A stretch of 64,000 bases of DNA, taken from the NCBI GenBank assembly GCA_034620365.1, contig JAQGEQ010000225.1, positions 434,001 through 498,000 on the forward strand, given 5' to 3'. Made by a program: the position numbers and the translations under genes. The DNA is from Pegea sp. RAD2-039. Lineage: Eukaryota > Chordata > Thaliacea > Salpida > Salpidae. Shown one piece after another: positions 1-64,000 of the stretch. The notes under the pieces were generated by a model. It was not told where the DNA came from. It did no database searches and saw only the letters and a list, made by a program, of their open reading frames with translations. Position 1 is the first letter of the stretch. Each line of letters opens with the position of its first letter.

Positions 1-3000
1 CTCGCTCTTTCACAAACGCTAATCAACGAACTGGGGTTTCTAGGCAACCACGAGGCTCTAGTCGGCGTTTACATAAATGGGCGGAAAGTAGTGGACGTTG
101 TAAGGCGTCATGGAAACTAATGGCAATCATCTTGACTCTCATCTGTGTCCTCCTCCTCGCCCTGCTTCTCGCGTTTCTATGTAAGTAATAAAAGTCAACA
201 AAGTTCCAAACTGAAATAAATTTGACAAAATCGCGTCGCTATCTGATTTCCCAAATCCACTTTTGGTTTCGTAAAAACCACAAGTAGTGTTTCTAGTAGC
301 CGACTTCATGTCATTTCGTGTTTCCATCTACACTGACGACTTGGCAGAAAGGATTAAAAATGACGCCGACGAGTTCTTACTGAGCATGTTTTTTTCTTTT
401 CGTAGCTGGTATTATCCAGTCAACCTCTGATACAAACGGTTCTAATAAAGCTTGCCAACAGTCGAATGCAAGTCATCCAGAAGACGAACGCAGAACAAAG
501 TCATCAGCTGATGATGGAGCCTTGTCTCAAGGTAATGCTTATTTTATTGACAATAGCGTGTAAGCCAGCTATTGGATGCTTTCTCCTTCATTTACTAAGT
601 TACTTATTTGATGTTTTCAAGCGGGCATATCTAATCTGACGGCCGTTTTTTAAGTATTTTCAGAAGGGATTAAAATTTCAAAACTTTATGAATATATATG
701 TTTATATAAGATAGCTGGGAAAATAGTTTATGTCTTTGTCTTTCAAATAGTTTGCGTGATACTATATGATATGAGAAGATGTGTTTTTTCCATCAAACGT
801 AATTTAAAAAATGAAATAAACGTAAAAGGTTATTTCAGTTCAAAACTTTTCTTTCTAACAACTTTTTTTAAACTTTTCACAGCATTGAAAATAGATCTTC
901 AACTAGATCAAGCTTTCCAGGCCTGTTGTCCGCCTGCTATATTCACTCATATGCAATTCTATGTAAGCAATGCTGCCAACTTCAAGTTCAATTTTACTTT
1001 TCCTGTTCAAACTGATGCAGCAGTTTATGGGCGAAAAGGTTTGAGGCCAACTCATACAAAAGTAAGCCACTTGTTGATTACATTTTTATTTAAAGTATAT
1101 TTTTACTCATTTATTTATTTATTTCAATAAACGCAAAGGAGGATGCCTGAAGAGAGCATATCCCACTAACACAAATAATTATTCTCACAAATAACATCTA
1201 TTTAGTCAAAAATATAGAAAGTGAAAGATGCAACACATGGTATTTCAGTAGTCCTCAAAGCATATAACAGTGAACAATCACATAGAATGTTAATAATATA
1301 AAAAAGAGAAAAAAATCACAGTTTAGAAATGGCAATGTTGACAATATTAAAACGGTTCAACTTCTTTAAAGATAATTTTTAAAAGCTTAATAATCAATTT
1401 AAAAAAAAATTTAGCGAGATTATTCAACAAAATGTTTGCAATAAAACCACTTATTTGTGTCTTTGAAACTGGTTTCTGATTGGCTGATTAGTGATTTGGT
1501 ATTATAGTGGGATGTAAAGGCGAGATTTTGTCCGTCGATGAAAGCTACAATTATATTATGTCACGTGGTCAACGCGGGAAAATTCCTCGTTGCCGCCATA
1601 ATAATTGCAGCGCAAAAAATAAACTGAACATAATCGGCTTGTCACGTGATCAGTTTTCTTCTAGTACTTAGGTGGAGAAAGTTTTCCAATGAAAATGCTA
1701 AAATGTCGGAAATAAAGAAACTTTTACAAAAGCGATAGTTTTCAAAAGATTATGCATGAATACGTTCTTAAGATGAGATGAAGATACTCTCGAAAACGCT
1801 GGTTGAAAAAGGGTTTCCTGCTCATACCAGCTCGAAAATCAGTGAAGCAAAACAACTCGATGACTCTTGTTCAATTTTATTTAGAGCAATTGTAAATATC
1901 ATATTTCTAAGAAGAACAACTCTTTACTTCCTCCTCTAGCTTTTAAAAGTTTCAAATTGAAGCAAACTAAAAAAAGTTAATTTTTCTTTTATAGTATGAA
2001 TCGATTAAACGGATTGACGCGTCTACAATGCCTCGTTCTATATTCCTTAAACAACACCAACCGACTAATGTTGGAAGTAACCAACTAAAGTCAGGAGACT
2101 CTGTAGTGCAAGCGATTTTTTCGAAGTATTTACAAGCTGGAACTTGGTATTGGTCTGTTTACAACGGTGGAAATGAAAACTTACAATTTCAAATCAAAAC
2201 AAGTATCATAGGTTAATAAAATTTGCTTATTCTATGAAAGTAATTCACAAACTTGTTAAAAAAAGGGTTTTTTTGTTCTAGTTATGCTTAAAATTTAAAA
2301 AAATTTAAAAACATTGATCCATTAAATTAAATTGTTCACAAATATTCTAATTTTTACAGTTTTAAAGTTTTAAAAATGTTTTTTTTATCAATGTTTAAAA
2401 TATATCTTGAACTTGGAATTGAATCAAAAGCAAACTGTTAACTTGAAAATTATCTGATAACAAAGTTAGGATACTTTTATCTTATCTTATCTTGAAAAGG
2501 GTTTCTTGTGCAGTATGAAAATTAAAATCAAATCTGCACAAGTGAATATTAACAACAATAAAAACTACCATTGATAATTAAAAAATGTTTTTCTTATCTT
2601 ATTTAGAACCGCTAATAGGCTGTCCAGATGGTTGCAGTGGTAACGGTGACTGCGACCAGCAAAAATGCAGTTGTTACCCAGGCTGGCATGGTGATAGTTG
2701 TGAACAGAGTAAGTATATTATTACAATTTCCTAAATCAGTTTAAAATTGTTTTAAAAATGATAGAATGTTTTTAAGATGGTAGTTGAGAAGATAACAGAT
2801 TGATTTGAATTCAGACTTTTTCGTAGAAACCATCTTAACAAGTACTAAAGAAAGCTTTTGCTAACATCTCGATAGTCACTTATAAGAAAGACTGTAAAGC
2901 ATCATTACTTTGAACCTTTAGTCCTCTTCACCAGTATATTTAGTCAAGTGCTCTGAACAAACAAAAATTCTAGTTAACTTTTTCACTTGATTTACTCTTT

Positions 3001-6000
3001 AACTACTTTAACTGGTTTGGTTTTTTTGTTAGATTTTCTTATTTCAAATTTTCTTGTGGTGTGGTTATTACTTTATATAAATTGTACTTTATTTATTTAG
3101 TGATGTTTTAATTACTTTATTTCTAACCCAGTTAACAATTATCTTGATATCTAAACGTTAATTCTTCAGATTTTATGTAATTAACCTTTTTTTTAAATGT
3201 CTATTGAGTTAACAGACTTGATTGAAAAGAATAAATCTAATTTGATTTAATTTGAAACTTTCAAAGTAAACTTTGTTTCACAAACTGCTGTTGGTCAAAA
3301 ATATTTCGATTAATTTTTATTTAAAAAAATGAAGAAATTTTTATAGGATATTTCTTATAATCATCTTAAAAAACCGAATATTAAATCAGCTTAAAATGAA
3401 AATATATCTTAATCCATAAACTGTTTGCAAGTTCTACTAATGGCATCGTTGATTTATGAAGCATCCATGATAACTTTACAGCCTTAAAACACCCAACTAA
3501 GTCTATTTCAGCAGATTTTATCTATTGAATAATCACAGCTTTTACTACAGCTTGTAAAACAATATTTCTTATTAAAAACATCTGCTTACCAGAAATCAAT
3601 AATTGCAAAAAAGGCTTAGAAAATATTAGCGAGATTATTCAAAGATGTTTTAGCGCGATTTTATCAACAGTTGTTGATAGTTTATTCAATAATTGTTTTA
3701 TTAGATAGTTGGCTAACTATGAATGGTATTGTTGCCAACAGAAAGGCAATTGTAACAGTTTTCAGCCTTTTTATTATTCAATAATCTTTGCAAAATTCAT
3801 TTTAATTTTGTTTCTTCTTCAGCATTTTGCGCAATACCTTGTCAAGGTAATGGTGTTTACAACCAAGGGCGATGTAGTTGTTATCTTGGCTGGAAAGGTG
3901 CGGAGTGTTCAGTCCCTTCAAACAAGTGTACTGTACCTGACTGTAATGGTAAAGGTGAATGTGATTTGAATGGAGAGTGTGTTTGTGAAGCTGGTTACAA
4001 AGGCGACGATTGTAGTGAAGGTTGTTTACTACAAACACACAAAAACTGTTTCTAATAATAACTCTTAATAGTGGATTGTACTGATCCAACTTGCTCAGAA
4101 AATGGGAAATGCATTGAAGGCAAATGTTACTGTCAAAGAGGCTGGACTGGATCTTTGTGTTCCATTCCAGATGAGTCTTGCTCTTTAAAATGTTCAGATC
4201 ATGGTACTTATGACGAAGCTACAAATAAGTGTAAATGTGATTATGGGTGGAAAGATAGTGACTGCTCTATTGGTGGGTACATCTTACAGTAATCTGTTTA
4301 TAGTTTACTTTATAGTAGAAGTAGATTATAAAGATAAGTTTGACGACAAATGCGTGTTTACTAACCCATTGTAGAACGTTTTTGTAGCAGTATCTGACCT
4401 AGTTTTCATTTTTTTTTTCACTTGCTCGTGGCATGTTCAATGTTGTCTCTTTTGATGTCAACCACTACACACCGCATGTCTTAAAATTCATCATAAACAA
4501 ATGAATTGGACAAACAACAGATGATAGAGGTGGTGAATCTTCGTCTACAGCTTTATGTAGTCCTGGTTGTGATCCAGGAAAGGGCGTGTGTGTGGATGGG
4601 ACTTGTAGATGCCAGAGAGGTTGGAAAGGACCGGCATGCCAGGACAGGGACTGTCATCCTCGCTGTGCTGAACACGGTTCTTGTATGAGAGATGGAACAT
4701 GCGTTTGCCAGTTAGGTTGGAATGGCGAAATTTGTACTTTTGGTGAGTTTCTCCTCACTTTATCATCAATTTTATTATCGAGTCTTTCATGTTTTTGAAA
4801 ACTTTCATCTTTTTAAGATAGATATTTTATGAAGAGATTTAGTTAAGAGTCTTTTAAATCTATAACAATTACAGTTAGCTGTTTACAATTGTAAAATAAC
4901 TGGTTGGTTTGTAACTACAAAAATATCTCCAACTTATCTTCTAATCCTCAATTCTTAAGATCTCGCTTTTAAAAACTCTGAGTAAATTATTTTGGGGTTT
5001 TCTTTTATCCTACAAACAAAACAAGAGTTAAACATTCAGATAATTGACACAAAGATACTTTGTTAGATTGAAGGATCATTGCTGGATGAGGTTAAGCCAC
5101 AAAAATGCTGCAGCATTTACAGATTTCAGAAATCGTTTCTTTTCTAGATAATCTCAGAGATAAAACAAAAATTAAAACCTTTAAAAATATAGTTTTATTT
5201 GTCGCTCAGCTGACTTAAAACTGAATTATTTCAGCTAGCTGCACGAAAGATTTCGTTTATTGAAACTTTATGTGTTTGTGAACACGTTAATGTCGCAACT
5301 TTTGAGCAGAGTAACTAAAACAGTTCTTTTTTTTACCACTTTGAGTTAGATTAAAAGTTTGAACTGAACACTGTTTAATACAGTTTCTTAAGAGTAGAAA
5401 TATTAAGTTAAAATATCTTGAATTGATCAAGTTGAATGATTCTATTGTTGCTGTTATCAAATCTAGAGTGTGGTATATATAATGCAGTTACTGTGGTGCA
5501 AACTTCAATCATTAGTAGCTAATTGAATCTTACATATGAACCTTTGATTAAAAAAAAGCAACTTGAACGTTATCAAACAAACAAGTAAAACTCAAATATC
5601 TTGCTGATAAGGTTGTGACTAGAACAATGTTATCAATTTCTTGGAGTTTGTTTGTTTCAAATCAAAGCTTAGTTACATTTTTGAGCTGCAAATACTTTTG
5701 ATTTATTATTATTTTCGTGTAGAGGGTTGTCCGAATGAATGCTCATACCATGGAGTGTGTACAATTAATCATTTGAAGGTCTCATACTGTTCATGTAAAC
5801 GTGGCTGGAAAGGAATATCGTGCGAGATCGAAACTGAAATGCTTTGCGGTGATGCTAGAGACAATGATAAAGGTGATGTTGTGTTACCAATAAAAAAAAT
5901 TTAAATTTTCACGTTTTGAAACTTAATTTACAAAAATAATTGCAGATGGGCTTTCCGACTGTTCTGATCCTGACTGTTGTAGTCAAACTTCTTGTTCGGG

Positions 6001-9000
6001 AAGCTCTTTCTGTTTAGGAGCACCTGACCCTGTTCAAGTAGTAAGGAAGTTACGGAGCTACAACCCACTTCATCCAACAGCATCATTTTATGATCGAGTT
6101 AAGTTTCTAATCAGTCAAAATGGAATTCAGGAAAAGGTTGAAACAAACTTTGACGAGAAGTTAGTTTCATTTATTTAAAAACTAATTTGTTTTTTAAATG
6201 ATAAATTATTGAAGTGATCTTTAAGACTTTGTGTCTTCCGTATAATTAACTCCCTTAAAAACCGAAGAATTTAAATCTTCTATAATTTATTTCTCAATTT
6301 TCTTTCACTAATTTTTAAATTATAAAAAGTTATTAAATTTTGTTGACTATATTCTAGGTTTATTTATTCGGTGTTTTGCTGCCTGTTGTTAGTACCAAAG
6401 TCTTTTCCAGTTAGTATTTTTCAAACCATTAAAGTCTTCATCCTTAGAGTCACAATCTTTATCTTGATTAATTGTAAAATCAGTCAATCATCAATTAATT
6501 TTACAAATTTTTAAAATATTTAGAAAGTTTTATATGTTACAAACAGTTCAAACTGTTTCTGTGTCACTTTTCTAACAAGATTTTTTATTAACTTCAAGCA
6601 AAGTGAGCATCCTTAGAGGCAAAGTTCTCGGGTTTGATGGTTTTCCTCTCACTGGAGTTACTGTCAAAGTAAAAGGACATCCAGAAATTGGATCAACTAG
6701 AACAAGATCAGATGGATGGTGACTCCTTAAATTCATCTAACAACCTAGAATATTTCTGACTTTAAAAAGCTTTAAATTTAGAATCAAAACAAAATAATGA
6801 ATCTTGCAAACTGAAATATGCAAATTTGTCGCAGGTACGATTTGCTGGTTGAAGGGGGTCCGTCCCAGACTCTAATCTTCACAAGAACTTCTTTTCGTGA
6901 TGAACGCAAAACAACTGCAATTGGTTGGAATCAATTCGTCATTCTTCCGACTGTTACCATGCACACATCTGCTGATCGCGTCCGTCGATCTCTCAACCAA
7001 TCTGCATCCTGTAATTGGAAGCTAGAAGTTCCTGCTCCTAAGATTCTTATCAATAATGTTAGATCATGGACTGATGAATCGTGTTCGGACCGTGGAAGTA
7101 TTGTCCCCGAGATTCAGGTGACAAAATCCCGTCACAGTTTCCTAAAAACTCCGATCATTAATTGATTATCAAACAGGCGATTCGGAAAGAGATTAATCTT
7201 CCAACCTCCGGCGTTTCACTCGTTTATCTCAGTAGTAGAGTCGAAGGGTTTGTTTCGATGCTACAAATATCGCTGATCGAGAATAAGAAGCCAGATAATC
7301 TTCAATTGATTCATTTAATGGTTGATGTAGAAGGCAGTAGATACGAAACCAAATTAGAAGCTGTCAATGCCCTACTTTATACATTTAAATGGAATCAAAC
7401 AGATGCTTATAGCCAACGAGTCTACGGAGTGGTCCCTGTGCAAGGTAGATTAAGGGCACTAAGTGTCCTAGACATTTAAGGACATTAATCTTTCAGTTTG
7501 GATCGGATACCAATTTCAATTCTGTGAAAAGATTTATTGGCAAAAACTAATGACGTCACTCAAAGGGGAAGACCCCACTTTGACGTCATCGCCTTTTAGC
7601 GCTTGGTCGTTGAATATCCATCACACGTATCTACCATCTCAAGGACGCGTGTACTTGGGTGGTGGAGGAGAGATGTCTGTAAAAGAGCAATCTCCGATGA
7701 TTGAGACAGTGATTGGAGATGGTGAAAACCGTGATGAATTGTGTAGTAAATATTGTGAAGGTGAAAAAAATCTCAGCATTTTTTCACCATCTTCTAATTA
7801 AATTTTAATTAGGACCAGGCACAGATGTTCGTCTTCTTTTTCCATATACACTAGCCAATGATGGCCTTGGTAACCTTTATATAGGTGACCATAACTTTAT
7901 CAGAAAACTTGATCCTTTTGGTAGCGTTTCAAGCTTATATTCGACAGCAGATCGAGTTGAAAAGGTTTCTTCTTTCAAACAAAAATAAGATTTTATTAAA
8001 AATTAAAATTTTCAGTACTACATAGCGGCTAGCTCTTCGGGTGAAGTTTATTTCACTTTACCAGTCGAACGGCGTATCTACAAGTTAAGGTACACCACCT
8101 TCAGCCAGTATCAGCGTCACCAAAGACACGGGAATACTGCCTCTAACTACGAAATCTTTGCTGGAACAGGGCATAAGTGTTTGCCAATGCAAAAAGGTGC
8201 TGACTGAAATTGTAACTTGTAAATATTTGTATCTTTTCTCTTGTGATAATCTTAGAGTTTTCAAATTGCTCTCTATATAACTAGAGTTGTGAAAAAGATA
8301 AAAGTTAATAACACTTGAGTGGGGAACGGTTACCTCACAGAAAAGCTTTGCGTGTGGTAAATATAGAAGAAAAAATCTTTTGTAATTGCTATGAGCTGTG
8401 TTTGAGGTTTGAAAAAGTAAAGTCCAAGCCTGAAAATGAAAGGTTTTCGAGTTTGCATAGATAAAAGAACAATTTAGAGATTTAGAGTTAGCAAATCTTC
8501 ACTTGTTTATCTTTGTAAGAATAAATTTCGTTCGCTCAGATCAATGTGGTAATGGTCAACTTGCTAAAAACGCGAAGTTAACGGCGCCGAAAGGAATCGC
8601 GGTAGATCTTTACGGAAGAGTTTATTTTGTTGATGGAAATCGAATCCGAACAATCGAACCGCTGACTAACATCATCGGTAACTTCGCTGGGAGTTCATAC
8701 GCGTTTGGAACAAGACCCTTGCCTTGTAGTGGAAGTGCAAGTATTGATCAAGTAAGATCTTTTAGAAGAATATTTTTCAAACTATTTGCTACAAATCTTC
8801 AACAAGAGCGATGTTTAGAAGCGCGAAAAGTCTTTTTCTCACAGAAACAACATGAGCATCGACTAATCGGCTCAAACTTTTCAATTAAATCACATTTTCC
8901 ACTCTTCACTTGTTTAAAAATGAAATGATTCAGCTTTTTTTTGAGGTTTTAAAATTAGATTTAAATCTAATTTAAACGCTTCGCATTAACAGCTGGAGCT

Positions 9001-12000
9001 AAACTACCCGACCAGCCTTGCTTACAGTCCAGTCGAAGAAGCCTTATACGTACTTGATGGTGACGTCATCATCAAAATTGACATTTACCTCCAGCAGGTG
9101 TCAATAGCTGCCGGTGTTCCGGTTCAGTGCCTTCGTAAAGCCTCCAGGATTTCTGATTCGAGGTAAAAGTTGCAAATAAAAAAGTCGAAATGATTTATGA
9201 AAAGATGTTTACGATTGATATGCTGTAACTTTTGTTGGTTCTCTTCAAGTGCTTTATTTTATAGAGACGCTCGAATGGTTCCTCTTGTTTATCCAACAGC
9301 GATTGCAGTCTCACCGCTAGATGGCGCTCTCTACATCGCTGAGAGTGACGGCTCTAAGCTGCATCAGATTAGAAGAATTGACGCTTTCAGGTTTCACTTT
9401 TCATTTTTTTCAAATGAGCAAAATTGCCGCGAGCCGCGAGCTTTAGTAGAAATCAAATAAACTGAAAAACAACCGCATCAGAAACACAGCTGTCAACGAG
9501 TTATCTCAATTTTATGTTTTTATGCATATCACATATCTGTGTGGCTCAGGTTTTTGATTAAACTGAGAAAGATCTGATGAAATCCTTTTAACAAGATGTG
9601 AACTTGTCACAGCTGCTCCTAAATTCCTAGTTTTGATCTTTTAGTGGTCGGTCTTCTACAATTGCTGGGTCTGAATCGTCTTGTGATTGCGCTTTTCGTG
9701 GTTGTAATTGTTACGAAGGAGATGGAGATTTTGCCCGGAATGCAAGGCTCCATGGCCCGTCAGCATTGACTGTAATGCCCGATGGGACCTTGTTTGTTGC
9801 AGATCAATCGAATGCTCGAATTCGAAAGGTTTGATTAATTTCAAAAGACTTTTTAAAATCCTGAATCACTCTTTAAAACCTAATTTGTTAATTTTCTTTT
9901 AAATAAATTCATTTTTGATTTTTATCAAGGATTTTATCAGTAAAAAGAAAAGACTTTTTTGGCTAAATACTAATTTTAAATCACATTTTAATATATTTTT
10001 AAAATCCACCCAAAATGACTTTCAGCTATTTTTTCGATACTAGCCGAAAAAATAAAGTCATCAGCTTGTTTATTGTTGAAAATACTGAAGAAGCTGTTGA
10101 TTGTAACCTACTGTCACAGCTAATCAATTTCAATTTGAATTTAAAGATCTATCATTCGGCACCAAAACTGACCAATCAGCAATACAGAGTTTCAAACCCT
10201 GACAAAAATCATCTTTACGTATTTGACAAAGAAGGGCTTCACTTACAAACCCGAAACATCATCACTGACGCCATCATCTACGATTTCATCACTGAAGAAG
10301 GCTCTAGAAGATTACAATCTGTAAAAGACTCTTACAACAATCGTCTTCGATTTGATTACAAATTTGGGACAAAAGTAAAACTTTAATGAGATTAATCAAG
10401 CTTCAAACTATCATCTTTTATTAAGGATGAAGCGAGGATCAGTTTACCTGGAAGTAACTCTTTAGATGTACAATTAAATGAAGAAGACATGATAACAAAG
10501 ATATCAGATTCAGGTATTGAATCTCATTTTTTAAGTTGGTTTCATCTTTGATCATTTGTTTGAAGAAACAAAGGCGACTATCATGAGTTCCATCTACTCC
10601 CGTGGAGGATTACTCCAAAGTATCTTAGGTGGATCAGTCTTTACATCTTCTTTTGAGTATGATGTCTATGGGCGATTAGTGAAGTCTATATCAGCAACTG
10701 GAGTTACAACCACTCTATACAAGACAGCAACATCCAAAGATCATACCATCACCTTACAGACATCAGTAGTTTCTAGTTCAAGCACAAGAGCAAGTGGAAG
10801 ATGGGACATGGTGATCCAAACTGAACCAGGATACATCTGTGATATCGTAACAACCACAGAAGGTGCTACAACAGATCTTGAATCATAATTTTCATAACTG
10901 ATACTTTTAGGAGGAATGAAAACTGTTTATGATCGGTGGACAGATAACTCGATGGCTGTAAAGTACTTGGACGGTTCCACTGTCACTATTGAAACCAAAC
11001 CACATCCTATACTGGGACATACAACCCCTTTTCTTGCTAAACGGACAGCTCAGTTACCAGCTGATCCATTAGAGAATAAAATAGAATGGAGAACTAGGAA
11101 AGAAGCTGAGCTAGGTAAGAAAGAAACCAGTTTGCTTCAAAGTGATGATTTGATTTGTTTTAAAGGCGGTGATGCATCTTATATAATCGGAAGACGGATG
11201 CGAGTGAATGGAAGAAATGTTCTTTCGTTGGATTATTCTCGTAAGACAAAAGTTGAGAAGATATATGATGATCACACTCAATTTACTCTAAGAGTTCAAG
11301 TGAGTTCATTTTTTTTCTATTTTTACTCGAAATTTACTTCAAAATGATTTTTATTTCAGTTCCAAAATGCTTTTTTGTCATATAAGTTTCAATTACAATT
11401 TTTTTTTATATCAAAAAAAGACTGAAAATTTTTGGCAAAATTTAAGAAGAATTTTCTGAATTTTTTTATTCTTTAAATTTTAGTACAATTCACAAGGATA
11501 TCCGGTCACTTGGTTGCCAAGTAGAGGTCTTGACTCTGTCAATGTTAGCTACAACAACGTTGGCAAGCTTCGAACTTGGCAACATGGAAATCTTCGAGAA
11601 AACTTTACATATGTTGGACTGAAATTACAAAGTTCTCACTTTTCAGACAGATCTATATGGAAATATTCTTACTCAGATAGCGGAAAGGTAAAAAATACAC
11701 GTTCTGAAACGAAACTAAATGTTTATTTTTAGGTTACACATCTTGAAACTAATGGTAATATCGAGCATTACCTGTTCGAACACGACAACGACTGGAATTT
11801 GAAGCGAGTGGTACTACCTTCTGGGTTGGTATATGGAATTGTTCGTTATCTAGGAATTGGTTTTGTCAGAGTACAAATTGATTTTAATGGAAGGACTTTA
11901 CTTGAAGCTGATGAAAGCGAACGCGGGAATTTATTGGCAGTTTTTTATCCAGGTTCTTTTTGTCTTTGAAAATATTATTTATTGATTTATTTACTGATTT

Positions 12001-15000
12001 ACAGGTGAAAAACGAAAAACTATATATCGATATGACATCCATAACCACGTGACTGAAATTCTGTATGATGGAATGAGAAATGAGATGACTTATGACATAG
12101 AGTCAGGTGAACTTACTTCAGTTGCTACTCAGACATGCTCGTTGAGATACAGTCGGAACGGGCCACTAGTGGAAAGACAAATTATCAATTTAGAAAGCTT
12201 CACTGCACATTTTGAATATGTTTATGACACACATTTACGTCTAATTAAAGTTGAAGTAAGTCTTTGAATTATTTTGATGGTAATTAAACAACATTTTAAT
12301 GAAATCATTAAATTTAATTCAAAATAATTCACTTGTAGAAACCCATTTCAGCTTTTATTGATTCAATTCACATTTCTTCTCAAAACTCCATTAATTGTCT
12401 TTTTATTCAAATTTTTTGCTTTCAGAGCACGATTAACGGAAGTGAACTTGATGCAGAAAACTATGAATATGATGACGTGTCTGGAAAACAAACCAAGTTT
12501 GCTAGATATAACCTTTTCGATTTAGACAACAATGACTACTCCGTCGGAAGTTACACAATAACGAAAAAGGCCTTTGATGAAAACGGAAGAGTTGTTGAAG
12601 TCTCAATTGATTTGGTAGAGTAAGTGCTCTTATTGAAGATGTTAGGAAGAACTTGTTTAAGTAGTTTTTCAATTAAGTGAAGATTTAATCTTATTTGTGT
12701 CTTTTATTGAAAGTAAACATGATAGCTATGATAACAAATGACATATGCCAGTTTCTTCATTTATTTCTTTATTTTATATTTATACCTCTGCAGTGTTTCT
12801 ATTCTTTTTATATCAATTACTAAATTACTTAAGACCTTTTCATTATCTTTCAGCTCATATTGTTCGCTATAAGAGCTGTAGAATTTGTCACTCGCAGTCA
12901 TGCGTTGAATAAACAAATAAATAAATATCAATAAATAAATCCTAACAACGAATTATGAAGTTTATATTTATATATTATATATATTATACTTATATTTGTG
13001 ATTAGTGTTTGTTAGATTCATGAAGAACTGATTCAAATTATTTCTAAAACTTCTTTTTCAGTGACACTCTATACAATATGATATTAATGTACGGAAACGG
13101 AAAACCGCTTCAACAATTTTCCATGCAAATCGGTGTCTATGGAAACCAAACAAAAACCAGCTACTTATATACACCCGACGGTTCTCTGAGTGAAGTCACA
13201 ATCGATGGTAGATCAACCTGGAAATATAGATATGGATTAAACGGTCAATTAACCGGTGTTTCTAAAAATGGAAATTTCAAATTACTCAACTACGACCAGC
13301 TTGGGAGGTTTGTTAGTCATTTGCTTTTCATATTTTCAACTTCAACTTTGTAGACTCACTTGGTTTAATGAAACACAATATCTATATGATAATGATGGCA
13401 TACTACGACGTATTGGTAATAAAATATTCGAATACGACTCACTTAGAAGATTAACAAGAGCATATCATGTTGATGGTCTTTATGATGTAAGTGAAAATTT
13501 TCTTTCGAGAAGTTTTTAATGTTTTTATTTTAGGTTGAGTATAAATATGATGGATTTAGTCGTTTAACTTCAAGAAAAGATCTTCAACGAAATGAAGTAA
13601 TAAGATTTGTGTATTCGCAAATTAATCATCCCTTAAGGATCACTCATTACTATCTATCAGTCTCAGGTTTGTAACTTTCCAGCCAACAAATTAACTCAAG
13701 CACATGCTCAAAATTTCTCTCATATTTCTTCAATTGAATCTTTAGAATCATTATACATCCTTCGGTACGATCGTGAAGGTTTTATATTTGCTCTGGAACT
13801 ACCTGAGCGAGATCAACTATGGACTATTGCTTGTGATCTTGTAGGAACTCCAGTTGCAGTTATAGACTCTTCAGGAAGAGTTACTAAGCAACTGAGGTAT
13901 GTTTTTTTATCTTTTTTTAGTCTAAACGTTTTTAACATGATTGATTTGCAGTTACAGTCCGTTTGGTGAAGTCCTTCACGAATCCAATAAAAATTTTCAC
14001 TTTCCTTTTGGTTTTCGTGGAGGAGTTTATGATAGAGACACTGGTTTGGTTCATTTTGGTGATATCTCACTAGCAACACCAAATCCTCATCCATTAGTTA
14101 ACCAACAAACCATTCGATTAAGCAGCAACCAGATGTTCTTTGGTGTCGATTACCTACCAGAAACTGGCCAAACAACCACCCCATATATCAGCTGGTTAAT
14201 GAAAGATGAAATTGAAGCTTTTCCTTTTAAACCTTATCAATTAAGTAATCCAACCAATCAGATAACTCCTGATTATCACATGACAAAAGTCACTGATTGG
14301 TTAGAAAAATTAGGTTTTAAACTGAATAATGTGGTTCCTGACATTCAAATTACTTCTAGACAGAAGGTAAGTTGTGATTAAACTAGTCAAATGGGTTTTA
14401 AGTTGTCACGTGATAGGATAAATCCAGCACAGAATGTCAATTAACCCATCATTTATCTTCATACATGAACCTTGATCTTTCAACGCCTTCTTCTCTAGCG
14501 TCTTCATTACGTCATCAAGTCTCGGCTACTCCAAGTAAGACTCTCATATCAAGTCTTCCCAGTCTTCATCTTCTTTTCACAGCTGAATCGCTCTTCATAA
14601 GCGGGATCATTTTATCCATTGATAAAGGATTCGTCCGAACACGAGTGGCTGATGACGCGAGAGCTGACGTCAAACGAGTTGCCAACGTCATCAACAATTC
14701 TCAAATATTGATTGGTCGTCACGCTGATACGTCACCAGTCGTAGCGCACGTGCGTCGCGACGGAAGTGATTGTATCTTCCTCTTTAAAAACGTCACAAAC
14801 TTCAATAGAGACGTTCAAGCTCTCCGCTTGCCGCAAGGGGGCAGTAAAGAGCTATTCGAAGGCGTCGTCACCTCGTTACAAGGCAACCACGTTAATATTA
14901 AAACTGATCACATGATCTTAGTGATCGCTTACGTCAGCAACGGAGAAGTCCATGTGACGTCACAAGGAGTGAATTTTGTGTCTTTGAAAGAAGAGGTTGC

Positions 15001-15229
15001 TCGTACTATGGCTGATTGTAACGCGCGATCTGAACAAGAAGCGTGGAATCGCGAGTTATTGAAGATCAAACTGGAAGAGAAGACTCGATGGAATGTTTAT
15101 GAACGTAAACAGATCTTGCTGCGAGGAAGACTTGACAACTACGTGGTCCGTAGCTACTGGGAGCCAACTCAATACCCTGAACTAATTGATTCAAGTCGAA
15201 ATGTTATTTTTGAGAAGATAGGAGCGTGA
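1..15229 (+). CDS. TENM: Teneurin (type II transmembrane adhesion protein), 5' end outside window
   Basis: This is a teneurin, a single-pass type II surface protein that mediates cell adhesion and neuronal partner matching. I traced 34 exons whose phases all agree. They sum to 7536 bases, i.e. 2511 codons plus stop, close to the extracellular length of known teneurins. The domain order is canonical: a basic cytoplasmic tail, one membrane helix, eight EGF modules, a cysteine-rich strip, FN-plug, NHL propeller, YD-repeat barrel, and a C-terminal toxin-like/TCAP region. Most of the cytoplasmic domain and the start codon lie upstream of base 1. Exon coordinates are given in the five part-entries. 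Introns 3 and 28 carry repeats. Family identity is very sure; single splice sites, especially exons 8, 16 and 21, are less so. Confidence 0.95.
1108..1373 (-). repeat. CR1-like LINE 3' end (copy A), in teneurin intron 3
   Basis: A 3' fragment of the same LINE found nearly whole at 24.9-29.1 kb, inserted antisense to teneurin. It begins with a (TTTA)n-type tail next to CAATAAACGC and contains the shared AACATCTATTTAGTCAAAAA block. It is cut at GGTTCAACTTCTT, the same place as copy C. Confidence 0.85.
1440..1670. promoter_or_regulatory. GC-richer intronic stretch with inverted CCAAT, two CACGTG boxes and YY1-type site
   Basis: Inside teneurin intron 3 the composition shifts and promoter-type motifs cluster: inverted CCAAT (ATTGG, 1479-1483), CACGTG at 1562-1567 and 1643-1648, and GCCGCCAT at 1592-1599. 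This could be an internal promoter for a shorter teneurin, an enhancer, or part of an unrecognised mobile element. I see no clear first exon directly after it. Confidence 0.3.
2607..5872 (+). other. TENM: Teneurin exons 5-9: eight EGF modules
   Basis: Exons are 2607-2708, 3823-4020, 4072-4272, 4521-4742 and 5723-5872, all phase 1 at both ends. They encode one, two, two, two and one EGF modules, eight in total as in vertebrate teneurins. Modules 1, 3, 4, 6, 7 and 8 have six cysteines. Modules 2 ([16 protein letters not shown]) and 5 ([18 protein letters not shown]) lack the third cysteine and have tyrosine near that place. In vertebrate teneurins these same two modules have a free cysteine that pairs between chains and makes a covalent dimer. 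Exon 8 could also start at the AG just before base 4552, in the same phase. Confidence 0.93.
5946..9828 (+). other. TENM: Teneurin exons 10-20: cysteine-rich strip, FN-plug and NHL propeller
   Basis: Exons are 5946-6159, 6599-6718, 6835-7117, 7177-7444, 7497-7760, 7813-7964, 8016-8196, 8540-8751, 8993-9162, 9265-9390 and 9645-9828. Exon 10 has [10 protein letters not shown] and the PDPV motif after the EGF block. Exon 11 has the carboxypeptidase-regulatory-like strand ([20 protein letters not shown]). Exon 13 has [10 protein letters not shown] and ends [12 protein letters not shown], both teneurin signatures. Exons 14-20 carry NHL-type blades such as [32 protein letters not shown] and [17 protein letters not shown]. 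The NHL propeller is the partner-recognition module in vertebrate teneurins. The donor after exon 16 is a weak GTGCTG. Confidence 0.9.
10120..14366 (+). other. TENM: Teneurin exons 21-33: YD-repeat barrel with an insertion at its end
   Basis: Exons are 10120-10374, 10426-10513, 10566-10862, 10911-11299, 11484-11687, 11733-11952, 12005-12255, 12426-12619, 13062-13307, 13354-13486, 13534-13666, 13746-13896 and 13952-14366. They encode the tyrosine/aspartate-repeat shell related to bacterial Rhs proteins. Landmarks are [64 protein letters not shown] and [18 protein letters not shown]. After HFG, where teneurins normally continue at once into DYD..GRWTTPD, there are about 27 extra residues before [12 protein letters not shown]. 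Exon 21 was placed at the AG ending at 10119 because earlier acceptors break the phase. Confidence 0.88.
12700..12945 (+). repeat. Short interspersed repeat, family 2, in teneurin intron 28
   Basis: A roughly 230-base unit with landmarks CCTCTGCAGTGTTTCTATTC, then GAGCTGTAGAATTTGTCACT and CGCAGTCATGCGTTGAATAA, ending in a (AAAT)n-type tail. The same unit recurs at about 32990-33215 and, reversed, at about 56490-56655. The repeated tail and scattered positions suggest a SINE or small non-autonomous element. I see no coding capacity. Confidence 0.75.
14417..15229 (+). other. TENM: Teneurin exon 34: C-terminal toxin-like region and TCAP-like peptide
   Basis: The last exon starts after a 50-base intron (14367-14416) and ends at the stop at 15227-15229. 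It encodes the linker leaving the barrel and the domain related to bacterial GHH nucleases. The glycine-histidine-histidine catalytic motif is not evident, as in other animal teneurins. The final 39 residues (15110-15226) begin [11 protein letters not shown] and contain [14 protein letters not shown]. They match the teneurin C-terminal associated peptide, whose vertebrate form has VEQYPELADSANNIQF. A basic ERK precedes it, but no strong dibasic cleavage site is visible. No amidation glycine-basic end is present; the protein ends IGA. Confidence 0.88.
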
Positions 15230-15278
15230 TAAAGATCTCATAATCACTACACTGTGATATCTGATAAATCATAGAAGA

Positions 15279-15556
15279 TCAGAAGATGCTCCTGATCGGA
15301 AGTTGCTCCTAATCAGTAGTTGCTCCTCATCAGCAGTTACTCCTCATCAGCAGTTACTCCTCATCAGCAGTTACTCCTAATCAGCAGTTACTCCTAATCA
15401 GCAGTTACTCCTAATCAGCAGTTGCTCCTAATCAGAAGGTGCTCCTAATCAGCAGTTGCTAACTCATCAGCAGTTGCTCCTAATCAGCAGTTGCTCCTAA
15501 TCAGAAGATACTCTTCATCAGCAGTTGCTCCTAATCAGCAGTTGCTAACTCATTTT
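15279..15556. repeat. 17-base tandem repeat (about 16 copies) just after the teneurin stop
   Basis: Imperfect head-to-tail copies of CAGTTACTCCTCATCAG, with C/A and A/G variants, begin about 50 bases after the stop codon, probably within the 3' UTR. Since 17 is not a multiple of three and the array follows the stop, it is non-coding. A few units differ (GCTAACTCATCAG, AGAAGATACTCTTCATCAG). Confidence 0.9.
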
Positions 15557-17536
15557 CTATCTTCCACTGTGACGAAGTTGTAACTTTTGTAACAATTTTC
15601 CAAGTTTGAAATGTGATTAAAAGTAGTGAAGGGTTCCACCGTCTTCATCACTTACATCATCGTATATTATTGTCGGTCACCAAGCTGGCTTCCTTGAAAG
15701 TATTTTTATTTATTCTTTTTTTGTTTATTTCTAATAATGTTTTGTTACTATTGCATTTTTTTTCTTTTCAAATTATATTTTCAGTTTATTCAGACATTAG
15801 GAAATGTTTTTTAAACAATCCCTTGACTTTTTACGATATCATTAATAAAAATAATAAAATCGAACATAAAAAATTAACAAAAAGAGATTAGTTTCATCTC
15901 ATCAGCTTTTTAATCTAAAAGATCTTTCAGTCAGATGATCTGTTAGACACTGTCTGTATCTAAAACGTCAATCACTTTGGCACTAGAGGTTTCAGGACAC
16001 AGGAATTTATTTTCTTATTATAGCTTTATTTAGAGATTATAAATCTATTTTAAGTAGATAACTTCCCTCAGATGAGCGATAAAATAGATTTGATGAGGAG
16101 AGAGTTTAGGAAACAAAAATAGTCATTAGGCTGTTTACTGTTTGGTTTTATTAAAACTTCAAGAACTTTTCGTAAAGATATCATTAAAAGACCACACTAA
16201 AACTCAACTGAATCTGTTGTTAGTGTTGCTAATGTCGTCTTGATAAGTAGAAAAATTTCTCATTATTTTATCATTTAAACTTTAAATATAAATTGAACTT
16301 GATTAGTAAATAAACAGCTTAAGTTCCTTGAGTAACTTTTTAATCAGCATAATCTTTAAGTTGAGTTTACATTAGTGTTAAGAGCTTTTTCATCTTATGA
16401 ACTGCTAGCACTAAAACACTGATAGCTAAAATGTTTTATTTATGTTTCAAAATGATTTTTTTAATTTTCTGGAAAGTAACAAACAACTAAACATGATTTT
16501 TAAATCTAGCTTTTGAACATTTCTTTGTCAGCTATGGTTTTAATACTTTTAAAACAAATCTGAAACAGCTTTCAATAATTACTTTTTATCTTGTTCATTA
16601 TTCTTTCTATTTTGCCGTTATTGATATTTATTAATAGTTTGTTCATTTTAAAACTATTATTCAAATTAGTGATGAATTATTCAATGAAATATTCAGTTCG
16701 TTATCTTTAAAATTCGTAAATAAACATTTCAAAGCATTTTTGAAAACAAAAATAGTTTATGACAAGTAACTAGTGTCTGCTTAGAAATTAAAACAATCAA
16801 AAAGTTACAAAAATTTGAAGCTTAGTGAAAGAAAAAGTCTTTTAAGCAAGATTAAATTTTTCATTTAACGATTATTTTTCAAGCTAATGTGCTTTGAATA
16901 AAATTTAATTTAAAATAATTATTGTTTTACGGTTTTAATCTTTTTGAGTTTTTATTTGATATAAAATCATTTTAAGTTACTTTGAGCTTTTCTAAAAGGG
17001 ACTATCTACCTCTTTGAGATCAGCAGCTAATCTGAAAGAGCTGGTAACTAAATACTTGTCCAAATAGTGTTCTTAACGCAAATCATCTTCTCTATTAGTA
17101 TTCATTTTATTTAATTGGACAGAATTTTTGCTCACTAAAAATTCAACCAAAAAACCAAAGATTGTCTGACAAAAGTAAGAGTTGAAAGATTTTATTTGTT
17201 TTAATATTTTGTTGAAACAAAATTTTTAATTCAAAGGTGTCTTACTGATTAAATCAAAATTCATTTAATTTCTTTTAAACAAATTTTAAAGCTGTAGAAA
17301 TAAAAATAAATAAATAATTTTATCTGAACTGTAATTTCATACAACAAACAATTAACATTTTTTGAAAATTTTCAATTTTTGTATGAAGATAGATACAGAA
17401 TATCAACACAGCAATCTAAAAATTGTAATATATTCTATACCAAAATCTAAATTACTTAAAATAATTACATTTGTAAGAAATATAAATTCACAAAAAAAAA
17501 GTTAAATTTTTCAAACTGAATTTAATTCAAATTTTG
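15557..17536. other. AT-rich intergenic stretch after teneurin
   Basis: No convincing gene. AATAAAA-type sequences near 15840-15860 could serve as the teneurin poly(A) signal. The reading frame at 15613-15891 is low-complexity and has no splice or family support. Confidence 0.5.
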
Positions 17537-18215
17537 GTTTGAATTCTTTTATATTTTTATTGGCATCGATGCCATATCAAGTTAGTGATATCAAAAATAT
17601 CGAATCTGTTCAGGCCACATTTACAAGATTAGTATGCAGGAAACTTAATATTAAATATGATAGTTATAAACATCGTCTCAGTTTCTTCAATTTAAATACT
17701 TGGAAAATCGACGGATCAAATACGACTTAATTCTTATTTTTAAATTATCCATAATTTAGATGACCTTTAGTTTGATGATTTCTTTTCCATTAGTCCTTCC
17801 CTCAAGTTATACCAGCTCAGACGACACACTTACACCTTAATAAGCTCATATCACCTGGTACATTGGTCAGATAAATTTGTTCTCATACCGCACAATTAGT
17901 ACATGGAACCAGCTGCCATCAGATATTATCATGTCAGAATCACTCGCGTTGCTTAAGAAGAAGTTGAACCTTTATAATATCGCCACAATTGTCATTTCTA
18001 AACTTTGGCTTTCCCATTTTTCTATATTACCAACATTCTATGTAATTGTTCACTGTTATTTGCTTTGAGGACTACCGAAATGTCATGTGTTACATCTTTT
18101 GCTTTCTATATTTTAGAATAAATAGATGTTATTTGTGAGAATGTGTATTTCCAAGAGGTGCTCTCTTCAGACACCCTCCTTTGCATTTATTGTAATAAAT
18201 AGATAAATTTTTCTT
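17537..18215 (+). repeat. CR1-like LINE 3' part (copy B)
   Basis: A 5'-truncated LINE copy in plus orientation. It encodes remnants of the reverse transcriptase C-terminus (ATFTRLVCRKLNIKYDSYKH, then TISTWNQLPSDI) broken by stops, followed by the family 3' UTR ending in GTAATAAATAGATAAAT. It matches copy D on the other strand. It is non-functional. Confidence 0.88.
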
Positions 18216-19424
18216 AATTTAGGGCTAAACGTTGATTGAAAGCTAAAAGCTGACATTATCTCTGAACAATCATACTTAAAATTTAGTTTAAGAATTTTAT
18301 TAGATTTTAACAAAACAATTTCAAATTTAGAGTAACACTAAAATCAAAAATAAATTATTAGTAAAATATTAGAAATAATTTGAGTTGTAACTTGACATTT
18401 ATTGTTACAGTTGATAAGTGAACAAATTGTTAAATATAATAACTATTAAAATATCTTTAATAATACAAAGAAGATAAACTTTTTTAGAATATAACAACTG
18501 TATTACAAATGTTATCAATTAGTTATTTGTTATTTAGAAAGAAATTTTATAACTGAAAAAATAACAATTTAAGGAATTTAATTTTGAAAATTAAATTAAA
18601 TTGTAAAAGTATTAAATCAAAGTTTAAGCTTTTAGCAAATATAATTTGTTGTTTTGTTGGATAAATCATTTAGAAAAAATTTCTTTCTATTATGTTGTAA
18701 ATAGTGAATTTTTTAACAGATATAGTTGTAAATTTACTAATCAAAACATATAATTTTAAAATCATTTTCAATTTTAAGTTTTTACTTCGGGTTTTCTACT
18801 CTTTAAATCTTATATAAACTCGCTAAGAAAATTAGGCTTATTTAGATATCAAAGAAATTTAATTATAATAATTATAAATAATTTTGTATTAAAACATTTA
18901 TCGGATTAAGCTAGAAAAGTCAAACCTTAATTAGTTTTTATACAAAGTTTAATAAAACTAGAACTAAATACGAATTAGTTTAAACTACATCAAGTTAATT
19001 GTATATTTTCAATGAGCAAAAAAAAGATGTTTATAAGAGTTGATAAAAAACATTTTTGCTTGTAAGAAGACTTAGATGTATTTTAGACGATATTTTGGAG
19101 ATAAATAACTTTTGATTATTTGACAAAGTTTAGACTAATATCATTAGCTTCTAATTTTTTATTTATGCTCAAATAATATTTTTTAACAGCTAAAGAAATT
19201 ATACTTTAAATTTTTACACATATTAACTAATTTTATAACAACAAATTACAATTTCAAACAAAAGTTTATTTCCTTTTACAAAGTCTGTATAGAATCAATC
19301 TTATGTCTATCCAGCAAAATAATTAGATTTTTAATTTAATTTTCAAGAATTCAGTATTCGTTAGTCTTGGCTTTATACGAATCACACAAGAACAATAATT
19401 GGTTTTATATATAATATTTTTTTT
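18216..19424. other. AT-rich stretch without a visible gene
   Basis: Very AT-rich with dense stops on both strands. I see no coding, RNA or repeat structure I can support. Confidence 0.5.
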
Positions 19425-19674
19425 ATTTATTATAATAAAAGGAAAGGAGGGTGCCTGAAGAGAGCACCTCCCGCTAACAGACATTCTCATAAATAATATC
19501 TATTTAGTCAAAAATATAGAAAGCAAAAGATGTAACTGAAATGGTATTTCAGTAGCACTCAAAGCATATAACAATGAACAATTACATAGAATGTTAATAA
19601 TATAAAAAAAGAGAAAAAAAATCATAGTTTAGAAATGAGAATTGTTGGCAATATTATAACGGTTCAACTTCTTT
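19425..19674 (-). repeat. CR1-like LINE 3' end (copy C)
   Basis: Antisense 3' UTR fragment with GGGTGCCTGAAGAGAGCACC and the CTATTTAGTCAAAAATATAG block. It is truncated at GGTTCAACTTCTT, the same point as copy A, which suggests a shared truncation hotspot or a duplicated fragment. Confidence 0.85.
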
Positions 19675-20499
19675 TTGAAAAAAAATAATTAAAGAAAGAA
19701 AATAACTTTCTGGTTGAAACTTTCTTAGTTTTTGAAATAAATATAACTTCTGTATAAATATCTAAATTAACTATAGAATAAATAAACATTTGCTACAATC
19801 AATAAAATTCTAATTTTTATCTTAAATATTAAATCTGTTTAACTTCAGCTTGAACAGAACAAGTGATATACAAATTATTAATTGTAAAATTTTCTTCCAA
19901 AATATAATCGTTTATCAGAAATGTGTTTAATAGAAGCTAGTAATGTTAAAAAATAAATTTGCTGTGTTTGAGTTAACAAGAAAACTAAATTAAACTAGTT
20001 TCAACAAAATAAAAAAATGTCAGTGGTTATTAGTTTAATCTGTTGTAGTTTTCTGAATTATATTCTATTATTTTAATATTTGCTTAATTTTTATCATAAA
20101 ATATTTCTAAAACTTCTGTTTATTGTGTATATTCTTAGAGAACAAGCTCTTGAAATATTCAAAGATCAAATGTTTATTCAAAACTCTAGCACTAACAGAG
20201 TCTCATATAAAAGCAAGTTTTAGGTTTAACAAATTTTTTAAATTATTTTATTCATTTGAACCCAACAATAATAACTAATAAAAGTTTTCTTTTATTTCAT
20301 CACTATAATTGATTTAGAAAATATAAACTATAATAATAATATGCACAATAAGAATATGAAAAATATAATGATGATAAAGCTTGCTTCAGCTAAGAACGGT
20401 CATTCTGGGTGTGTTATGAGTGATGATATTAAAAACAAATCAGAATTAGTGAGATACAAAATACAAGTTGTTAGGGTTCCTTTTTATCTTGGGGGCTAG

Positions 20500-21110
20500 T
20501 TTTCGACAAATACAATGGAAATGAAGGTGCTGAGTTCGCTTTCGACATCTTCCATGTCCTCTTGAACGTTAGCACCATAGCTAAAAATGTGTGTCTATTT
20601 TAGACTAATTTTTGTTCAAAAGTCTAACAGGCAGACAAAAATCGGTCTATCAGCATCTGTAGGTCTTTTACTGAATGCAACAATTGCTTCATCACGGATC
20701 AATCACGGATCTCATTTAACTTGATCTTTAGATATGATTTCTGAAAAGACTTTTGCCAGATCAAGAATGAACGCAGATTCCTTTAAAAGAAACATGATTT
20801 GTTTAAGTCATTGAGAAAAAGTCCTAAAGAGCGTTGGGACAAATCCTCATTTTATTTCGCTTTTGATTGTGGTAAATGGTTCGAGGCAGCTTCTATTGGA
20901 CATTAGTGCTCGTGTGAAATGATTTCACCATATCAAAGAGACTTGCCAATCTTCCTCAATATCGGGAACAAGGTAAAGAGCCTTATACAGGACAAAGTCG
21001 AGCTATAGATGAAGGATATATCCTAACAAGATGATGTCCAGCAAATACTAAAAGCGTGGGTGTCGCTAGGAAACTTTGTGCATGAAAAATACTTTTCCAA
21101 ATCATATTGA
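20500..21110 (-). pseudogene. Decayed coding relic, possibly LINE ORF1-like
   Basis: A tract noticeably richer in GC than its surroundings, lying directly outside the left arm of the inverted repeat. On the minus strand I read broken pieces such as LIRDEAIVAFSKRPTDADRP followed by IFVCLLDF, then past an AG, YGANVQEDMEDVESELSTFI ending at a stop. The phrase ADRPIFVCLLDF resembles the RNA-binding part of LINE ORF1 proteins, but stops and shifts interrupt every frame. Plus-strand frames also show pieces (ERWDKSSFYFAFDCGKWFEA). I cannot assign it firmly. Confidence 0.3.
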
Positions 21111-21837
21111 CAGACTTATAAAATCGATGGAACAAAATGGCTTTTAGAATATTTGACGGTTTTATTTAAGCAGATGGACAATAAACTTTCTTTTTATTAA
21201 GATGTAAAGAATAATTAAGTATTTTCATAAATATTAAATTTATCTACCAACTATATTTACTGGTTTTATTTCTAAATAAGAAATTTTCTAAATTGACTTT
21301 TCAATAAAGTTAAGTTTAAAAATATTTATGTCTACTAAAATTATTCACAAGTTCTCTTTGTAAAACAAAATCTAAATTTGAGAGCTTTTACACAAACATG
21401 ATATAAAACTACAACAAAAGCATTTTAATTTTAATACTGATATCATATCAATTGTAAATTAATCATATTGACATATTTATCGAGTGTAGGTAACTAATTA
21501 CTAAGACATATGACTAATATTTTAGCAACAATCACTACAGAATTATATAAGACGGATGATTTAAAGAATAGTTGAATTCAACATCTAGAAACATTTGATC
21601 AATAGAACAGTCTTTACTACAACTACTGCTCCACATCTTTAGCAGCAAAAGACATAATCAAAAGCACTGATCTTAGTAATTCCATAAAAGCCTTTCAAAA
21701 AGAAATCGAATAAAATGATTTTAAATTCTACAATTTATTTCATTTAGTAGTAAATAAAATAGCTGACTAGCCTGTGATGTTTGCTTTCAAACTAAATCAT
21801 TCTTACTTTCAAATATAAGCAATTAAGTTTATGAGCT

Positions 21838-21843
21838 TTTATT
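21838..21843 (-). terminator. Poly(A) signal of the left secreted-repeat gene
   Basis: AATAAA on the minus strand, 77 bases after the stop codon, identical to the right copy. Confidence 0.6.
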
Positions 21844-21920
21844 GTTAACAGATTTCATTTTAGTTTTAATATTATAGATTGACTTGAGAAGAATTTTGAA
21901 GTGATTATCCTTGAAGTGAT

Positions 21921-23156
21921 TTATTCAGTCTTTTCAGTTGCTTTTTCTGCAAATTAAAAAAATATTTTTTTTAGTATTTAGATTGAAGTTTTTCTTGAAA
22001 CTATTAATTAATCATTTACCTTCAACTTTAGCATCTTTGTTGTTTTCATCTCCCAAAACTCCAGCTGTAAGATCTACAGCACCACCTGCAAGATCTAAAA
22101 CTCCATGAGCAGCATGATGAAGAAGTCTTGAATATAAAATCATATTATCACAACTTAATTATTGTATAAAAAAATTTAATTGTGATTTAAAAAACGTTAA
22201 AATAAACGATCTTTGAATGTTTTACTAAAAACTAAAACATAAAAAATAAAGTTTAGTTTGAAAATGATGTAAAAAATACTTAAATCAAAACATTTAATCA
22301 CACTTTTATTCTTAAACTCACCCAATAAGTAGGTCATCATCTGAAACAGAAAATTGAAAATTATAATTCTTGAAATTCAACTTTTTTCATTTAGATTAAT
22401 TTTTAAACTTTAAAGAAGTTCTTTAAGACTTTTTTATTTTAGATTTATATTTTTCACTAAGAACATTAAAGGCAATTAGTGCCTAGCAATAAATCATTAA
22501 TGATCTTTAAATCTATTAGAAAAATTTCTATTTTTTGAAGCAATCATTTTATCTACTGAATGACTAAAGAGTTAAACAAATATTAACCATTTTCTTTATC
22601 TTGACTGACTGCAGGAACATTTTCTGATTCAACATCTTTATTTTCTTCATCTCCGTGTCTACGAAGGTCTTCAACATTTCTAGTAAAAAGTGGATCTAGA
22701 ACACGATGATGAAGACGATAGAAACGATGATCTTTGGAGAAAGGATATAATATTATTTAGATTATAGTCTTTTTTTGAAATTATTAATTAATCATTTACC
22801 TTCAACTTCAGCATCTTTGTTGTTTTCATCTCCCAAAACTCCAGCTGTAAGATCTACAGCACCGTGTGCAAGATTTAAAACTCCATGAGCAGCATGATGA
22901 AGAAGTCTTGAATATAAAATCATATTATCACAACTTAATTTCGATTTCAAACCAGATGTGGAAATAATCAGAAAGTAACTTACCCAATAAGAAAATCTTT
23001 TTGAGGTTCTAGAAAATAAGTTCAAGTTTAAATAACTAGTTGTACATATAATTATTTGTTGTTACCTTCTTCTTCAATATCCATGTCAGAAACAGGGAAT
23101 GCTTGAGCTGTGAAAACCACGAGGAAGAAAACTAGACAGAAAGTAACTTTTGACAT
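21921..23156 (-). CDS. Secreted repeat protein, 172 residues (left copy)
   Basis: Unrecognised gene, the mirror copy of the one at 29433. Exons on the minus strand are 23066-23156, 22984-23008, 22800-22906, 22588-22731, 22322-22340, 22020-22126 and 21921-21946. They keep phase and encode a signal peptide (MSKVTFCLVFFLVVFTAQA) and three repeat modules. It differs from the right copy in two residues that I noticed: LAHGAV instead of LAGGAV in module 1 (three adjacent base changes), and NVPA instead of NAPA in the middle module. One silent change sits in an arginine codon. The frame is intact, so both copies may be expressed. See the right copy for the architecture. Confidence 0.75.
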
Positions 23157-23218
23157 GATTTGATTTGATTTTTTCAAATTATTAAGTTGAATATGAGACT
23201 GGCTTCAATTTCTGGTCT

Positions 23219-23225
23219 TTTTATA
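23219..23225 (-). promoter_or_regulatory. TATA box of the left secreted-repeat gene
   Basis: TATAAAA on the minus strand, about 63 bases before the ATG and identical to the right copy. It lies inside the repeated arm, so both genes share the same core promoter. Confidence 0.6.
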
Positions 23226-23393
23226 GTTTTTAAAATTGTTTAAATTTGTTTTTTACAGGAAATTATAATTGTGTGGGTGTTGTGTTCAAACAATTTAGTT
23301 AGAGGAATTAAATGGAAATTTCAAACGAACTTCCAGATCAAAGTTTGAACAAATATCTTTGATCTGAAATTATTTACTGATACAAATATTCTA

Positions 23394-24884
23394 TCAAATT
23401 TTCATTTTCAATTAGCTGATGTTGTTTATTTACTAAGATTATTTATTTAAATCTCATTTTTTTTCTACAAGTTTTAATTTTCTTTGATAAGAATGAAGAC
23501 AAGGACAAGAGGTGATCTACCTGCAGATACTTCAACTAAAATCAAACGCGTTAGAGAAGATGAGAAGAAACTTCAAGAAAAGCATAAAAGAGAAAAAAAG
23601 TTTGGATATCTATAGAAAATTATGAGATTTGTTGATCTTTTTTATTCTTCGTTTTTTTCAGCAAATTAATACAACATCGTTTACTAAGAACAAATTGAAT
23701 CCAGGAAAAATCAAGATGAAGAAGTACTTTCAAAGTCTTTAATTTTCAGCAGGACAATACACCTCCGCAATATGCAAACAAACCTCAACCTCTGTCATCT
23801 TTCCACGTTTTTTAGCTACTCCTGCTTCCTGTCAACTTTTCCTAAACCTACTCACTTTGTTAAACTTCACAAAGTAGATTTAAAAGTGAACCAAATGTTT
23901 AAGATATTATGTGATAATAGCAGATAACGGAAATGAATATCATTTTTCATTTTTTCAAACTCTTTATTTCCATTTTTGTAGTCTTAGATTCGATGATTAA
24001 AATATCTTTCTTACATAATTTCTTTTCTTTCTTGAATGGCATCACGAAATAATGAAATATTATCAACCAATATGATGAATAGAAAATCAATTTTATAATA
24101 AGTATGATTAATCTTTATGGCACAAATACTACTGAAAGTTTTAATGTTCAACTGAAATTGAAACTTTTTCTAACCTACTTTCTAATCATTTTGATAACTT
24201 TCAGTGTCTAATGTTGTCCACGACTTATGCATCGCACCCCAGCCAAACCCTTATTGCCATGAAATATTTTCCATCTTTTATCTTTCTTGGTTTAAAGTGA
24301 CTACTCGTGATTTACTTTCATCACTGAACTTACGTAAGCCTGTCAGCCTCAGTTACCTGATTAGTGACTGGCAAGCAAGCTCTCTAATTTCTGAGAAAAT
24401 TAAAAAGGCTTATGTTATAACATAAGAGCAGTTAAAATAAAAATCTAATTTTTTTTGTAACTGTATATAAGAAATTTAATGAGATCTACATCCTCGACAA
24501 GATTTAACAAAATATATGATTTATTTCAGGTGAAGAAGAGTACTTTGTTTCTAATTCTTTTTTATTCAACCCTTGTGTGATGTTGGTTTTTGTAAAAAGA
24601 ATTTCGTATAATTAGTTGGCAATGTTTAATCAAATATTAAATCAATATAAAATAACTTGTTCAAATTTTAAGCATTTTCTAAATTATTTTTTAACTGGTT
24701 TTAAAAGCAAATTTTCTACTCTAGTTTCTGATTGCTTTTATTGTTCTTAGTGAAAAATATAAATCTGAAAATTATTTACTTATTAAAAAAGTGGAAGTTA
24801 TTTAAGTTATTTGGATTAAATTCTATTTGAATAAGGTATTTGAATAAGTAAGTATTTATATCAATAAAGATATTTTATTTATTT
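23394..24884. other. Spacer of the inverted repeat, left part
   Basis: Single-copy sequence between the left arm and the LINE. It holds a short charged reading frame at 23493-23612. It also holds a fragment near 24733-24768 (TTGTTCTTAGTGAAAAATAT..) matching the right arm at about 30112-30147, and an unexplained reading frame near 24204-24425. Confidence 0.5.
23493..23612 (+). CDS. Possible small highly charged protein
   Basis: An ATG opens a 39-codon frame beginning MKTRTRGDLPADTSTKIKRV and continuing lysine- and glutamate-rich. A GT inside AAGTTTGG and a TTTTTTTCAG acceptor near 23661 would allow splicing to a short basic tail. Composition is unlike the AT-rich noise around it. I do not recognise a family. 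It may equally be a fragment of a gene broken by the rearrangement. Confidence 0.25.
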
Positions 24885-25077
24885 ATTTATTTCAATAAAC
24901 GCGAAGGATGGTTACCTGAAAAGAGCACCTCTCACTAACACACATTCTCACAAATAACATCTATTTAGCCAAAAATATAGAAAGTAAAAGATATTACACA
25001 TGGCATTTCGATAGCACTCAAAGCATATAAAGGTGAACAACTACATGGAATGTTAATAATATAAGAAAGAAAAAAAA

Positions 25078-26924
25078 TCACAGTTTAGAAATGACAATGT
25101 TGGCAATATTATAACGGTTCAACTTCTGCTTGAACAATGCGAGTGACTTCGACATGGCAATGCCTGATGGCAGCTGATTCCATGTATTAATTGTACGGTA
25201 TGAGAAAAAATTTGCTCTGACCAATGTACTAGGTGATATAGGCTTACTAAGGTGTAATGGTTGTCGTCTGAGCTGATATAACTTGAAGGAAGGACTAATA
25301 GAAAAGAAATCATCAAACTGAATGTCAATTAAATTGTGGAGAATTTCAAAAATAAGAATTAAGTCGTATTTAATCCGTCGGATTTCCAAAGTATCTAAAT
25401 TAAAGAGACTGATACGATGTTTTTTTTAACTATCATATTTAATATTAAGTTTCCTACATACTAATCTTGTAAATGTGGCTTCAACAGGTTCGATTTTTTT
25501 GATATCACTAACTTGATATGGCATCCATGCACTGACATTGTATTCTAGAATTGGACGTACGTACAATTTGAAAAGATTGATAAAAAAGCATGGGTTCTTA
25601 GAACTAAAGGTCTTTATAATAAGGAAGACAAGGTTGATTGATTTTCCAAAGATTTTGGAAACATAATTTCGCCATTTAAAGTCAGATGATAGAGTAATGC
25701 CAAGGACCGAAGATATTCATTGAATAATAAATCTATTGATGGAGTATTGGTTCAAGCAATTTACAGCTGGTTTACGAGAAAAAGTTATAAGTACAGACTT
25801 TGTGGGCTGGATTCTGAGCTGCCAATTCGCAGACCAGTCTTCTACAGTGTGCAGTGTAGTTTGAAGTTTTGAAGGATTACAAGATAATAGCTTGATATCA
25901 TCTGCATACACAAACACTCTGACATCATCTACTGCTACTAATCTTCAGATGATGTCTTCGATGAAAATTAAAAAGAGAAGGGGACCCAGAACAGAACCCT
26001 GAGGAACAACACTAGTGATTTGACTAGAAGTAGATAAAGATCTTTCTACACGAGTTTGTTGGGTTCTACCTGATAGGTAATCTTCAATCCACTGTAAAAT
26101 AAAGCTGTTGATTTTTAGGTTTTTCAATACAGTAACGAGCTTAGTGTGTGGGACAGAATCAAACGCTTTAGCAAAATCGAGCTATACGATGTCACAGGAG
26201 TATTACTTTCATAATGGGATGTAAGTTCATTAAGAAAAGTGAGATGTTGAGTGAGGGAAGATCTCCGTTTCACAAAGCCATGTTGGACATCCGATATTAG
26301 ATGGTGCTCCATCAGATGACTGGTCATATGATTGTGAATGATATGCTCTTGAGTTCTGCAGATAACTGAAGTCAGCGAAACTGGTCTGTAGTTAAGTTCA
26401 GTGTTTCTGGGACCCTTTTTATGATTTGGAGTAATAATAGCTTTCTTTCAAATTTGTGGAACTCTTCCTCGCCTTAGAGTCATGTTAAAGAAAAGCAATA
26501 AAGATAGTGATAAAGAGGAATTATTTTTTCTTAAAAACAAAGCTGAGATCTGATCTGGGGTGTTGGAAACTGATGATTTTAAAGAAGAAATAGACTTAGA
26601 TACCATATCGACCGTTATGTCAAGATCTACCATCTCAGAGACATTTGTAAGAATGTCGGAGTAGGAGAGAGAAGGAGTATTATTATCATCGGTTATAAAA
26701 ACGCTATTAAATTGATTGTTTAGCAACTCGGCTATATTTTCTGGTTCCATCACAAGCTGGTCGCTGTTATCAAGTAAGGGAAGTATTTGAGATCTCGTCT
26801 TAAGCTTGCGATTTATGAAACCAGAAAACGTTTTATTGCAAGGTGAAGATAAAACTGCACTTTCTCTTCCCAAATAGAAATTAGAAATAGATTTCTTGTA
26901 AACTATACAAAGATCTTTGTACAT
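25078..26924 (-). pseudogene. LINE ORF2 reverse transcriptase (fragmented)
   Basis: Open pieces in shifting frames at 26924-26448, 26327-26124, 26127-25945, 25917-25717 and 25389-25078. They carry, in order, the linker, GFVKRRSSLTQHLTFLNEL, VPQGSVLGPLLFLIFIEDI, VFVYADDIKLLSC and the C-terminal TINTWNQLPSGIAMSKSLAL. The order and motifs are those of CR1-clade reverse transcriptases. The catalytic YADD is intact but the ORF is not. Confidence 0.85.
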
Positions 26925-27201
26925 TGATTTGATGGAAGGGTCTGTTTTAGTTTGTTTGTATAGGAGGTTTTTTAAATGTTGTAAATTCTTTAAATTTTTA
27001 GGAAAATGTGTTTTTTGTTGGCTCTATAGAAAGGTATTAATTTTTCGATTGGCTCTTTAACGATGTTAGTAAACCTTGAGTAAATAGTATTGATGTCTTC
27101 GGAAGAGTTGAAAACAGAAATTCAGTCTACATCTGATAGAAACTTGTTAATGCCATTATAATTTCCACAGTAAAAATTCCTTTTGCTTAAAGTTTTAATG
27201 T

Positions 27202-28092
27202 TCATAAAAAAGTTTGGTGGAGCTTGAATTCAATCATATTGTGATTGCATGTCAAAGCAAAAGGTTCTTTTTGATCAACGTCGATAATGTTCTCGGGTTT
27301 TGATGTGATAAGAAGATCCAAAGTATTATCACTAACTTGGGATAGAAAAGTAACCATCTGAGATAGATTATTGGCATTGAGGAAGCTTACAAAGGCATGA
27401 CTTAGAAAGGGTGAATTAGTATTATCGCTATCCAAGTTAAACAATTTTCCACTAAATGCTAAATTCGGGTTATTCCAATCAATTTTACCAAAATTAAAAT
27501 CCCCCAAGATATATAACTCAGGACACACAACAGTCTTCAGAGCCTTCAATAAGGCCTTAACAGTAACCTCATCATTAGTTTTAGAGGGTGGTAAGTAGGT
27601 ACATACAAAACGAGAAAATTTGGACCTTGAGTAATGAAAATCAAAGACGATAATCTCAAACCCTGGATATTTAATGGGATCGATCTGAATTCTAGAGATC
27701 TTGGGTGCAAGCGATATTTTGTAAATTACGCAAACACCGCCGCCTCTATCATACAGTCTATCACAACGCAAAACACAAAAAAGATTACCGTCAACCAGAA
27801 AAGAATCAGGATAAAACGGTTTCAACCAAGTTTCAGTAATAAAAACAAATGTGAAATCTTGGGAATGCAAAAGAGCTTTCAATTGAACATTTTTGTAAAT
27901 AATCGACCTTGCGTTGAAGAACATACCTAATGTGATAGAAGAATTATCTTTTTGATGCTTGTGAGATTTGATGATGGGCTTCTGTAAATTGATATCTTGG
28001 GTATTAACAATTGTGTCCGGAGAGAATGTGAAAAAAGAAGATGTGGGTTCAGTGATTATTTGCCACTTCCGTTTTTTGAAAAACATTGACAA
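27202..28092 (-). pseudogene. LINE ORF2 endonuclease domain
   Basis: A 296-codon open segment encoding an APE-type endonuclease, which nicks target DNA for retrotransposition. Visible motifs are MFFNARSI (catalytic asparagine), ITETWL (metal-binding glutamate), GGGVCVIY, LGDFNFGKIDWNN and, near the end, TCNHNMIEFKL, where the usual catalytic SDH has become CNH. Its start overlaps the end of ORF1. It is separated from the reverse transcriptase by stops. Confidence 0.85.
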
Positions 28093-29050
28093 TTCTTAAG
28101 GCCCATCGTGGACCTCGAACTTTGTATTTGAAATCAGTTGGTTGTTCCTTCTGATTTCGCTTATACGCTTCTTTTAGAAGACGCTTATTTTCTAAGCCAC
28201 CATTTTCACACATGTCACGTGCTACTTTAATGTGCTCGAATTTTTTCTCAAGCTTTAGCTTATACAGCTTGGCAAGAAACTTGCGTTTGTTCCAATTTTC
28301 CTGAAAGGATACTTTCAGCGGTCTTTGTTGATCTGAGCTTTTTGCTCAAAGTGTAGTCATTGATACTTTTGGAACGTCCACAAAATCAAGGCTTTGAGAG
28401 CACATTTGATTAAAAAACTCACTGTCATCATCTTTATCAGTCTCAGAGACATTAAAGATGATGACATTGTTTTCTCTGTCCTAACGGTCTAAAGTGAATT
28501 TTTTGTGCGTGTCGGTGACCTTCTTGGCAAGAAGCTGAGCCATGTTAGCATTTTTGTCGGAACTGGGATTACCGACCACCGAGGTTCATGTTACTTGTTT
28601 CTTTGTAGAGGCATTCAGTTCGTCCATTGATTTAGACAAACTAGATACCTTCTCATCAATCTTGGCAACATCTTTGGTAATTTCCGATTTAAGTTTTACT
28701 AATTCAGCAGATACAGATTTGCTGATGTCTGATAAAAGGTTTTCATCAGAATTGGTTGAGGGAGCTGTTGTGTCCACGGTTCTACATTTAATGCAAAACC
28801 ATTTAAATCCCATTTGCTTCATCTGGTTTTTATCAAACATATCATACATTTTCTTGCTCTCATCACTACAGGTGAGATGAAAGCAGGAGAGACATTTAAA
28901 GCATTCAATTACCGGATCTTCACCAGAGCAAATTTTATTACAGGATTGGCAATTATAATCTTGCTTTGATGAAGTCGGTTTTTCAGGATTTTTCTTTACA
29001 GTAGACCGTAAGGTCTTGCCACTTTTATGTGAATCCAGCATAGTTTTCAT
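28070..29050 (-). pseudogene. LINE ORF1: PHD-like zinc finger, coiled coil and RRM-like region (broken)
   Basis: The frame from 29050 to 28586 encodes a PHD-like finger (CQSCNKICSGEDPVIECFKC, then CFHLTC and WFCIKC) and a lysine/serine/glutamate coiled-coil stretch. After a frameshift it continues with DRENNVIIFNVSETDKDDD and RPLKVSFQENWNKRKFLAKL, which look like the RRM and C-terminal RNA-binding parts of LINE ORF1 proteins. At least two in-frame stops interrupt it. In active elements this protein binds the element RNA. Confidence 0.75.
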
Positions 29051-29363
29051 AAAAAATTTTTACTGTCACCAATCACAGTATATATACTATACAAATCACT
29101 TCCTATAAATTAACTATATCACAGCTTATAATCAGTTTTTCATTTAGAATATAACCTATAACCTGAAACTTATTCAAATAGAATGTATCATAAATTAGAA
29201 TATTTGTATCAGTAAATAATTTCAGATCAAAGATATTTGTTCAAACTTTGATCTGGAAGTTCGTTTGAAATTTCCATTTAATTCCTCTAACTAAATTGTT
29301 TGAACACAACACCCACACAATTATAATTTCCTGTAAAAAACAAATTTAAACAATTTTAAAAAC

Positions 29364-29370
29364 TATAAAA
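29364..29370 (+). promoter_or_regulatory. TATA box of the right secreted-repeat gene
   Basis: TATAAAA lies 63 bases before the ATG, at a spacing that fits a short 5' UTR of about 35-40 bases. Confidence 0.6.
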
Positions 29371-29432
29371 AGACCAGAAATTGAAGCCAGTCTCATATTC
29401 AACTTAATAATTTGAAAAAATCAAATCAAATC

Positions 29433-30668
29433 ATGTCAAAAGTTACTTTCTGTCTAGTTTTCTTCCTCGTGGTTTTCACAGCTCAAGCATTCCCTGTTTC
29501 TGACATGGATATTGAAGAAGAAGGTAACAACAAATAATTATATGTACAACTAGTTATTTAAACTTGAACTTATTTTCTAGAACCTCAAAAAGATTTTCTT
29601 ATTGGGTAAGTTACTTTCTGATTATTTCCACATCTGGTTTGAAATCGAAATTAAGTTGTGATAATATGATTTTATATTCAAGACTTCTTCATCATGCTGC
29701 TCATGGAGTTTTAAATCTTGCAGGTGGTGCTGTAGATCTTACAGCTGGAGTTTTGGGAGATGAAAACAACAAAGATGCTGAAGTTGAAGGTAAATGATTA
29801 ATTAATAATTTCAAAAAAAGACTATAATCTAAATAATATTATATCCTTTCTCCAAAGATCATCGTTTCTATCGTCTTCATCATCGCGTTCTAGATCCACT
29901 TTTTACTAGAAATGTTGAAGACCTTCGTAGACACGGAGATGAAGAAAATAAAGATGTTGAATCAGAAAATGCTCCTGCAGTCAGTCAAGATAAAGAAAAT
30001 GGTTAATATTTGTTTAACTCTTTAGTCATTCAGTAGATAAAATGATTGCTTCAAAAAATAGAAATTTTTCTAATAGATTTAAAGATCATTAATGATTTAT
30101 TGCTAGGCACTAATTGCCTTTAATGTTCTTAGTGAAAAATATAAATCTAAAATAAAAAAGTCTTAAAGAACTTCTTTAAAGTTTAAAAATTAATCTAAAT
30201 GAAAAAAGTTGAATTTCAAGAATTATAATTTTCAATTTTCTGTTTCAGATGATGACCTACTTATTGGGTGAGTTTAAGAATAAAAGTGTGATTAAATGTT
30301 TTGATTTAAGTATTTTTTACATCATTTTCAAACTAAACTTTATTTTTTATGTTTTAGTTTTTAGTAAAACATTCAAAGATCGTTTATTTTAACGTTTTTT
30401 AAATCACAATTAAATTTTTTTATACAATATTTAAGTTGTGATAATATGATTTTATATTCAAGACTTCTTCATCATGCTGCTCATGGAGTTTTAGATCTTG
30501 CAGGTGGTGCTGTAGATCTTACAGCTGGAGTTTTGGGAGATGAAAACAACAAAGATGCTAAAGTTGAAGGTAAATGATTAATTAATAGTTTCAAGAAAAA
30601 CTTCAATCTAAATACTAAAAAAAATATTTTTTTAATTTGCAGAAAAAGCAACTGAAAAGACTGAATAA
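29433..30668 (+). CDS. Secreted repeat protein, 172 residues (right copy)
   Basis: Unrecognised gene. Exons are 29433-29523, 29581-29605 (25 bases), 29683-29789, 29858-30001, 30249-30267 (19 bases), 30463-30569 and 30643-30668; phases agree and total 519 bases. The product has a clear signal peptide ending near TAQA, then three modules. Modules 1 and 3 are almost identical and begin LIGGLLHHAAHGVL, followed by a glycine/alanine-rich hydrophobic stretch and GDENNKDA. The middle module is diverged and basic (HRFYRLHHRVLDPLFTRNVE, then RRHGDEENKDVE). Each ends in an acidic linker. There are no cysteines after the signal peptide. Architecture resembles precursors of helical peptides, but this is inference from shape alone. 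Exon 4 could instead end translation at GGT TAA (30001-30006). Confidence 0.78.
29652..30593 (+). repeat. Internal duplication within the secreted-repeat gene
   Basis: The block 29652-29813 (intron end, exon 3 and following intron start) recurs almost identically at 30432-30593, including non-coding flanks such as GTGATAATATGATTTTATAT and the donor side GTAAATGATTAATTAATA. The exon was therefore copied as DNA together with intron sequence, recently enough that introns still match. The mirror arm has the same duplication. Confidence 0.9.
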
Positions 30669-30745
30669 ATCACTTCAAGGATAATCACTTCAAAATTCTT
30701 CTCAAGTCAATCTATAATATTAAAACTAAAATGAAATCTGTTAAC

Positions 30746-30751
30746 AATAAA
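30746..30751 (+). terminator. Poly(A) signal of the right secreted-repeat gene
   Basis: AATAAA 77 bases after the stop codon, within AACAATAAAAGC. Confidence 0.6.
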
Positions 30752-31864
30752 AGCTCATAAACTTAATTGCTTATATTTGAAAGTAAGAATGATTTAGTTT
30801 GAAAGCAAACATCACAGGCTAGTCAGCTATTTTATTTACTACTAAATGAAATAAATTGTAGAATTTAAAATCATTTTATTCGATTTCTTTTTGAAAGGCT
30901 TTTATGGAATTACTAAGATCAGTGCTTTTGATTATGTCTTTTGCTGCTAAAGATGTGGAGCAGTAGTTGTAGTAAAGACTGTTCTATTGATCAAATGTTT
31001 CTAGATGTTGAATTCAACTATTCTTTAAATCATCCGTCTTATATAATTCTGTAGTGATTGTTGCTAAAATATTAGTCATATGTCTTAGTAATTAGTTACC
31101 TACACTCGATAAATATGTCAATATGATTAATTTACAATTGATATGATATCAGTATTAAAATTAAAATGCTTTTGTTGTAGTTTTATATCATGTTTGTGTA
31201 AAAGCTCTCAAATTTAGATTTTGTTTTACAAAGAGAACTTGTGAATAATTTTAGTAGACATAAATATTTTTAAACTTAACTTTATTGAAAAGTCAATTTA
31301 GAAAATTTCTTATTTAGAAATAAAACCAGTAAATATAGTTGGTAGATAAATTTAATATTTATGAAAATACTTAATTATTCTTTACATCTTAATAAAAAGA
31401 AAGTTTATTGTTCATCTGCTTAAATAAAACCGTCAAATATTCTAAAAGCCATTTTGTTCCATCGATTTTATTTGATTATAAATTTATTAATTATTTTTTT
31501 ATTTCTCAAAGTCAGTGAAATTTTAAATTTTAGAATAATGTTTAACCGTAATGTAAAAAATACCACTAAAATTATTTTAAACTAATATAAAAAAAGCAGA
31601 AATTGTTTTTCTAAATAACGAATCAATTAATTTCTCAGCTAGCACTAAATGTGATTCATTTATTTTAAAAAGATTACTAAAAAAGATGACTTTTTAGATT
31701 TTATTATATTTTTAATCTCTTTTATTATTTTTTAATATTTATATAATTTTTACAAAAAAAATTTCATATTTGAATAATTTCAAAACAAAGTTTATAGTTT
31801 TAGTTTAACTTATCAAATATTCTAACTTTTATTTTTATTATAGATTTATAATTTTTTATTCAAT

Positions 31865-34800
31865 ATGTTAAAAAATGTTTTAAAATTTGGAAGAAGACGA
31901 AATGATATTCTTTCTAAAGTTTCTAGTCGATATTATGGAGCTGTAGACAACTTTAGAGCCGTTATATTTGATATGGGAGGTGTTGTCTTGCCTAGCCCTT
32001 TTCCAATGACAATTGGTTAGAATTATTTAATTTTTTAAATTGCTTTTTAGTCAAGAAAATAGTTTTAATGTTTTTCAACCTTAAATGAAAATATAAAACC
32101 TTGTTGGTTTTATAATATTATAAGTTTTTATTTGCTTTTTTTTTTGTTTATTGTTACTTTTAAAGTAATGGTAATTGTTCTTATAAGCATATAGTTGTAA
32201 GTTTTTTAATTATTTTGATGTTATTGAGTTTTAATAAGTTTATTTTTTAGTTTTTAAAAACCTTTTATTAAATGTATAAAATTATGAAATAATCACCTAT
32301 TTCCAGCAATAGATTAATTATTATTTTTAACTTGCAAAGAGTATGAGGCAGAGAAGAAGATACCAGCTGGTACTATTTGGAAAGCAATCAAATTTTATGG
32401 TAGCAAAGGTTCTTGGCCTAAACTTGAGATCGGAGAGTTAGATGCAGATGAATTTGGAATAGTGTTTAGTGAGGAATGTTCACAAGTAGTAAGTATCATT
32501 AACAGTTTTTTTTGAATTTTAACTTAAAATTTATCTTGATTTTATCTTTTTTTGTCTAACAACACCAAGTTTGAAAGAACTTGTTTTACTGATAACTCTT
32601 ATATTCAGTGGTTGTGGGGTGATTATAACTTGCTTTTTGCCAGCAAACGCAGTGAAGTATATAAAAAATATGTCCATATAATTACATCAACATCTACCAC
32701 CTCTTTTCAAATTTTGATTTAAATCAAAAAATAAATTATGATTCATGTAATTTCCTTGACAAGTGGTTGATAACAATACTCTTTTTAATTTATATTTCAT
32801 AAAATCATTATTAGTATATTGCTATTATTGTTAAATTTTATTTAATGAAATTAATTTCTTTTGAAATTGTAAATTAGTTAAAATTGAAGATATTTATTAA
32901 TATTTACGATAATAGTTTGTAGAAAATGAGTTGGTAGTTTTATTACCTCTTTCAAAATTACTACACGAGTTCAAACTTACCACAAGCCAAATTTGTTACA
33001 TGATAATAGTTAATAACAAGTGATATATGCCACTTTCTTCACTTATCTTTAAATTTTTGATTCACAATTTTTATACCTCTGCAGTATTTCTATTCTTTTT
33101 ATATCAATTACTAAATTGTGATACTTAAGACCTTTTTATTATCTTTCAGCTCATATAGCTGTAGAATTTGTCACTCGCAGCCATGCGTTGAATAAATCAA
33201 TCAACTTTAGATTATTAAAAGTTGTTTTTGATTTAATAGTGTGTCATTTGAAAATTATATCAAATCTTAAACTGTTCTTCTTGATTAGGCGGATCAACAA
33301 GTGGATGTTAGAGACTTCCTACCTTATCTAGAACAAGGAATGTCCAATCCAATCAAAGAAGTCTTAGAAGCAGTGAAATGTCTCAAACAGCAAGGATATA
33401 AAACAGCTCTTCTCACTAACAATTGGAAAAAATCAGACGGAAGCACCTTACTACCCTTCGATACCTCTGATTTCGACGTGGTAACTTAGATATCATCTTA
33501 TCCAACTTCAGTTTATGTCTTTGTGATTTTGTAGATCGTTGAGTCTGCGGTTGAAGGCATCAACAAACCAAGTCCTCCAATCTTTACTTTATGTCTTAAT
33601 AAATTAGGAGTTGGATCCCATGAAGCGATCTTTCTGGATGATATAACTTCAAATCTTCAGGCTGCAAAAAGTTCTGGAATCTTTTCTATTCAAGTAAAAT
33701 TCGTCGCTTATATCGAGTTAGATACAAGTGGTTTGTGTTTAGGTTGAAGATGTTTTTGTGGCTATTAATGAGCTAGAAGAAAGATTACAAGTGAAGCTAA
33801 CAGAAGAGAAAAGAGGAACTTTACCTGTCAGCAAGGAGATGCAAATTAACATGACGAATCTTAATAAATATTTTCAAGTAAATGAGTGAAAATTTAGTAA
33901 TCTAATTATCAAAATGTTTCTTGTAAAATTGTATAATTTGTAGCAACTCTTATAGAATCAATTAGAAACAAAAGTCGAACATGAAGCTGAAATCTTCCAA
34001 TATTCTCACTGTCCTTCAAATCCAACTTATCTCATCGATTTTGGTCCAAATCATAAAAATATTGTCCTAAGAACAAGTCATCATCGGTCCAAAAGATCCC
34101 ATGTAATTGCGCGAGAATACAGGTGATTTACCATCAGTATTTTGGTGTTGATGTTTCAATGACATTTTTATAGAGTCATGAACGCTGTCAGTAAATTTGG
34201 AGTTAAAATTCCGAAGCTAGTATCCTTATGTGAGGACTTAGATGTCATTGGAAGACCATTTTATCTTTCCGAGCAAGTCATTGGTAATATTTTGAAGGTA
34301 ATAGTTTAATGATTATTAGTTGAACTAATCACTCAATAATACGAGAAATAACCAACAAAATTAATTGTGCTTTAAATACTTTCACTTTAATTACAACTGA
34401 CTTTGAAATCTAAATAATCTCCGAGATCAAACACAGCTTGCTCAACACTTTTGATCTGTGTAAATCTTAAGATACCTCTTATGATAAAAACGATAAGATC
34501 ACAATCATAAGAGGTAGAAATAAACCTATCATCAAGTTTTGTGGAAATTTCAACCAGTAAAGAAAGATTATTCAAATTTTACCCACAAAATCTGTCAATT
34601 TTCAGGATACTTCATTGCCTGGAATGATGCCAAGGACAAGAACTACCATCTACAATGAGATGATCACTACTTTAAGCCAGATACACAACATCAATATATC
34701 AAGTGCTCAACTAGATGACTTCGGTAAAAAAGGTGAGATAATAAAATCATTTTTGATTCAATTTCTAATCTAATTTGAAAACCAGGAAATTTTATGAAAA

Positions 34801-35556
34801 AACAAATATCAACTTGGACACGTCAGTACAAGATGAATGAAACTAAATCAATACCTTACATGAATTTATTGATAAATTGGTTACCTGTACATATAGACAC
34901 ACAGGAAGCTACTACAATCATACATGGTGACTATCAGTAAGTTTCTAGTTTCTGATTTGCTTGTAAAACTACATCTTCTATATTCTAGACTGGAAAATCT
35001 GATTTTTGATTCAAAAACACAAAAACTTTCCGCTGTGTTAGATTGGGAACTTTCTACTTTAGGAAACCCTTTATTTGACTTAGCATCATGTTGCCTACCT
35101 CATTATATACCTAGAAAGTTCAGTTTTTTATCAGGTGAATTTTTAAATTAAAAACTGTAAATATTAAACAAAAATTCCAGGGTTACAGGGTTATAATCTT
35201 CAAGAACTTGGGATTCCTTCTGTTGATGAATTAATTGAAAAATATTCAAGTCTTAGAGGTGTTGATAGCATCAAGAACTTCAATTTCTATTTGGCTTTCT
35301 CTTTATTTAAGCTTGCCACTATTATGCAAAGTGTTTACAAGCAAACTTTACAAGGTTTGTATTCTAAAGTTTCAAATTATAAAATGTCTTTTAGCAAGAT
35401 CTTTCATTTGAATATATTTCAGAAAAAGAATTATCAAATACCAATAAGCTAGTTGAAGAACTGGCTGAAATTGGTTGGACTTTTGCCTCTAAAGAAGGTT
35501 TTAGAATATTTAATCAAACATTAGGAAGAGAAACAAGTCTACCTCCTCTTCAATAA
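31865..35556 (+). CDS. HAD-like plus aminoglycoside-phosphotransferase-like protein (ACAD10 N-terminal half type)
   Basis: Twelve phase-consistent exons: 31865-32015, 32340-32488, 33289-33480, 33535-33693, 33743-33877, 33956-34122, 34174-34297, 34606-34732, 34786-34936, 34989-35134, 35181-35354 and 35423-35556; 602 residues. The N-terminus (MLKNVLKFGRRRN) is basic and could target mitochondria. Residues about 30-230 are HAD-like: FDMGGVVLPSP, LLTNNWK, KPSPPIF and IFLDDITSNLQAA. The FDMGG motif keeps the nucleophile aspartate but lacks the usual second aspartate. Residues about 265-560 are a kinase-like fold with HGDYQLEN (448-455) and DWE (470-472), so catalytic and metal ligands are present. 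The match is to ACAD10/ACAD11, but the stop falls where the dehydrogenase half would begin. Substrate unknown; ACAD11-type kinases act on 4-hydroxy fatty acyl chains. Confidence 0.9.
32990..33215 (+). repeat. Short interspersed repeat, family 2, in intron 2 of the HAD/kinase gene
   Basis: Second copy of the unit seen at 12700-12945, sharing CCTCTGCAGTATTTCTATTC, ATCAATTACTAAATT and AGCTGTAGAATTTGTCACTC, and ending at TTGAATAAATCAATC. Confidence 0.75.
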
Positions 35557-37030
35557 TCTCAAACTAAATCATTTCTTTAAATCTTTAACAAATTCATTGA
35601 AACTTTGTAAATATATTTCTCAAATTAACAAGGTTGTCAGACTTGCAGACAGATTTTGTTAGCTTATATCAACTTGTTTTTCAAGATCATTGATAATCTT
35701 TCATTTGCTCTTCTATTTCATTCCGATTCATCTAGAAGTAATTTTTGGGGGGTTACCCTGATTCACTACCCTCTACTTCATTTACTAGTAACCAAATCAT
35801 CAAAGACTTCTGTTGAGATTTGGTTTTTCTCTTTTTTTTTCATATTTATTCTTATTCCGGGTCTACATAGCTTCAGCTTGGTCAAAGATGTTGTATTCTA
35901 ACAAGATATTAAGAGGTTGATTTAATTAGTTTATAGGAACTAAAGGAAAACTACCATTGAATGTAGACTTTCCAAATATCCTTTTTTTAATTCAAAATTA
36001 ATTTAATTTATAAAAGTTTTCTGGAAAAACAAGTTTAGGCAAATGTATATATTTTTAAGCTAGGTGAGTTGTTTTGCGGGCAAATTTACGGTTATATAAT
36101 TTTACAGTTTTTCTTCACACTTAATCAAAAATTCATTTAAAAAATGACTTTTATGGCGTTTGTAAGAATTGGCTTTTCCTACTTGGCGAGCTTCTTGTTT
36201 TTTTTAGATTTAAAAAGTCAATAAAAAAATTTCAACATTTCATCACAAAAAATTAATGATACTTTCAGAAGAATAATCTTAAAACTTTCAACACAACTAA
36301 CTTAGAAGCTCAAACAAAAGAGAAAGTTGTTTAAAATGCTGATAATTGTTTTTAATCTGTGTAAATTTACTCTAGTCTCTACAAATAAGTCGAAGGAATA
36401 GACGATGATGAAGAGACAAAAATTATTTTATAATGTCTAAAGTAACTTTCACAACAAACATCATTTAATTGTTTCCAGTTAAGATTTTAGTTTTTTTTTT
36501 TTTATAAATTCACTTTAGCAGCTTTTTTGTATCAGCTAATACACAACTATAAAACCATCGATAAAATATTAAAAAATCTCATTATTACACATCAATTAAA
36601 ACTGCTTAAAAGCAACAACTTTATAGTTATTATTTATAAGAGAATAAATAAAAGCTAAATACTTATATAAGATTTATCTTAATTCTAAACTTTTTATTTT
36701 TCCGATTTGTTTGAATGAAGTCAGAATTTAGTGAACAGATTTCAAAGCTGTTTTTGAAAAAGTCTTTAATAAACTCTAGCCTTAAGGTACCACTAAAAAT
36801 AGTTTTTCTCAAAATTAAACTATTTCAATTTCTTGTCTGAATTAATATTTTTGTTTGAATAAAATCAAAAAGTCTTACAACGAAAATTTGTGAATACAGT
36901 TTTATTCATAAAAATTTATTTACTTTCTATTTTACCATCAAACATAAGACGAGCAAAACATAAATTCCAACAACTTATCTCAGATAAAAATTCACTAACA
37001 GCTAGCAACCCTGTTTACAAATTTGTATTT
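35557..37030. other. Intergenic stretch after the HAD/kinase gene
   Basis: AT-rich. The frame at 35656-35901 has no family resemblance and sits in the likely 3' flank. No acyl-CoA dehydrogenase exons are visible here on either strand. Confidence 0.5.
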
Positions 37031-37074
37031 TCAGCTTAAAATTAACTGCAACAATAAAACTGGGCTATAATCCT

Positions 37075-37200
37075 GGTTTAGGTTTGAGTTGGTGGACGAT
37101 CTGCTGACTTGGGGTTGACGGGAAAGTTCTGCTTAATTCGATTTAGTTACTTCTAACTATAAGTTGAATTTGTAACTCGCAGTCATTAATAAATAGAAAA
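37075..37200 (+). repeat. Possible degenerate short repeat, family 2
   Basis: Contains GTTGAATTTGTAACTCGCAG followed by TCATTAATAAA, resembling the end of the family at 12700 and 32990. The 5' half does not align by eye. Confidence 0.35.
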
Positions 37201-37474
37201 GCCACGAGTAAAAAGTTGCTTTCAAGAAATAGTTGTTTTTATCAAACTGTATCTTTCAAATTTTCTTCCAAAAAGAAGCTATTTGTGATATAAAGACTTC
37301 TAGAATAAACTGAAATTATAAATCTTCTTCTAACTAATCTAATTTTCTAAAACTTAAATAGTTTACAAAATCAATATTTTGACTTTATATTTATTTTCAC
37401 GAGATATCAAATACATCTTTGATTAGCATATTATCATTATATTATTATAATATAAATTATCATTTTAAGAAAAT

Positions 37475-37903
37475 CTAATCGTCTTTAGATTCTCGGATAA
37501 AATCTTCGATGCATTCTCCTGGATAAGCAATTTCCATTTTCTCATCTTCTGAAAGACTATAGAAAGAATTTTTTTTAATATTTGGAAACCCTCAACCGGT
37601 ATTGACATCAAACTTACTTGCAGTTAGTCGCTTTGAAAACGCATTCACTTGCGAAAGTTGTTCCTGTATTGCTACAAACTGGATCCCAAATAAAGGTACA
37701 AGCCTGATACCTAAAACAATGTATAACAAATTTAGGTTTTAAGGACAAGTAGGTTTTTAATAATCATAACTTTATCATTTTACGTTTTTTGATTGGCAAC
37801 ATTAGACTTACTGAGCGCATTCGGGTTTTATTTCATTGAAATCACTGTCAGCAGATGCTAATAGAAAAAAGGCAGCAGTCAGGAAAACTGAAAAGAACTT
37901 CAT
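37475..37903 (-). CDS. Secreted Kazal-type protease inhibitor, 88 residues
   Basis: Three exons on the minus strand: 37812-37903, 37618-37710 and 37475-37557 minus one base (end at 37556); they join in phase 2 and give 88 residues. The protein starts with a signal peptide (MKFFSVFLTAAFFLLASA). One domain follows with CAQYQACTFIWDPVC, TGTTFASEC, FKATNC and PGEC. The spacing (C-x5-C-x7-C-x10-C-x6-C-x15-C) is that of follistatin/agrin-like Kazal domains, which insert a loop into serine proteases. The P1 residue, usually two after the second cysteine, would be phenylalanine here, hinting at chymotrypsin-like targets; that is inference. An acidic tail follows. Short exons hide it from simple reading-frame scans. 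Confidence 0.85.
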
Positions 37904-37909
37904 GTCTCA

Positions 37910-39640
37910 CCAATTAAAATCTAAAAAATAAAATTTAAACAATATTTATAATAAATATTTGAAAATAAACTTTTTAATTTTCAACTATCATCAGTTTTTT
38001 GACTACTACTGAATACTAGCAAAAGTTAGTCGGAAACATCACTGACTTTTTTACAATCTAATTCTAGATTGAATAATTGTTTGGTTCTTATACACTCGTG
38101 TTTGCGTAACTTGTTTTCGAAACTTGCCTTCTGGGCAATAAACTAAATTTGATGAAATATCAAGGAATTATGTTTTAAGATTTGATTGCAGATAAAAACT
38201 TTTGCAAAATGATTGCTGCAATAGGCAACTTCTAAAGAAGATTTTCATATGTTTAATAATAATTTAACCTTATACTTAATTGTTTAAGTTTTTTGTGTGC
38301 CATCTGAAAAAAATTATTCTAACTAAACATCCAGCTTGTTTTATTTTATACATTCAAAGTAAAAATTTGCAGATATTAGAAAAACAGTTTTGTAATCATT
38401 TGTTTTAAAAATATGTCAGTTTTAATGTAATATTTTTTACTCTAACATTATTTACTTTACCAATCACAATTTTGCTCATATCATATCGTGTTTTATTATT
38501 TAATTATTGTATTAAGTTCTTATATAACTCCAGAAGGCGCTCTCTACTATACAAACTGAAGGATAGAGAAGGAAAATCAAGAAGTTTTAAAAACTAGTTA
38601 TTTTGCATTTCACTGTGTTTTGTTTTTAATAATTTTTCTGGATTTCAACCATCATGGCTTTTATTTATTATTATTAAAGTAATAATTTTTTGCAAAGTTT
38701 CTGCAATCAAATCATACATTGCGGTTCGTTTTCAAAAAATTATTACTGTCAAGTTTTACCATGGTTAAAATTTAATTTTGCAAAACGCTGCATTTTTCAA
38801 AATTAATCTTATAATTTGTTATGTAACAAATGCTGAGGTTGATTATTAGTGATTTACCTCTCAAGTGGTTCTATGAACAAATGATTTTTTTTTTCAATTT
38901 TTGTATTTTTATTTCAAACAAAATTTTGTTGACAAAATATTTTTTAAGTTATATCAAAAATCATTTGAAAATTAATAAAAATTTTTATATCGACAATTAT
39001 AATGTTTAATTTGCAACGGTTTTATTGAATTTTATAAAATTAATTTGTGTCATTCAAAAATGCTATATAAAATATTAAAATTTAATTAATTAATTATAAA
39101 AAATGATTTCTTATAATTACAAAATATAAAAACAAAATTTGTAAAATTTCAAATTATTTGTTGTACAAATTATAAGAAGATTATTTATCTGAAAAAAATT
39201 TATTCAAATAAAATTTTGTTTTCATAAAATAAATACTTGTAGTAATTATAAAAAAAACTCATAATCGTTGTGTTCTTAAAACTTTTATTATAAGTTTTTT
39301 AGTAGCGCGTAAAGATATTTAAATAAAAACTTTTTATAACTAATAAAATCAAATAGTTTACATGATGTATCAATTTTTTTTTATAATTGTATTTTATTTA
39401 TTTTCAGTCCTATACTTTTAATTTTTATTTATAAGCAAGGACACACATTTTAAATTAAAATATTGATAACAAAACAAATAGATTTCTTTAAAATCTCCTA
39501 ATAATGTTTTTATTGGATCAAACAACAATTTTCAAAGTTAACATTTGTAATTTTACGTAAATAAACAAAAATATTTATTTAGGTATATCTAATTTTTGTA
39601 TATAGGTATTTTAAATAGTTTGTAATCACATTTAAAAGAA
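37910..39640. other. AT-rich intergenic stretch
   Basis: Long A- and T-runs, no gene or repeat that I can support. Confidence 0.5.
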
Positions 39641-39649
39641 TTTACTTTA

Positions 39650-39972
39650 AGTGTTACGAATTTCTACAAAAAGTTCATAAAAAACCCGGGTACAAGAGTC
39701 TTGTTAGTCTAGCTAATGACAACACTTCTAGAAGACGCAAAACTCCGAATTTAAAACCGAAGTTTGAGCTTCGTAGACAGCTTGTCACTGTACTCAGTAC
39801 CGTTCTGGCAACTCCTGAGACGCCAGCTGGGCCGCATCAGTCCGTCTCTTCCGCTGCATACCTTGTTGGCGTGGAATCCTGCTGCATGGACAACAACTTG
39901 ATCTTCATAATTTCTGTCCTGACTTACAGCTTGGCCGTTTTTGCTTTAAGCAGGCCCCAAAAAATTAGGAAT
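39650..39972 (+). repeat. tRNA-derived SINE, 5'-truncated copy
   Basis: Shares its body with the element at 55960-56302: CGTAGACAGCTTGTCACTGT, GAGACGCCAGCTG, CATCAGTCCGTCTCTTCCGC and TGTTGGCGTGGAATCCTGCT, ending at AAGCAGGCC followed by an A-rich end. The tRNA-like head is missing, as expected of 5'-truncated retroposed copies. It is far richer in GC than its surroundings. Confidence 0.85.
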
Positions 39973-41150
39973 AAGTCTGAAATGATATTCATCTTGCTTC
40001 AATTTTTTACATTTAAATCAGATCGTATTTTTGGAAGATAAGATTTCTAAAAAGCAGCAGGAAACGTTAAAGTTAAGGATGCTCAAGACATAATTATAAA
40101 CTGCTTATGATAGATATATAATAGATATAAAAGATAAAATGATATTTTATACTTTTATTGGCAGATATCATTAGTTTAAACACAAAATATTTTAAGTCAG
40201 TGTCATAAACAACATTTTAATTCTTAGATCTTTGAAACTACTGATAAAGAGGTTTGGTTGATGCCAGTTTTAAATTATAGTTGGATTCAGACAGTTAAAC
40301 AGCATATTTGTGAAAACTTAAGAATGTTAATCAATTGTCGTTTAGCTTGCTGAAGTTCAAACTAAATCAAATCAATATTGTTGTTTGTTATCGATTCCGC
40401 TATAAGCATTAAAAAGGTTCAATTGATAATACTTTAAATCTTTATAAAATTTAGGTGTTTTGCTACCAAGAACTATGTTAACTCAGTAGACTGTTTATAA
40501 TTATTAAAATATAACGCTGGAAAATATACTAAAAATTAAGTAAAACTATCTCTACGCTGTAATGATTCTTCTAAAACATTAAATGCGAATAATTTTAGAG
40601 AAAAAATGTTTATATCTTAAAACTATTAACCAACAAGTTATAGAATTGCAATCAATAAGAAAATAGCGTTTGGCTCTAATTTCATTAACAGATATTTTAG
40701 AAGAAATCTACTCACAGATAAAGTTTTTTTTTATAATAAACGCAGTAGATGAGCAAATACTCGATATATTCATTTGTTAGTTTAGATGTTAGTATTCTGT
40801 TTTAAAATAGTTATGATTCTTTAAGTGTAAATCTTTGTACTGCATCATCTTAAAAAGAGTCATAAAGAAAATCTAATTATAGTTTGTCTTTATAAAAATC
40901 ATTAGTGACTTATACTGGTAATAATCTATATTAAGAATTAATTAGGAGTTATGACTCCTCTAATAGTAAAAATCAAAATCAATTTATTAATTTTTTTATA
41001 GAATAAAGTGTTATTGAATCAGTTACAGCAAAAACGGCTGTTAAAAAAATAATTTTGAAATATCCCGAATAAATATAAGGAAAAATTGCATAAATATTTT
41101 TTATAAAAATTTTATTTATTTTCCCGAAACTTCTACGCTAATTTAGGCGC
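39973..41150. other. AT-rich intergenic stretch upstream of the TFAP4 gene
   Basis: No gene or repeat seen. Confidence 0.5.
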
Positions 41151-41205
41151 TTTTTAGCATTTGGTCAATGAAACTTGTAGTGGGGAGTGGCCCAGACGAT
41201 TACTT

Positions 41206-41221
41206 ACTGCGCATGCGCAGT
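41206..41221. promoter_or_regulatory. NRF1-type palindrome in the TFAP4 promoter region
   Basis: ACTGCGCATGCGCAGT is a perfect 16-base palindrome containing the full NRF1 consensus TGCGCATGCGCA. It lies about 590 bases before the chosen ATG in the only GC-rich patch of the region. A 5' UTR intron ending at the AG at 41782-41783 would place the site close to the transcription start. Confidence 0.6.
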
Positions 41222-41237
41222 TCTAGCACAAATTTTT

Positions 41238-41305
41238 CAGCTGTTTTAACTGTTACTACAATGACGTATTATTGTTTTCCTACACCTTCTTAGACGTCAG
41301 CTGAC
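41238..41305. promoter_or_regulatory. Two CAGCTG E-boxes (AP-4 type) upstream of the TFAP4 gene
   Basis: CAGCTG at 41238-41243 (in TTTCAGCTGTTT) and at 41298-41303 (in the palindrome GTCAGCTGAC). AP-4 binds CAGCTG, so these could mediate autoregulation. A CRE-like TGACGT lies between them. Confidence 0.4.
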
Positions 41306-41809
41306 TTGTCTTGGTGGTTAATATTCATACGCGCCATGTACGAATATTGCTTTTACTTAAAAAATACTAAATTAATTGCTGTAATTATTTTTGTTATATT
41401 ATTTAGTTACATTTTTACTTCTGTTTATTTTGATTATTATTTTTTAAGCGAAGTATTTTTGACTAGTTTTTTTTCAAGATTTTTTCGCGCCATTAACAGT
41501 GGAAACCTCCAAATAATAGATAGCATGCTTTGGCCTACTAGTATCTGGCATGGCTTTTATTTTTTATTCTTTTTACTTATTAACTAATTAGTTATTTAAA
41601 ATCATTTTATTTAAATATTAGAATTTGTTTGTTTGAAAGTTTGTACTTGATATAATTTTATTTTTTTGCTGCTACTATTTCAAAATAAAGCTTTTTAATT
41701 GGTTCATTTATATTCTATAATTATGAAGATTACAATTTTTAGCATTTTCTATGAGATCTTATTTTTTAATTCTTTTTTTTCAGTATGTATTTATTTTTTT
41801 AAACTAAAA

Positions 41810-44425
41810 ATGATCAGTATGGTGATGAAAGCTCAACACAACAGATTATCTCAAATCCCAGAAGATCAGGATGATCTAACAGATAAAAAAGTCTCTTTAA
41901 ATCATCTTGAGAAAAGGAAAATAGCTAATTCTAATGAACGTCGTAGAATGCAAAATATAAATGCAGGATTTGAATCTCTTAGAACTTGTATGTCTTTACC
42001 AGATGGTCAAAAGTATAGTAAAGTAAGCTGACAAAAGTTTAAGTTTTTATCATCAATATTTTTTACAATAAAAGTATTTTTTTTTACTTCACATAAATTT
42101 ATTTTATTTACAAAACTCATTTTCGTGATATTATAATAATTTTTATTGTTTATTTAGTATTTTTTTGTAATTAATTTATATTTAAATGTTATAGTTTTAA
42201 TAATTTAATTATAATTATAGTAATTAGTTCTAAATTAATATTTTTAATTATATATATTTAAATTAACTTTTATCTAACTCAAATTTTTGGTTGCCTTTTT
42301 AAAATTTGTTAGAATCTATTATTATTTATTGGGAATTTTCTATAGGCTACTATTTTACAAATGGCTTCACAGTCTCTTTCTGCACTTCAAACTGCAAATA
42401 AAGAATTAAATACTCAATTAAAACAATTATATCTTGCCAAAGTGAATTGTAGTTGTAATGCATTTAATGCAATTGATAAAATGAAGGCAGTTGAGAAGGT
42501 ATTTTATGATTTTTTATCAGATTTTTTGTGTTTATGATCAAAAATTTGATTTTTTAAAAATCTTTAGTGGCATGAAAGTCATGACGAAGGAATTGGGAGC
42601 CCAAGAGATGATGATGTTGAAGACATCAGTCGTTTTGATATAGTTCAATCTAAAAGTAGATCTGATGAAAAAGTAATTTATTAAACACTAATTTCAAATC
42701 ACCATTTCTTAATTTGATTTAGTACGAGCCAGAATTTGAATTTTTATCAAATTAGCACCTTAACTTGTAAAAACTCCTCGGCCAACAAAATCTTGTGTTT
42801 TTCAGTGATATTTCAAGAAAAATATAATTATTATAAATATCTTTACTAGACTCAAACATATTTATTAATATCATTCAATAAATTGTTATTTTTTCAGCTT
42901 GTTCTTCCCAAGAAATTTGTAGTTTCAAATTTCACCAGCAAAAAGTATCTGAAAGGTTTTCCAAACATGACCAGTCTTAAATCAATAATCTCACCAAAGA
43001 ATCGACACTCTGAGCAGCAAGTCAAGAAGTTGACGACCTGTAATTCTGGCATCATTATCCGCCGCCCCAATATTCGTGTACCTAGAATGGTTTCAATTCA
43101 AGGGGTATGTGAATTAAAAATTGAATATTTCACATTTTTATCTTTGAAATTATTTCCAGTCTCAACCTTCTTTACCACACGTGATTATCACTGGAAAGCA
43201 ACCACCATCTTCATCATTAAAATCAGATAGAAATAAACCAGTTACTTCCAATAAACCTCAGTGTATCACTTTAGTTACAAATGGAGTCAAGGATAAGTCC
43301 TTACATCGTGTCCCTGTAATTCACTTTTAATTTGCACAAGATGCTTTTATTGATTCAATATTTTACAGAAAATTGTTGATAGAGTTGAATCAGTTTGTCG
43401 CCAGCCTTTAAAGAAACGTTTATCTGATAATTCTATACAAGAATCAAACCAAACTGTTCATAAATATCAGAAGGTATTAAAGTGAATAAAAAAAAAACCT
43501 GTTTTTATCTCAAACTTTTTTAGATGAATCCGGAAATAGATGGTCAAATACCAAAGAATATGGTTACATCTAGCTTACCATTAAAAGTATGCGAAAGTAC
43601 CAGTCCAGCAACCAGTAAACAACCATCTACAATACCTCACAAGCCACAGATAATATCTAGAGATGTAGCAACTATTCCTAACCAGATTCAATACCACAAT
43701 CTACCAAATACCTTCCTCTATAAGACAGTAGCAAGTCAAACTGGTAAAAACATCGAACCAGCCAACCAAACCAACGTTCAATATAAACCAGCTATCAACC
43801 ACAACGTACCAACCCCTAAAAATGCAGAACCAACCACAAACCCGCTTGAATTGCCAACTTGTAGAGATAAATGTGAACCTCATCTACGACCTGAAATTAC
43901 TCTTAATCAACTCAACTCCCCAACCTATGAGTCGCGCGACAGGTTGTCCCTAGCAACCAGTAATGATATGGTTGTTTTCAATGACGATGGTTCATCTAAA
44001 CCAACTTCAAACCAAGCACAATCCTCACCACTTGCTAAACAACCTCAACAAGCGCCACCTACTAAGGTAACTTACATCTCATTGCTTCATCATCTTCTAT
44101 AATCTTCTCTTCTATAATCTTCTCATATTCTATAATCTAAGGTCGATAAAGAACCTTGTAATGAGCAAGATCAGTCGATGATCAATCATGTGGAGGTTGT
44201 GCTTCAACCGGATTGTGCGGATGTGACTCCGCCTTCGAGGTCGCCGAATTTCGGCAACAACTATTTAGAAACAATTTTAATGGTAAGCTAATATGTTTGA
44301 TTCCAGCATTTGAAAATGAAATATTTCAGGCTATTGATCGTTTAGAGAAGCAAGAGGTTGCTACAACTGATAACTCAGAGTCTTTAGATCAATTAAAACC
44401 TCCTTCTAATCATAAAGATCTTTAA
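41810..44425 (+). CDS. TFAP4: AP-4-type bHLH transcription factor
   Basis: Nine exons, all joined in phase 0: 41810-42022, 42346-42498, 42568-42672, 42898-43104, 43160-43315, 43369-43473, 43524-44066, 44142-44282 and 44330-44425; 572 residues. The basic-helix-loop-helix at residues about 35-90 reads KRKIANSNERRRMQNINAGF then ATILQMASQSLSALQ, very close to vertebrate AP-4. NERRR (42-46) would contact the E-box. Further orthologue marks are DEGIGSP after the leucine-rich helix and, near the C-terminus, NYLETILMAIDRLEKQE, matching the vertebrate NLDTIVQAIQHIEG strip. Between them lies a long serine/proline/threonine/asparagine-rich region longer than in vertebrates. The ATG at 41810 was chosen because it is the first in frame after a good acceptor at 41783; 41819 is the alternative. 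Confidence 0.92.
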
Positions 44426-45860
44426 ACAATTTCCTTTTATCCGCTAACAAATTGACTCGAGTATCAATTCGTTGCATCGCTGCATTTTATCAACTAATTT
44501 TATAAAAAACTCACCTCCAGCTAGAGTTCCTTGTCTGTCAAGCATCAAGATAACTTCTTACTGTGCATATTAATAGGCAATTGTAATAGAACATCAACTA
44601 ATTTGTTTCAACTATTAATATGTTAAAAGCATGTTAGTCTGATTTTTCTATATGTAAATTATCTGATTTTTGCTCGTATTATTAGACTAAGTATTCATTG
44701 GTTTTGTATAAATGTTATTTAAATGCTGATTAAAGTTCTTTAGGTAAGAGAAAGTTACAATTATTGTTTAATTCGTATCAATAGGGTCTTATTTAATTCC
44801 AAATTTAGTTGATTGTAAAATAGAATTAAGTATCCTTATCATTCATAAGTTTAGAGTATTAATTAAAACAATTTAAAGATACATTGAAAACATTTTATTG
44901 AAATGATATCAAATAAAAAAAGTAAATCAAAGAAAGTGTTTCAATTTTATAAATCTAATTACAAATCAAATAATTTTTTACTCACGTCAATTTTTTCCGG
45001 AACATTCTAGTTTGATCTTTTTACAATTATTTATATATGCTACTAAAATATGTTTGTAAAAAATACATCATCAATACTAACAAAAGTATTTTCAAAATCT
45101 CTATTATTTATTTGAACTATAAGAGATAAACTTATTGTTAGAGGTCAGTTTTGGTCAGTTATTTTGAAATAAAAGTTTCCATAAGATACTAATAATTACA
45201 TCACTCCAAAAGACCTAGCATCAAAACGTTTTTATAAAAATACTTTTTAAGAGCAACATTAAAAGAGAAGTAACTTCACTGTAAAAATGATTTTAATATT
45301 TTATTAGATGTTTTATTTACTTAGAAAATATCGCCATCAAAATTTCCAAATGTTTCTCTTATTTTTTATTTTATCATCATTTTTATAGTTTTAGATAATA
45401 AAAAAATCAAATAATCGCAGAAACTGCTGTTAGTTTTAACAAATATCTTTTAAATATATTAAAATCTAAAAATATTTGAAAAATCAGAAAAAAAATTTTC
45501 AAAAAGAAAAACTCAAAAATTTATTAACTTAAATTAAACAGCTTTTGATGTAATAAAGACTTTGGAATAATTTTAAAGGAATTCAGATTTTATTGAGATT
45601 TGTAGTTTAGGGTTACATGATATTAGTAGTTGTTTGAAATTGTAAGGACTTTTTGATTTAATAAAACTTTATCAAACAGTTATTTGTAACTTTATTAAAT
45701 TTAATATTGTTTTAGGTAAGTAGCTACCAGTTTATTTCAGTTGGTTATTAGTAAAGTTATAGCTTCAGTGTAAATTAGAATTTCTTTTTTTAGTATTTTA
45801 TAATTTAGTGAAAAATTATTCTTCATTTTGATATAAACTAAATAAACTGTCTTTAAACCT
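44426..45860. other. Intergenic stretch after the TFAP4 gene
   Basis: Probably includes the 3' UTR. AT-rich and without another gene. Confidence 0.45.
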
Positions 45861-45867
45861 AAATAAT

Positions 45868-46335
45868 TTGGGACTCAAAAAGTGGATTAACTTCAAGTTA
45901 TATCAACTCAGACGACACACATTACACCTTAATAAGCCCATATTACCTGGTACGATAATCAGAGGAATTTTTTCCTTATACCGCACAATTAGTACATGGA
46001 ACCAGCTGCCATCAGACATTGCCATGTCAAAATCACTCATGCTGTTAAAGCAGAAGTTGTACCGTTATAATATTGCCAACATTGTCATTTCTAAACTGTG
46101 GTTTTCCCTTTTTTATATTATTAACATTCTATGTAATTGTTCACTGTTATATGTTTTGATGACTACCGAAATGCCATGTGTTACATCTTTTGCTTTTTAT
46201 ATTTCGAACTTAATATAAAATTTAAAACTTAATATAAAGTATTAACGATATTATTTGTGAGAATGTGTTTTAGCGGGAGGTGCTCTCTTTAGACACCCTC
46301 CTTCACGTTATTGTAATAAATAAATTAATTGTAAA
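45868..46335 (+). repeat. CR1-like LINE 3' part (copy E)
   Basis: Plus-orientation truncated copy with remnants of the reverse transcriptase end (FKLYQLRRHTLHLNKPILPG, TISTWNQLPSDIAMSKS) and the family 3' UTR ending GTAATAAATAAATTAATTG. The frame is open for over 100 codons but lacks the catalytic core. Confidence 0.88.
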
Positions 46336-48780
46336 TATTATTTAAAGTAAGTAACTGCTAGTGTGATTATAATATATATATATGATATAATTATATTATT
46401 ATGTAATACAATAAAGTTCAATTAAATAATGATTTTTATTACATCTCTATTCATAACTCATATAGAGACTCAACAATTAAGATAAATATGTTAAACTGAC
46501 TTTGTATTTTGAGGTTAATTGTAGGTTTTCATAAATCTATCAAAGCTAAAAAAGCTAATAAAATAAGAAAATTTGCATTATTTTACATTAGATATTCAAA
46601 CAAAGGTTTTAAAAATTGTATGTATTTTTTCATTTTTTAAGAGGAAATCATTGATGCCAATTTCATTAATTACCAAAGTTTGGTTTTATCAAAAGTGTTT
46701 TTTTTTTATAAACGTTTTAAACTTTTAATTTAATTAATGCAAATTTTTACAAAAAAATTTTAAATTATTTTTAAACAATTTTTCCTTGATAGATTAAACT
46801 GATAGATGTAATTTATTTTATATTTTCAAAAGCTTTTAGTTTGATTAAACCTAAAATATAGTGAATGATTCACAGTTTTCTAAATAAACTGAATGAGAAC
46901 AAAAAATCTGAATTTTTAGAATTATATCTATTTTAGAATGCTATTCTGACTGTTTTTTTATAATAATTGTCTTTTATAACATTTAACTAAGCAGTTGAAT
47001 AGTTTAATTCAGTATTTATAATTTATTATTAGATTCTTTTAAAAGTTTGATTTTATAACAAAACAAGTCCCAGTCATTATTAAACAGTTATTAAATTAAA
47101 TCTAGTTTTGAAGATTAGATAAATGTTTATATGAATGAGTTCTTAATCTTTAAACCCATGTTATTTATCCACTTCTATATTAATTAATTGAATTTACCTC
47201 CAAGTTGTCATACATATTTGAATTACAGTTGCTTTGTCATGTTAGCTTTTATCAAGTCTACGGATATGTAGCAAACTTAAGAACTGTTTACGAGTCTAAA
47301 AGTTCAAATAAAACTATATTAAGTAGTGGATATTCTTGAACTTACGTTTTACAATTAGACTTAAATTAATAAAAACTTTTAAACTGCAAAATTTGAAGTT
47401 TATTTGTCACTCCCAAACTTATGAATCACCTGATTCTGCAAAATTCATTTACTTACTTTGTATTTTTAAGAAAATGGTGCTCTTAAAAGAATATAACAAC
47501 GATTATTTTTATTGTCCTAAAACTTTTGATACCAGCTATTTATAATTTTAAATATAATTTTTACTGCTTGTAAAGTTTATAATAAAGTTAAAGTGATACC
47601 AATTTAGTCTTTATTGTTTTTTGTCTTCAATTATGCGTCGTCACTTTTAAATATGACGTCATTTGAAACCAACAGATTTTAGTAGGGCAGCGAGATGGTA
47701 ATATACTAGACAATACCTTAACATTTCTTCCCTTATCTTCTATAAATCTTTATTTTTTTAATTTATTGTAATATTTTATCATTAGTTTATCATGTTTTAA
47801 GCGGATTATGTTTTTAATACGGTGCTTGATAAAAATAGATCTTTGTATTATAATAACTTTTTTTTTTATAAGAGTCTAGCTTTATTATAAAGCATAAATT
47901 TAAAGTATTGATTATAAAGTGAATCATTATTTTATTTATCAGTTTATTTATTTTTATCAAAAGTTATTTTGTAGTTGGTTAATTATTTTTATCTGTTTTT
48001 CAAGTTCTTTTTCAATATTTTTTTTCTGAATAAATAAATTTTGATTTGAGAATATTCTATTATTTTACGTTTTTTTTTATACTTTTTATGAATTTTATGT
48101 TTATGAGATTATTAATGGTTGTATGAAATGATAAAAGTTTTTATAAATAAATCCTTTTTTATTTTAAATAATTTCTTATTTTTTAACTTAATTAATTTTT
48201 ATTCATTTTCAAAATATCTTTACTTTCAAATTCATATTTTTATATAGCTGGAAATAAATTTATTTTTTTTGATATTTGTTTTTTCTGTTAACGCCAAGTT
48301 GTTTTACTTTTAGTATTCACGTTTATATCTGAATATATTTCTTTGCTTCAAGCTCATATTTTATCTTAGTTGTTTGATTTGCTATTTTTTTTATAAAAAA
48401 AGTTATTTAGTTTTATGTTACTTAGCTTTATTTTTTATTTACAAGTTTAAATATATTTTAGTTTGGAAGTTTATATTTTTATAAGTTATATTATTCCACA
48501 AAAATTTGTTATCCTATTTATTTTTATAAAATATAAATGTAAATTTTGGTGAATTGAATTCTTTCAATTTATGGAAATATTTTTATTTTGTTTTATTATT
48601 TATAACTGAATTAAACTTGTCATAATTTGATTTATAAACTTATAATTTAAAAAATATAATATTTGTGTGAGTTCATTATTAACATTATTAAATTATTTAA
48701 ATAAACAAATTCAAACCAAGCTTTAGTAATTTATAAATTATTAACTTTTGATTTTTTTCTAGAAAAATAGACCTTATTAA
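46336..48780. other. AT-rich stretch upstream of VCP
   Basis: No convincing gene. The frame at 47336-47545 lacks support. A perfect CRE/ATF palindrome, TGACGTCA, is at 47654-47661 in a locally less AT-rich patch that could mark a distal promoter or untranslated first exon of VCP. Confidence 0.45.
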
Positions 48781-48820
48781 CTGATCTTTTTCTATTTGTT
48801 TATTAAAAATATAATTGAAT

Positions 48821-52228
<3,408 letters not shown>

Positions 52229-52546
52229 ATTAGACACAACAACAAATTTCCAATATTCACTAATCTCTGAAATGCTTATTCTATGTTTGTTCTTATTTGA
52301 AATGTACTACATTTGTCTGTGCAAGCTTACAACCCTACCAAACTACTGACTTAGTTAAATAGATAGCTGTTAGTGAGCCTCTATCTCTGTTAGTATCTGA
52401 AGCACTAGCAGTTCTTATGTTGTTTCGTTATTTGTAAATTGATTTCTTTATCTAACATGAATATTGTATATTGTCAGAGTACCCCCTTTAGGATGATTGG
52501 AAGTTGATAATACGAATATGCGGGTCTGTGTTGCGATGTACAAACA

Positions 52547-52552
52547 ATAAAT
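52547..52552 (+). terminator. Probable VCP poly(A) signal
   Basis: AATAAA in ACAATAAATGTC, about 320 bases after the stop; composition becomes AT-rich soon after. Confidence 0.4.
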
Positions 52553-52639
52553 GTCGCTTCGAGACACATTCTGACTGTTAGATACCTGAAGATTAGAAAT
52601 AAATGTCTCTGATTTGTTTTCAAACTTGCTCATCACTAC

Positions 52640-53380
52640 TTGAGAGAATAGAACTTCAGGTTATTTAACACAAGTAGCTCTGGAATAAGATTTTTGAAGA
52701 TTTAAAAGTGATTTCATCTCTACATCTAGAGTTATTGAAATAAAAAAATGTAAAATATCCTCAATAATTATGTAACTTCCAAACTATTCAGTTTGATAAA
52801 AGTTTTCTAAATACTTTAACATTCAAGTATTAATCGGTTGAATTATTTCCAAGTCTGATCTAGATATTTACAACAAGTACTTTATAACCAGTCAACCATG
52901 AGATTTATACATCATCAGTATTTGGAACCAGTTGTGAGCTAAAAGCACTTCATTCTAAAACTGCGTTTTTGTGGTTAATTTTTAACTGATTTAAATCTAG
53001 GTTATAGCTGAATAGTAATAACGATACTTTAAAAAAGGAAAGGAACTTATCTTGTAATAACTCAATATTGTCTTGTAGAAGCCTTTTTAAATAAATAGTT
53101 TATTGCATCTTGTGTTTAACTTAATTTTCAATTATCTTTCTAATTTATGTTTTTAAAAAACTAAATATTTAAACAAAATGTTGTTCTTGAAATTCAGTTA
53201 TCTGCAAATTTCATCAAAACCTTCATGTATGATTTATGACAGATGAATTAATCGTGACGTCTGCAATTTCATCTGTAAACATTACTGTATGAGTCTTATG
53301 ATTTGCATAAGGTCTTGATTAAGATAAACTTTTATAACCTGGGTGACAATCTTCTAGAAAATTTAAAGTTTACTAAAGAA
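52640..53380. other. AT-rich stretch after VCP
   Basis: No gene or repeat seen on either strand. Confidence 0.45.
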
Positions 53381-53459
53381 CTCATTTTAAGACAGCGTCT
53401 AAATGTTTAAGCCTGATTTTACAAAGTCCTGATATTTCACTATCTTTCTAGAGACCCTC

Positions 53460-54190
53460 TAAACACCCATCTTTATCTCAACGTTTTGGATAATCGAGTG
53501 ACCCCAATACTTTAGGTACTTGGTTAATCACTTCTTTCATTTCTTTGTCTATCTCACTGTTTCTTGAAAGACTTCTTATAAAATCTTAGAGCCCTTTATT
53601 TGTCTCCATATTCTTGATCCGCCTAAACAAATTAATTTTACTACTTCCACATTTTAAACAAACTACTTCCATCTCCTCTCCTATCAATTTCATTAGGTTT
53701 TCATCCTTGAGTTCCATTGAATTTACTGCTTCTTCAACAGCTTCAACTGATCTGCTATCACCAAAGTATTGGTTGTTCACCTAGGTTCATCTGCTTGGCG
53801 AAAGGCTTCTTCTAATTTAACAATAATTACCTTATTCTTAATTCCATTTATAAATGAATCTCTGATCTTACCATCCATGTGTTCTGCTGCTGTGACACTT
53901 TTAAAATCACAGCTAGATGTGGCAGAGCACACTGCTTTCCAGTTCATAGCAAAGGATAAGTTAAAACTTTATTTGTTTTTACATCTAACCATTCCAGTGT
54001 CGCCTCAGCTTCTGCAGAAGTCTAACAACTCTTTAAGTATTTGTAAAAAATGCAAACTCTACTTAGTACATAATATGTATAAAAACCTTAAAAACCGTTG
54101 CTTTCAAAACCTTAACTACGCTAAGTTCCAAAAACTAACCAAAAATGGCAATAATTTGTCCAACATAAAAAATTCTAATAAAACAAACTG
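53460..54190 (-). pseudogene. Relic of an LTR-retrotransposon gag region
   Basis: On the minus strand, broken frames read NWKAVCSATSSCDFKSVTAA then EHMDGKIRDSFINGIKNKVI and KLEEAFRQADEPR, and after a stop EAVEEAVNSMEL..VVCLKCGSSKI. The pattern C-x-F...IRD-x-F-x-x-GI...KLEEA is that of Ty3/gypsy gag capsids ahead of a zinc knuckle. Stops and shifts interrupt it and no polymerase or LTR is visible, so it is a fragment. The plus-strand frame at 53769-54191 is its shadow. Confidence 0.5.
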
Positions 54191-54225
54191 AAATGATAAT
54201 AACTCTCAACAAACCTTTGTTAAAC

Positions 54226-54605
54226 TATTTATTTATTTTATTAATTTATTTATTACAATAAACGTGAACGTGGGTGACTGAAGAGAGCACCTCTCGCTAA
54301 CACACATTCTCACAAATAACATCTATTTAGTCAAAAATATAGAAAACAAAAGATGCAACACATGGCATTTCAGTAGTCCTCAGAGAATATAACAGTGGAC
54401 GATTACATAGAATGTCAATAAAATAAAAACGAGAAAAAAATCACAGTTTAGAAATGACAATTGTGGCAATATTATAGCATTCAACTTCTTTTTGAACAAA
54501 ACGAGTGATTCTGACACGACAACTTCTGATGGCAGCTGGTTCCATGTACTAATTGTGTCAAATGAGAAAAAATTTGCTCTAATTAACGTACCAGGTGAAA
54601 TATTA
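54226..54605 (-). repeat. CR1-like LINE 3' end (copy F)
   Basis: Antisense truncated copy with the (TTTA)n-type tail, CTGAAGAGAGCACC, the CTATTTAGTCAAAAATATAG block and part of the reverse transcriptase C-terminus. It abuts the gag relic. Confidence 0.86.
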
Positions 54606-55194
54606 TAATTATAAATTGCGCATCATAGCTATGATAAATACTATGAAGAACCCATATGTAGGTCACACAGATTAACCTATTAACAAGTAAATAAGCTTAT
54701 TTTCAATCAGGCCTGAATATGCGGTTTACTGCTTCTGTCATGCAATTTAAATATATAACAGAAGCAGAAAAATTGATTTCAAGCTTTTGTTTAAAAATAA
54801 ATTTAGCTTTTTCGGTTAATTATTTCTTTAGTATCTTAATTTGCAACAACTAACATACAGAAAAATGTCGCAAACCCTGAGAACAGTTAAAAACGTAAAT
54901 ATCGTTTAATGATAAAAATAAAACCTAGTTAGGCTTGAGTATGGCTCGGTGTGCTGCGAGAAAGTTTTTAAAGATTCTTTTGTTAATCTGTCATCTCTAT
55001 TTTTTAGTTGTTTGCGGAGTAGAGCTGCCATAAGAACAATTTGTTGCGATATATTCTCAATTGCTGGTATCCTTAAAGACAAGGAAGATGTTGCGTTTGT
55101 CTTTTGAGTGCTCTTCATACAATATATCTGTCGTACTGTTTAATGTCTCGTTAGTTTTCTGTTAATTGAATTTATCTTTTTTTCAGGATTTGAT

Positions 55195-55257
55195 GAAAAG
55201 ACATCCTCCTTTAGATGGTTGCTGTGGAAGAAAGAAAAGCGTCTTGTAAGCCCTTCT
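55195..55257 (+). other. Possible orphan exon
   Basis: After TTTTTTTCAG comes a short frame, DLMKRHPPLDGCCGRKKSVL and a stop. Upstream at 54941 an ATG opens a hydrophobic frame (MARCAARKFLKILLLICHLY). I could not join the two in phase. It may be the remains of a small membrane protein gene, or chance. Confidence 0.2.
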
Positions 55258-55261
55258 AGGC

Positions 55262-55375
55262 TACCCTTGAATTAGAGTATAAATAAAGCAGAGGCATAAA
55301 TGAAATATAAATTATGAATCAAAAATTCAATAAAACAAAATAAGTGAAGAAATTAAATCGAATTTTTTAAGCAAA
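55262..55375 (-). repeat. Short interspersed repeat, family 2, partial copy
   Basis: The reverse complement resembles the first half of the copy at 32990 (TTTCTTCACTTAT..TTGATTCA..TTTATGCCTCTGC). Confidence 0.5.
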
Positions 55376-55959
55376 ATTATGATCGATTTTGATGAAGTAA
55401 TGGAATCGGGAAGGCAATCCCAAACCTTGTTATTAAAGTTGTTGAGTGGTTTAATTTTGAATATGAAATATAAATTATAAATAAGATAATTTATAAAATA
55501 AGTAGAAAACTGGCGGTGCTATTTATACTATAGTTATAACAGTACAATACATTATTCAATTAAAAGAATATTTAGAATATATCAAACCCTCGACTTATAC
55601 AGCCTTGTTTTGTACCACTTAGTCAACAACCTTGAGTCTAGAAAAAGTAATATTTTAAAAAGCTAGTGAATTACTATACAAATGCTTAAATATAAATTTG
55701 TCTGAATAACTAATTAATCGTTTCTATTTATTTATTTATTTAAAGAAATAACATATTCAAATTAGTTCTTATATTCAAGAATTTATTTTGATTCATTTTT
55801 TAATGTATTTCTTAGAAATGGTCATTTTATTAAAGTTGAAATAATCAGATGTAAGTTAGAGTATGAAATAAACTAATTGAAAATACTTGAAATAGAATTA
55901 CAGAGCTAATCACTGAATAACAAGTTTTATATGTTCGAATTTTTGTGGATAAATCCATC

Positions 55960-56302
55960 TTTTCGGTGCTGCCCCTACCATACCTGCCTGCCAAGGGGGT
56001 CCCAGGTTCGAGGCCGGGCTGACACATATTTGCGACAATGAAAAGTCTAAAAAAATTTGGGTAGAAGTGACTCATAGGAGACGCAAAATATAAAACCGGA
56101 TTTGGATCCTCGTAGACAGCTTGTCACTGTACTGTCGTTCTGACAGCTCCTGAGACGCCAGCTGCATCAGTCCGTCTCTTCCGCTGTATAACTTGTTGGC
56201 GTGGAATCCTGCTGCATGGAAAACTGGGTCTTTATAATTTCTATCCTGGATCATATGTATAGTCATGGTCGTTCTTGGTCGAAGCAGGCCAAAAAAAAAT
56301 AA
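55960..56302 (+). mobile_element. tRNA-derived SINE, longer copy with box B
   Basis: The head contains CCCAGGTTCGAGGCCGGGC, in which GGTTCGAGGCC fits the polymerase III box B consensus GGTTCGANNCC. A weaker possible box A lies about 40 bases upstream. The body (CGTAGACAGCTTGTCACTGT through GGCGTGGAATCCTGCTGCAT) is shared with 39650-39972. The end is GCAGGCC followed by an A-run. These are the traits of a tRNA-derived SINE mobilised by a LINE. Confidence 0.8.
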
Positions 56303-56489
56303 AGATACTTTAACGTATTTGAAAAATAAGTTATAAATTTGTTACCGCTGTCGTGGAGATGACAAAAGTATTTATCATAAACAGATTTATTACCATTTGC
56401 AACTTTTGTAAATTTGTGTAATTATCGACAAAAAATTCAAATTGCGTAAATTCTTTTTGATTTAATTGAAAAATAGAACTATTTTCAGT

Positions 56490-56655
56490 TGTAATTATTC
56501 AACACATGGTTGCGAGTGACAAATTCTACAGCTCTTGTAGCGAACAAAATAAGCAGGAAGAAAATGAAAAGGTCGTAAGTATCACAATTTAGAATAAATT
56601 AAATATAAAGAATAGGAACACTGCAGAGGCACTATATAAATATAAGTTTCTATAA
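56490..56655 (-). repeat. Short interspersed repeat, family 2, reversed copy
   Basis: The reverse complement gives GCCTCTGCAGTGTTCCTATT through AGAGCTGTAGAATTTGTCAC and CATGTGTTGAATAATT, matching the copies at 12700 and 32990. Confidence 0.75.
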
Positions 56656-56659
56656 TTTA

Positions 56660-59600
56660 TTCATGTAAACAAATAGTGTTTATAAACTTAATATGTTTTA
56701 TTGTTCGTTTGTGAAGTATTTTTTAAGTTATCAGATTATTTTCATAATTTCGAGCATTTAAATATTATTTTCTTGAAAAGTATTTCTCATAATACTTTCA
56801 TCTCAGAATAAAGATACTTTTGATCACTTCTCAATTATTATCATTTGAACAAACTGTTTTTGTTTGATGTACATTAAGAAATCTATAATTTATTACTTTA
56901 CAATCTAATTTTCTTTTTAAAAAATGATTTAAAGATGTTATAAATTGAAAGCTATAAATATTAAATCAGCTATTAGGTCGAACAATATCTTTTTTCTTTT
57001 GAAAAGTATTTTAATTCCAGAATAAGTTCATCAAATTTTCATCAATTTTTTAAAATATCTTTAAAACGTTGAAAAAAGCTAAAAAATGATGGAAAAATAC
57101 AATAAAGAAACTAAAGTTTTACAAACAACAAAATAATTTTTTAAAGTTTTCTAAATTTTGTCAAATAAGTAATTATCGGTTATTTTCTATAAAAAGACTG
57201 TTGTGGCTTTGTAGAGCATAAAAAGAAATGAAAGCTACAATTAATAATGAAGAAAAACCATTTCAGCATTTTTAAAGATTTAATTATGTAATTAATGTAA
57301 TTGTTGAATGAATAAGCAAAAAAATAAGTTTATGAAGGTAGAAAGTTGAGTTTGACTTTCAAAATATTATCTGTCAGCATCTATAATTTGTTTTAAAGTA
57401 AACCAAATTAAATTTGCTTTAATTTTGCAACCTAATTTAAGTAATTTCAAAAATTGCTCGATAATCAGGTTCAGTTTTTCGTAATTATCTTTTCGTTTTA
57501 AAGTTATTAGTAAAAACTGCTAAGCTAAATTATACTTTCTAGAAATTACATCATATATAAAGTAACATTTTTGTTTAATCAAAATATATCCTTGAGATAA
57601 TTCTAAAATGTAATAAATTTAAAGAAATATTTAACTACATTTTTAGTAATTTTTAATGCTAGGTTTTTTTTGCAAGGTTTGTAAAAGTAAATTAAAAAAT
57701 GTTACCTAATATATATTGTTTTTTGGCATACACTATCTATCATTTAATGGAAGTTTATATAAAATACCTCAAATGTATATAAAACAAAGCAAGTGTTGTC
57801 TAAATTATTATGAAATGTTTTTCAATCTTTAGACGAAAAACAAATTTGTTAGATTTAGAAAACAATTTTTTATAATATTAGATGATATGTTTAAAATATT
57901 TATCTTTCATTGTAATATTTTGTTTATATTTAAAAATAAAAACCAGTTTATTTGTATTAAAAACCAACTAGTAACCACTAACTTTAAAAACTTGCTTGGT
58001 CACTAAATTCATGTTTGATATTTTTAAATTCAATCTTTTGCAATTTAATTTATTGTTCAATTTCTCTAAAAACTTATTTTTTAACAACTTTAAACAGACA
58101 TCTTTTTGACAATCAAAAAAGTTTAGAAAAATGTATTTGTAAAAAGAAAAAAGCTATTTTGATGCTTATATACTTTCAAAATAAAAAAAATTGCTCCAAA
58201 AATAAAAAATATGCAAACAAAATACCATTTGTATCAGAAGCTTATTATTATTATTATAGAACTATATTAGTAAGGATTTTATACATTTATAAAGATTATG
58301 TTAATCAAAATAAATCACTAAAAATTTTATTGAAAAAATTGTTTAGGGGTTATCAATCATTTTTCATTTATTAATATGACAGTAAGAAATAAAATAACTT
58401 TAAATAAATTGATTTCCTTTTAAGTGTAGAAACATATCGAAAAGTAATTCAGTAGAAAATTAAAAATTTTATAAGATAAATGAAGTTGTAGAAAATTGTT
58501 TTTCAAAAAATATATTTAGAAGAAGTTAAGCAAGATTTACAGGAAACTTTAGAATTACTTCCTCCATAAATAACGAGAAAGTTTTTAAACAATTATTAAA
58601 CAAACTGTTATTATGATAAACAGATATTTGTAAAACTAAATATTGGATAATAATTAATTAAATTTTAAGTAAAATAAAATTAACTTCTTAAATAAAAAAT
58701 TTTCAACTTTACATTTAATATTCTTAATTAAGGAATTGAAAATTGAATAGCATCTATTTTTATAATATAATACATTGATAGTTAACAACTAATCAAATAT
58801 TAAAATAACTTGTTTAAAAAACGATTAAAAAATAACGATGATATGAACTGGTTAATGTTATATAAATATAAATTGAATCAGTTGAACTTTTGAAACGTTT
58901 TCTTGAACTAATATTTAAATTAACTTGTGATTCAAATTTAATTTCTAATAAATCAAATATGTTTAGAATTTCTATTCAAATTGAATTTATATTCTAATGA
59001 CATTAATTTTAAAATAAATGGTGTACTTTGCTGTAAAGTTTAGTTTTAAAAGTTACGAATATGAAATGCCAAAACCAAATTCTGAAACAAAATGTTTGGT
59101 TTCTTATATTAGTTTTCATAACATTATAATATTAATTTTTATATTAGTTTTTCAAAAAAAAATATTTTCTTAAATTAAATATAATAAACATAGAATTAAA
59201 AATCTTGATTTCTATCTAAAGGTTATAGTTCAAACTATAGTTCTGTAAACAACTTCTTTTCATGAAGTTAAAGATAATTTTTTTTAAACTGAAATTGGAT
59301 ATTTTTCAGTAAAAATAAGCCAGCATTTTTTTGTGAAAGTTTATAAGAATTTGGAATTCTTAAAATTATTTTTTTAAATTTCAATAAGTTCTTATAATTT
59401 TTAAATTATATTTACAACCAAATAAAACGTTAATGACTATAGAAGACGTATTAGTTGGCATAAATATATTCTTACAATTTTATCTTAATTAGTTTCAAAA
59501 TATTTTGTAAGCAAAACTTAAAAAAAAATTAAGATATTCTTATGAATTAGATTTAGTGTTACCAATGCCTTAAATTAAATTTTGGATTTAATCTTGAAAA

Positions 59601-61340
59601 ATTAAAACAATTTAATTTTATGATTGAATTTTAAACCAATATTCTTTGAAAGAATCTTAAAACAAGTTGATAATACAATTCCAATAAAATTTAAAAATAC
59701 TTCAAACACCACTTGAAACGGTTTAAGAAATTTGATTTGAAAAAACTAAGTAGCAAAGCATTCTATCATCTCTGGTTCGTAGATTTATAGCTAAGATAGA
59801 AGTCAATTTAGTGTCTCCAACCTGTCTAAAAAAATTGAATTTTTTTTACCCATAACATATAATACATAAACATAATTGTCTAGTCAGTTTTTTATCACTG
59901 CAGTAAATCTGATCTTTACCAAATCAAAATATCTGAAATGTAAGCTGGAAATTTAATCGTTTTATATTATTCTAACTTTAATATGATTCTAAAAACGCCT
60001 AAAGGGTATCATTTAAGTAATACAAGAAGTCATTTTTTTATGTTTCAAAAACTACAAGCTTCAGTTTGATTAGATTGAACTTTAATTTTACTGCAATTAA
60101 TCTGTCTATTTTACTTTTTAGTCTACTCATATATAAATATACCATAATTGTTATATGGGTGTTTTGAGAAAAATAAAACAGAAAACCACTTTGAGATTTC
60201 ATTTTTACTTTATAATCGGATACTGTTACTAATTACAAAAAATAAATTTATATTTAAAAAAAAGTACTGTAGACAGAGTTTACATTTTGTGGTCAAAGAC
60301 TCAATTATGTTAAATAGTAATGAAACGACTAGAAATTATATTTCTTACATTTTTATTAAATTCCTAAATATGAATAAACTGCTTTTGAAAATTACTCCAA
60401 CGTTTTAGCCGTTCATGTTTTTCTAATTTTGGATTACTCTTTATTGGCATGTGCGTTTAAATCATTTAACTTTTTCAAGTAGTTGATAAATAAAATTCAA
60501 AGAAAAAATCAAATCGTGTTAGTTGGTATTCAAATTGTTATGAATACTATTAATGCTACTCAAGGAAAATATTAACAAGTTTATATCAAACTTATTTGTT
60601 TTAAACAATTAACAAAATATTGATTTTAAAAAATGAATAAAAGAACTTTCTTGTAACTTTGTAAAAAATGGTGAAATAGTTATACAAAAATTAAAAAAGT
60701 TTAAATAGGGTTACATAAATCTTGTAATGTTACAAATTTGAGATAGGTTAACAAAATCGTTGCTCTAAAATCAAATATTTATTTGTTTTAATTGCTGATA
60801 TGATATTTGGTGAGGAAGTCAGATGGTTTGTTAAAACAAATTATTTGATCCAAACGTTTTTATGGAAAAATAAGAAGTATAAAAAGTGTCTTTACTTTTA
60901 TCTCTAAAATTAAATCTCTTATCTTCTATTGTATATAGAAGATTGTATATTCTTTCTATTGTATATTTAAGTTATAATTAAAAGATTTTAATTCATTTTT
61001 TCACAGTTTAGATTTGTTGTAATCAAAAATGTTTATAAAAAACATTGATACTTCCAGCTTTGAGGTCTTACCACCAAGCTAATTAAACGATTTCAGCAAA
61101 TTTTACGCTTTTAATTAATATATTTAAAGCTGGTTTTTACATCGTAAAAAATTTGTAAAGTAAAAGTATTTTGAATAATTATGAAATATTCAAAATGATT
61201 TTTTTACTGATCATATTACTGTAGACAAAAAAAGAAAATATTTTCAGCTACTCTTTTTTTCTTGAAAAACGTTTTCACCACTACAAAAGGAGCAAACTTT
61301 GAACGATATACTCATAACTTGGATAGCTTCAATTTTTGTC
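56660..61340. other. AT-rich desert, no supported gene
   Basis: Nearly 4.7 kb of very AT-rich DNA. Frames at 58015-58374 and 60148-60408 are low-complexity, lysine/phenylalanine/isoleucine-rich, and lack family or splice support. I see no repeat from the other families here. Confidence 0.5.
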
Positions 61341-61348
61341 CAAGACAC

Positions 61349-64000
61349 ATGGCAATGGAATCAACTCTTCTAAAGATACTTTTATTGGTTTTTATTGTAT
61401 CTCAAGCAGATGGTAACTTTGATGCTTTCTACATTTAGACTTTTAATCTTAATCTTTTTCAGCTCTCAAATGTTTTAAATGTGAGAACGCTCGAACGGAC
61501 GCAGAATGTTTACTCAATGGGTCTTTGGTAACTTGCAAAAGTAATGAGGTAATGTGTTCTTTGGAAAGTTTAAAATATAATTCTTTTTATTGTCACAAGT
61601 ATATTTTATTTCTTTATAACTCTTTTTATTTTTATTGTCACTGGTTGATATCCAATTATATTTATTAAATTTCTTTTTACCGTGAGTTTTTTAGTATTTA
61701 TAATAATCATGTGTAAACTCTGAATTAAATATAAGCAATTTCCTTTCTAGAACTCGTGTTATAATGAAATTCGAAATATTCATGGTTATTGGCTGATCAC
61801 GAAAAGATGCAAACAATCTTTAGCTTGTGAAAACAACTATATCCAAGTAAAATTATCAGCAATATTAAGATTAATTACTTTACGATTGATATTTCTTAAC
61901 CAATATCTTTCGAATAAAGCTTCTCTTTAAAAGATTTGAAACTGAAGTTTATTTTCTTTAGAATATACGAAACGCTGCTATTCAATCACAATGTAATCCT
62001 TACAACGGTAGCTCAGTCTGCAGGTGTTGTTGTCAAGAAGACGCTTGTAATGCTGATGGTTTATTTTGTCTGGATAGTGAGTTTCTTTGTCTAAATATTA
62101 TTTGAATTATTATCATTTATGGAGTAATTTTTGCAATTAAATTTATCAAATCTTTGAATTGAAGATAGAGCGTTTATTGTTTGATATTTTTCATTAATTG
62201 TTTTGAAATTAATTGAATATTTTTATTTAATTTGTTTCAATTTTCGTGTTTTTAGTTTTGTTTTGATCTAATTCAATTCTGTGTTTAACTTAATCGCTTT
62301 GTTTTTTTTCAGTTATGGTCTTAGATATAACTCAATAAAATCTAATCGTAACTTTTTAAAAAAAATTCTAAACTATTTTTTTGGTATTTAAAAGATTTGT
62401 TTTTTTTTTATAATTCATATAATTGTTTTATAATTAAAATGTTTCAAATATTTTTCACTGTTTGATTCACGATGCAGATGTCTATCAGCATGTCAGTTAT
62501 TTCAGTTATTTTAAATAGAAGTTAAATAAAATATAATTTCGATAACGACTCAGAATGAATTCAAACAATCTCAAATTTTCTTCTGAGAAACATTCTTAAA
62601 GCATCTTATTTTAAAATCAACTTAACTCAAAATTATAGTCGCCAGAATAGAATCTTACTTCTGTATGTTTTTCGATTGGATTTAAAGACGCCAAACTGTG
62701 TTTCCCACAAACTAAATTTACGATATTTTATCAACAGAAGAACCAGACTGTAAGGAAGCACCGGAAGTTGAATTCGGGTTTACAGATTGCAGTTACGAAG
62801 CCCGTGACACAGAAATTGGTTCCGTCTGTTCTTTCACATGTATGGAAGGTTTGTTATCAAACCTAAAACTTATAAAAAAACTAACCAAAAAACTCTAAAG
62901 GTTATAGATTAGTTGGAGCAACAAAGTCCACTTGTATGAGTCGGCCTGACGGACCAGCCATTTTTGATAAACCAGCGCCTATTTGTAAAAGTAAATTTGT
63001 AGTACTTTTCGCAGCTGTCTTTTAAGTATTTAATTTCAGAGAAAGGATGTCCGGTTAGAGGTGGTATTGACAACGGAAGTTCGTTTTGTAGTGATGGTAG
63101 CAGTGCTGGTAGCCAATGTAACTATGAATGTGATGATGGATATGCTTTGGATGGAGAATCTTTCATTATATGCGACGGTTTGACTTTTTTTATTCAATTG
63201 AAATACTTTTGTTCGTAAAATCAAATTTAAATCGAATAATCCGCCATAAGTTATTTAAATTTAAAATATTTTTAAAGATTTAGAAAAATGATCGATTAAA
63301 TTACTTCTAATCCTTTTTATTTCAATCTGAACTTTGATGCTAAATATCTTTTTATCATTTAGCTGACACTAGTAAATGGAATGCTCCTTTACCAAAATGC
63401 AAGCCTATCAAATGCAGTAAACAATTTCCACCAGCAAATGGTGGAATGGATTGTTCCGGAGATTTAATTGGGGACACATGCACGTGAGTATCTCCCTCTA
63501 ATGAAATATTTAAGCTACAAGCATGTGACAGATACAATATCATTAAGATAGAATTTTGCACCTATTATAAAACGTGTTCTTTTAACCACTATCTTTTTAA
63601 ACCTTTTAAACAAGCATGCGGTTTGAAAATGTTATTCCGTAACTTAAACGTGTTTCTATTGCCCCAGGGCATAATATAAAGTAGTAAAAAATTGAATGCT
63701 TTAAGGTAATCTATTGCCCAAAAATATAAACTTCTCAGTCAATGACATAATTTGAAGTATTTAAAAATGATGGAATTGTTTGTAGCTTCTTTTGTGATGA
63801 GGGTTTTGCTATGATTGGAAGTTCGGTGATTGATTGCGAAGATGATGGAAATAACGATGCAATAGGTGCTTGGTCTGATTTTCCCCCTGTATGTCAAGGT
63901 AACTTGATCTTAGCTTCGATGACATTTTCAGTTGATGATATCTCTTGTAGCTATTACTTGTGAACCTAGAAGTAAAGCTCCTGAGTTTGGGTCATTTGTT
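61349..64000 (+). CDS. Secreted Ly6/uPAR domain plus sushi (CCP) modules, 3' end outside window
   Basis: Ten exons up to the window edge: 61349-61412, 61463-61548, 61751-61846, 61962-62076, 62738-62848, 62901-62990, 63040-63177, 63363-63483, 63786-63898 and 63951 onward; 328 residues so far. The N-terminus is a signal peptide (MESTLLKILLLVFIVSQADA). Residues about 22-118 form a Ly6/uPAR three-finger domain: LKCFKCENARTDAEC at the start and CRCCCQEDACNADGLFC at the end. Then come sushi modules: CCP1 from residue 121 (CKEAPEVEFGFTDC..GSVCSFTC..GYRLVG), CCP2 (CPVRGGIDNGSSFC), CCP3 (CSKQFPPANGGMDC..DTCTFFCDEGF) and the start of CCP4. Each carries the extra first cysteine pair seen in selectin-type sushi. 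Sushi chains bind ligands in complement and adhesion proteins. A transmembrane segment or further domains may lie outside. Confidence 0.85.

Follow-up and report, generated by a model that had tools for sequence, protein, structure and literature searches.

Results

Inverted Arms and Gene Pair

The window analyzed here is a stretch of 64,000 nucleotides from contig JAQGEQ010000225.1 of Pegea sp. RAD2-039. Two arms in inverted orientation, each carrying one copy of the same gene, flank a spacer of 5.8 kb that is mostly one LINE. The features of the two arms are as follows.

21118-23393, gene on the - strand: left arm, from the blastn self-comparison and a base-level comparison
29196-31471, gene on the + strand: right arm, from the same two comparisons
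29433-30668, + strand: right gene copy, sequence-based model; coding exons 29433-29523, 29581-29605, 29683-29789, 29858-30001, 30249-30267, 30463-30569, and 30643-30668; 172 aa
21921-23156, - strand: left gene copy, exon structure as in the right copy; relative to the right copy, H53 for G, V113 for A, and 1 synonymous change
29364-29369, + strand: TATAAA, 69 bp upstream of the ATG of the right copy; motif match only
30746-30751, + strand: AATAAA, 3' of the stop codon, with ATTAAA also at 30719; motif match only
29649-29838, + strand: 190-bp repeat containing exon 3; second copy around exon 6 (about 30429-30617), 94-96% identity

Using blastn to compare the window with itself, positions 21118-23393 and 31471-29196 were found to be reverse complements over 2276 bp, with 99.692% identity, 7 mismatches, 0 gaps, and an E value of 0. 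The first-pass annotation had described near-perfect mirror arms of 2.28 kb with about half a dozen differences and no indel. That description and the arm size are borne out, and only the outer limits that it gave (21117 and 31472) must be corrected, each being one base too wide. The comparison covers exons, introns, and flanks, and the 7 differing bases (0.31% in total) represent 5 events. These are located in the left and right arms, respectively, at 21177/31412, 22159/30430, 22617/29972, 22703/29886, and the adjacent triplet 22864-22866/29725-29723. The innermost 527 bp of the arm, up to the arm end, contain no differences. The identity ends abruptly, and the first base beyond each end is already mismatched. 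Three of the 5 difference events fall within the coding exons, which make up 23% of the arm; at P = 0.08, an enrichment of differences in the coding sequence is therefore not claimed. Among the first 60 matches listed in the self-comparison, the remaining repeats are 74-86% identical, apart from the exon repeat within the arm (94-96%).

The seven-exon gene model of the right copy has introns of the GT..AG type and a reading frame that is open across 519 nt (172 codons). The left copy encodes a protein of equal length, and all 7 differences lie outside the splice sites. The locus was accordingly read correctly at first pass as holding two intact gene copies that point away from each other, the left on the - strand and the right on the + strand. 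Since the introns are kept in both copies, neither is a retrocopy.

The genome search for further copies that the first-pass annotation had recommended was conducted with the arm against the 105.7 Mb genome, and all 3 candidates were scored. Two full copies of the arm were found, both at this locus, and there is no third. The genome also gave a decayed intron fragment of 43-87 bp in the spacer, which hints at an earlier round of duplication.

Predicted Protein

The predicted protein of 172 residues has a start that resembles a signal peptide, as judged by eye, and the gene product is probably secreted. It is acidic and built from three related modules, in each of which a hydrophobic or amphipathic stretch leads into an acidic linker. 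At the level of the sequence, the protein can be seen to have been enlarged earlier through the intragenic duplication of an exon pair. Residues 22-172 have a pI of 4.54. Over 18-residue stretches, modules 1 and 3 range from neutral to acidic, and one stretch in module 2 reaches a charge of +3. Helix-like stretches containing His prompted the consideration of an antimicrobial peptide precursor; this candidate was rejected, as the acidic charge argues against a cationic mature peptide.

Searches of the protein collection, Pfam, and the PDB returned no relatives above chance, in agreement with the earlier description of an unrecognized gene whose product begins like a secreted protein. A search of the organism's own genome with the protein returned the exons of the two copies and no others. 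The gene is an orphan among the collections searched, and the protein is more curious than the structure of the duplication.

Spacer and LINE

The following features were identified in the spacer.

23394-24119, no strand assigned: spacer part (query bases 1-726) for which there is no other match among the best 40 of 2442 candidates
24123-24605, no strand assigned: spacer repeat; among the best 40 of 2442 candidates, its six closest copies (91-96%) all lie on the same contig
24686-24772, + strand: decayed fragment resembling intron 4, with 43 bp at 91% and about 76% across 87 bp
24874-29184, - strand: non-LTR retrotransposon (LINE), 5' end at 29184, 3' limit (24874) approximate, broken frames

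Pieces of the endonuclease and reverse transcriptase of the LINE exceed the Pfam cut-off, and a PHD-like piece falls under it. The LINE is full-length at its 5' end, which stops 11 bp short of the right arm. No convincing target-site duplication was found at the spacer copy or at two other copies of the LINE. Among the selected frames, Teneurin and HLH domains above the cut-off, an APH domain, and weak matches to HAD were also found nearby, and these point to an animal genome. A conserved rRNA motif was matched at four places, two of which were scanned and proved to be rRNA, and the COX1 search was without a hit.

The LINE provides a clock for the order of events. Over 2379 columns, the spacer copy carries 47 strictly private substitutions (2.0%) together with 3 private indels, and its terminal branch in the tree is 0.041 (4.1%). 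Its age is roughly 13 to 26 times that of the divergence of the arms. If the arms dated from the insertion of the LINE, about 90-185 differences would be expected, and 7 are observed. Given values of 2.0-4.1% for the LINE and 0.31% for the arms, the arms were therefore duplicated, or last homogenized, long after the LINE was inserted. The age of the LINE exceeds the divergence of the arms, yet the LINE may predate the duplication itself; under a simply recent duplication, the LINE came first. The proposal that the spacer has received a LINE since the duplication is not upheld as worded; this order could hold only with conversion having kept the arms alike.

Discussion

Origin of the Pair

The pair is probably a very recent and local inverted duplication, made at the DNA level beside an old LINE. 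A very recent origin, one of the options offered at first pass, now leads because the arms are 99.69% identical, introns included, and the LINE is far older than their divergence. The dissimilar outer flanks, the innermost 527 bp without a difference, and the presence of just two full copies also count in its favor. A block of 2276 bp, spanning the upstream region, the whole gene with its introns, and polyadenylation-type signals, would have been copied as DNA and placed in inverted orientation about 5.8 kb away. The old LINE would already have filled most of the present spacer before the copying. The most likely route may have been a template switch close to the 5' end of the LINE, where a replication fork had stalled or broken. 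The outcome would be two intact and divergently transcribed gene copies with a potentially doubled dosage. Four points count against plain recency. The 11 bp between the arm and the 5' end of the LINE are a near coincidence for which recency by itself gives no reason. The others are the faint signal in the inner flanks described below, the three-base codon difference, and the decayed fragment resembling intron 4.

Closely spaced inverted repeats are good partners for gene conversion. It is possible, though unlikely, that the palindrome is at least as old as the LINE and that its arms have been homogenized by conversion, with the LINE inserted into the right arm or next to it, where it marks the inner limit of conversion. 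The start of the right arm next to the 5' end of the LINE would fit this history, as would the codon difference at 22864-22866, where exon 3 of the right copy is the same as exon 6 of both arms. The latter suggests a small exon-to-exon conversion within the gene, whose tract would be no longer than about 65 bp. The inner flanks, compared after excision of the LINE, gave a similarity score of 39 (shuffle mean, 28.6). Of 200 simple shuffles, 5 reached this score, and none of 58 other windows, which were not matched for AT content, did so. Under stricter controls, however, this signal is weak. In sets of 300 dinucleotide shuffles, the observed score was reached by 14 at 300 bp and by 99, 64, and 10 at 150, 600, and 1000 bp, respectively. 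It was also reached by 49 of 1750 windows and by 47 of 738 AT-matched windows, and the anchored test gave 5/114. Because the stricter controls leave only a faint signal, a continuation of the palindrome on the far side of the LINE, though possible, is not claimed. The outer flanks scored 15.0, where the shuffles averaged 16.4 and 144 of 200 reached the score; older homology past the outer arm ends is absent. This absence and the unbroken identity of the innermost 527 bp also speak against conversion. Somewhat less likely again is the fuller version, in which an old palindrome bounded by the LINE and kept by conversion has preserved a lineage-specific secreted protein of three modules, with exchange between its own repeated exons.

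A false second arm, assembled from joined haplotypes or from a chimeric fold-back read, is quite improbable. The difference between the arms, judged from the assembly alone, is within the range that alleles could show. The outer flanks and the non-LINE part of the spacer are nevertheless dissimilar between the two sides. Spacer bases 1-726 have no second copy among the best 40 of 2442 candidates, and neither do bases 1-1211 of a second flank/spacer query among the best 40 of 346. A third query, for which the best 40 of 104 candidates were inspected, matched diverged repeats only (65-84%, and 37 bases at 95%). The folding of two haplotypes, which had been raised at first pass, is set low because the left and right sides have different flanks and spacer sequence, none of which had a second copy among the candidates scored; nor is there a third full arm. 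Artifacts from fold-back reads leave little or no spacer, unlike the 5.8 kb found here. The contig of 889,848 bp, and a longest contig seen of 6.1 Mb, suggest a long-read assembly.

The inverted arms and spacer resemble a mobile element with terminal inverted repeats of 2.3 kb and a gene in each end, but such a transposon is rejected as highly improbable because the structure occurs once in the 105.7 Mb genome, inspection by eye shows no target-site duplication at the outer ends, and the selected frames hold no recognized element gene inside other than those of the LINE.

Comparison with Known Systems

The palindromes of Folsomia candida and those of the human Y chromosome, which are cited in the same paper (PMC5490193), resemble the Pegea pair in having mirror arms with paired genes. 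The systems described have several genes per arm or lie on a known sex chromosome, whereas each Pegea arm holds one short gene. The tandem inverted duplication of GSTT2 in African great apes, in which conversion is documented, is likewise an inverted pair, and its copies are very similar (99.4% in humans). It measures 29 kb and is at least 7 million years old (PMC3375281), whereas the Pegea pair is probably very recent and conversion in it is a possibility.

Read as a recent inverted duplication, the pair resembles the KS = 0 cohort of C. elegans, in which young duplicates are commonly born adjacent and inverted (PMC4546093). The likeness lies in pairs that are recent, on the same chromosome, adjacent, and inverted, and the Pegea pair is also DNA-mediated with its introns kept. 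In C. elegans, 39% of small duplications are complete (PMC4546093), whereas the Pegea copy is complete.

Implications

If gene conversion is real here, the locus would be a small and tractable case of a palindrome that holds a gene pair uniform. Were the fuller history true, it would be concerted evolution at two levels, from exon to exon inside the gene and from arm to arm across the palindrome. If the inverted duplication is simply recent, as we favor, the locus would be a clean snapshot of a newborn gene duplication, with the LINE as an internal clock that places the duplication clearly after the LINE insertion. The structure itself is ordinary, and the orphan, probably secreted protein has repeats that show growth by the duplication of exons.

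Structure of the Inverted Duplication

Comparison of the window with itself identified two mirror-image arms of 2276 bp each, 21118–23393 and 29196–31471, with seven mismatches and no gaps, and the near-perfect inverted duplication reported in the first-pass annotation was thus borne out. The arms and the segments between them are as follows.

21118–23393, left arm, gene on the – strand
23394–24119, part of the spacer with no other match listed in the genome search (best 40 of 2442 candidates)
24123–24605, spacer repeat; the six closest copies among the matches listed (91–96%) are all on the same contig
24686–24772, decayed fragment similar to the gene's fourth intron, oriented like the right copy (genome search and alignment)
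about 24874–29184, – strand, non-LTR retrotransposon (LINE)
29196–31471, right arm, gene on the + strand

The seven mismatches represent five events, namely four isolated substitutions plus a change of three neighboring bases, and the innermost 527 bp of the arms contain no difference at all. The match ends at the first base past each arm end. The outer flanks show no likeness above that of shuffled sequences (score reached by 144 of 200 shuffles), and no third full copy of the arm was found in the genome (3 of 3 candidates scored), which comprises 105.7 Mb in 387 contigs, the one holding the window being 889,848 bases long. Just left of the left arm, at 20364–20971, lies an old dispersed repeat, 65–82% identical to copies on many contigs, with one 37-base match at 95% (best 40 of 104 candidates).

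The Paired Gene and Its Predicted Product

The right-arm gene was modeled on the + strand with seven exons and GT..AG introns; its 519 nt encode 172 residues and end in a stop codon. The left-arm gene is of equal length, and none of the seven arm differences falls on a splice site. The left copy has H53 and V113 where the right has G and A, and one further base difference between the coding sequences is silent. Motif matches provide a candidate promoter (TATAAA, 69 bp before the ATG) and candidate poly(A) signals (AATAAA/ATTAAA, past the stop). The encoded protein begins with what appears by eye to be a signal-peptide-like segment, and residues 22–172 are predicted to form an acidic chain with a pI of 4.54 and no cysteine. 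It is composed of three modules, encoded by exons 2 and 3, exon 4, and exons 5 and 6, respectively. Modules 1 and 3 are nearly identical, agreeing at 37 of 40 aligned positions in the right copy, and their DNA forms a common 190-bp repeat of 94–96% identity that includes flanking intron. The ending of module 2, GDExNKDxxxE, is common to modules 1 and 3, with scores reached by 0 and 4 of 1000 shuffles.

The Spacer and Its LINE

The 5' end of the LINE was located by using 17 of 25 aligned rows, the window included; the other eight, minus-strand loci cut at the wrong end, were ignored. The sequence AATAGAAT is found at this end in 12 of the 16 non-window copies and variants of it in the other four. 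Beyond it the sequences diverge, except within two pairs of loci (L018/L020 and L023/L029) that share flanks. The window's LINE has this end at 29184, 11 bp short of the right arm, and therefore the spacer is mostly LINE, with almost nothing between the LINE and that arm. The 16 terminal bases of the 5' end recur inverted at 24820–24835, just beyond the 3' end, either by chance or as a trace of insertion.

The sequence of the intron-4-like fragment occurs at three places in the genome, the two arms and the spacer (3 of 3 candidates scored), and the spacer fragment may be the remnant of an older duplication. Another repeat family, at about 32779–33204, has its five closest copies among the matches listed (89–96%; best 40 of 346 candidates) on the same contig. 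For this repeat and that at 24123–24605, distant copies on other contigs are about 70–81% identical for matches over 100 bases, among the matches listed. A control query from another contig, C52, returned itself and then four next-best matches also on C52, so local clustering of repeats seems not to be special to the present contig.

Age of the Duplication

The LINE was used as a clock, with the 13 of 29 loci that cover the 2.4 kb used; 16 incomplete loci were left out. Within this sample, strictly private substitutions of the window LINE number 47 in 2379 columns (2.0%), although a strictly private change could predate insertion by arising in an unsampled sister lineage. The window LINE also has three private indels and departs from the commonest base at 43 other positions. 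Its terminal branch was determined to be 0.041. Its closest near-full-span relatives are 92–94% identical, and one relative reaches 95% along 750 bases (best 40 of 857 candidates). Had the arms parted when the LINE inserted, they should now show 90 to 185 differences, whereas seven were observed; the duplication, or its last homogenization, is therefore more recent than the insertion by a factor of about 13 to 26.

The best reading, which we regard as probable, is a very recent inverted duplication at the DNA level beside an old LINE. Recency is favored by the sharp outer end and the error-free innermost 527 bp. The first-pass interpretation is partly supported: a very recent duplication leads among its options, whereas the later arrival of a LINE in the spacer, as it was described there, is incorrect if the duplication is simply recent and would be correct only if conversion has kept the arms alike.

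An older palindrome kept alike by conversion ranks second and is rather unlikely. With the LINE set aside, the inner flanks bear a faint resemblance, reached by 5 of 200 simple shuffles and 0 of 58 unmatched windows. However, at 300 bp it is reached by 14 of 300 dinucleotide shuffles, and the counts at 150, 600, and 1000 bp are 99, 64, and 10 of 300, respectively. Of 1750 window controls in all, 49 do likewise, as do 47 of 738 matched for AT content, and an anchored test gives 5 of 114. We do not claim homology from this resemblance, although it may reflect some. Within the gene, the three-base codon difference offers a sign of conversion: exon 3 of the right arm equals exon 6 of both arms and exon 3 of the left arm differs, and a short tract from exon 6 accounts for the three adjacent changes as one event. 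Alternatively, the left arm may have mutated at several bases at once. At most, this is exon-to-exon conversion, which does not imply arm-to-arm conversion. Recency by itself does not account for the 11-bp gap between the right arm and the LINE end.

An assembly artefact is improbable: the two sides have different flanks and different non-LINE spacer sequence, the arm lacks a third full copy (3 of 3 candidates), and contigs of up to 6.1 Mb suggest long reads. No second copy is among the matches listed for bases 1–726 of the spacer query (best 40 of 2442 candidates) or bases 1–1211 of the flank query (best 40 of 346), and a third search gave only diverged repeats at 65–84% and 37 bases at 95% (best 40 of 104). 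A mobile element, ranked last, is very improbable.

Relatives of the Protein and Comparison with Known Systems

The protein is an orphan, with no match in the collections searched. The protein collection yielded 94 candidates, none of them matching at E up to 10, and the residues of one exon gave no candidate. Pfam returned a single chance-level match (E 7.9), and the PDB five weak ones, all ribosomal protein L29 (E 0.96 or worse). A search of its own genome scored 8 of 8 candidates, and all eight protein matches come from exons of the two arm copies. The collection consists of proteins predicted from public genomes and metagenomes, in which predictions broken by introns could escape by length, so relatives may exist in unsampled animals. 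A teneurin piece of the window found a 91% identical protein (ENA source, contig of 857 bases); close kin are therefore partly represented.

The source is most likely an animal, from the teneurin, HLH, and APH domains and weak HAD matches in the window and the eukaryotic-type ribosomal RNA loci in the genome. Just past the teneurin gene, at 15278–15553, lies a short tandem array whose period, judged by eye, is near 17 bases. Near the end of contig C1, at locus L074 (1–630), short AT-rich repeats form a long array that leads directly into a small-subunit rRNA gene partway along its length; this may reflect either truncation of an rDNA unit or an edge of the assembly.

Among young gene duplicates of C. 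elegans, adjacent inverted copies are common (PMC4546093). GSTT2 is an inverted gene pair with conversion (PMC3375281), palindromes have been described in Folsomia (PMC5490193), and the inverted gene-pair structure found here is of a kind already known from published systems.
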